Positions 1 through 64,000 of a stretch of 64,000 nucleotides of DNA are shown one piece after another; within the stretch, counting starts at the first letter, position 1, and every line of letters begins with the position of its first letter. This stretch comes from Kineosporia babensis (lineage in GTDB: Bacteria; Actinomycetota; Actinomycetes; Actinomycetales; Kineosporiaceae). Position numbers and translations under genes: made by a program. The notes under the pieces are model-generated. The model worked only from the letters and a program-made list of their open reading frames with translations, made no database searches and had not been told where the DNA came from. The stretch is from the NCBI RefSeq assembly GCF_021129305.1, contig NZ_JAJOMB010000004.1, positions 62,001 through 126,000 on the forward strand, in the 5' to 3' direction.

Positions 1-3000
1 CCCCGGTCCAGCGAGCGTGGTCGCCGGTGCGGTACATCCGGCTTCCGGGCGGACCGTACGGGTCGGGGACGAAGCGTTCCGCGGTGACGGTGGCCGTGGT
101 GTACCCCCGCGCCAGCTGCGGGCCGGCCAGGTAGAGCTCGCCGCGGACCCCCGGAGGCACGGGCCGTAGATCGCGGCCCAGGACGTGGACGCGGGCGTCC
201 GGCACGGGGCTGCCGATTGGGACAACATCGGGGACGTCGTCCGGGGTGGTCATTTCGTAGTACGTGACGAAGACCGTGGCCTCGGTCGGCCCGTAGGCGT
301 CGGCGACAGCCAAGTGGGGGACGTGGGTCAGCGCCCGTCGTACGGCGGCGGCCGAGACGATGTCCCCACCGGTCAGGACCATCCGGAGACCGTTCAGGCA
401 GTCGGGGTCCTCTTCGGCGAGCACACGGAAGAGGCCGGCCGTGAACAGCGCGGTGGTGGCGCCGTGCTTGCCCACCGCGTGGCGGACCAGGGCGGCACCG
501 GGCTCGCCCGGGGGCGCAATGACGATCTCGCCGCCGGTCAGCAGCGGTGCCCAGACCTCGAACGTGGCCGGGTCACCGCCGGGACCGGACTGCAGCAGCA
601 CCCGCTCCACGTCGTCATCCGCAATACCCCAGCGACGCTGGGTGCAGATCGCGACCACGCCGCTCTGGGTGACTTCGACCCCCTTGGGCACGCCGGTCGA
701 TCCCGAGGTGAACATGACGTAGGCAAGGTCATCGGGATGGGCATGCGGCGCCGGAGGTTCCGCCGCACCGGAGAACGCGCCTACGGTCACGATGGTGGCG
801 TGGAGCGAGTTCTCCGGCGTGTCAGTCACCAGCGCCGCCGTGCCCTCCAGCATCAGCCGCGCCCGGGAATCCGGCAGACGCTCGTCGACCGGCACGTAGG
901 CCGCGCCCGCCTTCAGCACAGCCAGCAGCGCGACCACGTACTCCACCGACCGCGGCACCCTCACGCCCACGCGATCGCCTGGCCGCACTCCGAGCGCTGC
1001 CAGGCGATGAGCCAGCTCGTTCCCCCGGGCATCCAGGTCGGCGTAGGTCAGCGTGCCGAAGTCGCCGCGCAAGGCCACCTCGTCACCCCGCTGAAGCACC
1101 TGCTGCGCGAAGGTCTCGGTGATCCCCGCCGGGGTGCGGCCAGAGTCCTCCCCGGTGCTGGCCAGCAGCACCAGGTCCGCCTCAGCCGGGGTCAGCGCCT
1201 CGACCGGCCGGTTCTCGACCACGGCCGCCAGCACGCGCACCAGCAGGTCGGCGATCTCCTGCACCCGGGCCGACGTCAGCGCCGCCGGGTCGTGGGCGAA
1301 CCTCAACGTCAGGTCGCCGCCCCGGTCCGAAGCGATCAGTGCCAGGGGGTAGTGGGTGGCCTCGCGGAAGGTGACGCCGGTGACGGCCACGCCGGGCTGC
1401 GGCGAGGGTAGGTCAGCGGCCACGGGGTAGTTCTGGAACACCAGCAGCGTGTCGAACAGTTCGCTCTGCCCGGCCGCGCGGTGCACATCAGACAGGCCGA
1501 GGTGGTGGTGCGGCAGCAGCGCGGACTGGGCCTGCTGCAGATCCTTCAGCAGATCAACGGGTACAACGTGCTCTGGCACCGGCACCCGGACCGGGACGGT
1601 GTTGATGAACAGCCCGATCATGTCTTCGGCCCCGGTCAGATCGGCCGGGCGCCCCGACACCGCCGCACCGAACGTCACGTCGCCCCGGCCGGTGAGCCGG
1701 GCCAGCACCAGCGCCCAGGCCCCCTGCAGCACGGTGTTCACGGTCAGGCCGTTCCCCCGGGCCCAGGCGATCAACCGGCGTCCCAGCCCCGCCGGTACCG
1801 CCTGCTCATGCATGCTCGGTTCCCCAGCGGCAGCAGAGGCGCCGGGCCCGGCCAGGAGTGTCGGCCCGTCCACCCCGTGCAGACGCTCCGCCCAGGCCGC
1901 GACAGCGGCTTCCCGGTCCTGCTTTTCGAGCCAGGCCAGGTGATGGCGATAAGGGACGGGCGCGGCGGGGGTAGCACCGGACCACACGGTGAGCAGCTCG
2001 CGGGCCAGGAGAGCCATGGACCAGCCGTCGAGAAGGATGTGGTGGTGGGTGATCACCATGCGGTAGCGCTGGTCGGCGAGGCGCAGCAGAGTCACCCGGA
2101 TCAGCGGGGGCTGGGTCAGGTCAAAGCCCCGGGCCCGGTCCTGCAGCACGAAGTCCTCAGCGCGCGCCAGTTCCTCGGCCTGACCAGGCGTTGCCCTGAG
2201 GTCCAGTTCCTGCCAGCCCACGCCCAGCCCCGGCAGGACCACCTGCACGGGACGATCCACCAGGTCGTGCGGCACCGCCACCCGCAACGTGGCGTGCCGC
2301 TCCAGCACCTGGTCGAAGGCCGAGCGCAGCCGGGCCCCGTCGACCGGGCCGTCCAGATCGACCAGCAACTGCGGCGTGTACGGGTCCGACGTCTCGTGCA
2401 GAGCGTGGAACAGCAGGCCTTCCTGCAACCGGGACAGCGGCAGCGCCTCGGCGAATCCCGGATACCGCGCCTCGATCCGCGCTACCGATTCCCCGTCCAG
2501 ACCGGGGGCCTTCTGCTCCTCGGCCACCCCGCGCAGCGCCGCCACCCACAGCCCGGCCAGTTCGCCGACCTCGTCCTCGGTCAGGATCTGCCCGGCGAAG
2601 GTCAGTGTCGCCGTGAGCCTCTCGTCCACCGCCAACGCCGTGATATTCACGACGTAGGGCAGCGCAGCCTGCGGCGACGTACCCGCACCGGTCCCCTGGA
2701 CCGTCCAGCCGTCCAGCCCGCCACCGGCCGTCACCTTGCCCAGATAGTTCATCGCGATCTCGGCCTTGGGAAGAGCCGCGAGAAGGGCGGTGGTCTGGGG
2801 GTTCACGTAACGCAGCAGACCGAACCCGGTGCCGTCGCCCGGAACCTGGGCCCGATGCTCGCGTACCTGCCGCACCGCCTCGACAGCGTCGCCCGTAGCC
2901 GGCAGACGCAGCGGATGAACAGCGGTGAACCAGCCGACTGTGCGGGAAAGATCCCCCGGACCATCGACCGAACGCCCGTGGATCTCCCGGTCGATCAGGG

Positions 3001-6000
3001 CCGCACCGCCCCGCCAGTGATGCAGCGCCACCGCCAAGGTACCGAGCAGCGTGTCGTCCGGATCGGAAACGTGCGGCAGATCGACGGTGACGCTCCGGGC
3101 GGTGGAAACGACATCGATGGACGGGTCAAGGGCCCGGCTTCCGATCCGGGCACCGGGTGCCCCCAGTTCCTCCGCCCACCAGGTGAGTTCCTCCAGCAGG
3201 GCCGGATCCTGGGCGTGCTCGCCGAGCTGGTGGCTCCAGGTCCGCAGTGAGGTTGCGACCGGCGCCAGCTGGGCGCGCTGCCCCTGGAGCGCCGCCTGAT
3301 ACGCCTCCCGCAGATCCGGCAGGAGGATGCGCCAGGAGACGCCGTCAACACTCAGGTGATGAGCCACCACGAGCATCCGGTCGGGAAGCAGGGCGACCTG
3401 CAGCATGCGCCCGGCCGACGGATCCAGCCGGGCGAGCGCCTGTTCCAGTCCCGCGGTGTCCGAGTTCTCCTCGAAGACGCAGTCTTCGGCGCGCACGCTC
3501 CCGGCCGCCGTCACCTCGAGCGCCCACAGCAGGCCACCGGCACTGCGAGTCAGCTTGAGCCGCAGCGCATCATGCCGGTCCAGCAGCGCCTGCACCGCGG
3601 CCGTCACCGCCGACCGGTCCAGGCCGGACGGCACGTCGAGCGTGACCGACTGATAGAAACCCTCAACCGCGCCCGGCCGCTCCCGCAGGCGATGCACGAT
3701 CGGCGTGAGCGCCACCGGCCCCACGCCGTCATCGAGCGGCTCCACCACAGCAACGTCCTGACCAACGATCGAGGCCAGCGAAGCCACCGTCTGATGATCG
3801 AAGATGTCGCGCGGACCGATCGTCAGACCGGCCCGACGGGCCCGCCCGGCCAGCTGAATGGCCATGATGCTGTCGCCGCCCAGGGCGAAGAACCCCTCAT
3901 CGGCGCCGACCCGCTCCAGCCCCAGCGTCTCGGCGAAAAGGCCGGCCAGCTGCTCTTCCACCGCGCCCTGCACGGCCCGGCCACCCGTCGGCCGATCAGC
4001 GAAGGACGGCTCCGGCAGGGCCTTCCGGTCGACCTTTCCGTTGGCGGTCAGCGGCATCTGCGGTACCGAGATCACCGTGGTCGGCACCAGATGCGCCGGC
4101 AGATCCTCGGCCAGCCGCTCCCGAACCCCGTGCGCCGGTCCGACGACATACGCCACCAGATGCCGAGCGCCCTCGCCGGTGGTGTGGGCCAGGACCAGGG
4201 CCCGGCTGATGCCCGGCAGCGCCAGCATCGCGGCTTCGATCTCGGCCGGTTCGATCCGCACGCCATGCACCTTGATCTGCTGATCGGTGCGCCCGCGGAA
4301 CTCCAGACGCCCGTCGCTCCCCCAGCGCACCAGGTCGCCGGTGCGGTACATCCGCGCACCGGGTGCGCCGAACGGGCAGGCGACGAAGCGATCGGCGGTG
4401 AGCCCGGCAGCGCCGAAATAGCCGCGCGCGAGCTGTGATCCGGCGAGGTAGAGCTCTCCTGTGACGCCCACACCGACCGGGCGCAGCGCGGCGTCCAGCA
4501 CGTAGACCTGGGTGCCGGCGACCGGCTTCCCGATCGGCACCAGGTCACCAGCGTCGCGGACATCCGGTTCCTGGGTGACGTCGATGGTCGCCTCGGTCGG
4601 GCCGTACAGGTGGTGCAACATGGCCGGGAGCGTGGAACTCACCTGCTGGGCCAGGTCTCCGCTGAGGGACTCGCCACCGCAGAACACCCGTCGCAGGCCG
4701 GTGCAGCCGGCGGCGGACGGTTCTTCGATGAAGGCCCGCAGCATCGAGGGGACGAAGTGCACGGTGGTGACGCCGGCGGTGCGGATGAGATCGGCCAGGT
4801 AGTCCGGTTCGCGGTGGCCGCCCGGGCGGGCCAGCACGATCGCGGCGCCGGTGGTCAAGGGCCAGAACAGTTCCCAGACCGAGACGTCGAAACCGGTCGG
4901 CGTCTTGTGCAGGATCCGGTCCGAGGCGTCCAGGGCGTAATCGCGCTGCATGCCCGCGATCCGCAGGGCCAGCGCCGCGTGCGGCACCACCACACCCTTG
5001 GGGCGCCCGGTCGATCCGGAGGTGAACAGGACGTAGGCCGCCTGCTCGGGTTCGATCGCGGGAACGTCCAGGTCCCGCCCGCCGGAGACCACTCCGGCGA
5101 CGAAGTCAGGGTCGATGGTGAAGGTCGGTGCCGCATCGCTCAGGAGCAGATCGATGCGGTCCTGCGGATAGTCCGGATCGACCGGAACATACGCAGCGCC
5201 GGTCATCAGGACCGCCAGCACCGCAGCCACCAGATCCGCCGAACGGGGCAGCACGATCGCGACCCGGTCCTCCGCCCCGACTCCCCGGCCGCGCAGCGCC
5301 TCGGCCAGATCCGCGACGCGGGCGGCCAGTTCACGGTAGGTCCAGCTGTCCGGCCCCTCCACCAGGGCCACTGCAGCAGGCGTCGAAGCAGCCTGCCGCG
5401 CGAAGGCATGAGGAATCAGCGGTGTTTCAAAATCAACCCGCGCTGAGTTGAACTCACCGACCACGGCGCGTCGCTCGTCCTCTGCTAGAAGCTCTACCGC
5501 ATGCAGCCGGACCTCGGGTTCCCGCACCAAGGCCGTGAGCAGCAGCACCCAACTGTCCAGGAAGCGCCGGACGGTGCTCTCGTCGAACATGTCGGCGCGG
5601 TACTGCGCCCGCACTTGAATGCCCTCGGCGCCGCCGTCGGCGCTGCGTCGTTCCAGGGCGTTGAGTGAGAGGTCGAAGCGGGCGCCGGGAACGCTGGTGG
5701 GCAGCAGTTCGGTCTCGAGGCCGTCGAGAGTCACCTCGTCGGCGGTGAGCTCGGGCTGACCGGCCAGCAGGATCTGGAACAGCGGCGTGCGGTTCAGCGA
5801 CCGGGTCACGCCGAGTTCGTCGACCAGTCGATCGAACGGAAGATGCTGATGGGCATAGGCTTCCAGGTCGCTCGAGCGGATCCGGTCCAGCAGGTCGCCG
5901 AGCGTGGGGTCGCCGGCGGTGCTGGTCCGCAGGACGAGGGTGTTCAGGAAGCAGCCGACCAGGTTCTCCAGCGCCGGGTCGGTGCGGCCGGCCGAGACCG

Positions 6001-9000
6001 TGCCGATCGGGATGTCGGTGCCCGCGCCAAGGCGGGTGAGCAGCGCGGCGAGGGCGGTGTGCAGCGTCATGAAGACCGTGGCGCCGTGCCGGCGGGCGGT
6101 CCGGCCGAGTTCGTCCTGCAGCCAGGCCGGCAGGTCCAGGTGAACGGTGCCGGCCGTCGAACTGCTGTCCGGGCGCGGACGGTCGGCGGGCAGGGTGACC
6201 TCGTCCGGAAGGTTCTGAAGGCGCTTGCGCCAGTAGCCCAGTTCGTCGCCGGTAGCCAGGTGTTCGGCGTGCCAGAGGGCATAGTCGGCGTACCGCACGG
6301 GCAGCGGCGCCCACGTCGGTGCGAGACCGGCGCGGCGCTGGGCGTAGGCGTGGGCGAGGTCGGCGGCCAGCGGGCGTAATGACCAGCCGTCCGCCGCGAT
6401 GTGATGCAGCGTCAGCGACAGGACGTGCTCGTCCGGTCCTTCAGTGAGAAGTTCTGCCCTCAGCGGGGAATCGCTGGAAAGGTCGAACCGGCCGGCCTGC
6501 CGATCCCGCGTCAGCCTCGGGAGGGCGGACAGCCGCTGGTAGGGGGTGCCGTCATGCTCGGGGTACGTGGTCCGGAGCACCTCGTGCCGTTGCGCCACGT
6601 CCTGCAGCGCCGAGCGCAGGGCCTCGATGTCGATCGGGCCGCGCAGCCGCACCGCCAGCGGAATGTGGTAGGCGGCAGCCGATTCCTCGTCCGGGGCCAG
6701 CTGGTCCAGGACCCAGAACCGGCGTTGCGGGGCGGACAGCGCCAGGGGCTCGGGCAGCGTCGCGTAGCGGGTCAGCGAAACGGTGGCAGGAGCGGTGTTC
6801 TGGTCCAGGCGGGCCGACAGGGCGGCCGGGGTGGGGTGGGTGAACACCTCCGCGATCGGGACCTCGATGCCCAGTTCGGCGCGGATCCGCCCGACCAGCC
6901 GGGTGGCCAGCAGCGAATGCCCGCCCACGTCGAAGAAGCTGGCGTCCGGGTCCATCGTGGGCACGCCGAGCAGATCGGCGAAGATCGCGCAGACCCTCGC
7001 TTCGGTCGGCGTTTGCGGATCCCGGCCGGCCAGTCCTTCGAGGGCCGGTTCGGGCAGGGCCTGGCGGTTGATCTTGCCGTTGGGGGTGAGCGGGAGCGCG
7101 TCCAGCACCATCACCGCCGACGGGACGAACACGGCCGGAAGCTGCTCAGCCACGGCCTCCCGCAACGCCGCCGCATCGATCGTCTGACCAACCACGTAGG
7201 CGATCAGCCGGTCGCCGTGCGCGGCCACGGCGGCCGCCGACACTTCCGGCCGAGCGGTCAGAACCAGTTCCACCTCGCGCGGCTCGATCCGCTGCCCGCG
7301 CACCTTGACCTGGTTGTCGGCCCGGCCCCGGTAGTGCAGCAGCCCGGCCTCGTCCAGGGCAGCCAGGTCACCCGTGCGGTACATCCGAGCACCGGCCGGA
7401 CCGTAAGGGTCTGCCACGAAACGCTCGGCCGTGGCTCCCGGCCGGCCCGCATAGCCCCGCGTGATGCCCGGGCCGGCCAGATACAGCTCGCCGGTCACCC
7501 CGAGCGGGGCCGGCCGCAGCCGGTGGTCCAGAACCCGGGCCGAGGTGTTCAGGCGGGGCCGACCGATCGGCAGTGCGGTGCCGGGGTAGTCGTCCACCGG
7601 GAAGTACGTGGCCGTCATGGTCGCCTCGGTCGGACCGTACTGGTTCAGCACCCGCGGACCACCCAGCGCCTGGATCGAGGCCAGATGCCCCCGGGTCAGG
7701 GCCTCACCGCAGGTCATCACCAGTCGCAGCGCCGGCGAGTCCGACGTCCGCTCCGCCGCATCACCCAGCGCCGCCAGCATCGAGGGCACGGCCGACAGCA
7801 GCACCGTGACCTGGTGGCGGTGCATCGCCCGCACCAGGGCCACCGGATCCCGCGCCTCGTCCGGGCCGACCATGACCACCGTTCCGCCCGCGGCCAGCGT
7901 GCCCAGAAGGTCGCGCACCGAAGGGTCGAACGAGATCGACGCCAGGTTCAGCACCACATCGCCGGCCCGCAGCCCGGCCGGGCCGCACAAGTGAGCCAGG
8001 TAGTCCGTCACACCGCGGTGCGGGACCACCACACCCTTGGGCCGGCCGGTCGATCCAGACGTGAAAATGACGTAGGCCGGATGATCCGGATGCAGGTCCG
8101 GGTCGAGATCCACCTCCGGGCCGTCCAAGGCAGCGTCCTCGAGCACCAGTAACGGCTGGGCGTCCTCGAGCATGGCCTGCACCCGTTCCGCCGGATACCC
8201 CGGATCGACCGGAACATACGCAGCGCCGGTCTTCAGCACCGCCAGCAGAGCCGTCACCAGAGCGGCCGAACGCGGCATCGACACCGCGATCCGCACCTCC
8301 GGGCCCGCCCCACGCGCAGCCAGCCGCCGGGCCAGGAGCGAAGCCTGAGCATCCAGTTCCGCGTAGGTCAGCACCTCGTCGCCGAACACCACCGCAGGAA
8401 CATCCGCACATTCCGCGGCCCGCTGCCCGATCAACGCGGGCAGGCTCAGCCGGGGTACCTCGAGCACCGGCCCGGCCCACGCCCCCAGCACCTGCTCCCG
8501 CTCACCCGGCGCCAGAACCCCGTGCCGGGCCACCACCCGGTCCAGCCCGTCCGCACACTCAGCCAGCACCGCCGCCAGCCGATCCAGCACCCGCTGCGCA
8601 GCGTCGGCCGTCAACCCACCCGTGTGATACCCGAGTTCCAGCCGCAACCGCTCCCCCGGCGTCACCGCCAGCCGCAGCGCATAGTGGGTCGTCACCGAAC
8701 CGCTGATCGTCCCGGGCCGCACTCCATCCGCAGCCGCAGCAACCTCCTCCGGGCGCACCGGCAGGTTCAGGAACACCACCGCAGTGTCGGCCAGCACCGG
8801 ATAACCGCTCTGGAGAACGATTTCGGCCGGTCCCAGATGCTGATGCCCGGCCAGCTCGGCCTGTTCGGACTGCAACCGCTCCAGCGTACGGACGAACGGT
8901 TCCCCGGCCCTCATCCGGACGCGCACCGGCGCGGTGGTCAGGAACAGACCCACCATCTGCTCGGCCCCGGCCACCTCGGCCGGACGGCCGGCGCTCGGCG

Positions 9001-12000
9001 CGTCGAACACCACGTCATCACGGCCCAGCATGGCTCCCAGCAGCACCGCCCAGGCACCCTGGAGCACCGTGTTCATGGTCAGGCCGTGCTGACGGGCCTG
9101 CGCCGCCAGACGCGTCGTCACCGCAGCCGGCAGTTCCCGTTCGACCGAAGCTCCCGCCCCCTCGGCCGCGGCCGTCAGCGTCGGCTCCGCGCCGGCCAAC
9201 GCCTCCCTCCAGGCCGTCACCGCCGAGGCCCGGTCCTGCCCGGCCAGCCACTGCAGATGCGTCCGCAGCGAAGGAGCAGGCTGGCTCACGGATGCCGCAT
9301 CGTCGTACAAGGCCAGCAGTTCCGCCAGCAGCAGCGGCTGCGACCAGCCGTCGAACAGCAGGTGATGGAAGGCCACCACCAGAACCTGCTGCTGCGCGGA
9401 GATTTTCACCAGAGCGGCCCGGATCAGCGGCGCTCGCCGAACGTCGAATCCGGCGGCCAGCTGATCGGCGGCGATCCGGTCCAGGTCGCCGCCCTCGTAT
9501 TCCTGCCAGGCATCCGGTACCTCGGCCAGGATGGCTTGGACCGGTCCCTGAGCGGTATCCGGAACGAACACCGCCCGTAGGGCTTCGTGCCGTTTCAGCA
9601 AGGCCCGCCATGCCTGCCGTAGCCGGTTCTCGTTCACCGGTCCCCGGAGTTCTACCCGGGCCTGAACGACGTAACGCCCTTCCCCCCGCAGCGACTCGAC
9701 CAGAATACCTTCCTGCACCGGGGTCAGCGGAAGGATCTCGTCCACCCGCCCGAACCTGTGCTCGATGCGGGCGATCTCGTCATCAGCAAGCGCAGGAAGC
9801 TCCACCGCGGCCGCGAACCCTGCGACCGGCCGGGCCAACTCGCCCAGTTCGGCAACCGTCGGATGCGCGAACACGTCCCGAACGGTCAGCGCCAGTCCTT
9901 GCCGATGCGCGGCCGCGACCAGTCGCATCGCCAGCACGCTGTCCCCGCCGACGGCGAAGAAGCTGTCGTCGATGCCCACGCTCGGCACACCGAGAAGGTC
10001 GGCGAACAAGGAGCACAGGACGCGTTCGGTCTCGGTGCGCGGCGGGCGGGCGGTGGAGGTGGCGGCGAAGTCCGGAGCCGGCAGCGCGGCCCGGTCCAGC
10101 TTGCCGTTGCGGGTGGTGGGCAAGGCGTCAACGGTGACGAACGCGGCCGGGACCATGGCCTCCGGCAGCGACTTCTCGGCGGCCGCCCGCAGTTCTTCCA
10201 CGGCTGCAGCGTCGTCGAGAACAGCATAGGCAGCCAGGTATTTGCGCCCGGGCTGATCCTCGCGCACGGTGACCGCCACGGCCCGTACCCCCGGTTGCGC
10301 GGCCAGCACAGCCTGCACCTCGCCGAGCTCGATCCGCACGCCCCGGATCTTGACCTGGTCGTCGGTGCGGCCGAGGTACTCCAGCGCACCGTCGCTGCGC
10401 CAGCGGGCCAGGTCTCCGGTCCGGTACATCCGGCTTCCGGCCGGGCCGTGCGGATTGGCGACGAACCGCTCGGCCGTCGACGTCGGAGCGTCGCGGTAGC
10501 CCCGCGCCAACTGGGCTCCGGCCAGGTACAGCTCACCGGTCAGGCCCGGCGGCACCGGGTTCAGAGCGGCATCCAGAACATACGTTTGGACGTTCGCCAC
10601 GGGACGGCCGATCGGCACCGGTCCATCGGTGCTCGGGTCGAACCGCCATTGGGTGACGTCGATCGCGGCCTCGGTGGGCCCGTAGAGATTGAACAGGGGC
10701 ACGCCGATGGTCCGCTGGAACCGCTGCGCCACATCACCGGGCAGCGCCTCGCCGCTGCAGATCACCCGGCGCAGAGCACCTCTCGTGACCGTCGGCTCGT
10801 CCAGGAACACGCGCAGCATCGAGGGCACGAAGTGGGTCGTGGTGATGGCACGAACGCTGATCAGCTCGGCCAGGTAGGCCGGGTCGCGGTGTCCCCCGGG
10901 TTCGGCCACCACCACCGTCGCGCCCACGGTGAGCGGCCACAGCAGTTCCCAGACCGAGACGTCGAAGCCGATCGGGGTCTTGTGCAGAATCCGGTCGGTG
11001 CTGTCCAAACCGAAATCCCGCTGCATTCCGGCAATCCGGTTGGCGATGGCGCGGTGCTCGACCACCACGCCCTTGGGTTTGCCGGTGGATCCGGACGTGT
11101 GGATCAGGTAGGCCGCCTGCTGCGCCGGTACCGGTTCCAGCTCGAACTCGGCGATCGGCAGTGGCTGGTCGATCCGGAGCCCGTCGATGCCGGTGCCCGA
11201 CATGGTCAGCACCAGGGTCGGCGCCGCCTGCTCCAGCAGCTGGGCCACCCGGTCGGCGGGCTGTTCGGTGTCCACCGGCACGTACACCGCGGCGGCCCGC
11301 AGCACGGCGTGCACGGCAACCAGCAGGTGCGCCGAGCGGGGCATCGCCACGGCGACACGGTCTTCGGCCTGTACCCCGGACGAGCGCAGCAGCGACGCCA
11401 AAGCCGCTACCTTCCTGGAGAACTCGGCGTAGGTCAGCTGCTCGTCGCCGTATTCAACGGCCACCGCCTGAGGGGTCGTGCGAGCTTGTGCCTCGACCAG
11501 TGCGGGCACCGTGTCCTGCGCCAGGTCAGCGGCTGTGTCGTTCCAGGTGCTCAGGACCTGCTCGCGTTCGCCGGGCGCCAGCACCTCGACCTCGGACAGT
11601 GGTACCTGGTGCAGGCTTTCATCGGTGGCCAAGGCGTTCAGGAAGGCCAGGAACCGGTCGCGGTGGGCATCCAGCTGCTCGTCCGTGTACAGACCCGAGT
11701 TCGCCACGAAGCCCACCCGCAGCGGCTCCTTGCGCCCGGGACGTCCTCCGTAGCAGTTGATCACCAGGTCGGCGACCCAGCCGTTGCTCAGGTTGTGCAT
11801 GGCCGCCGAGGCGCCGGCGAACCTGACGTCGTAGTCGAACGGCATGATGTTGCAGATCGGGCCGTGCAGGTGGCCTTTGGCCGGATCCAGGCCCAGGTCG
11901 CGGATGATGTCGTCCAGCCGGTACCGCTGGTGGCGCACCGCCTCCTTCATCGCCCCGACGGTCTCGCCGACCAGATCGGCGAAGCTGCTGCCCTCCGGAA

Positions 12001-12910
12001 TCCGTACCCGCAACGGCACCACGTTCGCGGTCATCGCCGGAATCGTCCGGGCCGCCGGATCGACCCGGGCCGCCACCGGGAAGCCGAGCACGATGTCCCG
12101 CTCACCGGTGAGCCGGTGCAAGTAGGCCGCCGTCACCGCCGCGAACGTGGCCGGCCAGCTCCCCCGCGCGGCGCGCGCGGCCTTCTTCAGCCCAGCCTCG
12201 ATCACCAGATCGAGGCTCTCCATCCGCCGCAGCGGCGGATGAGTGGCCCGGGTGACCGTTCCGGCCAGGGCAACCGGGGCAGGACACTCGGCCAGTTGCC
12301 GCGTCCAGTAGTCCCTGTCGGCAACGAAATCCGCCGAAGCCCGGTAGGCCGCATCCTCGGCCACCACGTCCGCCAGCCGCCCCGGCGCCCCGGCCCCGAC
12401 GTCCTTACCTTCGGCCAGCGCCTCGTAGAGCGCCGCGATCCGCCCGACCATCATCGCCGCGCCCAGCGCGTCCAGCACCACATGGTGAATGCTCAGGTAC
12501 AGCCAACGCCGATCGTCGGCGATCCGCAGCAGCGCGGTGGTGTGATACGGCCGATCGTCCAGGCTGCGCGGGCGATTCAGGTCCGCCCGCATCCACGCCG
12601 CGGCCTCCGCCTCCGGATCCGCCGCCGTCCGGAGATCCAGTTGCGGCAGCTGCCACCCGGCCGGCTCCTCGATCCACTGCCGCAGCCGCTCCCCCTCGTG
12701 CCCCACCCGGGCCTGCACCGCGTCGACCTCGCCGATCGCCTGCCGCATGGCGCGTTCCAGCCGGTCCGCGTCCAAAGCGCCGACCACGTCGATGTACAGG
12801 GCGATCACGTGCGCGCGGTCGTCGTCCAGCTGCTGGCTGAACCACATGCCGGCCTGCGCCGAGGTCAGCGGGAGCGAGGCGGAATCGGAGAGGGCGCGGT
12901 TCTCGGGCAT
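1..12910 (-). CDS. Non-ribosomal peptide synthetase, N-terminal 4303 residues (3' end outside window)
   Basis: A single open frame reads from ATG 12910 to the left edge. Domains by approximate residue: C1 15-440 (HHVVLDA, an altered HHxxxDG), A1 455-945, T1 (Ser991 in GGDS), C2 1045-1460 (HHLLFDGWS), A2 1490-1955, T2 (Ser1999 in GGHS), C3 2045-2470 (HHIAADGWS), A3 2495-2965, T3 (Ser3014), epimerization domain 3052-3470 (HHLSVDGVSW, NYLGKV), C4 3477-3900 (HHHILLDGWS), A4 from 3927, incomplete. C1-A1-T1 resembles EntF, which condenses an aryl acid onto serine. Specificity codes read by eye: A1 DVWHISLIDK (serine), A3 DVWHFGLIDK (serine-like, then epimerised), A2 DPRSMCQMTK (unassigned), A4 DPFLLGAVF (perhaps aliphatic). 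Product inferred as acyl-Ser-X-D-Ser-X. The ABC exporter gene lies 126 bp upstream. No MbtH gene is visible. The start has only a weak ribosome site. Confidence 0.95.
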   Translation of the reverse strand, partial: MPENRALSDSASLPLTSAQAGMWFSQQLDDDRAHVIALYIDVVGALDADRLERAMRQAIGEVDAVQARVGHEGERLRQWIEEPAGWQLPQLDLRTAADPEAEAAAWMRADLNRPRSLDDRPYHTTALLRIADDRRWLYLSIHHVVLDALGAAMMVGRIAALYEALAEGKDVGAGAPGRLADVVAEDAAYRASADFVADRDYWTRQLAECPAPVALAGTVTRATHPPLRRMESLDLVIEAGLKKAARAARGSWPATFAAVTAAYLHRLTGERDIVLGFPVAARVDPAARTIPAMTANVVPLRVRIPEGSSFADLVGETVGAMKEAVRHQRYRLDDIIRDLGLDPAKGHLHGPICNIMPFDYDVRFAGASAAMHNLSNGWVADLVINCYGGRPGRKEPLRVGFVANSGLYTDEQLDAHRDRFLAFLNALATDESLHQVPLSEVEVLAPGEREQVLSTWNDTAADLAQDTVPALVEAQARTTPQAVAVEYGDEQLTYAEFSRKVAALASLLRSSGVQAEDRVAVAMPRSAHLLVAVHAVLRAAAVYVPVDTEQPADRVAQLLEQAAPTLVLTMSGTGIDGLRIDQPLPIAEFELEPVPAQQAAYLIHTSGSTGKPKGVVVEHRAIANRIAGMQRDFGLDSTDRILHKTPIGFDVSVWELLWPLTVGATVVVAEPGGHRDPAYLAELISVRAITTTHFVPSMLRVFLDEPTVTRGALRRVICSGEALPGDVAQRFQRTIGVPLFNLYGPTEAAIDVTQWRFDPSTDGPVPIGRPVANVQTYVLDAALNPVPPGLTGELYLAGAQLARGYRDAPTSTAERFVANPHGPAGSRMYRTGDLARWRSDGALEYLGRTDDQVKIRGVRIELGEVQAVLAAQPGVRAVAVTVREDQPGRKYLAAYAVLDDAAAVEELRAAAEKSLPEAMVPAAFVTVDALPTTRNGKLDRAALPAPDFAATSTARPPRTETERVLCSLFADLLGVPSVGIDDSFFAVGGDSVLAMRLVAAAHRQGLALTVRDVFAHPTVAELGELARPVAGFAAAVELPALADDEIARIEHRFGRVDEILPLTPVQEGILVESLRGEGRYVVQARVELRGPVNENRLRQAWRALLKRHEALRAVFVPDTAQGPVQAILAEVPDAWQEYEGGDLDRIAADQLAAGFDVRRAPLIRAALVKISAQQQVLVVAFHHLLFDGWSQPLLLAELLALYDDAASVSQPAPSLRTHLQWLAGQDRASAVTAWREALAGAEPTLTAAAEGAGASVERELPAAVTTRLAAQARQHGLTMNTVLQGAWAVLLGAMLGRDDVVFDAPSAGRPAEVAGAEQMVGLFLTTAPVRVRMRAGEPFVRTLERLQSEQAELAGHQHLGPAEIVLQSGYPVLADTAVVFLNLPVRPEEVAAAADGVRPGTISGSVTTHYALRLAVTPGERLRLELGYHTGGLTADAAQRVLDRLAAVLAECADGLDRVVARHGVLAPGEREQVLGAWAGPVLEVPRLSLPALIGQRAAECADVPAVVFGDEVLTYAELDAQASLLARRLAARGAGPEVRIAVSMPRSAALVTALLAVLKTGAAYVPVDPGYPAERVQAMLEDAQPLLVLEDAALDGPEVDLDPDLHPDHPAYVIFTSGSTGRPKGVVVPHRGVTDYLAHLCGPAGLRAGDVVLNLASISFDPSVRDLLGTLAAGGTVVMVGPDEARDPVALVRAMHRHQVTVLLSAVPSMLAALGDAAERTSDSPALRLVMTCGEALTRGHLASIQALGGPRVLNQYGPTEATMTATYFPVDDYPGTALPIGRPRLNTSARVLDHRLRPAPLGVTGELYLAGPGITRGYAGRPGATAERFVADPYGPAGARMYRTGDLAALDEAGLLHYRGRADNQVKVRGQRIEPREVELVLTARPEVSAAAVAAHGDRLIAYVVGQTIDAAALREAVAEQLPAVFVPSAVMVLDALPLTPNGKINRQALPEPALEGLAGRDPQTPTEARVCAIFADLLGVPTMDPDASFFDVGGHSLLATRLVGRIRAELGIEVPIAEVFTHPTPAALSARLDQNTAPATVSLTRYATLPEPLALSAPQRRFWVLDQLAPDEESAAAYHIPLAVRLRGPIDIEALRSALQDVAQRHEVLRTTYPEHDGTPYQRLSALPRLTRDRQAGRFDLSSDSPLRAELLTEGPDEHVLSLTLHHIAADGWSLRPLAADLAHAYAQRRAGLAPTWAPLPVRYADYALWHAEHLATGDELGYWRKRLQNLPDEVTLPADRPRPDSSSTAGTVHLDLPAWLQDELGRTARRHGATVFMTLHTALAALLTRLGAGTDIPIGTVSAGRTDPALENLVGCFLNTLVLRTSTAGDPTLGDLLDRIRSSDLEAYAHQHLPFDRLVDELGVTRSLNRTPLFQILLAGQPELTADEVTLDGLETELLPTSVPGARFDLSLNALERRSADGGAEGIQVRAQYRADMFDESTVRRFLDSWVLLLTALVREPEVRLHAVELLAEDERRAVVGEFNSARVDFETPLIPHAFARQAASTPAAVALVEGPDSWTYRELAARVADLAEALRGRGVGAEDRVAIVLPRSADLVAAVLAVLMTGAAYVPVDPDYPQDRIDLLLSDAAPTFTIDPDFVAGVVSGGRDLDVPAIEPEQAAYVLFTSGSTGRPKGVVVPHAALALRIAGMQRDYALDASDRILHKTPTGFDVSVWELFWPLTTGAAIVLARPGGHREPDYLADLIRTAGVTTVHFVPSMLRAFIEEPSAAGCTGLRRVFCGGESLSGDLAQQVSSTLPAMLHHLYGPTEATIDVTQEPDVRDAGDLVPIGKPVAGTQVYVLDAALRPVGVGVTGELYLAGSQLARGYFGAAGLTADRFVACPFGAPGARMYRTGDLVRWGSDGRLEFRGRTDQQIKVHGVRIEPAEIEAAMLALPGISRALVLAHTTGEGARHLVAYVVGPAHGVRERLAEDLPAHLVPTTVISVPQMPLTANGKVDRKALPEPSFADRPTGGRAVQGAVEEQLAGLFAETLGLERVGADEGFFALGGDSIMAIQLAGRARRAGLTIGPRDIFDHQTVASLASIVGQDVAVVEPLDDGVGPVALTPIVHRLRERPGAVEGFYQSVTLDVPSGLDRSAVTAAVQALLDRHDALRLKLTRSAGGLLWALEVTAAGSVRAEDCVFEENSDTAGLEQALARLDPSAGRMLQVALLPDRMLVVAHHLSVDGVSWRILLPDLREAYQAALQGQRAQLAPVATSLRTWSHQLGEHAQDPALLEELTWWAEELGAPGARIGSRALDPSIDVVSTARSVTVDLPHVSDPDDTLLGTLAVALHHWRGGAALIDREIHGRSVDGPGDLSRTVGWFTAVHPLRLPATGDAVEAVRQVREHRAQVPGDGTGFGLLRYVNPQTTALLAALPKAEIAMNYLGKVTAGGGLDGWTVQGTGAGTSPQAALPYVVNITALAVDERLTATLTFAGQILTEDEVGELAGLWVAALRGVAEEQKAPGLDGESVARIEARYPGFAEALPLSRLQEGLLFHALHETSDPYTPQLLVDLDGPVDGARLRSAFDQVLERHATLRVAVPHDLVDRPVQVVLPGLGVGWQELDLRATPGQAEELARAEDFVLQDRARGFDLTQPPLIRVTLLRLADQRYRMVITHHHILLDGWSMALLARELLTVWSGATPAAPVPYRHHLAWLEKQDREAAVAAWAERLHGVDGPTLLAGPGASAAAGEPSMHEQAVPAGLGRRLIAWARGNGLTVNTVLQGAWALVLARLTGRGDVTFGAAVSGRPADLTGAEDMIGLFINTVPVRVPVPEHVVPVDLLKDLQQAQSALLPHHHLGLSDVHRAAGQSELFDTLLVFQNYPVAADLPSPQPGVAVTGVTFREATHYPLALIASDRGGDLTLRFAHDPAALTSARVQEIADLLVRVLAAVVENRPVEALTPAEADLVLLASTGEDSGRTPAGITETFAQQVLQRGDEVALRGDFGTLTYADLDARGNELAHRLAALGVRPGDRVGVRVPRSVEYVVALLAVLKAGAAYVPVDERLPDSRARLMLEGTAALVTDTPENSLHATIVTVGAFSGAAEPPAPHAHPDDLAYVMFTSGSTGVPKGVEVTQSGVVAICTQRRWGIADDDVERVLLQSGPGGDPATFEVWAPLLTGGEIVIAPPGEPGAALVRHAVGKHGATTALFTAGLFRVLAEEDPDCLNGLRMVLTGGDIVSAAAVRRALTHVPHLAVADAYGPTEATVFVTYYEMTTPDDVPDVVPIGSPVPDARVHVLGRDLRPVPPGVRGELYLAGPQLARGYTTATVTAERFVPDPYGPPGSRMYRTGDHARWTG

Positions 12911-13036
12911 TCCGACATGCTCGGGAACCGAGGAAAACCCGAATGATCAGGAACATGAAGCCCGAACGAAGTCTGTTGCCAGGATATGTCCGACTCATCA
13001 CGTTCACGTGAGTTGCATAACAGATTCTCCCGCGGG

Positions 13037-14788
13037 TCAGAGCGTGTCGCGGATCCGCAACGCGTCCACCAGATCGCGGTACAGCGGGCTGCTTTCCAAG
13101 AGTTCCGGGTGGGTACCCCGGGCAACAACGTGAGACGCCTCCATCACCACGATCTCGTCCGCGTCCAGAACCGTGGACAGACGATGGGCGATGGTCACCA
13201 CGGCCCCCTCCTCGGCCTGCCGGCGCACGGCATCGTGAATCGCCGCCTCGGTGATCCCGTCGACCTGGGCCGTGGCCTCGTCGAGCAGCAGCACCGCGGG
13301 CCGGGCCAGCAACGCCCGGGCCAGCGCGATGCGCTGACGCTGCCCACCCGAGACGGTGGTGTCGCCCAGCCGGGTGTCCAGGCCCTCGGGCAGCTCAGAG
13401 ATCTTGTCGTGCAGCCGGATGCGGCGCAGCACGTCGGCCACCTCGGCCTCGTCGGCGTCCGGGTTGGAGAAGAGCAGGTTCTCCCGGATCGTGCCGGGCA
13501 CCACCGGGGTCTCCTGCTCGACGTAGGCCAGGTGCCGGCGCACCGCGCTCGGATCCAGCTCGGAGTAGGGCACGCCTCGCAGCCTCAGGTGGCCGTGCTC
13601 GGGTTCCAGAAAGCGCAGCATCAGCGAGAACACCGTGGTCTTGCCCGCGCCGGAGGGCCCGACGATGGCGACATGCCCACGAGCCGGAATGCTGAGGTCC
13701 AGGTGGTTCACCGCGGGCGGTACGCCCGGGGCATAGCGGGCGGTGACCGCGTTGAGCTCGATGATCGGGGCCTCCTGGTCCGGGCGCCGGGCCTGGCCCT
13801 GGACCACCGGCGGCTGCTCCACCTCCAGCGACTCCACCTCGGCGATCCGGCCGGCCGCGGCCAGGCCGGTCTGCAGCGTGGTCACGTTCTGGCTGAGGTC
13901 CATCACCGGACCGATCAGACCGAAGGCGTACAGCAGGAAGGCGATCAGGGTGGGCACGTCCATCGCGCCCTGGTCCACCCGCCAGGCCCCCACCCCGAGG
14001 ATGATCAGAATCGCCGTCTCCACCCCGGTCCAGGCGATCGTCCAGACCAGGGCCTCGCGCCGCACCGCCTTCACGCTCTCGGCCCGGGCCTGGCGAGCGT
14101 GCTCCAGCAACCGCTCCAGCTGACGGGGCTCGGCACTGGCCGCCTTCACCGTCTTGATCGCCCGCAGCGAGCCCTCCAGTTCGCCACCGAGCTCCCCCAG
14201 CGCACCCTGCGAGCGCTCCTGCGCCACCCCGATGGCCGGCATCAGGACCAGGAACAGCACCGTGACCACCGCGATCGCACCCACCGTGGCCAGCGCCAGC
14301 ACCCAGTCGAGCACCGCCATCAGCACCAGCGTGCCGATCAGCAGGATGAAGGCGTTGACCAGGCCGATCACGCTGGAGGAGGCGGCCTCGCGCAGCAGCA
14401 CCGAGTCCGAGGTGACCCGGGTGACCAGCTCACCGCTGGGCCGGGCCAGCAACGGCAGCACCTTGGCCTGCAGGAAACGCCGGATCATCCCTTCCCGCAC
14501 GTCGTAGACCACCTGCTCGGCCAGGCGGCCCAGCAGCAGCCACTGGCACCAGCTCATCGCGGCGCCCACGACGATCAGCGCCAGCAGGAGCAGGACCGGG
14601 TCGGCCAGGGACTTCCCGGTGCCCAGGGCCCCGAGTACCTCGCGGGTGGCCAGCGGGCTGACCAGGCCGGAGGCGGAGGTGCCGAGACCGAGCAGCAGGG
14701 CCAGGAGCAGGGATCGGCGGTGCGGACGGGCGAAGCGCCACAGCAGGGCCAGTCGCTCGCGCTGCGCCGATGGTGCGATGGAGGTCAT
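13037..14788 (-). CDS. ABC exporter, fused membrane and ATPase domains
   Basis: Homodimeric-type ABC half-transporter of about 583 residues. The N-terminal half carries about six membrane segments (from LALLWRFARPHRRSLLLALLLG). The C-terminal ATPase has Walker A GPSGAGKTT, signature VSGGQRQR, Walker B PAVLLLDEATAQVD and a switch His in IAHRLST. I start at ATG 14788 (MTSIAPSAQ). An in-frame ATG at 14839 would add 17 non-conserved residues. It precedes the NRPS on the same strand with a 126-bp gap, so it probably exports the peptide or protects against it. That role is inferred from position; the family also contains drug and lipid exporters. Confidence 0.9.
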   Translation of the reverse strand: MTSIAPSAQRERLALLWRFARPHRRSLLLALLLGLGTSASGLVSPLATREVLGALGTGKSLADPVLLLLALIVVGAAMSWCQWLLLGRLAEQVVYDVREGMIRRFLQAKVLPLLARPSGELVTRVTSDSVLLREAASSSVIGLVNAFILLIGTLVLMAVLDWVLALATVGAIAVVTVLFLVLMPAIGVAQERSQGALGELGGELEGSLRAIKTVKAASAEPRQLERLLEHARQARAESVKAVRREALVWTIAWTGVETAILIILGVGAWRVDQGAMDVPTLIAFLLYAFGLIGPVMDLSQNVTTLQTGLAAAGRIAEVESLEVEQPPVVQGQARRPDQEAPIIELNAVTARYAPGVPPAVNHLDLSIPARGHVAIVGPSGAGKTTVFSLMLRFLEPEHGHLRLRGVPYSELDPSAVRRHLAYVEQETPVVPGTIRENLLFSNPDADEAEVADVLRRIRLHDKISELPEGLDTRLGDTTVSGGQRQRIALARALLARPAVLLLDEATAQVDGITEAAIHDAVRRQAEEGAVVTIAHRLSTVLDADEIVVMEASHVVARGTHPELLESSPLYRDLVDALRIRDTL

Positions 14789-14950
14789 GTCTTCGTTTCG
14801 GTCGTGGCGAGGGGCGACCCCACCGGTTCGGTCCTCCATCCTGACCAGCCAGCCGGGGTGCGCCCATCCGTCTTCGGTTCAGTCCTGATCCGCCGGTCAG
14901 GGGGTGAACGGCAGCCACCCGGCGGGCCGGGCACCTGGTAACAATCAGGG

Positions 14951-15592
14951 GTGATCCGAGTAGTAGTGGTCGACGACGAGGCCCTCATCCGCAGCGGCTT
15001 CCAGCACATCCTGAACGCCTCCGACGGGATCGAGACGGTGGCTGCGGTCACCGGGGCCGAGGCCCTGGCCAGCGTGCGCACGCTGCAGCCGGACGTGGTG
15101 CTGCTGGACATCCGGATGCCCGACGTGGACGGCCTGAGCGTGCTGGAGGGCATCCGCAAGCTGGCCACCCCGCCGGTGGTGGCCATGCTGACCACCTTCG
15201 ACGCCGACGAGTACGTCACCGAGGCACTACGCCGGGGAGCCTCGGGCTTCCTGCTCAAGGACACCGATCCCGAACGCCTCGGCGACCTGGTGCGGGCCCT
15301 GGCCGGGGGTGAGACGGTGCTGTCCTCCTCGGTCACCCGCACCGTGATCGACGGCTACCTGGACGCCGGGGCCGACGCCCTCGCCCTCAAGGCGGTCGAG
15401 GGCCTGACCCAGCGCGAACGAGAGGTGCTGGTGCTGCTGGCCGACGGCCTGTCCAACCGGGAGATCGGCGAGCGCCTGTACCTGAGCGCGGGCACGGTCA
15501 AGGACCACGTCAGCGCCATCCTGACGAAACTCGACGTGGCCAGCCGGATCCAGGCCGCGCTGACCGCCGAGCGGGCCGGCCTGCTGCGGTGA
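14951..15592 (+). CDS. NarL/LuxR-family response regulator
   Basis: 213 residues. Receiver domain with the acidic pair DD (8-9) and phospho-acceptor Asp53 in LLDIRMPDVDG, then a LuxR-type helix-turn-helix (LTQREREVL...SNREIGERLYLSAGTVKDHV). It overlaps the downstream histidine kinase start by four bases (GTGA), so the two are translationally coupled and form a cognate pair. The GTG start follows an AT-containing stretch (TAACAAT) by about 5 nt with CAGGG between, so initiation could be leaderless or from a weak ribosome site. It is divergent from the ABC-exporter/NRPS genes, which makes it a candidate regulator of that cluster by position only. Confidence 0.93.
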   Translation: MIRVVVVDDEALIRSGFQHILNASDGIETVAAVTGAEALASVRTLQPDVVLLDIRMPDVDGLSVLEGIRKLATPPVVAMLTTFDADEYVTEALRRGASGFLLKDTDPERLGDLVRALAGGETVLSSSVTRTVIDGYLDAGADALALKAVEGLTQREREVLVLLADGLSNREIGERLYLSAGTVKDHVSAILTKLDVASRIQAALTAERAGLLR

Positions 15593-16689
15593 GGCGTTTC
15601 CCGCCGTTCCTGATCACGCCCGCGCTGGTCGTCGTCTCGCTGCTGGACGTCTGGTTCCAGGTGTACTTCGACGAGCGCACCGGCCTGATCCTCGCGCTGG
15701 TGGCCGCGCTCTCACTGACCTTCCGCAACCGCGCCCCGCACCTGGTGTTCCTGGCCACCCTGCCCTCGGCCGCGCTCACCTGGGCGATCTACGCGCCGCT
15801 GATCGCGCTGTTCACCCTGGCCACCCGCACCCGCAACCGGCTGCTGCTGATCGCCGGCGCCCTGGCCTTCGCGTTCTGCACGGTGCTGCCCTGGCCGGAT
15901 CCCCGGCTGGCCGACATGCTCACCACCTCCACCGTGGTCTCCGCGGTCTACGGCACCGCCACCGCGCTCGCCCCGGTGCTGCTGGGCCAGCTGATCCTGG
16001 CCCGGCGCGACCTGGCCGAGCGGCTCCGGGAGATCCAGCAAGCCCGGGCGCACGAGCAGATCCTGACCACGCAGAGCGTCCTGGCCACCGAACGCGCCCA
16101 GCTGGCCCGGGAGATGCACGACGTGGTCTCGCACCAGGTCAGCCTGATCGCCGTGCGGGCCGGCGCGCTGCAGGTCAGCACCCACGACCCGGAGGTGAAG
16201 GAGGCCGCCAGCACGATCCGTGGGCTCAGCGTGCGCACCCTGAACGAGCTACGCCACATGGTCGGCGTGCTGCGTACTTCCGGTAGCGCGGCCACCGAGC
16301 TCACCCCGCAGCCCACCCTCGACGAACTGCCCGACCTGGTCGCGAACAGTGCCGTGGACGCCCGCCTGGAGCTGAACCTGCCGGGCGAACTCGAACTCAC
16401 CCCTCCGGTCCAGCGCGCCCTGTACAGAATGGTTCAGGAAGGGCTGACCAACGTCCGCAAGCATGCTCCCGGCTCCACCGCGGTGGTCGAGATCTCTTCC
16501 GCAGAAGGAGAAGTCCACGCGAGCGTCACCAATTCCGCTCCGGCCCGACCGGTTCTGGCTCTGCCGGGCGCCCATCACGGCCTGGTCGGACTGCGGCAGC
16601 GAGCCGAACTGCTGCGTGGGCGCCTGGAGGCCGAGCCGTTGCCGGATCACGGTTTCCGGCTGGCGATGAGCCTTCCGCTCACGACCTGA
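15589..16689 (+). CDS. Histidine kinase of the NarL-partner (HisKA_3) class
   Basis: 366 residues. About four to five hydrophobic segments fill residues 8-135, followed by a coiled region and the HisKA_3 box REMHDVVSHQ with phospho-acceptor His177. The ATPase domain has N-box VQEGLTNVRKHAP and G-box GLVGLRQRAELLRG. There is no large extracellular sensor loop, as in DesK-like kinases that sense the membrane or use accessory proteins. The GTG start overlaps the response-regulator stop. The 3' end overlaps by 11 bp with the convergent diguanylate cyclase gene, so no terminator separates them. Confidence 0.92.
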   Translation: MRRFPPFLITPALVVVSLLDVWFQVYFDERTGLILALVAALSLTFRNRAPHLVFLATLPSAALTWAIYAPLIALFTLATRTRNRLLLIAGALAFAFCTVLPWPDPRLADMLTTSTVVSAVYGTATALAPVLLGQLILARRDLAERLREIQQARAHEQILTTQSVLATERAQLAREMHDVVSHQVSLIAVRAGALQVSTHDPEVKEAASTIRGLSVRTLNELRHMVGVLRTSGSAATELTPQPTLDELPDLVANSAVDARLELNLPGELELTPPVQRALYRMVQEGLTNVRKHAPGSTAVVEISSAEGEVHASVTNSAPARPVLALPGAHHGLVGLRQRAELLRGRLEAEPLPDHGFRLAMSLPLTT

Positions 16690-18202
16690 CGATCGGCTGC
16701 GGATTCGCGGCCGCGAAGAGCGAGTCGAGCACCTCGGGCTGGCCGGACAGGCCGAACAGCGGGCCCTGGGCGGCATCACAGCCCAGCGCGCGCAGCACCT
16801 CGGCCTGGGCCCGGCGCCGCACTCCCTCGGCTACCACCAGATGCCCGAGCGCGTGCCCGAGAGTCACTGCGGCACCGGCAATCGCGGCACTGGCCTCGTG
16901 CTGGTCGACCGATTCGGTGAGCGTGTCGTGCAGCTTCAGCACCTGCACCGGGGCGGTCCGCAGCCGTGACAGCGCCGACTGGCCGGAGCCGAAATGATCC
17001 ATCGCCAGCCGGACCCCCAGCTCGCGCACCCCGGCCAGGTTGTCCATCACCGCCGGGCTGTCGGCCAGGAACGAGTCCTCGGTCAGCTCGAGCACCAGCT
17101 GATCGGCCAGAAGATCGCTCTTCGCCAGGGTTTCGCGGACCAGGGCGACGACATCGATCGAGTCGAAGGTCTGCACCGACATGTTCACCGAGATCCCGCC
17201 CGCCCCCGGACGCCACAGCGAAGCCCGGCGGCAGGCCTCCCTCAGCACCCAGGCGTCCAGGTCGCCGATGATCCGGTACTCCTCGGCGATCGGCACCAGG
17301 TCGGCGGTGGTCAGGATCGCCGAACCCGGCGGCTGCCAGCGCACTCCGGCCTCGGCCCCGACGATCTGGCGCCGGTTCAGGTCCATCACCGGCTGGTAGT
17401 GCAGGGCCAGCTCGTCGTCCGCGATCGCCGAGCGCAGCTGCGAGACGATCCGCATCTTGCCGTCCACGACCTGCTGCATCCGGTGGTCGAACGCGCTGAT
17501 CCGGGCCTTGCCACCGTTCTTCGAGGCATACATGGCCAGGTCGGCGCGCTGCAGGATGGCGTCGGTACCGGGCCCGGCGGCCAGGTCCTGCACCCCACTG
17601 AGGGTCCAGCCGATGCTCGCGCTGATCGCCACCTTGCGCTGCTTGATGGTCAGCGGCGCCTCCAGGGCGTGGGCGATCCGCTCGGCCAGGGCCTGGGCCT
17701 GATCGGCGGCCACGAACGAGCCGGCCACGATGAACTCGTCGCCACCCAGGCGAGCCACCACGTCGTCGGTGCGGCACACCGTGCGCAGGCGCTGCGCGGT
17801 GGTGACCAGCAACTCGTCCCCCGCGTCATGGCCCAGGCTGTCGTTGACCAGCTTGAACCCGTCCAGGTCGATGAACAGCACCGCCACCGTCGGACCGTCC
17901 GGGCCCTGCGAGGCGACCAGATGCTCCAGCCGTTCCAGCAGCGCGCGGCGATTGGGCAGGCCGGTCAGCTCGTCCATCAGGGCCTTGCGGGTCGCGCTCT
18001 CGTGCAGCTGCCGCATCTCCGTGGAGGAGACCTCCAGCGAGCGTTCCAGCAGGTACCGGTCGTTGTCCGCCTCCTGATAGGTGGTGGACACCAGCTCGAG
18101 CAGCCGCTCCAGCTGCTCCGGGGCGACGGCCTGGTCCCGGCCGAGCTTCAGCCGTCGCAGCTGCCGGCGCAGCACCCGGTGCAGGTCGGGCTCATCGCTC
18201 AT
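16679..18202 (-). CDS. GGDEF-EAL protein, probable cyclic-di-GMP synthase with degenerate EAL domain
   Basis: 507 residues, no membrane segment. Residues 1-70 are a charged helical lead. The GGDEF domain has an intact active site (LGGDEF, 153-157) and inhibitory-site RTDD (144-147), so diguanylate cyclase activity is plausible. The C-terminal EAL domain is eroded: EAL reads EAG, the DDFGTG loop reads DHFGSG, and the Lys-Ile-Asp motif reads KLHD, although NMS and LELTE remain. Phosphodiesterase activity is therefore doubtful and the domain may bind c-di-GMP or regulate instead. It starts 3 bp after the FIST gene stop, so a FIST sensor probably feeds it a signal. Confidence 0.93.
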   Translation of the reverse strand: MSDEPDLHRVLRRQLRRLKLGRDQAVAPEQLERLLELVSTTYQEADNDRYLLERSLEVSSTEMRQLHESATRKALMDELTGLPNRRALLERLEHLVASQGPDGPTVAVLFIDLDGFKLVNDSLGHDAGDELLVTTAQRLRTVCRTDDVVARLGGDEFIVAGSFVAADQAQALAERIAHALEAPLTIKQRKVAISASIGWTLSGVQDLAAGPGTDAILQRADLAMYASKNGGKARISAFDHRMQQVVDGKMRIVSQLRSAIADDELALHYQPVMDLNRRQIVGAEAGVRWQPPGSAILTTADLVPIAEEYRIIGDLDAWVLREACRRASLWRPGAGGISVNMSVQTFDSIDVVALVRETLAKSDLLADQLVLELTEDSFLADSPAVMDNLAGVRELGVRLAMDHFGSGQSALSRLRTAPVQVLKLHDTLTESVDQHEASAAIAGAAVTLGHALGHLVVAEGVRRRAQAEVLRALGCDAAQGPLFGLSGQPEVLDSLFAAANPQPIVRS

Positions 18203-18205
18203 CGG

Positions 18206-19375
18206 TCACGACGCCAGTTCCTGGATGGTGGTGAGAGTCAGGGTCTGGTTCAGCAGCCCCGAGGACCGCTCACCGATCGGCGAGATCTCGCCGTACGAGT
18301 AGAAACCGGCGATCAGGGCGTCGGCCGGAAGCCGGTCGGCCACCGTCTCCAGTTCGTCCTCGGTGCGCTGACGCAGCACCGCCCGGCGGCCGACGCAGCT
18401 GACCACCAGAGCCAGCGTGGGCACCCCGGGAATGAACTCCGCGGTCTTGAGGGCGTCCCCCGCGCCCTCCACCAGTTCGTCCATGTTCGCGCGCATCAGC
18501 CGGGCCACCCCGTCCTGCGGGATGTCGCCGGTGAAGATCAGGCTCTGCCGCTCCTCGTCGAACGCCTGGACCGTGCGCACCACGGCGCTCTGCTCGCTGT
18601 CGCCACCGCGCACCGACAACGGGAACAGCAGGGTCGACTGCGGGGTGCTGCCCATCCGCTCGCCGAGATAGTTGCGGTACAACTCCAGGGCCGGCTGGCC
18701 GTCGAGTTCGTACAGCACGTTTCCCTCGGACCGGGTGACCCGGCGTTCCGGGCCGAGAATGCCCCACCCGCCGCCGGCTCCGTAGCAGATCCGCAACTGA
18801 GGGCCGCTCAGGCCCAGCACCGAGACCACGCCGTTGCGCATCTGACCGTCAGCCAGCACCCAGGTCCGGTCGAACCGGTCCCCGTCACCGGCCAACCCAC
18901 CGACCACGACGGCCTGGCCCGCGCAACCCTCGCTCAGACCCCGGGCGAGTTCCGCACCATTGGCGCGCAGACCGTCCGAAAGCACCAGAACCGCGGCCAT
19001 CTGCGGATCGTCCTCGAGCAGCCCGCTGGTCAGGGAATGCCCGATCGCGCGCGAATCGCCACCCTCAGGCATCGCCGCGGTCCGCAGGGTCAGCCGCGAA
19101 GCCTCGAAACTCGCTACCGCGACGGTGATCGAGCCGTCGCTGATCTCCTCGCCGAGGATCTCGCCCGCGGTGGAGCAGCCCATCACCACCGAGGTGGGAT
19201 ACGCGGCCAGTACCTCACTGATCGGCCCCGCGTCGGCACTCCCGGCCGCGACGGCAGCATCCATCACCTCGCCGGAGCCGAACACCAGCACCAACGTCGA
19301 CGGGCCGTCCCAGGCCGGGAACGCCGTCGACTGCCACGCCCCGGCCCGCCATTGACCTGTCCAGGCCCTCACCAT
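18206..19375 (-). CDS. FIST-domain sensory protein (FIST_N/FIST_C)
   Basis: 389 residues. The N-terminal FIST part has the family's VMGCSTAGEILGEEISDGSITVA block (about residues 63-85) and GGLAGDGDRF. The C-terminal FIST_C part ends with ALIAGFYSYGEISPIG. FIST domains are intracellular small-molecule sensors thought to bind amino acids or similar ligands. No membrane segment or kinase domain is present. AAGGGG sits just before the ATG. Because the gene abuts the GGDEF-EAL gene (3 bp), the likely output is control of cyclic-di-GMP level. Confidence 0.93.
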   Translation of the reverse strand: MVRAWTGQWRAGAWQSTAFPAWDGPSTLVLVFGSGEVMDAAVAAGSADAGPISEVLAAYPTSVVMGCSTAGEILGEEISDGSITVAVASFEASRLTLRTAAMPEGGDSRAIGHSLTSGLLEDDPQMAAVLVLSDGLRANGAELARGLSEGCAGQAVVVGGLAGDGDRFDRTWVLADGQMRNGVVSVLGLSGPQLRICYGAGGGWGILGPERRVTRSEGNVLYELDGQPALELYRNYLGERMGSTPQSTLLFPLSVRGGDSEQSAVVRTVQAFDEERQSLIFTGDIPQDGVARLMRANMDELVEGAGDALKTAEFIPGVPTLALVVSCVGRRAVLRQRTEDELETVADRLPADALIAGFYSYGEISPIGERSSGLLNQTLTLTTIQELAS

Positions 19376-19441
19376 GTCCCCTTTTGCTCAGCAGACTCCG
19401 GAGTAGTCGACCGCCCGGGCACGGACTTGAGGTCTTGAGAT

Positions 19442-19936
19442 TCAGGCCACCTCGGCCGCCAGCCCGTCGGCCCGCCGCAGCAGCCACTCCTCGGTCGGGG
19501 TGCCGAACTGCTTCTCCCGGATCGTGCCGCCCCGATCGACCGTGACGATGCTCGGGGTGCCCATCAGGTTCAGCCGGCGCATGGTGACCGGGGCGTCGTC
19601 GCCGCCGTCGTGCCGGTCGATCCCGACCGGGAAGCTGACCCCGGCCCGGGCGATGTACCCGGCCAGCGCGTCCGGGCCCATATTGGCGTGGTTCTCGAAC
19701 ACGGTGTGCAGCCCGACCACCTGGATGCCGTCCTTGCGCCGGGTCACCTCGTGCACCCGGTTCATCATCGGCGTGGCCTCGTTCACACAGTTCGGGCACA
19801 ACATCTGGAAGGCGTACAGCAGGACGACCTGGTTCCTCAGGTCCGGTTCGGGCGCATTGGCCCACTTCTGCACCGACAGCTGAAGTTTCATCGCGGCAGC
19901 CACCTCAGCAGGATCGTTCGGCCGGGTCCGCACCAT
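19442..19936 (-). CDS. TlpA-like redoxin
   Basis: Up to 164 residues with a thioredoxin fold: VVLLYAFQMLCPNCVNEATP carries the CxxC pair (CPNC), and GTPSIVTVD carries the cis-proline loop. The FQMLCPxC context matches peroxiredoxin-like redoxin-family proteins that act on cytoplasmic thiols; no signal peptide is visible. Two starts are possible: ATG 19936, or ATG 19891 (MKLQLSVQKW), which has GAGGTGG about 7 nt upstream and better matches the conserved part. It is divergent from the dedA-type gene and lies 66 bp upstream of the FIST gene on the same strand. Confidence 0.85.
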   Translation of the reverse strand: MVRTRPNDPAEVAAAMKLQLSVQKWANAPEPDLRNQVVLLYAFQMLCPNCVNEATPMMNRVHEVTRRKDGIQVVGLHTVFENHANMGPDALAGYIARAGVSFPVGIDRHDGGDDAPVTMRRLNLMGTPSIVTVDRGGTIREKQFGTPTEEWLLRRADGLAAEVA

Positions 19937-20007
19937 GAGGCCGAATCACCCGGGCGGAGCACCGACGGTCAGGTCGCATTCAGGCTCGTCCGGGCACACT
20001 GAGGGTC

Positions 20008-20628
20008 ATGCCGTCGTTTCTCACCCCCGAGAACCTGATCTCCACGTTCGGGCTGCTCGGGATCCTGGTCATCGTCTTCGCGGAATCCGGGCTGCTGATC
20101 GGGTTCTTCCTGCCCGGTGACTCGCTGTTGTTCACCGCCGGCCTGCTGGTCGCCGACGGGCAGTACCTGCAGCAGCCGCTGTGGCTGGTCTGCCTCCTGG
20201 TCTCGATCGCCGCCATCGCCGGCGACCAGGCCGGTTACCTGTTCGGCCGCAAGGTCGGCCCGGCCCTGTTCCGCCGGCCCAACTCGCGCCTGTTCAAGCA
20301 GGAGAACCTGGTCCGGGCCGAGGAGTTCTTCGCCAAGTACGGCGCCCGCTCGATCGTCCTGGCCCGCTTCGTGCCCGTGGTGCGCACCTTCACCCCGATC
20401 GTGGCCGGGGCCAGCAACATGCACTACCGCACCTTCCTGACCTACAACATCGGCGGCGGCATCCTCTGGGGCAGCGGCGTGACGCTGCTGGGCTACTACC
20501 TGGGCCAGATCAGCTTCGTGAAGGAGCACATCGAGCTGATGCTGATCGCCATCGTGGCCGTCTCGGTGATCCCGATCGCGGTGGAACTGCTGCTCGCCCG
20601 GTTGCGGGCGAACCGGGCCGCGGTGTGA
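20008..20628 (+). CDS. DedA-family membrane protein
   Basis: 206 residues with several membrane helices. Family motifs are clear: FAESGLLIGFFLPGD near residues 24-38 (acidic Glu and Asp of the half-helix) and RFVPVVRTFTPIVAGA near 125-140. DedA/VTT proteins are linked to lipid-carrier (undecaprenyl phosphate or phospholipid) flipping and proton-dependent membrane homeostasis. GAGGG lies a few bases before the ATG. A strong terminator hairpin follows. Confidence 0.95.
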   Translation: MPSFLTPENLISTFGLLGILVIVFAESGLLIGFFLPGDSLLFTAGLLVADGQYLQQPLWLVCLLVSIAAIAGDQAGYLFGRKVGPALFRRPNSRLFKQENLVRAEEFFAKYGARSIVLARFVPVVRTFTPIVAGASNMHYRTFLTYNIGGGILWGSGVTLLGYYLGQISFVKEHIELMLIAIVAVSVIPIAVELLLARLRANRAAV

Positions 20629-20652
20629 AGGGCTGAGAAACTGAGGACGCGT

Positions 20653-20690
20653 CGACTCCGGCCATCGAGGCCGGAGTCGCCTGGTTTTGA
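20653..20690 (+). terminator. Terminator after the DedA-family gene
   Basis: Perfect 11-bp stem CGACTCCGGCC / GGCCGGAGTCG (20653-20663 with 20669-20679) and a 5-nt loop, followed by CCTGGTTTTG. It lies between the convergent dedA-type and VOC genes and could serve both strands. Confidence 0.85.
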
Positions 20691-20769
20691 GGCTGAGTTC
20701 GCGGAGAACCAGCTCACCACGTCCGGCTCGCGACCCCGCTCCTGACCGAACCCCCGTTGCGCATGACGA

Positions 20770-21228
20770 TCAGGCTCCAGCCGTCTGCTCCATGAGTTCC
20801 TCGGGACCGGCCTGCGCAGCAGCAGGGTCCATCCACATCACCTGCCAGCCGTGACCGTCCAGGTCGAAGAAGCTGCGCGAGCACATGAAACCGTAGTCCT
20901 CCAGGCCGTCGGCCTCGGTGGCCCCTGCGGCCAGGGCAGCCTTGGTCACCGAGTCGACCTCCTCCCGGGAACCGACGCTGAAGCAGTACAGCGCCAGGGC
21001 GTGGGTGCGGGCGTTGCCCATCGGCAGCCTGGAGAAGTGCGCGAACTTCTCGTGGGTGAGCAGCATGACGCTGGCCTGCTCACCGACCAGCATGCAGGCG
21101 GCGGTCTCGTCGGTGAAGTTCGGGTCGAAGCCGAACCCGAGACCGGCGAAGAACGCCTTGCTGCGCTCGAGGTCGGCCACCGGCAGGTTGAGAAAGAACA
21201 TGCGGCCGGGGTTCTGGGTGCTGGTCAT
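20770..21228 (-). CDS. VOC-family (glyoxalase/bleomycin-resistance fold) protein
   Basis: 152 residues starting MTSTQNPGRMFFLNLPVADLERSKAFF, the usual first beta-alpha unit of the family, with a second half ending SRSFFDLDGHGWQVMWMDP, typical of lactoylglutathione-lyase-like proteins. It fits the single-chain two-unit VOC fold that binds a metal through His/Glu residues. The substrate cannot be told. I chose ATG 21228 because GGAG lies 9 nt upstream; an in-frame start at 21243 adds five residues with no support. Confidence 0.88.
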   Translation of the reverse strand: MTSTQNPGRMFFLNLPVADLERSKAFFAGLGFGFDPNFTDETAACMLVGEQASVMLLTHEKFAHFSRLPMGNARTHALALYCFSVGSREEVDSVTKAALAAGATEADGLEDYGFMCSRSFFDLDGHGWQVMWMDPAAAQAGPEELMEQTAGA

Positions 21229-21411
21229 GATCGAGCTCTCCAAGTCGTTCGGTGTCGTCGGTACATCGGGTTGGACCGGACGGGTCCGCAGAACTCATCG
21301 GCCGAGTCCGCCCGCATTCCTTGACAGCGCCTGGACGCGCCCGGCACCGTTACCCAAGACATCGGATGTCTGATCCGCCAGTCAATGCATAGCGACGCAA
21401 CGGAGCGCCCG

Positions 21412-22686
21412 ATGCCGGTCACCTCGCCCCGCACCTACGCGGAGGTCCTCGCCCCACCCGCACACCAGGCCCTGGCCGGCGCCGGCCTGCTCGCCCGACT
21501 GCCCCTGGCCGTGCTCGGCTTCAGCGCGCTGCTGGTGGTCGAGGACACCACCGGCAGTTTCACTCTGGGCGGCGCCGTCTCCGGGGTCGTGGTGGCCGCC
21601 AATGCTGCGGCCGGCCCGGCCCTTGGCCGCCTCGGCGATCGCCACGGGCAGGCTCGGGTCCTGCGCGCGGCCACTCTCCTGAGTCTGCTCGGCGTGGCCG
21701 CGTTCGTGCTCGCAACCAGCGCCCACGCCCCCGCACCGGCGATCCTGGCCGCCGCTGCCCTGGCCGGCGCGGGCGTGGTCCCGATCGGCTCCTTCACCCG
21801 GGGCCGCTGGTCACAGCTCTACACGCCGTCCGACAGACATCCGATGAATGGCGCACGACTCGGCACGGCCTACGCCGTAGAAGCCGTCCTCGACGAACTG
21901 GTCTGGGTGGGCGGCCCGGTCACCGTCTCGGCCCTCGCTGCGCTCACCGACGCACGCCTGGCCATGATCGGCGCCTGCGCCATGGGCGCCCTCGGCAGCA
22001 TCCTGCTCGCCGCCCAGAAACCCGGCGCCGAGAACCCTGACACCAGGAATCCTGGTGCCACGGACCCGAAGCCCGCACCGACCGGCAAACTCTCGTTCCT
22101 GCCCGCCACCTCGCCCAGCGTCCTGGCCGCCCTGGCCGTCCTGGCCTCGATGTTCGCCGTCGGCATCACCTTCGGGCTGAACGACCTCTCCGCAGTAGCC
22201 TTCACCAAGGACGCCGGAGTTCCCGGCCTGGCGGGCACCGTGGTGGCAGCAGGCTCACTGGGCGCGGTGATCGGCGGCCTCACGGCCGGGCTGAGCCCCA
22301 CCACCGATCCCCAGCGGGGCGTGAGCATCGGCGCCGTGCTCTTCCTGATCGCCTACACGCCCCTGGCCTTCGCCTCGAACGTGCCCACGGTCCTGGCCCT
22401 GAGCTTCGCCGGCGGCCTGGCCTACGCCCCGTTCAGCGTCGCCGCCAACCGCCTGATCGAAAGACAGAGCCCGGCAGTACGACTCACCGAGTCCCTGGCC
22501 TGGCTCACCACCGCGAACCTGGCCGGCTTCGCCCTCGGCGCCCTGATCGGCGGCACCGCAATCGACCACTGGGGCCCTCGCGGCGGCTACTACCTGGTGC
22601 CGATATCCGCCTTGGCCACCCTGCTCCTGGCCGTGGCCGGAGCCCTCTGGACCAGGAACACCCGCACTCGCCCAGTGCGAAACTGA
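21412..22686 (+). CDS. Major facilitator superfamily transporter
   Basis: About 424 residues and 12 hydrophobic segments, with GRLGDRHGQARVLR after helix 2 as the MFS loop motif and a low-complexity hydrophilic linker (GAENPDTRNPGATDPKPAPTG) in the middle. Resembles actinobacterial drug-efflux-like MFS proteins; the substrate is unknown. ATG 21412 (MPVTSPRTY) is preferred because GGAG lies 6 nt upstream; an ATG at 21385 is also in frame. A TTGACA at 21321-21326 may be part of its promoter. Confidence 0.88.
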   Translation: MPVTSPRTYAEVLAPPAHQALAGAGLLARLPLAVLGFSALLVVEDTTGSFTLGGAVSGVVVAANAAAGPALGRLGDRHGQARVLRAATLLSLLGVAAFVLATSAHAPAPAILAAAALAGAGVVPIGSFTRGRWSQLYTPSDRHPMNGARLGTAYAVEAVLDELVWVGGPVTVSALAALTDARLAMIGACAMGALGSILLAAQKPGAENPDTRNPGATDPKPAPTGKLSFLPATSPSVLAALAVLASMFAVGITFGLNDLSAVAFTKDAGVPGLAGTVVAAGSLGAVIGGLTAGLSPTTDPQRGVSIGAVLFLIAYTPLAFASNVPTVLALSFAGGLAYAPFSVAANRLIERQSPAVRLTESLAWLTTANLAGFALGALIGGTAIDHWGPRGGYYLVPISALATLLLAVAGALWTRNTRTRPVRN

Positions 22687-22909
22687 CCACTGCGCAAAGC
22701 GACTCCACCCGCGGCGGCGCGCCCATCGTCCTCAATAAGAAGTTACAAGTGAGGACGCGGGACGCACCGGCGACTGTCCAGCCCGGAAACGTTGTGGTTC
22801 AGTACAGCGACACAATTCCGGTCAACGGTGGTGTGCTCTCGTCGCTATATCTTTTTATCCACGACACGTTTCAGCACTTGCCTCGAGCCAGAAGCGCAGT
22901 CCTGCCACT

Positions 22910-23575
22910 TCAGTCGGCCAGGGTGATGCCGAGCTCATGCGCCAGACTCGGGGCCAGTGACGTGAGGTCCTGACTCTGCACGGTGGCCCCTTTGAGCCCG
23001 GTCACCCCGCCCACCCCGTCCAGGATGCAGTTCTCGAACAGTACGCTGCTCATCCTGGCGTTCGCGAACTGAGCCGCGGTCAGGTCACAGCCGGAGAAGC
23101 GCACGTGCGTCAACTCGGCCCACTGAAAATCGGCCTGCCGCAAGTCGCACCGCTCGAAGACCACCTGCCTCAGCTTGCTCTGCCGATAGCGCGACAGATC
23201 CATCCGACACTCGGAGAACACCAGATCCCGGAACAAGCCGTCGCTCCAGGCCGAGCCCATCAGCCGGCATCCCTCCAGACTGCTCTGCAGCAGCGAGACA
23301 TCGCGGCCCTGCACGTTGGCGAAGTCACACCGCTCGATCACGGCGTCGGAGATGATGACCTGCTCCAGCGAGGCATTGGACAAGCGCACCGCCTCCAGCC
23401 TGCTCTCCTCCACGTCGCAGGCGTAGATCTGCGCCCCGCTGAAGTCGGTGCCCTCGTAGAGCATTGCTTTCAAGGTCTTTTCGTCGGCCCACGCATCGTC
23501 GGGGATCGTGGCTGGAGTGAGAGCACGGCTGACCTGGGGCGGTTTGGGCTTGCGGAGGCGCGGGATCGTCGACAC
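22910..23575 (-). CDS. Pentapeptide-repeat protein
   Basis: About 221 residues. From residue 40 on there are tandem five-residue units with a hydrophobic centre, e.g. TDFSGAQIYACDVEESRLEAVRL, CDFANVQGRDV, CDLRQADFQWAEL and CDLTAAQFANARM, the right-handed quadrilateral beta-helix repeat. Some members mimic DNA and protect gyrase; this one has no specific evidence for that. GTG 23575 (MSTIPRLRKPKPPQ) is chosen over an upstream ATG at 23653, whose extra residues are not repeat-like. The 223 bp before it on the left (22687-22909) show no gene. Confidence 0.87.
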   Translation of the reverse strand: MSTIPRLRKPKPPQVSRALTPATIPDDAWADEKTLKAMLYEGTDFSGAQIYACDVEESRLEAVRLSNASLEQVIISDAVIERCDFANVQGRDVSLLQSSLEGCRLMGSAWSDGLFRDLVFSECRMDLSRYRQSKLRQVVFERCDLRQADFQWAELTHVRFSGCDLTAAQFANARMSSVLFENCILDGVGGVTGLKGATVQSQDLTSLAPSLAHELGITLAD

Positions 23576-23783
23576 GTCGCCGAGCCTATCGAGGGCCCGG
23601 GCCGGCCCTGCCCGGCCGAGCGGGTGGACACCGAGGTCACCGCCTTCGACCATGCCGCGATCGCCTCGACAGTCGCATCGGCTTTTCCGCTACTAAGCGG
23701 CTATAGTCAATCAGGGGCCGTCTTCCACCGGTGTCCCTATTGAGGGATCATCCAGCATTGGCTGAACTCGAGGTGAGGTACAC

Positions 23784-24086
23784 ATGACCATCCCTGTCAG
23801 CGCGACCTACCTGTCCATGGCCGATGCCCGGACGAATCTGCGCGAGTTGCTCGACAACGTCAAGGCTACGCACGCCCGCTACAGCATTACCCGCAACGGC
23901 GAGGTAGACGCCGTTCTCATGTCCGCGGACGATCTCGAGGCTCTGGAGGAGACCCTGGAGATCCTCAGCGACCCCGACGAGATTGCAGCCATTCGAGAAG
24001 GCCTCTCCGACATCGAAGCAGGCGACGTCTTCACCATCGCCGAGGTGCGCCGAGAGTTCGGCCTGCGCCCTACAAGATCGTTCTGA
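23784..24086 (+). CDS. Phd/YefM-family antitoxin
   Basis: 100 residues. The N-terminal half (ADARTNLRELLDNVKATHARYSITRNGEVDAVLMSADDLEALEETLEIL) is the Phd/YefM fold that binds the operator. The C-terminal tail (DPDEIAAIREGLSDIEAGDVFTIAEV) is the acidic part that normally wraps the toxin. A good ribosome site (GAGGTGAGG) precedes the ATG by 5 nt. A partner RelE/ParE toxin should follow directly, but only a decayed trace is seen, so this may be an orphan antitoxin. Confidence 0.9.
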   Translation: MTIPVSATYLSMADARTNLRELLDNVKATHARYSITRNGEVDAVLMSADDLEALEETLEILSDPDEIAAIREGLSDIEAGDVFTIAEVRREFGLRPTRSF

Positions 24087-24289
24087 CCGCTTCGGCGAAA
24101 CACGACCTGGTGGGAGCCCAGGCCCGGCAGCACGATGAGTCCTACCTTCGACGCTTCAACCGGATCTGCGCGATCCAGGACAGGACGGAACGTCGACTCG
24201 TCCCTACCCAAGTCTCCCTGGCTGCGCCACAATCCCCTGGCCGAACCTGCGCTTCAGCCAAGGCCGGTACCTCGTTCAGGAAATGGTGA
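24065..24289 (+). pseudogene. Remnant of a RelE/ParE-type toxin
   Basis: In the frame one base behind the antitoxin, translation gives PYKIVLTASAKHDL right at the antitoxin stop, the usual opening of a RelE-family toxin. The following residues no longer match the family, no start codon precedes this frame, and the reading ends at TGA 24287. A third frame (about 24233-24300) reads WPNLRFSQGRYLVQEM. Together this suggests a toxin broken by frameshifts. Only about 14 residues support the identity. Confidence 0.38.
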
Positions 24290-26126
24290 CTTTCCCGAGG
24301 TAGCGCACTTTTAGCGGTGGCAGGCGCTCAGCGGGCCTCAACGATCCACTGTTCTGGCGGGTCTGCCCGTAGTCATGAATGTTGATCAGTGAATCCTTTA
24401 CCGGACCGCGAGAGGGCCCCACGGGCATCGCCCGTTCGGGGACCATATAGATCCCGGAGGTGTGCTCGGCGATCAGAGTGCCGGCTCCCTTGGCCGAGCC
24501 CGGTGTTCCTGACCGCGATGGGTCCGCGTACGCCTGCGCCGAAAAGGTCATGACGGCAACGCCTGCTGCGGCAGCGAGACCAGCTTTCTGCATGACGTGC
24601 GGTGCGGCGGCTTTCATCGCGGTGAGCAGCGGGACCACGTTGCTCGTTGTGTTGGCGGCGGCCCCAGCTCCACCTAGTTGGGCCAGGGCCACTTCCTCGA
24701 AGGTCATGGCGACTGCGCGGCTTGCTGTCATGGAGGCTACGGCGCTCCCGGAGCTTGTCTCGACCAGCGCCTGGGGAAGGGCAGTTCGCCCAAGTGTTCC
24801 GATCATCTCCGCGCCGATGGTCTCGCCGGCGGTCAGCTCAGTGGCGATCAGGGCCTCTTCGGCGATCAATGCCTCGGCAGCGAGCAGGGCCGGCTCGATC
24901 GCGACCGCCAGGCCACCGGTGATGATCACTGGAACGAGCACCATGGCGACGCTCTTGCCAGGGTTTTCGTAGATCCAGCGGAGCACGGCGTCAGCGAACT
25001 CCTTGAGCCCAGGAATGAGCTCAGCGGCCAGGCGGGCGAACTCTTCGACCGGAACGATCACCCGCTGGATCAGGTCTGTTTTTCCCTGCCGTCCGGCGAA
25101 GAGCTCTGCCGAAGTCTCGGCCAGGGCCCGGATCTTGGCCCAGACCGAATGGACGGTCGGACCGTAATACGGCATGAGATGACGATAAGCGGCTTCGTCG
25201 CAGACGATGAGGAAGGTGTCGCCCGGATAGGCGGCCCCGCGCTGGAACAGCGACTCATCGATAGCCTGCTGGTAGGGCCGGAGTGCTTCGATCGCATCGA
25301 ACCGGCATTTGATCCGGGGGATCGGATCGCCTTTGTAGGAGGTGTCGCCCAGTTCCTCGAGTAACTGTTTGACCTGATCTGGAACCATACATCTGAGGTA
25401 TGTGCCCATGATGTGCTTGGCCAGGGCAGCTTCGTTCACCTTCTGAGTCTGCTCCTCCCGATAGCCGAACTCGACGCAGACTTTGTAGAGGAGCAGACCG
25501 TCCTGCGGCCGGGTAACCTTCAGCCTTACGTGAACAGCAGCGAGACCCTCTCTCGCGCAGAGTGTTCGACAGAAATTTCCGAACGCTCGGTCCCCGGTCA
25601 GCGGAATCCACACCTGCCGAAGAGCAGGATAAAGGCTGCCGGGTCGATAGGGCAGGGCGAACTGGTCGTAGATGCTCTTGATGTTCCTCAGTTTCTGACG
25701 GCCCCGATACCGGCCACCGTCCGAGCCGGGTTTGATCTCGTAGTACTCCTTGCGGTCGTAACGTCCTGGGGCGGCTGGAACGATCTTGCCGGTGATCAGG
25801 CTCAGGCGCCCCGAAAGGCCGTTGTGGGTCACGATGTCGGGCCATTGCATCGGCTGTTTCATCAACTGACTGAGGCTGACGTTCTGGTTGCGCTCACTGA
25901 GCATCCTGCAGTAAGCGCCCTTGCCGCCGTGATCCGGCCAATCGATCGTGTTCAGGCCTGGGGATGGAGGTGGCACTTCGTGGGTCATCATCACGTAGTC
26001 CCCGAAGATGACCTTTTCCGCCACCTCCAGACCGAAGACCGAGGTGGCGTTCATCTGCCCCTTGTCCTTGGTCACGTCGAAAATCTCACCGAGGACGTAG
26101 CACCCCTCGTACTTCTTCCTTTTCAC
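24276..26126 (-). CDS. Unrecognised 616-aa protein with PD-(D/E)XK-like motif and two hydrophobic segments
   Basis: I do not recognise the family. Residues 90-160 contain WPDIVT (Asp97), then YYEIKPGS (Glu130, Lys132) and a GRQKLRNI helix, an order like the Asp...Glu-x-Lys core of PD-(D/E)XK nucleases seen in toxin and tail-associated proteins. Residues 392-432 (VAMVLVPVIITGGLAVAI and an Ala/Glu-rich stretch) and 516-533 are hydrophobic and could be membrane-inserting or export-like. The tail is Pro/Gly-rich. GTG start with GGGAG about 12 nt upstream. The gene begins 45 bp after the 844-aa protein gene, so the two are very likely one operon. Function unknown. Confidence 0.8.
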   Translation of the reverse strand: MKRKKYEGCYVLGEIFDVTKDKGQMNATSVFGLEVAEKVIFGDYVMMTHEVPPPSPGLNTIDWPDHGGKGAYCRMLSERNQNVSLSQLMKQPMQWPDIVTHNGLSGRLSLITGKIVPAAPGRYDRKEYYEIKPGSDGGRYRGRQKLRNIKSIYDQFALPYRPGSLYPALRQVWIPLTGDRAFGNFCRTLCAREGLAAVHVRLKVTRPQDGLLLYKVCVEFGYREEQTQKVNEAALAKHIMGTYLRCMVPDQVKQLLEELGDTSYKGDPIPRIKCRFDAIEALRPYQQAIDESLFQRGAAYPGDTFLIVCDEAAYRHLMPYYGPTVHSVWAKIRALAETSAELFAGRQGKTDLIQRVIVPVEEFARLAAELIPGLKEFADAVLRWIYENPGKSVAMVLVPVIITGGLAVAIEPALLAAEALIAEEALIATELTAGETIGAEMIGTLGRTALPQALVETSSGSAVASMTASRAVAMTFEEVALAQLGGAGAAANTTSNVVPLLTAMKAAAPHVMQKAGLAAAAGVAVMTFSAQAYADPSRSGTPGSAKGAGTLIAEHTSGIYMVPERAMPVGPSRGPVKDSLINIHDYGQTRQNSGSLRPAERLPPLKVRYLGKVTIS

Positions 26127-26171
26127 AGCGGCAACGTCTCCCTCTCGGGCCGTCGAAATGTGCTCCGGTGT

Positions 26172-28706
26172 TCAGGCCAGGTCGGTGAGCGGGGTGTCGA
26201 CGTGGATGTCCAGGGCGCTCGTGGGGGTGTACTCGAACCAGGTGGCCACCAGTGAGGCGCCGGCGGCAGATGAGATGTCGGCGTTCAATCCGGTTCCACC
26301 CTCGGCATTGTCGGCCCCCAGGGAGACGAGGTCGTAGTCGGCGCCCAGACCGGGCAGCGTGTAGACGAGTGGGTTGCCCCAGGCATCGACGGGTATGCCG
26401 CTGTCAAGTTCGGAAAGGGCCGTCGGATAGCGGCCGTTGGTGCTCTTGAAGGTTTCGATGTCGATCATGGCTTGCTGCATCGTGTCCCAGGTCGCGCGTT
26501 GCTCAGGAAAGACCAGGGGCCGGGCGTGTTCCTCAGGGTTCGCCGGCGGTACTCCCGCGTAGTTGGTGCGCGCAAAGTTGGCAATCTCCTGGGCGATGCT
26601 GACGTAGGGCGAGGAACCGAGTCTGCTCAGTGCCCCCGTCTCGAGCAGTTCGGTGAATTCCTCCTCGAAGCCCGGCCGGACCGGGAGTACGACCCTGGTG
26701 TAGCCGGCCCGCAGGAACCGCTCGTGCTCGGGATCAGGATGCTCGAACAGCATCTTGCCGCGTCCTACAGTCTCGGATCCCCAGAAGTAGGGGTAGAGGA
26801 AGTAGATGAGGTTCTCCCACTCCACCGCCTGGTGAATGAATTTCACCAGTTCCCCGAACAGCACGGCCTGCTCCCAGTGCTGTTCGCGAACCCCGGCGAA
26901 GGTCGGGTTCGGCCGGGCAGCATCTGAAAGACCTGGATTTCGCTGGAAGTCCACCTCGTTCTGCAGCAACCGGCTGACCAGGTCCTCGACGGCTCCTTCC
27001 GAGGCCACCGGGAAGTCCGGGCCCAGGAGCCACTGCATCACCAGGCGCAGGATCTCTTCACGTTCGAGCCGCCGGAGAGTGAGGGTGTCCTTCGCGTGCA
27101 GGAGGCGCCACAGAGTGTCCCGCTGCTCCTGAAGCACCGCAACGCGCTCCAGGTGGCGAGCTTCGGCTGCAGCCCGCAGTTGCTGCCAGACGGTCTGCTG
27201 CCATTGCCGGCGGGCTTCCTGGGTCAGGGTGTACTTCAGCCTGATCTCGATACTGCCCATACTGATGTTGGCATAGGAGTACACCACGGTCAGATGGCCG
27301 TACCGGCCGGCGAGGAAGGCCAGATTGCTGCGGACCACATCGTCGTCCGGGTCGGTGTCCGGGCCGCCTCTGATCACCCGCAAGAAATAGTTCGTATCGG
27401 CCCAGTGGGCGAAATCGGCCTGCAGCGTAGCGTTGGACGCAACTACGTATCCGGCGGGGACATCGAACTCGATCTGCCCGAACCGTGTGCGGACGGCATC
27501 CTTCCTATCGAGCCAGTCGATGCGGCCGTGCTTCATCTCTTCGATGGACTCGGCCGGGGGCGCCGGCACGCTCGTTCCCCACTTCCGGGCTTCCTGGTCG
27601 TAATTGGTCCAGTTGATGTCCTTCGGTTCCAACGGGAACTGCAGCGGCTTACGGATCTCCTGCTCGATTCCAGCCAATTGCTGGTGCAGGGCCCACAATC
27701 TGACGCCAGGAGCGGGAATGGCTATGTCGTAGGTCTGCCGGAGGCCGTAGCGGAAGAGATCGGTGCGCCACTTACGCATCATCCGGTAGTAGTCGATCCG
27801 GATCGGGGTCGCCGCCGGGTTGGTGATGGTCTTGCCCGACTGCTCTTCCACCCCGGATTCGGTGACGATCTTGACCGAGACCTTGTGTTCCTTACGGGTG
27901 CGGGCCGAGGCTTTCTCGGTGAGTTCGCGCTTCTCCTGCGCAGACCGCTTGACCGACTCGCGTTCCTCCCCGGTCCGGGTGATCCCGAGCGTGGTCGTCA
28001 GGGTGACCCCGACGTAACTTCCGGAGAGTGACGACCCGAAGGTCAGGCCGTTCGTGCGCTTGGCCTCGTTCTCGCTCGATATCGAGGCATCGACGGTCTC
28101 AGCCACACCACGTTCGCTGTAGGACTCGAAGTAGTCCTGGACGACGTCCTCGAATTCCCTGCTGGAAGCGGACCATTCCTTGTGGGCGATGGTGACGCTC
28201 TCCCCCGGCGCCATCGGCACGGTGAAGACCAACTCGCCCCGCTGCACGCCGACTGGGTACATCTCGATGCGCTCCAGATGAATCCGCCCGATCGGGGAGA
28301 TCGTACGACGCATACTGTTCAGCCTCAACAGCCTTCGGGCCGAGCTGGCCTTGCCCGGATTCGCCCTCTCCAGCAGGGAAGTCAGCAGGTCGAAGGCTGC
28401 GTACGGCACCGAAGCCAGCAGCGGTGCCGTATCGAGCCCTTCACCGGGGCGGTCCGAGGCCGCCAGCCTGCGGGCCGTGGTGAGGAGCTCCTTCAGGGCA
28501 GACGACTGGTGCGCCACCCTGGACTCGCTCAGGGCCTGCTCGAGGCGCTCGAGGTCATCGGACGTCAGACCGATAGCCCGCAGCAAATTGAGCTTGACGA
28601 AAGCCCCGCCCGACTCGGCTTCGGCCTTCTGCTGTTCCTCCGGCGTGAATTTCGTCAGCACGTACGAACCCGTGAACAGGAGTCGCTTGCTATTGGTCAG
28701 ATCCAC
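26172..28706 (-). CDS. Unrecognised 844-aa protein with C-terminal GspG (T2SSG)-like domain
   Basis: Most of the protein is unfamiliar. Residues about 180-260 hold a Ser/Gly/Thr-rich strand-like stretch (LTFGSSLSGSYVGVTLTTTLGI) followed by a charged helix; residues about 480-560 are helical and Arg/Leu/Glu-rich. Residues about 739-813 read like the globular domain of type II secretion pseudopilin GspG: FKSTNGRYPT, VDAWGNPLVY, YDLVSLGADNAEGG and ADIS, with the Asp residues of the calcium loop. There is no prepilin leader or N-terminal membrane helix, so it is not a pilin. GTG 28706 is chosen for a perfect GGAGG 7 nt upstream; ATG 28757 lacks one. First gene of a two-gene operon. Confidence 0.85.
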   Translation of the reverse strand: MDLTNSKRLLFTGSYVLTKFTPEEQQKAEAESGGAFVKLNLLRAIGLTSDDLERLEQALSESRVAHQSSALKELLTTARRLAASDRPGEGLDTAPLLASVPYAAFDLLTSLLERANPGKASSARRLLRLNSMRRTISPIGRIHLERIEMYPVGVQRGELVFTVPMAPGESVTIAHKEWSASSREFEDVVQDYFESYSERGVAETVDASISSENEAKRTNGLTFGSSLSGSYVGVTLTTTLGITRTGEERESVKRSAQEKRELTEKASARTRKEHKVSVKIVTESGVEEQSGKTITNPAATPIRIDYYRMMRKWRTDLFRYGLRQTYDIAIPAPGVRLWALHQQLAGIEQEIRKPLQFPLEPKDINWTNYDQEARKWGTSVPAPPAESIEEMKHGRIDWLDRKDAVRTRFGQIEFDVPAGYVVASNATLQADFAHWADTNYFLRVIRGGPDTDPDDDVVRSNLAFLAGRYGHLTVVYSYANISMGSIEIRLKYTLTQEARRQWQQTVWQQLRAAAEARHLERVAVLQEQRDTLWRLLHAKDTLTLRRLEREEILRLVMQWLLGPDFPVASEGAVEDLVSRLLQNEVDFQRNPGLSDAARPNPTFAGVREQHWEQAVLFGELVKFIHQAVEWENLIYFLYPYFWGSETVGRGKMLFEHPDPEHERFLRAGYTRVVLPVRPGFEEEFTELLETGALSRLGSSPYVSIAQEIANFARTNYAGVPPANPEEHARPLVFPEQRATWDTMQQAMIDIETFKSTNGRYPTALSELDSGIPVDAWGNPLVYTLPGLGADYDLVSLGADNAEGGTGLNADISSAAGASLVATWFEYTPTSALDIHVDTPLTDLA

Positions 28707-28760
28707 GGCAGGGCCTCCGGAGAACAGGGACGTTGACGGAAAGCTCACCAACTGCACACG

Positions 28761-28797
28761 AAAAGGCCCAGCCGGGAAAACCTCGCATGACTGGGCC
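28761..28797 (-). terminator. Hairpin plus T-run upstream of the 844-aa protein gene
   Basis: On the minus strand GGCCCAG (28797-28791) pairs with CTGGGCC (28771-28765), followed at once by TTTT (28764-28761). It lies about 55 bp upstream of the GTG at 28706. It could end transcription from the right or act as a leader attenuator of the operon; no minus-strand gene is visible directly upstream to need it. Confidence 0.55.
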
Positions 28798-31497
<2,700 letters not shown>

Positions 31498-31511
31498 CGA
31501 GAACCCCGCGT

Positions 31512-31551
31512 TGTCATGCGCTCTCGGGCAGCCGTCTGAGAGCGCATGACA
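31512..31551. terminator. Bidirectional terminator between the endoglucanase and SDR genes
   Basis: A perfect 14-bp stem TGTCATGCGCTCTC (31512-31525) / GAGAGCGCATGACA (31538-31551) with a 12-nt loop. It sits between convergent genes and lacks a T-run, as is common in actinomycetes. Confidence 0.85.
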
Positions 31552-31585
31552 TCCGGAGGGCAGTCGTCAGCGGGGTGCAGGGTGC

Positions 31586-32374
31586 TCAGACCGTCGGTAC
31601 GGTTCCGCCGTCGATCACGTACTCGGCGCCCACGATCGCCGAGGCGCGGTCAGAGACCAGGAACCCCACCAGGTCGGCGATCTCATCAGTGTTGGCGAAC
31701 CGTCCGAGGGGAACACCGCCGAGGGAGTCGAAGATGCTCTGCTTGGCCTCCTCCCGGCTGATCCCGTTGCCCTCGGCGATCCGGTCCACGAACCGTTCGT
31801 AGGCCTCGGTCTCGATGCCGCCGGGGCTGATCGCGTTGACGCGCACACCGCGCGGCGCCAGTTCGTTGGCCAGCCCTTTGCTGTAGGTGCGCAGCGCGGC
31901 CTTTGCTGCCGCGTAGGCCAGAGACGCGTCGTACTGCGGAAGTTCACGCTGGATCGAGGTGAAGTGCAGCACGACCGCCGACCCGGACGCGATCATCGCC
32001 GGCAGCAGAGCCCGGTCCAGGCGTACCGCTCCCAGGAAGTTGAGGTTCAGCTCGATCATCCACTGCTCGTCGGTGATGACCGCGAACCCGCCGGAGGGTG
32101 TCGAGGCGCCGCCGACGACGTGCACCAGGATGTCCAGGGCACCACCGATCTCGGCGATGCGGGCGGCCACCGCCTTCGTGCCCTCGATCGTGGAGGTGTC
32201 GGCGGCGATGAAGCGGTCGGGGTATGCGTAGCCCTCGGGCATCGTCCGGGCCGTCACGTAGACGTCGGCGCCCAGCTCCCGCAGCCGCTGCGCGACGGCC
32301 TTGCCTGAGCCTTTCGACCCTCCGGTGACCAGTGCCCGGCGACCGTCAAGACGATCGCGATCCGAAGTGGACAC
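31586..32374 (-). CDS. Short-chain dehydrogenase/reductase (SDR)
   Basis: 262 residues, classical SDR: cofactor loop TGGSKGSG near the N-terminus, catalytic Ser in FTSIQRE, YAAAK, and the end [17 protein letters not shown](P)(H)-dependent oxidoreductase of unknown substrate. The usual NNAG-type motif is changed to HVVGGAS. GTG start with AAGGAG 5 nt upstream. It follows the SnoaL-like gene by 36 bp on the same strand, both divergent from a MerR regulator that probably controls them. Confidence 0.92.
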
Positions 32375-32410
32375 TTCTTCTCCTTCAAAAGTATTGGTGG
32401 ACGTGTCTGG

Positions 32411-32773
32411 TCAGGACTCGTGGTTGGCGATGACGAGTTCACCGATGACGTTCTTGCGCAGGGAGAACCGGTAGTCGAGTTCGGCGACACCGCCGGGGAA
32501 GTTTCCCTCCAGGCGCAGGGTCACCACCCAGTGCTCGTCGTCGATCCGGGCAGCGCCGATCTGCTCGGTCGTGTACGTGAACTCGGTGCCGGCGTCGCGG
32601 AAGAGGTCGTGGATCGCGTTCCGGCCGCGGAAGGTCTGCCCCTGGTCGACGGCCACTGCGTTCTCGGCGAAGAACGTCGATGCTGTGTTGGCATCGAGGG
32701 CGATGTGAGCGGCGAGGAAACCGCTGATGGTGCTCGGCAGGAGATCGGAGCGGAGGTTGCTGTTCTGCGTCAT
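32411..32773 (-). CDS. SnoaL/NTF2-like protein
   Basis: 120 residues. An N-terminal helical pair, FFAENAVAVDQGQTFRGRNAIHDLFRDAG, and a beta-sheet half (HWVVTLRLEGNFPGGVAELDYRFSL) match the cone-shaped SnoaL/NTF2-like fold used by small isomerases, hydrolases and ligand-binding proteins. Activity cannot be deduced. First gene of an operon with the SDR; promoter region shared with the divergent merR-type gene. Confidence 0.85.
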   Translation of the reverse strand: MTQNSNLRSDLLPSTISGFLAAHIALDANTASTFFAENAVAVDQGQTFRGRNAIHDLFRDAGTEFTYTTEQIGAARIDDEHWVVTLRLEGNFPGGVAELDYRFSLRKNVIGELVIANHES

Positions 32774-32820
32774 GAGCCCACCGTGGGGCCTCGCGTGCTC
32801 GGAGGGTCAAGCACTGGGCT

Positions 32821-32845
32821 CTCCCCCTGGGGGAGGCTTCATAAT
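32821..32845 (+). promoter_or_regulatory. MerR-type promoter with palindrome and leaderless -10
   Basis: Perfect palindrome CTCCCCC-T-GGGGGAG (32821-32835), then CATAAT (32840-32845). A TGGGCT at 32815-32820 would give the 19-bp spacer typical of MerR-regulated promoters. The GTG of the regulator begins 6 nt after the -10, so the transcript probably starts at the start codon. Confidence 0.7.
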
Positions 32846-32851
32846 TCAGGG

Positions 32852-33646
32852 GTGCTGACGATCGGGGAGTTCTCGCGCCTGACCCACCTGAGTGTGCGGA
32901 CCCTGCGCCGCTACCACGACAGCGCCCTACTGGAGCCCGCCGTGGTGGATGAGGCCACCGGCTACCGCTACTACTCCGTCGAGCAGATCCCGACGGCCCA
33001 GGTCATCAACCGGCTACGCGAACTCGATGTCCCGCTGAGCGACGTGCAGCAGATCCTGCGCTCCCCCGACCCCGGCGCCCGCGCAGCCCTGATCGCCGGC
33101 CACCTGCAGCACCTGGAGGCCGAGCTCGAGCGCACCCGGGCCTCGGTCGCGGCGCTGCGCCGCCTGCTGCAGCCCAGCCCTGCGCCGATCGCGGTGGAGC
33201 TGCGCGCCGAGCCCGCCCGCACCGTCGCGGCGGTGGCCGGCGTGATCGGCAAAGGGGACGTCGCGGCCTGGTATGCGGGCGCGATGGCCGAGCTGGAGGC
33301 AGCCGTCGGCGACGCGATGACCGGGCCTTTCGGAGGCAATTACGACAACTCCCTGTTCGAGCAGGGCCAGGGCAACGCCATGCTCTACCTGCCGACAGAC
33401 GCCCCACCGCGCACCGGGCGGGTGCACGCCGTGACCCTGCCTGCTGCCGAACTGGCGGTCACCACCCATCCCGGTGAACACGACGGCATCGAGGTCACCT
33501 ACGGCCAGCTCGGCACCTGGGTCGTGGAGAACGCGATGTCGGTGGCCGGGCCGGTGCGGGAGGTTTACCTCGTGCGGCCTCAGGACACGAGCGATCGGGC
33601 CGCGTGGCGCACCGAGATCGGATGGCCGGTGTTCCGCGTGTCCTGA
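32852..33646 (+). CDS. MerR-family regulator with GyrI-like ligand-binding domain
   Basis: 264 residues. Winged helix at the N-terminus (LTIGEFSRLTHLSVRTLRRYHDSALLEPAVVDEATGYRYYSVEQI), a coiled-coil dimer helix (residues about 75-115) and a C-terminal GyrI/AraC-effector-like domain ending EVYLVRPQDTSDRAAWRTEIGWPVF. MerR proteins of this kind sense small organic molecules and twist a long-spacer promoter. It probably regulates itself and the divergent SnoaL-SDR pair. GTG 32852 is the first residue of the conserved domain; longer frames upstream run through the operator. Confidence 0.92.
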   Translation: MLTIGEFSRLTHLSVRTLRRYHDSALLEPAVVDEATGYRYYSVEQIPTAQVINRLRELDVPLSDVQQILRSPDPGARAALIAGHLQHLEAELERTRASVAALRRLLQPSPAPIAVELRAEPARTVAAVAGVIGKGDVAAWYAGAMAELEAAVGDAMTGPFGGNYDNSLFEQGQGNAMLYLPTDAPPRTGRVHAVTLPAAELAVTTHPGEHDGIEVTYGQLGTWVVENAMSVAGPVREVYLVRPQDTSDRAAWRTEIGWPVFRVS

Positions 33647-33664
33647 CCGTGCCGTTGGTGAGTT

Positions 33665-34312
33665 TCACACCCGGCAGCTGATCTCCATGCCGTCCTCGAC
33701 CGGGAAAGGCACGGAGACATAGCCGTTCTCGGCCTCCTGCACGTAGGCCAGATAGTCGGCCATGCTCTCGAACGTCGTGTCGTCGGCTATCACCAGAGCG
33801 CCTGGCTTGAGGTCTTTCTCGAGCATGCGCAGGACCGGCAGGCAGAGGTCTTTCCAGCCGTCCAGGAGGATCATGCCGATCGGGCCGTCCACCGTTTTCA
33901 GGGTCTCCAGGGCGTCCCCCGGAAGGATGGTCACGACGTCGTCAAGCCCGCTGCGCCGCAGGCTCTCCTGCAAAGCCGCGATCTTCACCGCGCTCATTTC
34001 CGTGGTGTAGACGTGGCCCGTCCCGTTGTCGGCCACCGCGGCGGCCAGATGCAGCGTCGAGAGACCGTACGAGGCACCGAACTCCACGATCACCTCGGGC
34101 CGGGACGCGCGGGCGAGGGCATAGAGCAGGTGACAGCCCGAGCGTGACACCGGCATGTAGTCGGCTTGGAGTGCGTCCGCCCGGTCCTGGGCGGAACTGG
34201 CCGAGAAGGAGTTCGGCAACGTCCAGGGAGTCGGATGGGTTTCACTGTGCTCGGCGGCGGCCTGCAGGTGATGGAGGACGGCGGCCACATCGGGGGAAGT
34301 CAGCGTGTTCAT
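33665..34312 (-). CDS. Class I SAM-dependent methyltransferase, O-methyltransferase type
   Basis: 215 residues. SAM-binding motif I is VEFGASYGLSTLHLA, followed by YTTEMSAVKIAALQESLRRSGLDDVVTILPGDALETL and GPIGMILLDGWKDL, the layout of cation-dependent O-methyltransferases (methyltransf_3/24). The acceptor is unknown. On the minus strand a TAGCGT lies 6 nt before the ATG, implying a leaderless message, and the TetR operator palindrome overlaps it, so the divergent TetR protein is its likely repressor. Confidence 0.87.
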   Translation of the reverse strand: MNTLTSPDVAAVLHHLQAAAEHSETHPTPWTLPNSFSASSAQDRADALQADYMPVSRSGCHLLYALARASRPEVIVEFGASYGLSTLHLAAAVADNGTGHVYTTEMSAVKIAALQESLRRSGLDDVVTILPGDALETLKTVDGPIGMILLDGWKDLCLPVLRMLEKDLKPGALVIADDTTFESMADYLAYVQEAENGYVSVPFPVEDGMEISCRV

Positions 34313-34318
34313 ATTTTT

Positions 34319-34356
34319 ACGCTAGACGCAACGTTGCGTCTAGTCAACGGTAGACT
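34319..34356. promoter_or_regulatory. TetR operator and divergent leaderless promoters
   Basis: A perfect 22-bp palindrome, CTAGACGCAAC followed by its complement GTTGCGTCTAG, fills 34322-34343. On the left (-) strand TAGCGT (34324-34319) and on the right (+) strand TAGACT (34351-34356) each lie 6 nt before the respective ATG. Binding there would block both genes. Confidence 0.85.
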
Positions 34357-34362
34357 GCTGCC

Positions 34363-35001
34363 ATGGAAAGCACGGAGAACGAACCGGCCCCCGCCGCGCG
34401 CAGGCACCACGGCAACCGGCACCGCCGCAGCGAGGAGGCACGAATCAGCGTTCTGCAGGCCGTGGACGGACTGCTCGTCGAGATCGGCTACGCGAGACTG
34501 ACCATCGAGGGAATCGCCCAGCGGGCCGGCGTGTCGAAACAGACCATCTACCGGTGGTGGTCCTCCAAGGACGAGTTGCTGATGGACGCCTTCAGCAAGG
34601 ACGCCTCCGACTGGATGATTCCGTCCGACACCGGACGCCTTCGCGATGACCTACGCGCCCACGCCCAGCGGGTCGCCGAATTCATGGCCAACAGCGACGC
34701 CGGCGCAGTCTTTCGGGCGCTGCTGGCCCAGGCCCAGCACGACGGCGACTTGGCAGAACGCCTGCGCAGCGAATTCCTGGTCGAGCAGAAGACCTACGAA
34801 CGCCTGCCGCTGGAAGCCGCGCTGCAGCGGGGCGAACTCCCCCAGAACGCCGATCCGGACCTGCTGGCCGCACAGGTGTTCGGCCCCATCTACTACCGTG
34901 TGCTGGTCTCCGGCGAGACAGTCACCCCCGCCTTCATCGACGCCCTGGTGGACCTGACACTCGCGAACACCGTGGCCAGCGGCAGCCGGCCAGGTTCCTG
35001 A
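34363..35001 (+). CDS. TetR-family repressor
   Basis: 212 residues. The DNA-binding part is LTIEGIAQRAGVSKQTIYRWWSSKDELLMDAF (about residues 47-78), preceded by a basic His/Arg-rich tail. The C-terminal domain (helical, residues 85-205) resembles the ligand domain of TetR_C_16-like regulators. Divergent from the methyltransferase across the 22-bp palindrome, so it is likely an autorepressor of both. No ribosome site is visible; the -10 spacing implies a leaderless mRNA. Confidence 0.92.
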   Translation: MESTENEPAPAARRHHGNRHRRSEEARISVLQAVDGLLVEIGYARLTIEGIAQRAGVSKQTIYRWWSSKDELLMDAFSKDASDWMIPSDTGRLRDDLRAHAQRVAEFMANSDAGAVFRALLAQAQHDGDLAERLRSEFLVEQKTYERLPLEAALQRGELPQNADPDLLAAQVFGPIYYRVLVSGETVTPAFIDALVDLTLANTVASGSRPGS

Positions 35002-35073
35002 CGACCAGGGCCCTCGTCCCGCGCGGTGGTGAGATTCTCAAACACTTGCTCTGCGCCGCGGCCTAGCGACGGG

Positions 35074-35397
35074 CTACAGCATCTCCCGTAGCTTCGCCTC
35101 CAGGGCTTTCCGGGACGGCGCACCGACGATCGAGCTCACCTCGCGACAGCTGCGGAACAACATCAGCGTCGGGATCGTCTTCACGCCGTAAGTTCCTGTT
35201 GTCTCACGGTTCTCGTCCGCATTCAGCTTCACGACCGTGATCTTGCCCCGGTTCCGTGCGGCGAACTGCTCGACCACCGGGGACACCGCTCGGCAGGGCC
35301 GGCACCACGGCGCCCAGAAATCCACCAGCACCGGCCCTGCAGCGAGGAGGACCTCGTCGACGAATGTGGCATCGGTGACCGACTTCAGTGCGGGCAT
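35074..35397 (-). CDS. Thioredoxin with WCRPC active site
   Basis: 107 residues, the full thioredoxin length: VLVDFWAPWCRPCRAVSPVVEQFA, KLNADENRETTGTYGVKTIPTLMLF (cis-Pro in TIPT) and a final helix RKALEAKLREML. The active site is WCRPC rather than the usual WCGPC, which should raise the redox potential or change partner choice. ATG 35397 (MPALKSV) is chosen for AAGGAA 5 nt upstream; a longer frame from 35472 is not conserved. No thioredoxin reductase gene is adjacent. Confidence 0.93.
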   Translation of the reverse strand: MPALKSVTDATFVDEVLLAAGPVLVDFWAPWCRPCRAVSPVVEQFAARNRGKITVVKLNADENRETTGTYGVKTIPTLMLFRSCREVSSIVGAPSRKALEAKLREML

Positions 35398-35566
35398 TGC
35401 GTTTCCTTCATCGAACGGGCGAGATGGCGGATGCCACACCGCTACCCAGTCGCGCCGGAGGAGGTGTGCCACCCGCGCCTAGACGATAGCGAGGAGGTTC
35501 ACGGGGATGCCGGTGAGGCCGCAGCCCTTTAGCACCAACGCTGCCAGGTCAGTGGCTATCCTCCGA

Positions 35567-36178
35567 TCAGGCCTGCTTGAGCCGCGTGCGGTTGGCCTGG
35601 ATGATCTCGTCCGCCAGTTCCGGCGAGGACTTGGCCACCGCCCGCGAGAGGGCGAGTGCGCCGACCATCTGGCTGAACAGGGTGATGGCCTGTTCGCGGG
35701 CCTGTTCGGCGTCCAGGTCGGTGCCGGACTGCGATGCGTTCTCGAGGACCATGTCCGTGATGACGCTGAAGAAGCCGTCGAGCCCGTGCTGGTACGCGGA
35801 CTGGGCCGCAACGCCCTCGCGTCCGGCGTCCGTGACCAGAGCTGCTGATGCGCAGCCAATTTCGGGGTGGTCACGGTGCACGTCGTTCAGGTACTGGTCG
35901 ACCATGTGATCCAGTCCCGCCCGGGCCGAGCCGGGATGTTCGGCGCGGATGCCCGCCAGGGCCGCAAGGGAACTGTTGAATCCCTCGCGGATCACCTCCA
36001 GGGCGAGGTCGTCCTTGGAGTCGAAGTGGTTGTAGAAACCGCCGTGGGTCATCTCGGCGGCCTTCATCAGTTCGGCGATGCCGATGCCGTTGACGCCGCG
36101 GGTCCGGAATCCCCGGCCGGCGGCCTCGACGATCTTGTCGTGGTTGAGCTTCTTCTGCTCCTGCGTGAGGCGGGGCAT
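35567..36178 (-). CDS. TetR-family repressor
   Basis: 203 residues. Helix-turn-helix in the segment NGIGIAELMKAAEMTHGGFYNHFDSKDDLALEVI, a TetR type (THGGFYNHF) common in regulators of quinone and short-chain reductases. The C-terminal half has GCASAALVTDAGRE and a long terminal helix. ATG 36178 (MPRLTQEQ) has GGAG 10 nt upstream; a start at 36256 would run into the operator region. Divergent from the reductase pair at 36360-37953, which it probably represses. Confidence 0.92.
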   Translation of the reverse strand: MPRLTQEQKKLNHDKIVEAAGRGFRTRGVNGIGIAELMKAAEMTHGGFYNHFDSKDDLALEVIREGFNSSLAALAGIRAEHPGSARAGLDHMVDQYLNDVHRDHPEIGCASAALVTDAGREGVAAQSAYQHGLDGFFSVITDMVLENASQSGTDLDAEQAREQAITLFSQMVGALALSRAVAKSSPELADEIIQANRTRLKQA

Positions 36179-36239
36179 GCCTATCTCCTTCCCGGCGACG
36201 GCGTGCGTCCGACCAGGGACGACGCCACTCCCACGGTCG

Positions 36240-36338
36240 ATGATACCCGTCATCATTGCCCACCCGGGAGCTCGGCACCCTGGCTTGACAACAATTGATG
36301 ACGAGCATCATTGTTCATATCGATGACGACCGTCATCG
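36240..36338. promoter_or_regulatory. Promoter with three ATGA-type inverted repeats (TetR operators)
   Basis: Three related palindromes: ATGAT...ATCAT (36240-36256), TGATG-ACGAG-CATCA (about 36296-36310) and CGATGACG-AC-CGTCATCG (36321-36338, perfect 8-bp arms). TTGACA at 36285-36290 with a possible CATTGT at 36309-36314 would form the plus-strand promoter, straddled by the second and third repeats. Confidence 0.75.
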
Positions 36339-36359
36339 TTAGTGGAAGTGAGGTCAGGC

Positions 36360-36974
36360 ATGGACGTCGGAACGATCGGCGCCGGCACCGTCGCGCAAGC
36401 AATCGCCCGCCATCTCGTGGCAGCGGGCCACCGCGTGATGCTGAGCAACAGTCGCGGCCCGGCGTCACTGGAAGCCGTCGTGGCCGAACTCGGGCCACTG
36501 GCCAGCGCCGGCACCGCTGCCCAGGCGGCAGCAGCCGATCTGGTGATCCTCGCCGTGCGGTGGAGTGACGTACCAACCGCCCTGGCCGGTCTGCCCGCAT
36601 GGAATGGGCGCATCCTGGTGGACGCCACCAATCACATCCTGGGTCCGACCCCGGCCGACCTCGCCGATCTCGGCGGGGAGACCAGCAGCGAGATCGTCGC
36701 CCGCCAGGCACCGGGTGCGCGCGTGGTGAAGGCCTTCAGCACCCTGTACGGGCAGTACATCGCGGCAGATCCCCGGCATGCCGAGGGCCGTCAGTTGCTC
36801 TTCTACGCCGGGGACGACACCGAGGCGAAAGACCTTTTCCAGAGGACGTTTGCAGCCGTCGGCTTTGCGACGGTGGACGTGGGCCCGTTGCGCGAAGGCG
36901 GGCGACTCATGCAAGTCGGCGCAGGCCCCCTCTCCGCCCTGCACGCCCTGCGCCAGGACGGGAACCCCGAGTGA
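36360..36974 (+). CDS. F420/NADP-dependent oxidoreductase-like protein (PF03807 type)
   Basis: 204 residues. N-terminal Rossmann motif MDVGTIGAGTVAQAIARHLVAAGHRVMLSNSRGP followed by LVILAVRWSDV and VDATNHILGP, the layout of NADP-oxidoreductase, coenzyme F420-dependent-like proteins. The end is VGPLREGGRLMQVGAGPLSAL. It may reduce a cofactor or simply bind NADP. Start 36360 has GAGG 6 nt upstream; GTG 36342 would add six residues. First gene of the reductase pair, 70 bp before the NmrA-like gene. Confidence 0.87.
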   Translation: MDVGTIGAGTVAQAIARHLVAAGHRVMLSNSRGPASLEAVVAELGPLASAGTAAQAAAADLVILAVRWSDVPTALAGLPAWNGRILVDATNHILGPTPADLADLGGETSSEIVARQAPGARVVKAFSTLYGQYIAADPRHAEGRQLLFYAGDDTEAKDLFQRTFAAVGFATVDVGPLREGGRLMQVGAGPLSALHALRQDGNPE

Positions 36975-37044
36975 AGGCGCCGGCCGCCGTGAAAGCCTTT
37001 CCGCTCGAAGCAGAACCGTCATCACCCAGAACAGGAACTGAATC

Positions 37045-37953
37045 ATGAGCAAGCTCCTCGTCACCGGAGCCACCGGAAATCTGGGCCGCCACACCCTGCA
37101 ACTACTCCTCGAAACCGTCCCCGCCGAGCGACTGGCCGGGCTCTCCCGATCCCCCGAGCGAGCCGCCGACCTGGCCGCGCAGGGGGTGGACATCCGCCAG
37201 GGCGATTACTCCGACTTCGACTCCCTCGTCAAGGCCTTCGCAGGCGTGGACAAGCTCCTGCTCGTCTCGGCACAGGCTTTCACGGACCGAAACACCCAGC
37301 ACTACAAGGCCATTACGGCCGCCCGGCAGGCCGGCGTCAAGCACGTGATCTACACGTCGATCCAGCGCGACGACGAACTGGGCATCAACCAGGTCGGAGT
37401 CACCGAATCCGACGTCTTCACGGAGAAGACGCTGCGAGCCTCGGGCCTGACCTACACCATCCTCCACAACCCCATGTACCTGGACCAGATCGCCGGCTAC
37501 ATCGGAACCGACGCCTACGAAACCGGCGTGCGGGTTCCCCCGGGCGAGGGCACGATGGCGCCCGCGCTGCTACGCGACCTCGCCGCCGGCAACGTCGCCG
37601 TACTCACCCAGGACGGCCACGAGAACAAGAGCTACACCCTGAACGGGAGCGAGGCCGCGTCCTACCGGGACATCGCCACCACCCTGAGCACGATCCACGG
37701 CAAGCCGGTTCCGTACCTACCCGTGCCGGTAGCAGAATTCCACGAAAGCTACCTCCAGAAAGGCATTCCCGAGCACGTCGCCGAATTCCTGACGGCCTGG
37801 GTCGCCGGCGTCGGCCTCGGCTCGTTCAGCAAGAACACCGACGACCTGGAAAAGCTCATCGGCTACCGGCCCACCAGCTACCGCGAATTCCTCGAGCAGA
37901 ACTACCCCTCGATTGCACCTCGCACGACGAACGAATCGGTACCCAGCACCTGA
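37045..37953 (+). CDS. NmrA-like / QorB-type NAD(P)H:quinone reductase
   Basis: 302 residues, atypical SDR. Rossmann motif LLVTGATGNLGRHTLQLLL, VDKLLLVSAQ, HVIYTSIQRDD and YTILHNPMYLDQIAGYIG match the NmrA/QorB group (NAD(P)H-dependent quinone or azo reduction, or redox sensing). It probably shares the operon and TetR control of the upstream F420-like reductase. The 70-bp gap shows no terminator. Confidence 0.9.
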   Translation: MSKLLVTGATGNLGRHTLQLLLETVPAERLAGLSRSPERAADLAAQGVDIRQGDYSDFDSLVKAFAGVDKLLLVSAQAFTDRNTQHYKAITAARQAGVKHVIYTSIQRDDELGINQVGVTESDVFTEKTLRASGLTYTILHNPMYLDQIAGYIGTDAYETGVRVPPGEGTMAPALLRDLAAGNVAVLTQDGHENKSYTLNGSEAASYRDIATTLSTIHGKPVPYLPVPVAEFHESYLQKGIPEHVAEFLTAWVAGVGLGSFSKNTDDLEKLIGYRPTSYREFLEQNYPSIAPRTTNESVPST

Positions 37954-38080
37954 CCGAACTGGACCACTACCAATGGGGGACGTTTGTGGGCACCGATCGC
38001 ACCAACGTCCTTCATCGGTGGGTAGCGGTCCCGCCAGCAGACCGGGGGACCTGTCCTGCCCGGTGGTGAGATCCTCGAGC

Positions 38081-38557
38081 ATGAGCATCGATGGATCGTC
38101 CTCAACCGCTCCGGCCAGCGACCTGGAGCAGATTGACGCCCACGTGCGAACCTTCTTCGCGGCCTTCACCTCCGGCCCGGACCTGGACGCCCGGATGGAC
38201 GACCTGCGCTCGCTCTTCCTGCCGGCCGCGGTCATCGTCCGAACCTGCGGCGGTGAACCAACGGTGTACGGCGTCGAGGATTTCATCGCTCCCCGTAAAG
38301 CCTTGCTGTCCAACGGAAAACTGGCGAACTTTCGCGAGTGGCAGACGGCCGGGCAAACCGAGGTCTTCGGGGACATCGCCCAGCACTGGTGCAGCTACGC
38401 CAAGGCCGGTATCCACGAGGGTGTTTCCTTCACCGGGCGCGGGAAGAAGAGCATCCAGTTCGTGCGGACCCTGAGCGGATGGCGGATCAGCGCAGCGGCC
38501 TGGGACGACGAGAGAGACGGCCTCAGCATGGATGACGCGATCGCTCCCGGAAGGTGA
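38081..38557 (+). CDS. NTF2-like (SnoaL-fold) protein
   Basis: 158 residues starting MSIDGSSS. IDAHVRTFFAAFTSGPDLDARMDDLRSLFLPAAVIV and the later strand-rich half (GQTEVFGDIAQHWCSYAKAG...FVRTLSGWRISAAAWDDE) fit the NTF2-like superfamily. Substrate or ligand unknown. The plus frame is open from 37913 but the residues before 38081 look like shadow sequence. It is convergent with the HxlR gene. Confidence 0.78.
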   Translation: MSIDGSSSTAPASDLEQIDAHVRTFFAAFTSGPDLDARMDDLRSLFLPAAVIVRTCGGEPTVYGVEDFIAPRKALLSNGKLANFREWQTAGQTEVFGDIAQHWCSYAKAGIHEGVSFTGRGKKSIQFVRTLSGWRISAAAWDDERDGLSMDDAIAPGR

Positions 38558-38569
38558 GGAACGGCTACC

Positions 38570-38932
38570 TCAGCCGGCCTCGGACTCCTCATGGAGGCTG
38601 GAGACCTCTTCACCATGATCGCGGGCCCAGGCCGTGAGGGCCGAGATCGGCTCCACCAGAGTCTGACCCAGCTCGGTAAGGCTGTACTCCACCCGCGGCG
38701 GGGCCTCGGCGTACACCTGCCGGTCGACCAGTCCGTGCTCCTGCAGCCGGCGCAACGTCTGGGTCAGGACCTTGCGCGACACTCCGCCGATCAGCTCCAC
38801 CAGATCACCGTGGCGGACCGGGCCCTGGCTCAACGCGAACACCGTGACCATGGCCCACTTGCTGGAGATGATCTCCATCGCCAGCCGGGCCGGGCAGTCG
38901 GCAAGAAAGACCGTGCCGGGGCGCAGGCTCAT
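38570..38932 (-). CDS. HxlR-family regulator
   Basis: 120 residues, single winged-helix domain: EIISSKWAMVTVFALSQGPVRHGDLVELIGGVSRKVLTQTLRRLQEHGLVDRQVYAEAPPRVEYSLTELGQTL is nearly the complete HxlR consensus. It has the N-terminal Cys (ADCPARL) seen in redox- or aldehyde-sensing members. A TACCTT lies 7 nt upstream of the ATG inside the palindrome, suggesting leaderless, autoregulated transcription. It is divergent from the DoxX-type gene it probably controls. Confidence 0.92.
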   Translation of the reverse strand: MSLRPGTVFLADCPARLAMEIISSKWAMVTVFALSQGPVRHGDLVELIGGVSRKVLTQTLRRLQEHGLVDRQVYAEAPPRVEYSLTELGQTLVEPISALTAWARDHGEEVSSLHEESEAG

Positions 38933-38940
38933 GAGCCGAA

Positions 38941-38958
38941 AGGTACCAGGAGGTACCT
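38941..38958. promoter_or_regulatory. HxlR operator, AGGTACC-N4-GGTACCT
   Basis: Perfect 7-bp inverted repeat AGGTACCAGGAGGTACCT in the 112-bp gap between the divergent hxlR- and doxX-type genes. It overlaps the inferred -10 of the regulator. Confidence 0.8.
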
Positions 38959-39044
38959 AACGGCCTTCTAGCGTCGTGGACATGCCTTGAGCACGATTTC
39001 CCGTGTTCGCGCTACTCCACCCCGTCAAGAACTGAGGATTGCGA

Positions 39045-39395
39045 ATGTTCGCCGCATACACGTCCGTTGCTGTTGTTCTGGCCCTGATGAGCGCCGGGAC
39101 GGCCAACGCCAAGATTCGGGGGATGGAGCCCGCCGTCTCAGGGCTCCTGGCCGCCGGAGTTCCCCGCTCGTGGTTCGTCCCGCTGGCTCTGCTGAACCTG
39201 GCCGGTGCCACTGGCCTGCTGCTCGGGATCGCCTGGCGTCCACTGGGCATCGCCAGCGCGCTCGGCCTCACCCTGTACTTCCTGGGCGCCCTCGGTTTTC
39301 ACCTGCGCGCCTGGTCGTTCAAGGGCATGCCGATGGCCGCGGTCTTCACCGTGCTGTCGGCCGCAACACTGGTTCTCGCTGTCACAGCCCTGTGA
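39045..39395 (+). CDS. DoxX-family small membrane protein
   Basis: 116 residues with four membrane helices: FAAYTSVAVVLALMSAGTANAKI, WFVPLALLNLAGATGLLLGIAW, GIASALGLTLYFLGALGFHL and MAAVFTVLSAATLVLAVTAL. DoxX-like proteins accompany redox stress and thiol systems. ATG 39045 has GAGG 7 nt upstream. The stop abuts the stop of the convergent flippase gene (39396), with no room for a separate terminator. Confidence 0.87.
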   Translation: MFAAYTSVAVVLALMSAGTANAKIRGMEPAVSGLLAAGVPRSWFVPLALLNLAGATGLLLGIAWRPLGIASALGLTLYFLGALGFHLRAWSFKGMPMAAVFTVLSAATLVLAVTAL

Positions 39396-40739
39396 TCACA
39401 CCGGTTCGGGTTCCCGGGCCCGTTCCTGGTTCTCCTCGACGATCCACGGCCGGGGCGCACGGTCGGCCCGTACGAAGATCGCCCAGCACGCCACCAGGCC
39501 GACCATCTGCGCGATGGCCATGCCCCAGGCCGCACCCGGGGCGCTGCCCAGCCAGCCGCCGAGCGCACCCAGGCCGAGCATCAGCGGCGCCTGCACGAAG
39601 GTGACCTGGAGCATCCGGTTCACCTGACGCAGGGCCTTCAGCCCCAGACTGGCCCCGAGCACGAAGCCGACGCTGATCACGATGACGCCCATCGGCAGCA
39701 TCACCGCGCGGGCGTTGGCCCAGCTCGGGCCGAGCAGCTCGGCGCCGATCGAGGCAGGCAGGACCAGCAGGACCAGCACGCACAGCCCGGCCAGGCCCCC
39801 GATCGCGCCGCTGAGCAGCAACGACAACCGGATCAGGGAGCCGCCGCCGATCGCGGCCCGGGTCAGCAGCGGCAGCCCGGCCGCGGAGATCCCGGAGAAC
39901 ACCAGGTTCAGCGGGCCCAGCAGGGTCTGGGCGGCCCGGATCGCGCCGATCGCCACGGTGCCGACGATGCCGGTGATGAAGTACATGACCAGGGTGGTGG
40001 CGCCCTGGTTGAAGGAGAAGTCGGCGGCCATCTTGACGTTGATGTCGCGGGTCTCGCGGAACCAGGCCAGGGCGCCGAACGGGTTCGGCACGACCTTGGC
40101 CTGGACGATCCCGAACAGGGCGGCGGCCAGGGCACCGGCGCCCCAGGCCAGGGTGATCAGGAGGACCGAGGGCTCGGGCCGGCTGAGCAGGACGGCCAGC
40201 AGTGAGAACTGGATCACTGCGCGCACCGCGTCGTTGCCGGCGGCGGTGCGCGGGCGGCCCTCGGCGAAGAAGACGCCGCGCCAGGTCTCCTGCAGCATCA
40301 GGCCCGGCATGGCGATGGCCAGACCGGCCAGGCCCACGGCGGCGTGCCCGTTCCCGGAGACGGCGAAGACGACAGCGGCCGCGAGCGCGCAGAGGATGCC
40401 ACTGAGCACGCCGAAGCTGAGTGCCGAACCGGTGGCCCGCCGGGCCGCCCGGTGCCGGACCGGCCGGGCCACGTCGGTGAACCGGATCACGTACGGGTCG
40501 CCGATCGCGGCCCGGCCCAGGCCGATCAGGAAGGTGAAGGTGACCAGCATGACGCTGAACGAGGCGAAGTCGCCCACCGAGAGCTCACGGGCGACCACGA
40601 TCGAGAAGCCGAAGTTCGACAGGCTGGCCAGGGCCTGGTCGGTGAAGGTCCACAGCGTCCGGCTGCGGTTCGACGCCGGTCGGTGCTCCGGTGCATCCGT
40701 TCCGGTGGCGGCGCGCACATGCCGTCCCGCTAGATCCAC
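39396..40739 (-). CDS. Multi-pass membrane protein resembling polysaccharide flippases
   Basis: 447 residues with about 12 hydrophobic helices, starting LWTFTDQALASLSNFGFSIVVARELSVGDFASFSVMLV, the opening seen in Wzx/O-antigen-flippase and MATE-like (MOP superfamily) proteins. A possible role is moving lipid-linked glycans across the membrane. No glycosyltransferase genes lie nearby, so the substrate is open. The GTG start at 40739 has no clear ribosome site; a later start near TLWTFTDQAL is possible. Confidence 0.75.
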   Translation of the reverse strand: MDLAGRHVRAATGTDAPEHRPASNRSRTLWTFTDQALASLSNFGFSIVVARELSVGDFASFSVMLVTFTFLIGLGRAAIGDPYVIRFTDVARPVRHRAARRATGSALSFGVLSGILCALAAAVVFAVSGNGHAAVGLAGLAIAMPGLMLQETWRGVFFAEGRPRTAAGNDAVRAVIQFSLLAVLLSRPEPSVLLITLAWGAGALAAALFGIVQAKVVPNPFGALAWFRETRDINVKMAADFSFNQGATTLVMYFITGIVGTVAIGAIRAAQTLLGPLNLVFSGISAAGLPLLTRAAIGGGSLIRLSLLLSGAIGGLAGLCVLVLLVLPASIGAELLGPSWANARAVMLPMGVIVISVGFVLGASLGLKALRQVNRMLQVTFVQAPLMLGLGALGGWLGSAPGAAWGMAIAQMVGLVACWAIFVRADRAPRPWIVEENQERAREPEPV

Positions 40740-41083
40740 GGTTCACCGACGAAGGTCGGGCGACGAGCAGGCAAGGAGCGCACCTTCCGGATGGCGGGCG
40801 GCGGGCCGGGACGGCACCACCGGACGATCGGCCGGGCGCCGCGGCGCGCTCCGATCAGCACGCTCGTCCTTGAGGTGCGTCTGCGGGCACCGGGCCCGCA
40901 CCGCCAGCATCGCGCCAAGTCCGCAGAAAGAGCAGCCCTGCGGCGATCGGGCCTCTCAGCCATCGCTCAGGCGCGGGCGCTCAGCCCAAGAACCTTCCGC
41001 TGTCCGACGCTGCCGCCCTGCCGTTGGTGGGGACTGACCGCCTGAAACTCAAGAAAGACCCCCACCACAATCCGGGCTGCTGG
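40740..41083. other. Gap without recognised gene
   Basis: 344 bp between two minus-strand genes. Only short GC-rich open frames without family resemblance are present. It must hold the promoter of the flippase-like gene and the 3' end of the penicillin-binding-protein transcript. I see no clear terminator hairpin. Confidence 0.5.
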
Positions 41084-42550
41084 TCAGCGCTTGAGGACGG
41101 CTCTGGTCACGGCATCGGCGATCGGGGCCGCCACCGTGCCGCCGTAGCCCTCGTTACCGGCCAGGCCACCGTTCTCCACCACCACGGCGACCGCCACCTG
41201 GGGATCGTCCACCGGGGCGAACGAGGTGAACCAGGTGTGCGGCGCAGTGTCGTCGGTGGTACCGGTCTGGGCGGTACCGGTCTTGCCGGCCACCTCGACC
41301 CCGGGGATCCGGGCCGCCGAACCGGTGCCCTGCGGGCTCTGCACGGCCGCTTTCATCATGTCAGCGAGCTGATCGGCCACGTCCGGGCTGACCGCCGTGG
41401 ACAGCTCCTCCGGACCGGGCTCGGAAACCGTCTTCCCGTTGGCGCTGACCACCCGCCGAATCAGGTTGGGGCGCATCAGAACACCGTCGTTGGCGACCGC
41501 TGCGGCCAGCATCGCCACCTGCAGCGGGGTGGTCCGCACGTTCAGCTGACCGAGCCCGGACAGAGCCAGCTGGGACTGGTCGAGGTCACCGTCGGCGAAG
41601 ACGCTGGGGGTCACGGTCTGCGGGACGCTCAGCTCGAGTCCGAAGCCGAACTTCTCCGCCTGATCGCGCATCTTGTCGTTGCCCAGCTCCATGGCCAGCT
41701 GCGCGAACGTGGTGTTGCAGGAGGCTGCGAAGGCCTGCAGCAGGGTCGGCCGCCCGCCGAAGCAACCGTGCCCGCCGCTGTTACGGACCCGATGGTTGGT
41801 ACCGGGCAGGCGCAGGCTCTTCGAGCCGTTGACGTTCTCGCGGGAGCGGGCCTGCCAGCCGTCGGCCAGGGCCGCCGCCGCGGTGACGATCTTGAACGTG
41901 GAGCCGGGCGGGTAGGTCTGGCGCAAGGCCCGGTTCAGCAGCGGTTGCAGCTGATCGGCGTTGAGTTTCTGGTAGGCCTCGTACGCCGCCCCGGTGTCGT
42001 GCACGGCCAGCCGGTTCGGGTTGTAGGACGGCCGGCTCACCATGGCCAGGATGGCGCCGGTTCGCGGATCCAGGGCGATGACGGCGCCGCGCTGGTCCTC
42101 GAGCTCGTCCCAGGCCGCCTTCTGGGCCTCGGGGTTGATCGTGGTCTCGATCGTGGCGCCCTTGGCCTGCTCTCCGGTCAGCAGGCTGCCCAGGCTGGGC
42201 AGGAACAGCGAGTCGTGGGTGCCCGACAGGTACTCGCTCTGCAGGCCCTCCAGACCGAACGGCTGCAGGTTGACCCCGAAGTAGCCGGTGACCGGTGCGT
42301 ACATCGGACCCAAGGGGTAGCTGCGCAGGAACGGGTAGGTGCCCTCGGCCGGTTCTGACCGGGCCACGACCGTGGACCCGGCCAGGATCTGGCCGCGTTC
42401 GCGACTGCGTTCCTTGACCTGGGTCCGCAGATTCCTCGGGTGGTCCTCCAGGTCGGCGCGGGCGATCACCTGGATGTAGGTGACAGCGACGAACAGCGCA
42501 CTGAAGAGCAGGGTGATGACCGCCGCGAGATGGCGGATCGGACCGTTCAT
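41084..42550 (-). CDS. pbpA: Class B penicillin-binding protein (PbpA/PBP2-like transpeptidase)
   Basis: 488 residues. One N-terminal membrane anchor (LAAVITLLFSALFVAVTYIQVIA, 8-30), a dimerisation domain, then the transpeptidase with all three motifs: Ser217 in STFK, Ser277-Cys-Asn279 and KTG at 423-425. Length and order match actinobacterial PbpA, a cross-linking enzyme for elongation or division, usually beside rodA and the pknAB genes. Here it stands alone, so it may be a second copy. ATG 42550 begins the conserved MNGPIRHLA; a start at 42607 adds 19 residues. Confidence 0.92.
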   Translation of the reverse strand: MNGPIRHLAAVITLLFSALFVAVTYIQVIARADLEDHPRNLRTQVKERSRERGQILAGSTVVARSEPAEGTYPFLRSYPLGPMYAPVTGYFGVNLQPFGLEGLQSEYLSGTHDSLFLPSLGSLLTGEQAKGATIETTINPEAQKAAWDELEDQRGAVIALDPRTGAILAMVSRPSYNPNRLAVHDTGAAYEAYQKLNADQLQPLLNRALRQTYPPGSTFKIVTAAAALADGWQARSRENVNGSKSLRLPGTNHRVRNSGGHGCFGGRPTLLQAFAASCNTTFAQLAMELGNDKMRDQAEKFGFGLELSVPQTVTPSVFADGDLDQSQLALSGLGQLNVRTTPLQVAMLAAAVANDGVLMRPNLIRRVVSANGKTVSEPGPEELSTAVSPDVADQLADMMKAAVQSPQGTGSAARIPGVEVAGKTGTAQTGTTDDTAPHTWFTSFAPVDDPQVAVAVVVENGGLAGNEGYGGTVAAPIADAVTRAVLKR

Positions 42551-42737
42551 GGATGAGTACCGTTCGTGGGCGCCGGGCAACAGGCGGTGACACGAAAGTG
42601 AAGACACAGCAGCACATCACCAGCGACGGGCACTTTACACCGAATCGCACCACCACCGTCCTGCGCCGGCCCGGCCCCCTTCCCTCATTTGATGGCAGGC
42701 AACGGCTTTGGGCTCGCCCTGACCCATGGTTCTGCCC

Positions 42738-43745
42738 ATGAGAATTCACCGCCCTTTCACCCGGGCCACCGTCCTGGCCGGCGCCGCACTCGGACTGAGC
42801 GCGCTCGTGGCCTCACCTGCACCCGCCCTGGCCAGCAGCGCCGCTCACGCTTCCGGCGCCGCCCTGGCCCAGGACGCCCTCAGCGCCAAGCGTCTGACCA
42901 ATCCGGCGACCGCCATCGTGGACCGCGACGGTGACGGCAAGAGCGATCTGACGACCTACCGCCCGTCCACCCGCACCTGGCACACCCGCACCAATATCGG
43001 GAACCAGGCGAAGGCCCTTCCAGCAGTCGTCATCGGCCAGAAGGACCACGTCCCGGTCCCCGGCGACTACGACGGCGACAAGAAGACCGACGTGGGGATG
43101 TGGAACCCCAACGACGGTACGTGGACGTACATCACCAGTTCCGACGGCCGGACCAAGAGCATCGACTGGGGCACCACCGGCGACCAGGTCGCACCCGGCG
43201 ACTACGACGGCGACGGCCGTACCGACTTCGCCGTCTTCCGGCCCTCCGACGGCACCTGGTACATCATCGCCAGCAAGACCAACTCCCAGCTCACCAAGCG
43301 CTGGGGAACCAAGGGCGACCAGGTCGCCCCCGGCGACTACGACGGCGACGGCCGCACCGACCACGCCCTCTTCCGCCCCTCCGACGGCGTCTGGTACGTC
43401 CTGAACAGCTCCACCGGCAAGAACACCAACCGGCAGTGGGGCACCAAGGGCGACCAGGTCGCCCCGGGCGACTACGACGGTGACGGCCGCACCGACCTCG
43501 CGCTCTGGCGTCCCTCCGACGGCGTCTGGTACGTCATCAACAGTTCCACCAACACCGCCCAGAACCGCTACTGGGGCACCAAGGGCGACCAGGTCGTCCA
43601 AGGCGACTACGACGGCGACGGCCGCACCGACCACACCCTCTTCCGCCCGTCCAACAACACCTGGCTGGTCTTCTACAGCTCCACCGAGACCTACAGCCAG
43701 AACCCGCCCGTGTGGGGAACCACCGGAGACGTCCCGATCCACTGA
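42738..43745 (+). CDS. Secreted FG-GAP/VCBS-like repeat protein
   Basis: 335 residues with a signal peptide (to about 35, ...SPAPALASSA) and then five to six tandem repeats of about 44 residues. Each carries a calcium-loop motif GDYDGDGRTD followed by LFRPSDGxWY and WGTK, as in FG-GAP/VCBS beta-propeller blades. The third to fifth repeats are nearly identical at protein level (GDQVAPGDYDGDGRTD three times), pointing to recent internal duplication. Probably an extracellular binding protein; no catalytic domain is attached. ATG 42738 (MRIHRPFTR) is preferred to 42726. Confidence 0.9.
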   Translation: MRIHRPFTRATVLAGAALGLSALVASPAPALASSAAHASGAALAQDALSAKRLTNPATAIVDRDGDGKSDLTTYRPSTRTWHTRTNIGNQAKALPAVVIGQKDHVPVPGDYDGDKKTDVGMWNPNDGTWTYITSSDGRTKSIDWGTTGDQVAPGDYDGDGRTDFAVFRPSDGTWYIIASKTNSQLTKRWGTKGDQVAPGDYDGDGRTDHALFRPSDGVWYVLNSSTGKNTNRQWGTKGDQVAPGDYDGDGRTDLALWRPSDGVWYVINSSTNTAQNRYWGTKGDQVVQGDYDGDGRTDHTLFRPSNNTWLVFYSSTETYSQNPPVWGTTGDVPIH

Positions 43746-43754
43746 CGAGCTGGC

Positions 43755-43790
43755 TCCCGGTGCCACGACCTTGCCGTTGTGGCACCGGGA
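43755..43790. terminator. Terminator after the FG-GAP protein gene
   Basis: Perfect 12-bp stem TCCCGGTGCCAC (43755-43766) / GTGGCACCGGGA (43779-43790), 12-nt loop. It lies between convergent genes and can serve both. Confidence 0.85.
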
Positions 43791-43857
43791 CCACCGAGCC
43801 CGCACCTCATCGAGGCGATGCCCTGAAATCGACCGCCTCGGAGTCACCTACGATTTC

Positions 43858-44475
43858 TCAGCGGGGCGGCCAGGTCCGCAGCGCCGCGTCGGCCATGACC
43901 TGAAGGTCCTCACGGGCGACGCCACCGGCGGCCTGGACGGCGATACCGCCGACCAGTGTGGCGAGATAGCGGGCCAGCACGGCCGGGTCTGCGCCCTCGG
44001 GTAGATCACCTTCGTCGGCCGCCCGCTGAAAGCGCTCGTTCAGGCGTTCGTAGAAATCGGTGCGCCACTCGACCAGGAGCTCGCGGATGCTGGTGGCACC
44101 GGCCCCGGTGACCAGGGCGCTGTGGACGCCGAGGCAGCCGTGCGGCTGCTCGGGCTGGGTAGTGCTGCGCACCACGCCGTTCAGGACGACGCTGGCCACC
44201 CCGAAGGCGGTGGGTTCCAGCAGGCCGCGTTCCAGGTAGGAGTCGGGCTTCTCGCTGTAGCGCTGCAGGGCCTTGCGGAACAGCTCCTCCTTGTTGCCGA
44301 AGGCCGCGTACATGCTCGTGGTGGAGATACCCATGGCCTTGGTCAGGCCGGCCAGGCTGGCGCCCTCGTAGCCGTGCTCCCAGAAGAAGAGCATGGCCTT
44401 CTCCAGCGCGGCCTCGGCGTCGAACTCCCGGGGCCGGCCGATCGGCGCCCGCTGCTTGTCCGTCCTGGTCACCAT
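43858..44475 (-). CDS. TetR-family repressor
   Basis: 205 residues. GRPREFDAEAALEKAMLFFWEHGYEGASLAGLTKAMGISTTSMYAAFGNKEELFRKALQRY is the classic helix-turn-helix of the TetR group that controls neighbouring SDR genes. The C-terminal half has HGCLGVHSALVTGAG. The ATG at 44475 (MVTRTDKQ) is preceded by TAAGGT at 7 nt, suggesting a leaderless mRNA; frames from 44595 would run through the operators. Divergent from the SDR gene. Confidence 0.92.
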   Translation of the reverse strand: MVTRTDKQRAPIGRPREFDAEAALEKAMLFFWEHGYEGASLAGLTKAMGISTTSMYAAFGNKEELFRKALQRYSEKPDSYLERGLLEPTAFGVASVVLNGVVRSTTQPEQPHGCLGVHSALVTGAGATSIRELLVEWRTDFYERLNERFQRAADEGDLPEGADPAVLARYLATLVGGIAVQAAGGVAREDLQVMADAALRTWPPR

Positions 44476-44495
44476 GCCGACCACCTTAGCGTTCT

Positions 44496-44574
44496 GAAGC
44501 GATCGATGCCGAACATTCTGCATCGATCGATCCGGAAGTGTTAGGGTCCTAATTCCGCATCGATCGATGCGGAA
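44496..44574. promoter_or_regulatory. TetR operators with GCATCGATCGATGC core
   Basis: A perfect 22-bp palindrome at 44553-44574 (TTCCGCATCGA and its complement). Two further, less perfect copies of CGATCGAT flanked by GC/CCGGA sequences lie at about 44496-44513 and 44519-44536. They fill the gap between the divergent tetR- and SDR genes. Confidence 0.85.
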
Positions 44575-44645
44575 GTCGGCAGCGGCGGGCGACACCGTCG
44601 TCCATTGGTTCTGCAGTGATCGCTACACAACAGGGAGAAGGCGTC

Positions 44646-45395
44646 ATGGGACAGCTCGAGGGCAAGACCGCTCTGGTCACCGGCGGCAGCACGGGGATCG
44701 GCCTGGCCGCCGCCGAGCGGATGGCCGCCGAGGGTGCTCACGTGTTCATCACCGGCCGCCGCAAGGCCGAGCTCGACGCCGCGGTCGAGACCATCGGCGC
44801 CGAGGCGGCGACCCCGGTCGTCGGAGACATCGCGAAACTGGATGATCTGGAACGGCTTTACCAGGCGATCGGCAGCCGGGGCCAGGGCCTGGACGTGCTC
44901 TTCGCCAATGCCTCGATCGGTGAGTTCGTGACCCTGGAGGACACCACCGAGGAGCAGTACGACCGGCACTTCGACATCAACGTGCGCGGCACCTTCTTCA
45001 CCGTGCAGAAGGCCCTTCCGGTCCTGAACGACGGCGCCTCGATCGTGCTGAACAGCTCGGTCAACGCCGACCAGGGCGCACCCGCGTTCGGGCTCTACGC
45101 CGCGACCAAGGCCGCCCAGCGCTCGTTCACCCGCACCTGGGCCAACGAGCTCAAGGGGCGCGGCATCCGGGTCAACGCCATCATGCCCGGCCCGACCGAG
45201 ACGCCGGGACTGAACGGCCTGGTCCCCGCCGACCAGAACACCGGTTTCAAGCAGGGCATGGCTTCTTCGGTTCCGTTGGGGCGGCTGGCCCGGCCCGAGG
45301 AGATCGCCGCGACTGTGCTGTTCCTGGCCTCTGAGCAGAGCAGCTTCATGACGGGTTCGGCACTGTACGTGGACGGTGGCTCGACCCAGGTCTGA
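44646..45395 (+). CDS. Short-chain dehydrogenase/reductase
   Basis: 249 residues, classical SDR: TGGSTGIG cofactor loop, FANASIGEF (NNAG-equivalent), catalytic Ser in LNSSVNA, YAATK and the end GSALYVDGGSTQV. Fits NAD(P)-dependent reductases of unknown substrate controlled by TetR proteins. ATG 44646 has GGGAGAAGG just upstream; an earlier GTG at 44616 is in frame but unsupported. Followed by a strong terminator. Confidence 0.93.
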   Translation: MGQLEGKTALVTGGSTGIGLAAAERMAAEGAHVFITGRRKAELDAAVETIGAEAATPVVGDIAKLDDLERLYQAIGSRGQGLDVLFANASIGEFVTLEDTTEEQYDRHFDINVRGTFFTVQKALPVLNDGASIVLNSSVNADQGAPAFGLYAATKAAQRSFTRTWANELKGRGIRVNAIMPGPTETPGLNGLVPADQNTGFKQGMASSVPLGRLARPEEIAATVLFLASEQSSFMTGSALYVDGGSTQV

Positions 45396-45447
45396 AGTCA
45401 GCGGCCCGGATGCTCTGCCTCGGCCAGAAAGGGGCTCCGCGATCGAT

Positions 45448-45474
45448 GGTGCCGGGCCCTGAGGGCCCGGCACC
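45448..45474. terminator. Terminator between SDR and MFS genes
   Basis: Perfect 12-bp stem GGTGCCGGGCCC (45448-45459) / GGGCCCGGCACC (45463-45474) with a 3-nt loop, between convergent genes. Confidence 0.88.
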
Positions 45475-45481
45475 GATCGCA

Positions 45482-47017
45482 TCACATGTGCACGGCCACC
45501 TGGTCGTTGGCCTCGGCCAGCGCGGCCGTGACCTTCCGGGCGGGGTAGAGCAGGAAGGCCAGGACCGAGGTGATCACGAAGAACACCGCGGACCACACGA
45601 ACACCGCGTCGTAGGCGGCGAGCTGGGCCTGCACCGCCACCAGCGGCGTAACCCCTTCAGCCGCGTGCGAGGCGAGGTAGTCGGTGGCCGCCGAGGCCGA
45701 GACGCTGCTCAGCAGGGCCACCCCGATCGAGCCGCCGACCTGCTGCGAGGTGTTGACGGTGGCGGAGGCGACGCCGGCCTGATGCGCCTCGACGCCGATC
45801 GTGGAGGAGCCCATCGCGACGGCGAACACCGAGCCCAGGCCGAGGCCGACCAGGACGAGGCCGGGCAGCAGGGCGGCGATGTAGCTGCTGTCGGCCTCGA
45901 ACCGGGTAAAGGTGAGCATGCCCGCGGCGGCCAGCAGCGAGCCGATCCCGATCTGCAGGCGTGAGCCGATCCGGGTCTGGAAGGCCGGGCTGCCGTTGAA
46001 CTGGGCGCTGACACCGATGGCGACAACCATGGGCAGGAAGGCGAAGCCGGACTTCACCGGTGAATAGCCGAGTACCTGCTGCACGTAGAAGGTGACGAAC
46101 AGGAACACGGCGAACATGCCGATCGCCGCGGTCAGCATCACCAGGTACGAGGTGCCGCGCACCCGGTCCAGCAGGATGCGCAGCGGCAGCAGCGGGTGCT
46201 TCACCGTCCGCTCGGCCACCACGAAACCGGCCAGCAGCACGACCCCGGCGATCAGACTGACCAGGGTGAACGTCTCGCTCCAGCCTTCGGTCTCGGAGCG
46301 GGCGAAACCGTATACCACGAAGAAGATTCCGGTCACGGCCAGGATGGATCCGGGCCAGTCGAACGAGGGACGTCCGCCCTCACGTTCGTTGGCCGGCAAC
46401 AGTCGCAGTCCACCGAGAAGGGCCACTACGGCGAAGAGCACATTGACGTACAGGCACCAGCGCCAGGACAGGTACTCGGTCAGCGCTCCACCCAGGAGCA
46501 GACCGATCGCCGCACCGGAACCCGCCACGGCCCCGAAGATCCCGAAGGCCTTACCCCGGTCGGGCGAGTGGGCGAAGCTCACGGTGAGCATAGCCAGGGC
46601 AGCCGGGGCCAGCAGCGCGCCGAAGGCGCCCTGCGCGGCGCGGGCCACGATCAGGATCTCGAAGTTCGGCGCCCAGCCACCCAGGGCCGAGGCGGCGGCG
46701 AAGCCCACCAGGCCGACGAGGAAGCCGAGCTTGCTGCCGAACATGTCGTTGAGCCGGCCGCCGATCAGCAGCAGGCTGCCGAAGGCCAGGGAGTAGGCGG
46801 TCACCACCCACTGCCGCTGGGCGTCGTCGAACGTCAGGTCGGCCTGGGCGGCGGGAAGGGCGATGTTCACGATGGTGGCGTCGAGCACCACCATGAGCTG
46901 GGCGATCGAGATGACCCCGAGGATCAGCCACTGGGCGCGCGAGGTGCCGGGCGGCCCGTCTGGGCCGGTGGCGGGGACGTGGGTCTGAGAAGCCGCCGTG
47001 CGTGCGCGGTCGGACAT
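45482..47017 (-). CDS. MFS drug exporter, DHA2 (14-helix) family
   Basis: 511 residues and about 14 membrane helices. It opens QWLILGVISIAQLMVVLDATIVNIALPAAQADL, the standard DHA2 first-helix motif D1 (LDxTIVNVALP), then GGRLNDMFGSKLGFLVGLVGFAAASALGG (motif A). Proton-driven export of cationic drugs or dyes is the family role. AAAGG lies 5 nt before the ATG. It is divergent from a TetR gene with two operators between, as in qacA/qacR-type systems. Confidence 0.93.
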   Translation of the reverse strand: MSDRARTAASQTHVPATGPDGPPGTSRAQWLILGVISIAQLMVVLDATIVNIALPAAQADLTFDDAQRQWVVTAYSLAFGSLLLIGGRLNDMFGSKLGFLVGLVGFAAASALGGWAPNFEILIVARAAQGAFGALLAPAALAMLTVSFAHSPDRGKAFGIFGAVAGSGAAIGLLLGGALTEYLSWRWCLYVNVLFAVVALLGGLRLLPANEREGGRPSFDWPGSILAVTGIFFVVYGFARSETEGWSETFTLVSLIAGVVLLAGFVVAERTVKHPLLPLRILLDRVRGTSYLVMLTAAIGMFAVFLFVTFYVQQVLGYSPVKSGFAFLPMVVAIGVSAQFNGSPAFQTRIGSRLQIGIGSLLAAAGMLTFTRFEADSSYIAALLPGLVLVGLGLGSVFAVAMGSSTIGVEAHQAGVASATVNTSQQVGGSIGVALLSSVSASAATDYLASHAAEGVTPLVAVQAQLAAYDAVFVWSAVFFVITSVLAFLLYPARKVTAALAEANDQVAVHM

Positions 47018-47069
47018 GTCTGCCTTTCGTACATACGGGCCAACACCTGACAGCAGGCGCGGCGAAACG

Positions 47070-47119
47070 CGGAATAGCTGTTCCGGCGTACGACCACTGT
47101 AGCGGAATAACTGTTCCGC
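47070..47119. promoter_or_regulatory. Two TetR operators, CGGAATA(G/A)CTGTTCCG
   Basis: CGGAATAGCTGTTCCG at 47070-47085 and GCGGAATAACTGTTCCGC at 47102-47119, 16 bp apart in the gap between divergent MFS and TetR genes. TAGGCT (47125-47130), 6 nt before the TetR GTG, is a likely -10. Confidence 0.85.
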
Positions 47120-47136
47120 GTTGCTAGGCTAGGCCG

Positions 47137-47805
47137 GTGAACAGTTCGCCCGAGCCGCTCGAAGCATCGGCCACCGCAGTCCACCGAGCCTCCGGCGACA
47201 TCCAGCAGCGCATCCTGGCCGCCGCCGGCGAGGTGTTCGCCGCCGAAGGACTCAGCGCCACCCTGGCCGACGTGGCCGCCCGGGCCGAAGTCGGGGTGGC
47301 CACCGTCTACCGGCGTTTCGCCAACAAGGACGAACTGATCCTGGCCCTGTTCGAGATCCACTTCGAGAAGGCGCAGACCGACGTGCGCCGGGCGATCGAG
47401 GCCGAGGACCCCTGGCTGGGTTTCGTCACGTTCTTCGAGGGCGGCGTGCGCCTGTTCTCCCAGGACAAGGGTTTTCGCGATTTCGTGGTCAGCGGTTATG
47501 CCGACAGCTTCGGCTGGGCCCGGGGTGCCTCGCCGGAACGGGTGGAGCAGATCGTGCAGGAACACCATCATTTCATGCGCACCTCGCTGGAACAGATGCT
47601 GCAGCGCTGCCAGGCCGCCGGCGTGATCCGCAACGACGTGACCACCGCGGACCTCTTCGCCCTCACCATGGCCGCGGTCAGCAGCATCGACTTCGCATCG
47701 CGCAAGGGCGGCCCCCAGATCCACCGCCGCGTCGTAGGAATCATGCTGGACGGCCTCCGCCCCAGCCGACAGGCACCTACCCCACTGCCCGATATCACCC
47801 AGTGA
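47137..47805 (+). CDS. TetR-family repressor
   Basis: 222 residues. Helix-turn-helix LSATLADVAARAEVGVATVYRRFANKDELILALFEIHF (about 46-83) and a helical ligand domain with ADSFGWARGASPERVEQIV. It probably represses the divergent MFS exporter and itself. GTG start 6 nt after TAGGCT, no ribosome site, so likely leaderless. It ends 24 bp before the convergent HxlR gene stop. Confidence 0.92.
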   Translation: MNSSPEPLEASATAVHRASGDIQQRILAAAGEVFAAEGLSATLADVAARAEVGVATVYRRFANKDELILALFEIHFEKAQTDVRRAIEAEDPWLGFVTFFEGGVRLFSQDKGFRDFVVSGYADSFGWARGASPERVEQIVQEHHHFMRTSLEQMLQRCQAAGVIRNDVTTADLFALTMAAVSSIDFASRKGGPQIHRRVVGIMLDGLRPSRQAPTPLPDITQ

Positions 47806-47829
47806 CGCCTGCGGGTCACCGCACCCGTC

Positions 47830-48201
47830 TCACCCTGATTGCTGCGCCACGGCCCGGTCCAGCGACCCCTCGGCCCAGGTCCGCAACGCCGCCAGCGGCT
47901 GCGCGGCCGAGTAGCCCAGCTCGGACAGCGAGTACTCCACCCGGGGCGGCACCTCGGCGAACACCTCGCGTTCGATCAGCCCCGCCTCCTCGAGCCGCCG
48001 GAGCGTCGCGGTCAGGACCTTGGAGCTGATCCCGCTGAGCCGGGTGCGCAACTGACCGAATCGCATCGGCCCCGGCTCCAGGGCGCCGATCACCAGCGCC
48101 GACCACTTGTTGGCGATCACGTCCAGCAGGTCGCGGCACGGGCATTCCGGATTGTAGACGTCGTGTGCGTCATGTAGACCGGTCGAGCAGGCCGTCGGCA
48201 T
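47830..48201 (-). CDS. HxlR-family regulator
   Basis: 123 residues. CPCRDLLDVIANKWSALVIGALEPGPMRFGQLRTRLSGISSKVLTATLRRLEEAGLIEREVFAEVPPRVEYSLSELG is the HxlR domain; the Cys pair before it (ECPC) may sense oxidants or electrophiles. AGGAGG lies 5 nt before the ATG and TAACCT further up (48229-48224) could be the -10. Divergent from the quinone-reductase-like gene, a common pairing for HxlR. Confidence 0.93.
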   Translation of the reverse strand: MPTACSTGLHDAHDVYNPECPCRDLLDVIANKWSALVIGALEPGPMRFGQLRTRLSGISSKVLTATLRRLEEAGLIEREVFAEVPPRVEYSLSELGYSAAQPLAALRTWAEGSLDRAVAQQSG

Positions 48202-48224
48202 CCTGACCTCCTATGGTTCCCAAA

Positions 48225-48268
48225 GGTTACTTGTCCCCCTTGAGGGTAACTGGCGTCTTCAAGTTACC
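48225..48268. promoter_or_regulatory. GTTAC/GTAAC repeats, candidate HxlR operator
   Basis: GGTTACTTG (48225-48233), GGGTAACT (48244-48251) and AAGTTACC (48261-48268) form a set of direct and inverted GTTAC boxes in the gap between the hxlR gene and the dehydrogenase gene. Confidence 0.7.
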
Positions 48269-48306
48269 GTCGGCGGCATCGGAAACCGATCAAGGGAGCG
48301 AGCACG

Positions 48307-49305
48307 ATGAGCAGCATCAAGGCCTGGCCGGTCCTCGGTGGCGCCGGCGACGAGACGGCGTTCCTCGAGGTGGAGCGGGAGGTGCCGGAACTGCGGCCGC
48401 ACGACATCCTGGTGCGGGTCCGGGCCGTGTCGGTGAACCCGGTGGACACCAAGGTGCGGGCTGGTCTGGCCGCCGGCGCGACTCGGCAACTGGGCTGGGA
48501 CGCGGCCGGGGTGGTGGAGGCGGTCGGTCCCCAGGCACAGCGGTTCCGGGTGGGCGACGAGGTGTACTACGCCGGGGACATCACCCGCGACGGCACGAAC
48601 GCCGAACTGCACGCCGTGGACGAGCGCATCGTCGGCCGCCATCCCACCACGCTGTCCTGGCCGGAGTCCGCGGCTCTGCCACTCACCGCGATCACCGCAT
48701 GGGAGTCGCTGTTCGACCACCTGCGCCTCAGTTCGACGGACAAGGGTGCGCTGCTGGTCGGTGGAGCGGCGGGCGGGGTCGGCAGCATCATGATCCAGCT
48801 GGCCAAAGCCCTCACCCCGAACGTCCAGGTGATCGCCAGTGCCGCTCGTGAGGAGTCCCGGGAGTGGGCCCTCCGGATGGGCGCCGACCACGTGATCGAC
48901 CGCGACGACCTGCCCACCGCCCTGCGCGCTGTCGCCCCCACCGGCGTCCGCTGGATCTTCTCCCCCTACACCCGCGGAAACCTGCCGATCTACGCGCAAC
49001 TGCTGCAGCCGTTCGGGGCCGTGGTGGCCATCGACGAGCCAGAGAACCAGGAGACGCTGGTGTTGAAGTCCAAATCGGCTGCCCTGCACTGGGAATTGAT
49101 GTTCGCGCGGATCACCAACGACGCCGAAGACGTGGCCGAGCAGGGACGCCTGCTGACCAAGGTTGCGGACCTGATCGACGAGGGGGCGGTGCGCACCACG
49201 CTGACCCGCACGTTCGAGGGGCCCGTCCCCGAGGCCCTGCGCCAGGCACACGCGGTGGTCGCCGCAGGAGGCGCGATCGGCAAGGTCGCGGTCCTGCTGC
49301 CCTGA
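48307..49305 (+). CDS. Zinc-independent MDR-family reductase (quinone oxidoreductase-like)
   Basis: 332 residues of the medium-chain dehydrogenase fold. N-terminal GroES-like part (VRVRAVSVNPVDTKVRAG, LGWDAAGVVEAVGPQAQRFRVGDEVYYAG), then the Rossmann domain with LLVGGAAGGVGSIMIQLAKAL. The catalytic zinc Cys of alcohol dehydrogenases is absent (NPVDTK), as in quinone reductases; the zinc-binding-dehydrogenase name is only a family name. NADPH-dependent reduction of quinones or enones is the likely activity. HxlR regulation is inferred from the divergent neighbour. Confidence 0.93.
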   Translation: MSSIKAWPVLGGAGDETAFLEVEREVPELRPHDILVRVRAVSVNPVDTKVRAGLAAGATRQLGWDAAGVVEAVGPQAQRFRVGDEVYYAGDITRDGTNAELHAVDERIVGRHPTTLSWPESAALPLTAITAWESLFDHLRLSSTDKGALLVGGAAGGVGSIMIQLAKALTPNVQVIASAAREESREWALRMGADHVIDRDDLPTALRAVAPTGVRWIFSPYTRGNLPIYAQLLQPFGAVVAIDEPENQETLVLKSKSAALHWELMFARITNDAEDVAEQGRLLTKVADLIDEGAVRTTLTRTFEGPVPEALRQAHAVVAAGGAIGKVAVLLP

Positions 49306-49370
49306 AGCCATTCCTGCGCAGGAGTGCCGGGACTCTGCGGGGTTCCGGGTCGGCGCCGTCAGAAAACTGG

Positions 49371-49616
49371 TCAGCCGATCTTCATTTCGTCGCAGATCCA
49401 GGCAGTGATGGAGGTGCGGGTAGGGCTCCAGCCGAGGTCACGGGCCCGGGTTGCGCGTACCCGACTGTTGGATCCGAGGGCGAAGCGGGCGAACCCTTCA
49501 CCCCAGGCCTGTCCGGCTTCCTCGAGGTTCCAGGGCTGGACCGGGCCCAGGCCGAGACGCTCGGCGATGTACTGCGCGGCGTCCTGGATGCCGAGCGCCC
49601 TTCCGAACCAGGCAGA
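49371..49616 (-). pseudogene. C-terminal remnant of an NAD-dependent epimerase/dehydratase-like SDR
   Basis: Minus-strand residues reading WFGRALGIQDAAQYIAERLGLGPVQPWNLEEAGQAWGEGFARFALGSNSRVRATRARDLGWSPTRTSITAWICDEM look like the end of an extended SDR (WNLEEA..., RVRATRARDLGWSP). The Rossmann N-terminus is absent and upstream frames are disrupted, so only the last 80 or so residues survive. Confidence 0.6.
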
Positions 49617-49680
49617 TCCGGCAGGATCGGCTGGTGCAGGACGCTGCTGGCGGCCAGGAGCAACATCACCGTCCCGGCTG

Positions 49681-49989
49681 TCGCGCAACCCGTTCCTGGC
49701 CGAGGGCATGCGTGACGTACTGGCCAGACTCATCCGCACCCGCTGGCTCGAGGTCCGCGCGACGCCCTCGCGCGCCCAGGCCCGCGACGATCACCTGGCC
49801 ATCGTCGACGCTGTCACCGCCGACGATCCGGAACTAGCTTCCCAGCTGACGCTTTCGCGCTCCCGAGGCACCTGCGAGCGGTCTCTGGCCCACCTCGGCG
49901 ACGAACGTCGGTGGTTGCGCGGCCGAGGCTTCTCGGTCATCGAAACCTCCGCCGAATCTCCCCAGCGCTTGGCGACTCACGACGGATGA
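49681..49989 (+). pseudogene. Remnant of a GntR-family FCD ligand domain
   Basis: Plus-strand NPFLAEGMRDVLARLIRTRWLEVRATPSRAQARDDHLAIVDAVTADDPELASQL has the spacing of the FCD domain (DDHLAIVDAV, family EHxAIxxAI). No winged helix precedes it and the tail is not conserved, so it is a broken regulator. It lies directly beside the epimerase remnant, head to head. Confidence 0.5.
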
Positions 49990-50082
49990 CCGAATCGCAA
50001 TGTGTTCCACCACACACCTTGAACTCGGACAAACTGTCATATTTTGATGCCGCCGACACATTCCGTCGATCAGCCCTGACTG

Positions 50083-51417
50083 ATGGGAATCAAACGTATG
50101 CCAAGGCTTCTCCCACGCTCTCTTCCCACTCTCCTTCTTTCCCTGCTCCTGCTGGCCTCGCTCTGCCTGCTCGGCGGAGGGCCGGCCGCTGCGGCCGGTT
50201 CATCCGACCCGAATGATCTCGACGGCATGGGCCGGGCCACCCTCGACCTACCACCGGCCGGCGCCAGTGACGCCGACGATGTCCAGCAGGTGGTACCACT
50301 GGGCAGCAGTGGGCAGGAGTGCCAGGTCCCCGACGAGTCCTCGGCACAAGCGCGTAGTGGCGTGGCCAAGGTGTGCACCCGCACCACCCCGATTCCGGCT
50401 TCAGAACTGAAGTCCTCCAAGGGTTCCGATGTCGGCGCGGCAGCGGTCACCTGCACCCCCGGCAGCTGGACGTATGACCGGTTCAGCTCGTGCCTGAGCG
50501 GTGCCCGCGTCACGTACACCCTTTACGACGACAAGGGCGCACCCCTGGGCACGGCCGTCCTGACGCTCAACGGCTCGATGAACCTCAACGCCACCAGCAC
50601 CGCCTGGAGCGACACGCTCACCGTCACGCTGACCTCGACCTCCGCTCGGGTGCCCAGCCTGAACGTCGCACTGAACGCGAGCTGCTCGTCCAAGTGCACG
50701 ACCACCACCGCCTCGCCGTGGGTCGGCGCCCGTACCCTGACGCTGAACCAGTCCGCAAGCGGGACGGTCCGCTACTCCACGACCTTGACCACGGGCCTTT
50801 CGGACGAGACCACCACCAAGTACTCTCTTTTCGTCACCCAGACCGGGACGATCCCGATCGACCCCAGCGCCGATTTCACCAACCCCCGGGTGATCCGCTG
50901 CGACAACATCGTTTCCAACAACCCTGGGTGCGTCTACCCGAGCATCACCCCGCGCATGACGCTGTCGGTCGCCACCTACGGCGGTGCGGCCATGACCTAC
51001 TTCTGGGCCCAGGAAGTCCTGATCGACGGATGGGGCAAGGACCAGCCTCTGCGACGGCTGGCCGACACCTCGATCCAAGACTCGAACCGCTACAACACCT
51101 GCGAGAACGGCGTCTACGTCAAGGATCTGGTGAACGTAGGCGCCAATGACTCGTGCGACGAGTTCCCCTTCGCCGCAACCTACGAGGCCACTGGGCGAAC
51201 AGCCGTCAGCTGCGCCGAGATCCTCCCCTTGAAGGAAGACGACGGTACCTGGGGGATCTATTGGTACCTGAGCAAGGTACCCACGGGCAACGAGCGCTGC
51301 GTCATCGGGCACGTCGACAGCGGGTCCAACTCGCTGGCCGGCACCGCACTGTCGAACTTCACCCAGGGACAGCGACTGCTTGACCTGGACAAGTACTACC
51401 TCGACATCACCGCCTGA
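50083..51417 (+). CDS. Secreted protein with C-terminal NucA/NucB-type deoxyribonuclease domain
   Basis: 444 residues: signal peptide (SLPTLLLSLLLLASLCLLGGGPAAAAG), a middle part with Cys-rich beta-like stretches (residues about 120-270), then a C-terminal domain with SCDEFPFAATYEATG (357-371), ERCVIGHVDSGSN and NFTQGQRLLDLDKYYLDI. SCDEYPFAST is the hallmark of sporulation/competence nucleases NucA and NucB, with the Asp-Glu pair catalytic. So an extracellular DNase is likely. The unusually long N-terminal half has no recognised fold. ATG 50083 or 50098. The next gene encodes a DUF6461-like protein. Confidence 0.8.
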   Translation: MGIKRMPRLLPRSLPTLLLSLLLLASLCLLGGGPAAAAGSSDPNDLDGMGRATLDLPPAGASDADDVQQVVPLGSSGQECQVPDESSAQARSGVAKVCTRTTPIPASELKSSKGSDVGAAAVTCTPGSWTYDRFSSCLSGARVTYTLYDDKGAPLGTAVLTLNGSMNLNATSTAWSDTLTVTLTSTSARVPSLNVALNASCSSKCTTTTASPWVGARTLTLNQSASGTVRYSTTLTTGLSDETTTKYSLFVTQTGTIPIDPSADFTNPRVIRCDNIVSNNPGCVYPSITPRMTLSVATYGGAAMTYFWAQEVLIDGWGKDQPLRRLADTSIQDSNRYNTCENGVYVKDLVNVGANDSCDEFPFAATYEATGRTAVSCAEILPLKEDDGTWGIYWYLSKVPTGNERCVIGHVDSGSNSLAGTALSNFTQGQRLLDLDKYYLDITA

Positions 51418-51497
51418 CGACATCTGCAAGGCCGGGTCGGGCGTCCCGCGCCGGGCGCCCGGCCCAGCATTCCGCTGCTTCGATCGGATAATTGCTT

Positions 51498-52151
51498 GTG
51501 ACCTCCTCCCCGTGGGACTGGCCCGACCTGTCGTTCAACTCCGCCGGCTTCTGCCTGAGCCTCAGCCGCGGCCAGGACGTGCAGCGGGTCCTCGCCGCGT
51601 ACGCCGTCGCGCCGGAGCACGTCCAACCGCGCAGCTACGCCGAAACGATCGCGCTCTTCCATCCCGGGGTGAACCTTCTTCTGCGCGTCGGCACGCTGGC
51701 CGACGTCGGGTTCTGCTTCGAGCAGGGCTCCGTCCTCGGCATCCTCGCCCCGGTCCAGAACGCCATGGGCGGCGCCGGTGGAGAAAGCCTGACCATCTGC
51801 AACACGCCCGAACAGAGCCGGGTCAACGTCATCCATACCAAGGACGGACGGACCCCCGTCATGTTCGACCTCGGGATGAAACTCGAACCGGCCCAGAGCA
51901 CGGCCGTTCTCCAGCAGATGGACGAGCGCTGGCGGGCTGACGGCCGGTCCAAGGCTCAGGCGGCTCTGGAGGTGGCCAGTTCCTGGGTGGGCGCCCCCTT
52001 CGGATGGCAGGACAGCTTCGCCGGTGTCCTGGACACCGCGATCTTGCCGGCCACGCACCAGCCACCGGCTCGTCCAGAACCACCCCGCTCCCAGCCGAGC
52101 CGGTCCGGGCTGGGCCGATCCGGCGGGCCGCTGATCCCGCCGCCGGCCTGA
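51498..52151 (+). CDS. DUF6461-like protein
   Basis: 217 residues. The pattern CLSLSRGQDVQRVLAAY..., LLLRVGTLADVGFCFEQGSVLGI, NVIHTKDGRTPVMFDLGMKLEP and LEVASSWVGAPF fits the DUF6461 family, common in actinomycetes and of unknown function. The C-terminus is Pro/Arg/Ser-rich. A GATAAT (51487-51492) lies 5 nt before the GTG, with no ribosome site, so the message is probably leaderless. It lies 80 bp behind the secreted nuclease gene, and an immunity-like role is a guess. Confidence 0.7.
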   Translation: MTSSPWDWPDLSFNSAGFCLSLSRGQDVQRVLAAYAVAPEHVQPRSYAETIALFHPGVNLLLRVGTLADVGFCFEQGSVLGILAPVQNAMGGAGGESLTICNTPEQSRVNVIHTKDGRTPVMFDLGMKLEPAQSTAVLQQMDERWRADGRSKAQAALEVASSWVGAPFGWQDSFAGVLDTAILPATHQPPARPEPPRSQPSRSGLGRSGGPLIPPPA

Positions 52152-52187
52152 GATCCGGAATATCCCGCGAACTTCAGTTCAGCGCCG

Positions 52188-52424
52188 TCAGCAACGGGCT
52201 TCGAGCGCACGAACGACGTTGTCCCGCAGACTCTTCAGAGTCGTCGTGGCCTCGATCAGCTCCGCTGCGGCAGCATCCCCGGCATTCACGTCCTGCTCAG
52301 CGATCTCGCACTTGCCCAGCGCCACCTGCGCCTGGGCGTCCGCGAAGTAGGACAGCGCACCATCACGTCGTCCGACGTCGGCCCCGGTGCTGCGCCCGTC
52401 CTGCGAGCTCTGAGCCGCAGCCAT
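52188..52424 (-). CDS. Small helical protein of unknown function
   Basis: 78 residues, e.g. LSYFADAQAQVALGKCEIAEQDVNAGDAAAAELIEATTTLKSLRDNVVRALEARC, predicted largely helical. No family is recognised and coding potential is uncertain; an opposite-strand frame over the same DNA is also open. Confidence 0.35.
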   Translation of the reverse strand: MAAAQSSQDGRSTGADVGRRDGALSYFADAQAQVALGKCEIAEQDVNAGDAAAAELIEATTTLKSLRDNVVRALEARC

Positions 52425-52502
52425 GAAGGATGTTGAGGCTGTCGTCGACAGTCTGGGTCCAGCTGGACGAGGTCTGGCACGGGCATCTCGACAACCTGGC
52501 CA

Positions 52503-53048
52503 TCAGCCGAACGTCGTGCTGCTCTCATCGTGAACGTTCTCGCTCAGCAGAGCGCTGAAACTGGATGCGATCTGCCGTATCTGTGGACCGCCGTCGTGGT
52601 CCGAGAGGTGGACGGCCCGATCGGCCCCGATCCAGAGTGGATTACCGGACCCGTCCTCGGCGAACACCAGGCCGTCGATCACCTCGCCGAAGTTGGCCCG
52701 AGCCCGGAGCGTGAGGTCGACGCAAGTCTCTCGGCCGAGAGTGCTTGCATGGTCCCAGGCGTGGACAGGAACCCCGACGTAGCACCCGCCCCAGCGGCCC
52801 ACGAACGCTGCGTACTCCGGGTCCGGTTCCAGTCCTATCCCGCTCAGTCGCTCTCGGAGCTCCTGCTCGGGGATCGGCCGACCGGGCCCGTAGAGCGAGA
52901 CGGCCTGGTCGATCCGTGTCACGAGCTCTGCGCCGAGAACCACAGAGACAGAGTAGGTCAAAGCATCGACATGCCGCTGCCCACCGGTCCTGCAGGAAGG
53001 CCCCGCCGCCCAAACTGCACGCGAGACGGGGTCCGAGCCGTGGCTCAA
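52503..53048 (-). CDS. SMI1/KNR4 (SUKH)-like protein
   Basis: Up to 181 residues. PDPEYAAFVGRWGGCYVGVPVHAWD and VFAEDGSGNPLWIGADRAVHLSDHDG match the SUKH fold (DYxxFLxxxNGG..., FGxDGGGxxxxID...), which binds partner proteins and often serves as immunity to nuclease toxins. The start is uncertain: TTG 53048, or GTG 52943 (VVLGAELVTRID), which is better conserved. It stands alone behind the sigma-factor operon, not next to a visible toxin on its strand. Confidence 0.72.
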   Translation of the reverse strand: MSHGSDPVSRAVWAAGPSCRTGGQRHVDALTYSVSVVLGAELVTRIDQAVSLYGPGRPIPEQELRERLSGIGLEPDPEYAAFVGRWGGCYVGVPVHAWDHASTLGRETCVDLTLRARANFGEVIDGLVFAEDGSGNPLWIGADRAVHLSDHDGGPQIRQIASSFSALLSENVHDESSTTFG

Positions 53049-53080
53049 GACCCCGTCAACCCGCAGAGATGTTCTCGGGA

Positions 53081-54151
53081 TCAGGCTTTCGCGGCGAGAT
53101 CGGCGAGCGTCACCCGGGAGACCTTGTAGGTCGTGACCGATGTCGCATCGCCCGACTTCACGACGGAAGAAATCGGCATGGCGGTCTCGGCGTCCACCAC
53201 GAGCTTCTGCGAGGAGTCGTCATCGAAGACGCTCATGCCGAAGTTCAGGGTGAGAGTGGCCCGGCCCTTGGTGGTGGTCTCCTCGACCGTGACGTCATGG
53301 ATGGTCGAGAGCACCCGCAGGACTCCGGCCCGCACCTGCGGGTCACCGGCACCGGCGGTCAGGGCGTCGGTCGCGTTCATCCACACGCTGTTGTCCACGC
53401 TCGCCTCCAGCTCCTTGCCCTTGGGCGGCTCGGTCGGGCGTTCGTAGCCCTTGTAGTGCTCGGCCAGCGCGGGAGACTCCTTCAGCCGGGCCTCGAAATC
53501 AGCGCCGGCTTCGTCCCAGAGTCGCTGCTGTTCTTCCTCCGACTTGCCGAGGCCCCAGGGGTTCGGCGTGACGTTGGTCATCTCGATCCGGGATGCCTCC
53601 AGGTCACCGTCCACCGCGCCCCGGGCCGCCTTGACCCCCTTGGCGTTTGTGCCCTCGGAGACGTCGTCGTTCTGGGCCACCGCCTCCGGCAGGTCCGACC
53701 GCTTCACGCGGTAGTAGTAGGCGCCGTTGTCGGCGTACAGGTCGTAGCCGAACGAGTCCAGCTTGCCGTCGATCTTCTGGGTACGGGCGATCAGCGTCGC
53801 ATCGCCCTCGTCCATCGGGTCCAGCGTCCTGACCTGCGTTGCCAGGGCGATCAGCTCGGACTCGATCACCGGCTGCCCGGCCTCCGCCGACGCCTGAGGG
53901 GTCGGCTCCACGGCGTCCGGGGACATCGCCGAGGCGATCACGAAGACCGCGACCGCACCGGCGGCCAGGGTCCCGAGGCCGGCGCCGAACCCGATGATCC
54001 CGCTCCGCCGCCTGGCGCGGGGGGCGCGGCTGGGCGTCGGCTCCGTGGTGCGGGCCATGTGCTCGCGCAGCCGGGCCCGCGCCTGGTCGTGCCCGTCGTG
54101 GTCGGGCCCTTCGGACAGCGCCCAGGTCAGCAGATCCATCTCGTCGGCCAT
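53081..54151 (-). CDS. CU044_5270-family membrane protein, sigma-factor partner
   Basis: 356 residues. A short cytoplasmic lead, one membrane helix (GIIGFGAGLGTLAAGAVAVFVIASAM, about 49-75) and a large outer domain ending in LNFGMSVFDDDSSQKLVVDAETAMPISSVVKSG. This matches the CU044_5270 family, found beside ECF-type sigma factors and thought to act as their membrane partner. Its ATG overlaps the sigma gene stop by one base, so the two are translationally coupled. An anti-sigma role is inferred; no zinc-finger anti-sigma motif is present. Confidence 0.88.
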   Translation of the reverse strand: MADEMDLLTWALSEGPDHDGHDQARARLREHMARTTEPTPSRAPRARRRSGIIGFGAGLGTLAAGAVAVFVIASAMSPDAVEPTPQASAEAGQPVIESELIALATQVRTLDPMDEGDATLIARTQKIDGKLDSFGYDLYADNGAYYYRVKRSDLPEAVAQNDDVSEGTNAKGVKAARGAVDGDLEASRIEMTNVTPNPWGLGKSEEEQQRLWDEAGADFEARLKESPALAEHYKGYERPTEPPKGKELEASVDNSVWMNATDALTAGAGDPQVRAGVLRVLSTIHDVTVEETTTKGRATLTLNFGMSVFDDDSSQKLVVDAETAMPISSVVKSGDATSVTTYKVSRVTLADLAAKA

Positions 54152-54735
54152 CAGCGGCGCTCCTTCTGGGTGTTCGGAGAAATCGTGTGGAGGTCGGCCA
54201 GCAACGCCGCGACCTGGGGATTGGCGCGCAGGGTGTTGCGGGCCTGATGCAGCAATCGGCGGGCGGTACCGGCCGGGACGCCCAGGGCGCGGGCCGCGTC
54301 AGCAGCGGTCAGGTCCTGCCCGGCCACCAGCATCAGCACGTCTCGTTCGTCGGACCTGAGCTCGGTCAGGGCCTCCTGCAGAGCGGCGCGAACGGCGACC
54401 CGCATCTCGACGGCCGGCCAGGGATCCCACGGGCTGGGCAGATCGGTCAGGTCAGGGACGAGGTCCTCCGGCCGCTGAGCCCGGCGCAGCCTGCGCACCT
54501 GGTTCAGCGCGATGCCGTAGAGCCAGGGGCGGGCATCCGGATACGCACGGTCGTAGCTCGCCCTGGAGCTGAACGCCTGCACCCAGACCTCGCCCTGGAC
54601 GTCGGGGGCAGCCTGCGCCCCGACCTGACGTACGAGGTAGCGGCCGATGGCGCGCTCGTGGCGAGTGATCATCTCGACGAACGCCTCGTCGTCACCGGCC
54701 AGGGACCGGACGATCAGATCAACGTCAGAGACCAC
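54151..54735 (-). CDS. ECF-type RNA polymerase sigma factor
   Basis: 194 residues. Region 2 (VRSLAGDDEAFVEMITRHERAIGRYLVRQVG...DVQGEVWVQAFSSRASYD...WLYGIALNQVRRLRRAQ) and region 4 (ALTELRSDERDVLMLVAGQDLTAADAARALGVPAGTARRLLHQARNTLR) are both clear. GTG 54735 has GGAG 4 nt upstream; an ATG at 54792 adds 19 residues. Coupled to the CU044_5270 gene. Regulon not predictable. Confidence 0.92.
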   Translation of the reverse strand: MVSDVDLIVRSLAGDDEAFVEMITRHERAIGRYLVRQVGAQAAPDVQGEVWVQAFSSRASYDRAYPDARPWLYGIALNQVRRLRRAQRPEDLVPDLTDLPSPWDPWPAVEMRVAVRAALQEALTELRSDERDVLMLVAGQDLTAADAARALGVPAGTARRLLHQARNTLRANPQVAALLADLHTISPNTQKERR

Positions 54736-54917
54736 GGAGCTCCTCGGCGCTGTCACGGTATTCACGACAGGTAATGCACATCTGGACGGCAAAGTGTTCA
54801 GGCGCGGTGGGCAGGCTCACGGATCGTCGCCGGGCACGCCGATCGCAGAGGCGTTCGTGATCCGCTGTCTCCACACGCCGTAAGCATGCGCAACCAGCGA
54901 TTCCCTTTAGCCCTACT

Positions 54918-57062
54918 ATGCGGCAGGTGATCCCCCGCCCGGACTCCGCCCAGCATGCGCCGCACGCCCCAAGTAAGGTCGGCCCCGCCGAACTCTCGAA
55001 CGTGGCCCGGCAACTACGGCAGGACGACGAGTGGAAACAAGCGCTGTTCGGGCTGGAGTTGCGTCTGCTGCCGAACAACCAGGCCGCCATCCGGGAAGCC
55101 CTGCCCTACCTGGCTGAAGTGGCCCTGGATCCGGCCGCGCCGAGCCGGGTGCGGGTGCTGGGCCTGTTGCGGGACTGTGGCCGAGTGCTGGGGCAGGTAC
55201 CGGCCGAGGTCGCCCGTACGCTGCTGCCGCTGGCCAATGACCCGGACCGGGACGTTCGCGGCGCTTTCTGGACCTGCACCTGGTTCTGGCCCGGCCCGGT
55301 GGTGAGCCAGACGCTGCTGGAGGCCTTCGCCAACGAGATGGACGGCAACGTCAGGCTTCCGCTGATCGAGGCGGCGGTCCACCAGAAGCTCGTCTCGCCC
55401 GGTACTCTGCAGCAGCTCGCCGAGGAGCCCGGCTACGAGGACGAAGTCTTCGCCGCGGCCTGGACCGCCCTGGCCATCGGCGTGCACATCCCGACGGCGT
55501 TCGAGCACCTGGTTCGCCTCTGGCCAACTTTCGCGCCGATCTATCCAGTGCCCGGTGAATCCTCGCTCAGCCTTCTCGTCGCCCAGGCAGGCGCCCGAGC
55601 GGTGCCGCTCCTGCGCGCCTTCACCACCACGTCCGAAAGACCGGTCAGCACAGCCGACCTCGTGCAGGCCTGGGGTCAGGTCGCCCACGCATCACGCCTT
55701 TCGACCCTGGAAACCATGGACGCTCTTGCCGGGCTTGCGCACGAAGGTGCAGTGGCCGAGTTGGCGACCGTGTTGTGGCAGGTCGTGCCGGTGGCCGGAG
55801 AACGCGGGCCGCAGCTGGCCGAAGCTGCCCTCAGGTGGCTTGACCCGGCGCCGCAGGACCACCGGGTCACCGAGCTTCTGGTCCGGTGCCTCTTCGCGCT
55901 GCAGGATCATCGTTGGGCTTCTGTCGCCCAGGACCTGGCCCAGACCGGCAGTCCGGTGACACTGTCTCTGGTCGGCCAGTGGGCGCTCATGCTGGTCCGC
56001 ACCCCGGAAGTCCGAAAGCCGCTGCTCGGCGGTACACCCGGGCGCCCGGCACTTCCTCGTCCGGTGGCCTGGGCGCACGACGACCTGATTGCCGTAGCTC
56101 GATCTGCGATCGCGGTTCAGCCGTCGACCGCACCGGTCTGGGCCGACGTCCTGGTCCTGCTCGAGCCGTCGGACGAGGTGGTCGAGGTGCTGCTGGAGGC
56201 GCTGCGCGCGGCCCCGTCCACCGAAACCACCCGCGCACTGGCCGCACTCGCGGCGGGCGACCCCAGCGTCTTCAATTCTGCCGCCCGGACGACGATTGCC
56301 GAGCACCCTGCCCTCGAAGCAGAGGCGGGCGCCTGGCTGCTGTCCGCCCAGGCCCTGCTGTCCGGCGACGACGTGTTCGGCTCGGTCTGGGCTCTCGGAG
56401 CGGCCACCGACTCAGCTGCGGACCTGCTCGACCTCTGGGCCGGCCGGCCCTCCCCCGCCTACCGGCAAGCGTGCCGAACGCAGCTGGCCGGCGAAGTCGG
56501 TTCCTCCTACGTCCAGGATCTCGCTCACCTGGCTGCTGCTTCGGCCCTGATCCAGGCCGGCGAGTCCGCGGCCGCTTGGCCAACCATGCGGGCTCTGGTC
56601 GACGCCGCGGGATATCTCATGCCCGAGGCCGGAGTCCAGGCCGGCCGAATCGTCTCTCTCAACCCGGATCTTCGACCGGAGTGGCTGGCTCAGGCTCGGG
56701 ACATCGCCCAGAACGGCAGGCCGACCAGTTCCGGTCGGCAAGACCCCGCGGCGCCGGCAACAGCGGTCGGATACTTGCTCGACGCAGCTGACCTCACCGC
56801 GGAAAAGGCCGCTCACCAGGAGCTGGCGCTCCTGCAGGATGCTGTCGCGGCTGGGAAGGCCGCGCTGGTGTTGCCGGTGGCCGCAGAGGTTCTGGGGCGG
56901 GCGATCTCCGCCCAACCCAATCTTCGCGAGGAGGTCGCCGAAGCTCTGGAGCCCTACCTGTCGGGCGATACCCGTCTGCTCGCCACGGCTGAACCACACT
57001 CCTGGGTCGCGATCGCCTGGGATGCCCATCTCACTGCTCTGCTGCGCGCCGCGCTGGAATAG
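54918..57062 (+). CDS. Large HEAT-repeat-like protein of unknown function
   Basis: 714 residues, almost entirely Ala/Leu-rich helices in pairs, e.g. VRVLGLLRDCGRVLGQVPAEVARTLLPLANDPDRDVRGAFW and NVRLPLIEAAVHQ, typical of HEAT/ARM solenoids (PDRDVRGAF is a classic HEAT turn). No catalytic motif or membrane helix. Probably a scaffold or protein-binding platform. Starts at ATG 54918, close behind a TAGCCC box. Followed by a SUKH-like gene after a 107-bp gap. Confidence 0.75.
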   Translation: MRQVIPRPDSAQHAPHAPSKVGPAELSNVARQLRQDDEWKQALFGLELRLLPNNQAAIREALPYLAEVALDPAAPSRVRVLGLLRDCGRVLGQVPAEVARTLLPLANDPDRDVRGAFWTCTWFWPGPVVSQTLLEAFANEMDGNVRLPLIEAAVHQKLVSPGTLQQLAEEPGYEDEVFAAAWTALAIGVHIPTAFEHLVRLWPTFAPIYPVPGESSLSLLVAQAGARAVPLLRAFTTTSERPVSTADLVQAWGQVAHASRLSTLETMDALAGLAHEGAVAELATVLWQVVPVAGERGPQLAEAALRWLDPAPQDHRVTELLVRCLFALQDHRWASVAQDLAQTGSPVTLSLVGQWALMLVRTPEVRKPLLGGTPGRPALPRPVAWAHDDLIAVARSAIAVQPSTAPVWADVLVLLEPSDEVVEVLLEALRAAPSTETTRALAALAAGDPSVFNSAARTTIAEHPALEAEAGAWLLSAQALLSGDDVFGSVWALGAATDSAADLLDLWAGRPSPAYRQACRTQLAGEVGSSYVQDLAHLAAASALIQAGESAAAWPTMRALVDAAGYLMPEAGVQAGRIVSLNPDLRPEWLAQARDIAQNGRPTSSGRQDPAAPATAVGYLLDAADLTAEKAAHQELALLQDAVAAGKAALVLPVAAEVLGRAISAQPNLREEVAEALEPYLSGDTRLLATAEPHSWVAIAWDAHLTALLRAALE

Positions 57063-57169
57063 CCAGCAGGCCCTCGCCCTGTGCAGTACCGCGAAACGGC
57101 AGTTGCCGTAGTCATTCCGGTTGCGGACGCCGTGATCGGTGCCTGGGCACACGCCGCTAGCCTGGTCTC

Positions 57170-57994
57170 GTGACTCCCGAACAGCTCTCGCGAACGTTCG
57201 CCCCGGTTCGCGAAGGCTACCTGCGCACCCCTTATCCGGGCCGCTGGATCCAGCCCGTGGACGGGCCGGACGGGCTGGTGCTGGTCGCCGAGGACGAGCC
57301 GATCAGCCGCTTGGTCGTGGACCCGGCAACCGGCAACGTCCTGCTGGTCGACGAGGCGAGTACCCGCGTCCTCGCCTCCGCCCCGGTCACCTTCCTCGCC
57401 TGCGCCGAGGCCTACTCGCAGGCACTGCGCGAGGCCGCAGACCTCGAACCGGACGACGAGGCGGCGCTGGAACGGATCGAGACGAACCTTCTGCGACGGT
57501 TCACCGAAGCGGGCGCCGACGACGTCTTCTGGCTCGTGGCCGCCGAAGAGATCGGTTTGGGGACGAGTGTGGCCACCGTGCCCGCTCCGCTCCCCGTGGC
57601 CACCGCAGCGCCCCTGGGCATCCTGCTCGCGCTGGGCGAGGACGAACTCCAGCGCCTGTTCACCGCCGAGCAGTGGAAGCGGTTGAGCACGCTCGCGCCG
57701 GTGCGGACGGTGCGAGCGCCACAGCTGATCCCTGCCGCCGTCGAGGCCGCCGCGACCATGGCCGGCCTGCGAGGTAAGCCTGCTGCCCGAACGTCTGTCC
57801 TGGTCGTCGAAGCCGACGCAGAGCTGACCGAGGCGACGTGGGCTGCCCTGCCCGAGCTACGAGTGCTCGCCGTTCTCGGGTCCGAGCGGCCCGGCGCGCC
57901 AGCCGGGGTCCAAGTGGTGAGGCTCGGGCGGGAGGCTACGGGGCACGAGGTGATCCTGGCGCTGGAGGCTACAACGAGGGCTGCGGCTCAGTAA
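57170..57994 (+). CDS. SUKH-4-like protein (tentative)
   Basis: 274 residues. The first half (LVLVAEDEPISRLVVDPATGNVLLVDEASTRVLASAPVTFLACAEAYSQALREA) resembles SUKH-4-type immunity proteins in which a beta-strand pair leads into a helix bundle. The second half is Ala/Leu-rich with a Rossmann-like SVLVVEADAELTEATWAALPELRVLAVLG and no known domain. GTG start 6 nt after TAGCCT (57158-57163), so probably leaderless. Followed by a strong terminator. Confidence 0.5.
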   Translation: MTPEQLSRTFAPVREGYLRTPYPGRWIQPVDGPDGLVLVAEDEPISRLVVDPATGNVLLVDEASTRVLASAPVTFLACAEAYSQALREAADLEPDDEAALERIETNLLRRFTEAGADDVFWLVAAEEIGLGTSVATVPAPLPVATAAPLGILLALGEDELQRLFTAEQWKRLSTLAPVRTVRAPQLIPAAVEAAATMAGLRGKPAARTSVLVVEADAELTEATWAALPELRVLAVLGSERPGAPAGVQVVRLGREATGHEVILALEATTRAAAQ

Positions 57995-58052
57995 CCAGAC
58001 CCCAGCCGCACTGCACTGACAGCGGCAGCACCGCGCTCATTCCAAGAAAGCA

Positions 58053-58089
58053 CCAGGGGTAGAGGACAGAAGCTGACCTCTACCCCTGG
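58053..58089. terminator. Terminator after the SUKH-4-like gene
   Basis: Perfect 13-bp stem CCAGGGGTAGAGG (58053-58065) / CCTCTACCCCTGG (58077-58089) with an 11-nt loop. Confidence 0.9.
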
Positions 58090-58180
58090 GATCGTTCTTC
58101 TCATCAACGGCGAGCCGCCGCCCCTGGGCAGAAGGCCCTGGGCACCGTCCAGCCCATCGAATCACCGGAGAAGAACCGTC

Positions 58181-58645
58181 ATGAGCCTCACCACCACCAC
58201 GCACCTGAACTTCACCGGCCAGGCGCGGGCCGCCCTGGAGTTCTACCAGTCCGTCTTCGGCGGTCACCTCACCATCGCCACCTACGCTGACTTCGGGATG
58301 CCGAAAGACGCACCGGGCGCCGACGGAGTCGTCTTCGGATCGGTGGTCGCCGACAACGGATTCCGGGTCATGGCCTACGACATCCCCGGCCGTGCGCCCG
58401 CCCCGGCCGGGTCCGCGGAGGTCACCACCCGCCGCGAGAACGGCACGACCATCACCAGCGAGCCCTTCTTCCTGGCGGTCGAAGGCGCATCGCTGGAAGA
58501 GGTCGAGACGCACTGGGCCCAGCTGGCCGTGGACGCCACCGTCATCGAGCCCCTGGCCGCCTCGGCGTGGTCGGCCGGGTTCGGCATGCTGGCCGACCGT
58601 TTCGACGTCACCTGGACCTTCAGCGTCGCCCGCCCCCAGGCCTGA
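58181..58645 (+). CDS. VOC-family PhnB-like protein
   Basis: 154 residues. THLNFTGQARAALEFYQSVFGGHLTIATYADFGMP and PFFLAVEGASLEEVETHWAQLAVDATVIEPLAASAWSAGFGMLADRFDVTWTF fit the PhnB/3-demethylubiquinone-methyltransferase-like VOC group, which lacks a clear metal site. Function unknown. A hairpin lies just after the stop. Confidence 0.88.
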   Translation: MSLTTTTHLNFTGQARAALEFYQSVFGGHLTIATYADFGMPKDAPGADGVVFGSVVADNGFRVMAYDIPGRAPAPAGSAEVTTRRENGTTITSEPFFLAVEGASLEEVETHWAQLAVDATVIEPLAASAWSAGFGMLADRFDVTWTFSVARPQA

Positions 58646-58665
58646 GCGAACCCGTTGCCCCCACA

Positions 58666-58703
58666 GGGCGGTGGCTGTCCGGAACCTCGGACACCCACCG
58701 CCC
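58666..58703. terminator. Terminator between VOC and mannanase genes
   Basis: GGGCGGTGG-C-TGTCCG pairs with CGGACA-C-CCACCGCCC around GAACCT, with one C-C mismatch. It lies between convergent genes. Confidence 0.82.
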
Positions 58704-58755
58704 GAAAGACTTTCGAGGCCCTAGCCAGGCCTGCCGTTGCCCAGCGCTGCCGCGC

Positions 58756-60147
58756 TCACGAGGCCGAGCACGAAGCCACCGACACCCCGCCGGCCGAGCC
58801 AGATCCCTGGAAGCCGAACTCGGTGCTGGCTCCTGCTGCCAGGTTTCCGTTCCAGGACGCGTTGGCGACCTTGTCACCGCCGCTGAGGCTTCCGTTCCAG
58901 GCACTGGTGATGGAGGTTCCCGAAGGCAGGGACAGGGTCACCGACCATGTCGTGACCGCGGCCGATCCCGCCGTGACCTTGACCGACCCGGTGAACCCGC
59001 TGCCCCAGGAACTGCTGGTGGAGTAGAGCGCAGTACATGCACCAGCCGGGGAAGTCGGCGTCGGATCGGGCGTGCTGCTCGGGGTCACGGTCGGAGTGGG
59101 AGTCGGGCCACCGTAGATGCTGGCGGTCTTGGCCGTGGACTTGATGCCGTTGGCTCCGCTGAAGATCCGGGTACCCCACGGAGTGAAGGCGGTCGGCCCG
59201 AAATTGGTCACCATGTCGAGGTATTCGACTCCGCCGCCGTTGCCGGACCACGACCAGCCGTAGTAGCCGATCCCCAGGCGGGTGGTCTCGGCCATGATCG
59301 TGTCCTCGTCCGGGTCGCCGTCCGAGTGCAGGTTCCCGAACTCGCCCACGATGATCGGCAGATTCTTGCTGGTGAAGGCAGCCAGGTAGCCCTTGACCTC
59401 GTTCGCGGTGTCGAACACGCCGTACATGTGCACCGAGAAGACGGTGTTGGCGTCCGGGTCTGCGGCGAACACCGCGGCGGCGTTGTCGCGCATCGTGAAG
59501 GACCAGTCCTGGCCCCAGTTCGGCGCGTCGACGATGATCTGGTTACGGATCCCGTTCGAGCGCAGTTTCTTGATCGCGGCCGAGGTCTCCGAAGCCCAGT
59601 TGCTCACGTTGCTGCCGTTGCCGAACGGCTCGTTACCGATGTTGACCTGGATGTAGTCCTCCTGGCCGGCCAGGGCCGACTTGACGCTGATCCAGTAGTC
59701 GGCGGCCGCGTCGAGCGTCGAGGCCGCGGCCTCCTCGCCGTAACCGGTGGTGTCGTGCACCTCGAGCATGCAGATCAGCTGGTTCGCCTTGCACTGGCTG
59801 ACGATCGAGCTGACCTCGTTGGTGCTGGTCCGGGTCCAGCGGACGCCGTTGCTGAGCACCACGCGCAGGGCGTTCGCCCCCGCCGCTCTGACCGCGGGAA
59901 CGGTCGTCGCGGTCTGGGAGGCGTACCAGGTGTGCGGGTGACTGACCCCGCGCGCCACGAACGGGGCACCGTTCTTCTCGACGATCTTGCTGCCGGAGAC
60001 GTGCAGGCCGGGTGGGGTGGCCGCCTGGGCCGCCGGTACGGCGTCGAGCAGGAAGGCCAGCACAGCGGCCAGTGCGACAGCGGTGAGAACCATCCAGGAT
60101 CGGGTGGTCCTGCTCGTCCTTGCGATCTGTGTCAGCAACTCCGACAT
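58756..60147 (-). CDS. Secreted endo-beta-1,4-mannanase, GH5_8 with CBM2
   Basis: 463 residues from ATG 60147: signal peptide to about 42 (...DAVPAAQA-A), GH5 domain about 45-345, Pro/Thr linker, CBM2 about 370-463 (WGSGFTGSVKV, SAWNGS, ASWNGNL). The catalytic part follows Streptomyces mannanase ManA in my memory (GLHVSGSKIVEKNGAPFVARGVSHPHTWY, EVHDTTGYGEE, NIGNEPFGN, VDAPNWGQDW). Acid/base Glu173 and nucleophile Glu269. It cleaves mannan in plant cell walls. AAGGAG abuts the ATG, so a TTG 12 nt further in may be used. It lies downstream of lacI on the same strand. Confidence 0.93.
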   Translation of the reverse strand: MSELLTQIARTSRTTRSWMVLTAVALAAVLAFLLDAVPAAQAATPPGLHVSGSKIVEKNGAPFVARGVSHPHTWYASQTATTVPAVRAAGANALRVVLSNGVRWTRTSTNEVSSIVSQCKANQLICMLEVHDTTGYGEEAAASTLDAAADYWISVKSALAGQEDYIQVNIGNEPFGNGSNVSNWASETSAAIKKLRSNGIRNQIIVDAPNWGQDWSFTMRDNAAAVFAADPDANTVFSVHMYGVFDTANEVKGYLAAFTSKNLPIIVGEFGNLHSDGDPDEDTIMAETTRLGIGYYGWSWSGNGGGVEYLDMVTNFGPTAFTPWGTRIFSGANGIKSTAKTASIYGGPTPTPTVTPSSTPDPTPTSPAGACTALYSTSSSWGSGFTGSVKVTAGSAAVTTWSVTLSLPSGTSITSAWNGSLSGGDKVANASWNGNLAAGASTEFGFQGSGSAGGVSVASCSAS

Positions 60148-60310
60148 CTCCTTTGGTGGCGAAGGCGCAGGGCTCAGGTCGGGAGCGTCCTCTCGGAAAG
60201 TGCGATTGCAGGTCGACGTCGACCCTAGAACGGGGACGAGAACCTGAACAAGAAATGCTGCGGCCCGATGAAGACCCCGCAGATACGCGGCCAAAGGTGT
60301 AGCCGATATC

Positions 60311-60323
60311 TGAAAATCTTTCA
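60311..60323. promoter_or_regulatory. Palindrome TGAAA-ATC-TTTCA upstream of the mannanase gene
   Basis: A 13-bp palindrome TGAAAATCTTTCA about 165 bp before the mannanase start. It matches the two lacI-gene operators at 9 of 13 positions (see 61466-61478), so it is a candidate weak LacI site. Confidence 0.4.
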
Positions 60324-60388
60324 TGGACAGGCCTTCGCGAACTGCTGAGCCGCTGATCGGCGCCTTCCACACCAACCCCGGCCGGGTT

Positions 60389-61423
60389 TTACGGTGGTGG
60401 CGCGCTGGTCTCCCGCACCACCAGAGAGGTGGAGAGCTGGACGTGGTTGGCCACCGGTGGGATGCCCTCGCTCATCCGCAGCAGGGTGGCCAGGGCCACC
60501 TGGCCGACCTCCGCGAGCGGTGTGTGCACGCTGGTGAGCTGGGCCGGCGCGGGCAGGGTGGCGTAGGTGTCGTCGTAGCCCACCACGCTCACGTCCTGCG
60601 GGACGCGGCGGCCGGAGCGCACCAGTTCACGCACGAGCATCAGGGCGCCGGGGTCGCTGGAGGCGAAGAAGGCGGTGGGTGGGTCGGGCAGTTGCAGCAT
60701 GCGCAGGGCGGGTTCGGCGGCCACGGCCATCCCCTCTTCGGACACGAGGGCCGGATCCTCGCTGATACCAGCGGCTTCCAGCGCCGCCCGGTAGCCGGCC
60801 CGGCGTTCGCGCAGCCCGGCGTGGGTGCTCGAGCCGCCGACGAAGCCGATGCGGCGGTGCCCGAGCGAGAGCAGGTGTTCGGTGGCCTGCACCCCGCCGC
60901 CCCAGGTGTTCGACCCGACGCTGACCACGCTCTGGTCCAGTGCGTCGACCGGGTCGATGGCCAGGACCGGGAAGCTGAGTTCGGAGCAGACCCGGAGCAG
61001 GTCGCGGGAGAGCTGGGTGGTGACCACGAGCAGGCCAGCGTGCCCGCGCCGGTGCAGGTCGCGGATCCGCTCGGGCTCCAGTGGGCGCCCCGGGCCGGGA
61101 CTGAGCGGCGACGTCACCAGGGGGACGATCTCGACGTCCTGGTTCTGCGCTTCGGCGACCAGACCGTCCAGCATTTTCAGGGCGTACAGGTTGACCAGGG
61201 TGTCGAAGAGGACGACCACCGATCGCGGACGGCCCGAATCCGCCTCGATGCGATGGGTGGTGGGCGCGTACTGCAGGTCGCGCAGGGCTTCGCGGACCCG
61301 CTTGCGGGTGGCCTCGGAGACTCCCGGGCGGTCGTTGAGCACCTTGGAGACGGTGGCCTTGGAGACGCCGGTGGTCGCCGCCACGGAGTCGAGCGTGGCG
61401 CGCTCGTGCGGACTGCGGGGCAC
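60389..61423 (-). CDS. LacI-family transcriptional regulator
   Basis: 344 residues. N-terminal helix-turn-helix LDSVAATTGVSKATVSKVLNDRPGVSEATRKRVREAL and a sugar-binding-protein-like domain (LVVTTQLS, RRIGFVGGSSTHAGLRERRAGYRAAL, VSVVGYDDTYATL). GTG start with AAGGA 5 nt upstream. It is divergent from the GH43 gene across two operators and upstream of the mannanase on the same strand. Likely sugar-released repressor of the locus. Confidence 0.95.
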   Translation of the reverse strand: MPRSPHERATLDSVAATTGVSKATVSKVLNDRPGVSEATRKRVREALRDLQYAPTTHRIEADSGRPRSVVVLFDTLVNLYALKMLDGLVAEAQNQDVEIVPLVTSPLSPGPGRPLEPERIRDLHRRGHAGLLVVTTQLSRDLLRVCSELSFPVLAIDPVDALDQSVVSVGSNTWGGGVQATEHLLSLGHRRIGFVGGSSTHAGLRERRAGYRAALEAAGISEDPALVSEEGMAVAAEPALRMLQLPDPPTAFFASSDPGALMLVRELVRSGRRVPQDVSVVGYDDTYATLPAPAQLTSVHTPLAEVGQVALATLLRMSEGIPPVANHVQLSTSLVVRETSAPPP

Positions 61424-61465
61424 CTGATCCTTCTTTCCTGGTGAACGGGTTCAGGCTACCAATCA

Positions 61466-61478
61466 CGAAACTGTTTCG
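61466..61478. promoter_or_regulatory. LacI operator, CGAAAC-T-GTTTCG
   Basis: Perfect 13-bp palindrome CGAAACTGTTTCG, 43 bp upstream of the lacI start, suited to autorepression. Confidence 0.88.
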
Positions 61479-61551
61479 CGCAGCTTCACAGGACTTTCTC
61501 CCTTGCTTCGCCCATCGGCCACTCTTACAGTCAGCTTGTCCGGCGAAACAT

Positions 61552-61566
61552 GCGAAACAGTTTCGC
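61552..61566. promoter_or_regulatory. LacI operator, GCGAAAC-A-GTTTCGC
   Basis: Perfect 15-bp palindrome GCGAAACAGTTTCGC, 45 bp upstream of the GH43 start; another half-site CGAAAC lies just before it (61544-61549). Same core as the operator at 61466. Confidence 0.9.
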
Positions 61567-61611
61567 GACAGCGGAATGTAGCAAGGCAATGCAGTGCAAA
61601 GGAGCCTGGCC

Positions 61612-63129
61612 GTGCAGCACGCCTCCAGTGGCGCCCCGTATCCCAACCCGCTTCTGCCGGGTTTCAACCCGGACCCCAGCGTGGTCCGTGTCGAGGGCAC
61701 GTACTACATCGTCACCTCGACCTTCGAGTACCTGCCCGGTCTGCCGGTCTACCGCAGCACCGACTTCACCGAGTGGGAGCAGATCGGCAACATCGGCGTC
61801 CGGCCGCAGCAACTGCAGCTGACCGACGTCCCCACCGGCACCGGGGTCTGGGCCCCGACCATCCGTCACCGCGACGGCGTGTTCTACGTCATCGTCACCG
61901 TCCCCCGCGGCCGCGGCTGCGTGGTGTTCACCGCCACCGACCCGGCCGGCCCGTGGAGCGAGGGCACCGTGCTCGAGGGCCTCAACGGCATCGACCCGGA
62001 CCTGGCCTGGGACCAGGACGGCACCGCCTACGTCACCTTCTCCGGGCTGCTGCTGGAGGGCCCGGATCTGGGCAAGCACCTCGGGATCCAGCAGGTGCGG
62101 GTCGACCTCGAGACCGGCAAGCTGCTCGAGGAACCGCGCTCGATCTGGTCCGGCAGCGGGCTGATGTTCCCCGAGGCGCCGCACCTGTATCGGCGCGGGC
62201 AGTATTGGTATCTGCTGATCGCCGAGGGCGGCACCGAGCGTGGCCATGGCGTGTCGATCGCCCGCGGCCCCTCCCCCGAGGGGCCGTTCGAGCCGTGCCC
62301 GGCCAACCCGTTCCTGACCGCGCGCAGCACCACCCGGCCGATCCAGAACACCGGCCACGGCGATCTGATCGAGGGCCCGGACGGGCAGACGCTGCTGGTC
62401 CTGCTCGGGGTGCGCCCAGGTGGCGGCACCCGGGCCTTCTCCCCGCTGGGCCGGGAAACCTTTGTCACCCGGGTGGAATGGGTGGACGACTGGCCGGTCG
62501 CCGAGCCGGTGCAACTGGCCACCCGCCCCTCGATCAGCGACACGGTGAGCTTCGACAACGCTCTGGATCACCGCTGGCTCGCGGTACGGCGGCTGCCGCA
62601 GGAGATCGCCGCGGTCGCTGACGGCGAGCTGCGGATCACGGCCGACGGATCAACGATGGACGATCTGCGCCCGGCTTTCGTGGGACGGCGGCAGCTGACG
62701 ATCGCGGTCGAGTCCCGCACCACGGCCGACGTCTCGAACGGCACCGGCGGTCTGGCCGTGCGCTACGACGAGGACCACCACTACGAGATCGAGGCCACCA
62801 CCCTAGGCGGGAGCACCCAGGTGGTGGCCCGGGCCACCATCCCCGGCCTGCGCCAGGAATGGCGGGGAGAACTCCCGGCCGGCCCGGTCACCCTGCACCT
62901 GGACGCCCGGCGGCCCTCCAGCGCCGAGTTCGGCACGGAAATGATGACCAGCGACCACGTGGAGCTGTGGGCCGAGGCCGACGGTCAGGAAGTGCGCCTG
63001 GCCCGGGTCGACGGCCGGTACCTGTCGGCCGAGACCGCTGCCTCGTTCACCGGCCGGGTGATCGGCCTGTACGCCACCGAAGGCACCGTCAGCTTCCGCG
63101 GCTTCGAGGCTTCCGGCTCCGATTCCTGA
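61612..63129 (+). CDS. Glycoside hydrolase family 43 enzyme (beta-xylosidase/arabinosidase type)
   Basis: 505 residues, no signal peptide, so intracellular. The five-bladed propeller begins YPNPLLPGFNPDPSVVRVEGTYYIVTSTFEYLPGLPVYRS (catalytic base Asp in NPDPS), then VWAPTI, LNGIDPDLAWDQDGTAYV and acid Glu in MFPEAPHLY. A C-terminal beta-sandwich (about 310-500) is typical of larger GH43 xylosidases. It would split imported xylo- or arabino-oligosaccharides. GTG 61612 is chosen because AAGGAG lies 7 nt before; a GTG at 61594 precedes that site. The LacI operator controls it. Confidence 0.93.
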   Translation: MQHASSGAPYPNPLLPGFNPDPSVVRVEGTYYIVTSTFEYLPGLPVYRSTDFTEWEQIGNIGVRPQQLQLTDVPTGTGVWAPTIRHRDGVFYVIVTVPRGRGCVVFTATDPAGPWSEGTVLEGLNGIDPDLAWDQDGTAYVTFSGLLLEGPDLGKHLGIQQVRVDLETGKLLEEPRSIWSGSGLMFPEAPHLYRRGQYWYLLIAEGGTERGHGVSIARGPSPEGPFEPCPANPFLTARSTTRPIQNTGHGDLIEGPDGQTLLVLLGVRPGGGTRAFSPLGRETFVTRVEWVDDWPVAEPVQLATRPSISDTVSFDNALDHRWLAVRRLPQEIAAVADGELRITADGSTMDDLRPAFVGRRQLTIAVESRTTADVSNGTGGLAVRYDEDHHYEIEATTLGGSTQVVARATIPGLRQEWRGELPAGPVTLHLDARRPSSAEFGTEMMTSDHVELWAEADGQEVRLARVDGRYLSAETAASFTGRVIGLYATEGTVSFRGFEASGSDS

Positions 63130-63141
63130 ACTTCCCCAACC

Positions 63142-63167
63142 GGTTCCGGCGGCCTGCCGCCGGAACC
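63142..63167 (+). terminator. Hairpin between GH43 and transporter genes
   Basis: GGTTCCGGCGGC (63142-63153) pairs with GCCGCCGGAACC (63156-63167). It lies 12 bp after the GH43 stop and 31 bp before the MFS start; a partial terminator or mRNA-stabilising stem inside an operon is possible. Confidence 0.65.
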
Positions 63168-63198
63168 ACTCTTCCACGGATAACCAAAGAAGGTTGCC

Positions 63199-64000
63199 AT
63201 GAGTGCCATTCCGGCGGTTCCCCAGGAACCCGAAGCTCTGAAGATCCCGGACGACATCGCCCCGGACACCCGGACCGTCCCCTCCCGCACCACGCTCGTC
63301 CGCTTCGGCGCCGGTTTCCTGTTCTTCGGCATCTGCTGGGCCATCGGCCTGGCCATGGTTGCCAATGTACTTCTCCCCCAGCGACTCACCGACATCGGCG
63401 TGTCCTCCCCCGACGCCTGGTTCGGCACCATCAACTCGGTGACCGCGGTGGTCTCCCTGGTCGCCAACCTGGTGTTCGGCAACCTCTCCGACCGCAGCCG
63501 TTCGCGCTTCGGCCGGCGCAGCCCCTGGCTGCTGTTCGGCGGCCTGATCGGCGGGGTCTCGCTGTTCGCGGTCGGCGTGCTGAGCAGCCCGGTCGCGATC
63601 ATGGTCATGTACTGCGTCACCATGGTCGGCCTGAACATGATGCTCGCCCCGGCCCTGGCCGTGATCGCCGACCGGGTCCCGGCCGGCGTGCGCGGCACCA
63701 TGTCGGCGTTCTTCGGCGGTGGCGCCACCATCGGCTACCCGCTCGGCGCCCTGGTCGGCGCGGCCTTCATCACCCAAACCCTCTCCGGATTCACCCTGGG
63801 GGCCGTCCTGATGGGGCTGGCCGGCGTCCTCACTTTGCTCGTCTGGCCCCGTGAGCGCTCCGCCGCGGACGCCCCCGCGGTCGCCGGTGGCCTGAAGGAT
63901 CTGCTGGCCTCGTTCCGGCCACCCGCTCCCAAGAGCGCGCCGGACTTCTACAAGGCGTTCGTGGGCCGGCTGTTCATGCTGATCAGCTACCAGATGATCG
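63199..64000 (+). CDS. MFS sugar transporter, N-terminal part (cut by window edge)
   Basis: The first 267 residues are visible and the frame is open at the right edge. Membrane helices begin at FGAGFLFFGICWAIGLAMVANVLLP. GNLSDRSRSRFGRRSPWLLFGGL is the GPH/MFS loop motif, and the sugar-importer look is strengthened by the neighbouring GH43 gene. It probably imports oligosaccharides for the GH43 enzyme. ATG 63199 with AAAGAAGG 7 nt upstream. Confidence 0.9.
   Translation, partial: MSAIPAVPQEPEALKIPDDIAPDTRTVPSRTTLVRFGAGFLFFGICWAIGLAMVANVLLPQRLTDIGVSSPDAWFGTINSVTAVVSLVANLVFGNLSDRSRSRFGRRSPWLLFGGLIGGVSLFAVGVLSSPVAIMVMYCVTMVGLNMMLAPALAVIADRVPAGVRGTMSAFFGGGATIGYPLGALVGAAFITQTLSGFTLGAVLMGLAGVLTLLVWPRERSAADAPAVAGGLKDLLASFRPPAPKSAPDFYKAFVGRLFMLISYQMI

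What the first reader, a model, noticed from the sequence alone, without database searches (positions are those of the whole stretch)
26172..28706. GspG-type pseudopilin domain fused to the end of a large non-pilin protein
The last ~100 residues of the 844-aa protein reproduce the globular domain of type II secretion GspG (NGRYPT, DAWGNP, YDLVSLGAD with EGG, ADI), including the calcium-loop Asp residues. The protein has no leader peptide or N-terminal hydrophobic helix, and no other type II secretion gene is seen in the window. The other ~740 residues match nothing I know. A detached pseudopilin fold on a large protein suggests calcium-dependent assembly or a targeting tag in an undescribed system.
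Basis: partly seen in the sequence, partly recalled or inferred. Interest (0 to 1): 0.85.

Follow-up and report, generated by a model that had tools for sequence, protein, structure and literature searches.

The report
Toxin-carrier-like protein with captured pilin domain
A piece of a secretion-machine pilin has been built, as a swappable block, into a large protein that faintly resembles pore-forming toxins and usually lies next to one of many exchangeable proteins, some of them toxin-like enzymes, which suggests an uncharted family of two-part bacterial toxins.

Summary

Best reading: carrier half of a two-gene polymorphic, binary-like toxin, with GspG as a captured docking module. Pore formation, delivery and the role of GspG are inferred.

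The parts
26172..28706 (-). Carrier protein A, 844 aa, GTG start
   Evidence: Open frame, GGAGG at 28714-28718; family tree of 87 rows
28305..28706 (-). A residues 1-134: predicted mostly helical N-terminal region
   Evidence: AlphaFold
27714..28292 (-). A residues 139-331: long beta strands around a low-confidence middle; possible aerolysin-like module (weak structural support)
27972..28064 (-). A residues 215-245: nearly uncharged, Ser/Thr/Gly-rich stretch, candidate membrane hairpin
   Evidence: Holds the 26-mer with fewest charged or polar residues of the whole protein in the all-rows, EYTP and short averages; beta periodicity not significant against permutation
27222..27554 (-). A residues 385-495: jelly-roll-like beta sandwich (common fold)
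26664..26840 (-). A residues 623-681: family signature FxxQAxEW...YPYFW...DP...FLxAG..RVV..R.GFE
   Evidence: invariant or nearly invariant columns of A1 and A2
26253..26513 (-). A residues 732-818: inserted GspG globular domain
26175..26252 (-). A residues 819-844: conserved tail shared with relatives that have another insert or none
24276..26126 (-). Partner protein B, 616 aa, GTG start 45 nt after the stop of A
   Evidence: homologues beside or near A in nine loci counting the window
25731..25841 (-). PD-(D/E)XK-like motif of B: P96-D97 ... E130-I131-K132
   Evidence: P96, D97, I131, K132 invariant in 9 of 9 aligned B proteins; position 130 is E, or D in L024
24897..24953 (-). Hydrophobic segment of B, residues 392-410
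   Evidence: KD mean 2.39

Best explanation
A is the constant carrier half of a two-gene polymorphic toxin, working like a binary toxin. SHOWN: the family is widespread and its tree cuts across phyla; its core has no family model; a partner gene usually lies beside it and is exchanged freely; some partners carry known toxin or effector domains; the GspG domain is a true fold at an insert site that holds another module in sister proteins. INFERRED: the long-stranded module (139-331) with the uncharged 215-245 stretch forms a beta-barrel pore of aerolysin type; the beta sandwich and the C-terminal insert bind the target surface or stabilise the assembly; the pore carries or admits the partner (here B, perhaps a PD-(D/E)XK nuclease). 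GspG, a calcium-stabilised fold in known homologues (recalled), would have been captured from a diderm T2SS and reused as a rigid docking module. How A and B leave the cell is unknown.
Confidence: 0.47

Rival explanations
1. A and its partner are an intracellular defence pair: A senses phage or another invader (beta sandwich and GspG parts as sensors) and releases the partner, which kills the cell.
For: Nuclease-like, patatin, PLD and membrane-segment partners also occur as effectors of known defence systems (recalled); no N-terminal hydrophobic helix in A; the Aulosira locus lies beside restriction-modification genes.
Against: No PADLOC match for A or B; among five relatives only a Csx3 match at E 0.02 in L080. 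Arginine deiminase, Rv2525c-like hydrolase and PT-TG neighbours fit delivered toxins better; pore-former-type fold hits, though weak.
Confidence: 0.18
2. A is an adaptor or cargo of a contractile injection system, and the partner is the injected effector.
For: Sheath domain PF04984 in 9 of 24 searched handles, including the window's own genome; toxin-like partners.
Against: No sheath match in the other 15 handles, which are 14 genomes because Phycicoccus was entered twice (G165 and L037); one of them, G089, has only a weak A match. No sheath found near A, but that test had only four sound queries.
Confidence: 0.15
3. The GspG domain is a tag that sends the protein through a type II secretion system.
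For: True GspG fold; 4 of 16 fusion genomes have secretins and 3 of these also a free GspG.
Against: In 12 of 16 fusion genomes, the window's included, no secretin and no other T2SSG domain was found; relatives without the domain keep the same kind of gene pair.
Confidence: 0.04
4. A and its neighbour are unrelated genes that happen to be adjacent; A is an ordinary surface or storage protein.
For: Function of A is untested; partner calls are approximate; some matched neighbours look like housekeeping genes (PPK2, Amidase, Mur ligase).
Against: Tandem arrangement in most loci examined, recurring partner families across phyla, B beside A in both gene orders.
Confidence: 0.15

Closest known systems
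GspG/EpsG/PulG major pseudopilin (Pfam PF08334)
   Different: No N-terminal hydrophobic helix; embedded near the C-terminus of an 844-aa protein; below the GspG equivalog cut-off; no secretin found in most host genomes
Aerolysin-type and Tpp pore-forming toxins (8bad, 7y79, 3am2, 5ec5, 5jzh)
   Same: Very long beta strands flanking an uncharged Ser/Thr/Gly-rich stretch; 15 of 21 rows (6 of 12 proteins) of a weak list of structural neighbours
Polymorphic toxin systems (PMC3482391, seen as listing and start of abstract only)
   Same: PT-TG, PLD, patatin and deiminase domains among partners; constant part with exchanged part
   Different: Constant and variable parts are separate genes here; no immunity gene recognised; no known trafficking domain matched
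Binary toxins with separate carrier and enzyme (recalled)
   Same: Two-gene logic, carrier with a possible pore-former module
   Different: About 27 partner families and interchangeable C-terminal inserts; no sequence kinship shown
eCIS-associated toxins (PMC8213781, PMC11297309; passages read)
   Same: Environmental hosts and partly similar effector types
   Different: No contractile sheath found in 14 distinct genomes out of the 24 handles searched

Membership tests
T2SS pseudopilin GspG | GspG globular fold | tested here: met
T2SS pseudopilin GspG | N-terminal leader and hydrophobic helix | tested here: not met
   domain at residues 732-818; the most hydrophobic 19-mer has a KD mean of 1.41
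T2SS pseudopilin GspG | equivalog score | tested here: not met
   38 of 88.85 bits
T2SS pseudopilin GspG | T2SS in the genome | tested here: not met
   no secretin match in G000, 99.27% complete
Aerolysin-like pore-forming toxin | fold of the pore-forming module | tested here: inconclusive
Aerolysin-like pore-forming toxin | amphipathic membrane hairpin | tested here: inconclusive
   least polar stretch, but periodicity not above permutation
Aerolysin-like pore-forming toxin | oligomeric pore | not testable with these tools
   needs protein
Polymorphic toxin system | conserved part with exchanged toxin part | tested here: met
   27 families in 74 partners; unrelated partners at 82.7% core identity; that most partners are toxins is not shown
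Polymorphic toxin system | known toxin domains | tested here: met
   PT-TG, PLD, PAD, patatin in part of 79 neighbours; none recognised in the window's own B
Polymorphic toxin system | immunity gene | not tested
   no systematic search made
eCIS effector or adaptor | contractile sheath in the genome | tested here: inconclusive
   present in the window's own genome on other contigs, no match in 14 distinct genomes of 24 handles
PD-(D/E)XK nuclease (protein B) | PD ... (D/E)XK motif | tested here: met
   9 of 9 aligned B proteins
PD-(D/E)XK nuclease (protein B) | fold or profile match | tested here: inconclusive
   no Pfam or credible PDB match; profile comparison with two other nuclease-like partner sets not significant; B not folded
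Anti-phage defence system | match to a known defence protein | tested here: inconclusive
   no PADLOC match for A or B; the library is of 2023 and a missing match excludes nothing

The most novel reading that the evidence does not exclude
A cross-domain class of polymorphic binary toxins: an aerolysin-like carrier, unnamed in the family databases searched, delivers any of dozens of partner proteins and swaps C-terminal docking modules, one of which is a type II secretion pseudopilin captured from diderm bacteria and now used in bacteria that have no type II secretion.
Probability: 0.32. Interest if true: 0.92.

Novelty: new variant of a known kind. Interest (0 to 1): 0.72.

Why it matters
It would add a large unannotated carrier family to microbial conflict, give a lead on hundreds of 'hypothetical' gene pairs from Actinomycetota to archaea, offer a way to find new effector enzymes (whatever lies beside A), and show a pilin-type secretion domain reused as an interchangeable module outside any secretion machine.

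Tried and rejected
Assembly error or truncated gspG: rejected, since the same fusion occurs in 16 genomes with conserved flanks. A candidate further GspG fusion (L020, 606-aa frame) is an ordinary gspG in a pseudopilin cluster whose frame runs on upstream. Family models: apart from GspG, A has no Pfam, NCBIfam or PHROG match above chance level; the selected relatives have none over a cut-off either, except T2SSG twice in L034. The first genome scan, with the single sequence, confirmed no relative among 22 pattern matches; the alignment scan found 329. The two viral-contig relatives were used in alignments but their contigs were not studied. Kinship of B with two other nuclease-like partner sets by profile comparison: not significant. 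PDB profile search with B: chance-level matches only. Beta-hairpin periodicity: not above permutation. Sheath near A: none found, but four of eight query frames were picked wrongly, so the test is weak (one search failed). Foldseek 'pdb' and 'viral' searches never started, so only the two pdb_via results exist. Structures of residues 496-720 alone and of B: not predicted (cap reached). Literature: searches listed no paper recognisable as describing this gene pair or such a GspG fusion; only listings, one outline with abstract (PMC13277306) and passages of two papers were seen, in an open-access library, so absence there proves little.

Rows dropped or doubtful: the A tree (87 rows) leaves out duplicates and partial copies (L001, L002, L011-L014, L016-L019, L021), L015 (weak match), L020 (no match), the split gene L005, and truncated L057, L059, L092. 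Insert types were set by text patterns; L052 and L060 are unsure. In the 79-protein Pfam set at least L004, L032, L038, L039, L042 and L063 were entered with a wrong frame or side (compare), so its counts are rough, and some hits (PPK2, Amidase, LtrA, Mur ligase) are doubtful partners. The 42 loci leave out L029 and L057 (no room downstream) and include truncated L059. In one search four of 42 loci (L041, L045, L046, L051) gave no downstream ORF. The set took the choices (38), replaced the ORF of L022 by its B homologue, and added the window's B and 35 of 44 short-type neighbours; families are by single linkage at E 1e-3 and approximate. L005 and L013/L017 show A split over two frames; neither was mended.

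Full report
WHAT IS THERE. The reported interval is one gene on the minus strand. A frame is open from 28820 to 26175; a GGAGG lies 7 nt before the GTG at 28706, so the likely product, A, has 844 aa. Its stop is followed 45 nt later by the GTG of B, 616 aa, 26126-24276. The window is contig 34, 62001-126000, of a 9.4-Mb genome with one copy of A. G097, listed as of the same family, has a contig of the same length (206123) as the one holding L023, titled Kineosporia, so the host is probably in Kineosporiaceae (inference).

IT IS AN INSERT, NOT A TAIL. In relatives the same place, between 'TNYxGIPPANP' and a terminal 'AxLxxxWxEYTPTSxxDI', holds GspG (18 of 103 ORFs, 16 distinct genomes), an unrelated beta-type module (22 rows) or no recognised module (5 rows, L052 and L060 unsure). 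These 43 rows are one side of a fully supported branch (SH-aLRT 100) of an 87-row tree; the other 44 have a different, shorter C-terminus. The GspG label needs 4 changes on the tree, 3 if only starred branches count, so gain, loss or exchange happened more than once. In Desulfobacterales L034 the module is duplicated in tandem. The tree cuts across phyla: the window's nearest row is a Methylobacter, next a Paenibacillus.

NO TYPE II SECRETION NEEDED. Of the 16 genomes with the fusion, 12 have no secretin match, and in those 12 the fused module is the only T2SSG match; three of the four with secretins also have a free gspG-sized frame, the fourth has none. Completeness is known only for the window's genome (99.27%); several of the others are metagenome assemblies. 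In most hosts the domain thus seems to work without a T2SS. I infer capture from a diderm gspG followed by spread.

THE CARRIER FAMILY. A scan of genome contigs with alignment A1 gave 339 pattern matches, of which 329 encode relatives (80 kept); viral contigs gave 2 of 22. Hosts include Actinomycetota, Bacillota, Pseudomonadota, Bacteroidota, Cyanobacteriota, Chloroflexota, Acidobacteriota and the archaea Methanosaeta, Methanoperedens and Natronorubrum. With the single sequence, 6 of 248 genomes of the window's order matched, its own included, and 4 of 396 in the phylum sample, of which one is the window's own and one (L020) an ordinary gspG. Apart from the GspG domain no library searched has a model of it.

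THE PARTNER GENE. In 7 of 7 annotated plasmid loci a same-strand gene follows A (in L005 A is in two pieces, in L008 a small ORF comes first, and L005 and L010 are close relatives). Of 42 EYTP-type loci, 33 have a coding-like frame (third-position GC above second) open within 100 nt downstream; three Micromonospora loci have B directly upstream of A. I grouped 74 partners into 27 families by single linkage. Exchange is fast: L063 and L038 share 82.7% of the carrier core but have unrelated partners; 9 of 12 pairs at 80-90% core identity share a partner family, 7 of 19 at 70-80%, 6 of 58 at 60-70%. Of 79 proteins scanned (B and 78 neighbours), Pfam recognises PT-TG in 6, PLD in 3, PAD in 2, patatin in 2, and single Rv2525c-like, PhoD and calcineurin-like matches; at least 53 have none. 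By eye, from recalled motifs, others look like L,D-transpeptidases (L004, L038), alpha/beta hydrolases (L043, L044, L063) and papain-like enzymes (L040, L056).

PROTEIN B. Homologues of B occur beside or near nine GspG-type carriers including the window's (L011 and L023 are one genome; in L022 B lies about 3.8 kb away). All nine aligned have PD ... (E/D)IK with a downstream Lys, the PD-(D/E)XK pattern (recalled); a hydrophobic stretch follows. No profile or PDB match supports the nuclease reading.

RIVALS. A contractile-injection role is possible in some hosts, but 15 of 24 handles (14 genomes) have no sheath match. A defence role is not excluded: PADLOC finds nothing for A or B, and the Aulosira locus lies beside restriction-modification genes, but deiminase, Rv2525c-like hydrolase and PT-TG neighbours fit delivered toxins better. 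Papers on eCIS toxins (PMC8213781 and PMC11297309, passages read; PMC13277306, abstract read) do not, in what I read, describe this pair.

VERDICT. On rechecking I lowered two odds slightly (best explanation 0.50 to 0.47, novel case 0.35 to 0.32) because the structural hits are redundant.

Noticed in passing
29530-31497 +: Divergent neighbour: GH5 cellulase with fn3 and a CBM3 cellulose-binding domain.
   Followed up: no
22910-23653 -: Pentapeptide-repeat protein about 0.6 kb beyond the end of B.
   Followed up: no
23784-24086 +: Small ORF that looks like a Phd/YefM-type antitoxin (recalled resemblance, not searched), opposite to B.
   Followed up: no
L034:3512-7003: Tandem GspG modules, one whole and one partial plus an extra helix piece, in one carrier (Desulfobacterales).
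   Followed up: partly
L003, L004, L038 and other beta-type carriers, last ~130 residues: An unrelated Val/Thr-rich beta-type module at the same insert site, without Pfam match in the member tested, L038.
   Followed up: partly
L003:1-7904: The Aulosira carrier lies downstream of restriction-modification genes on a plasmid.
   Followed up: no
G000:C23 and C18: The window's genome has three contractile-sheath matches on other contigs.
   Followed up: no
L102, L103: Two IMG/VR viral contigs carry relatives of A.
   Followed up: no
L005:9479-11844: In Sinorhizobium K101 the carrier is split into two frames, while Sinorhizobium C101 (L010) has it whole.
   Followed up: no
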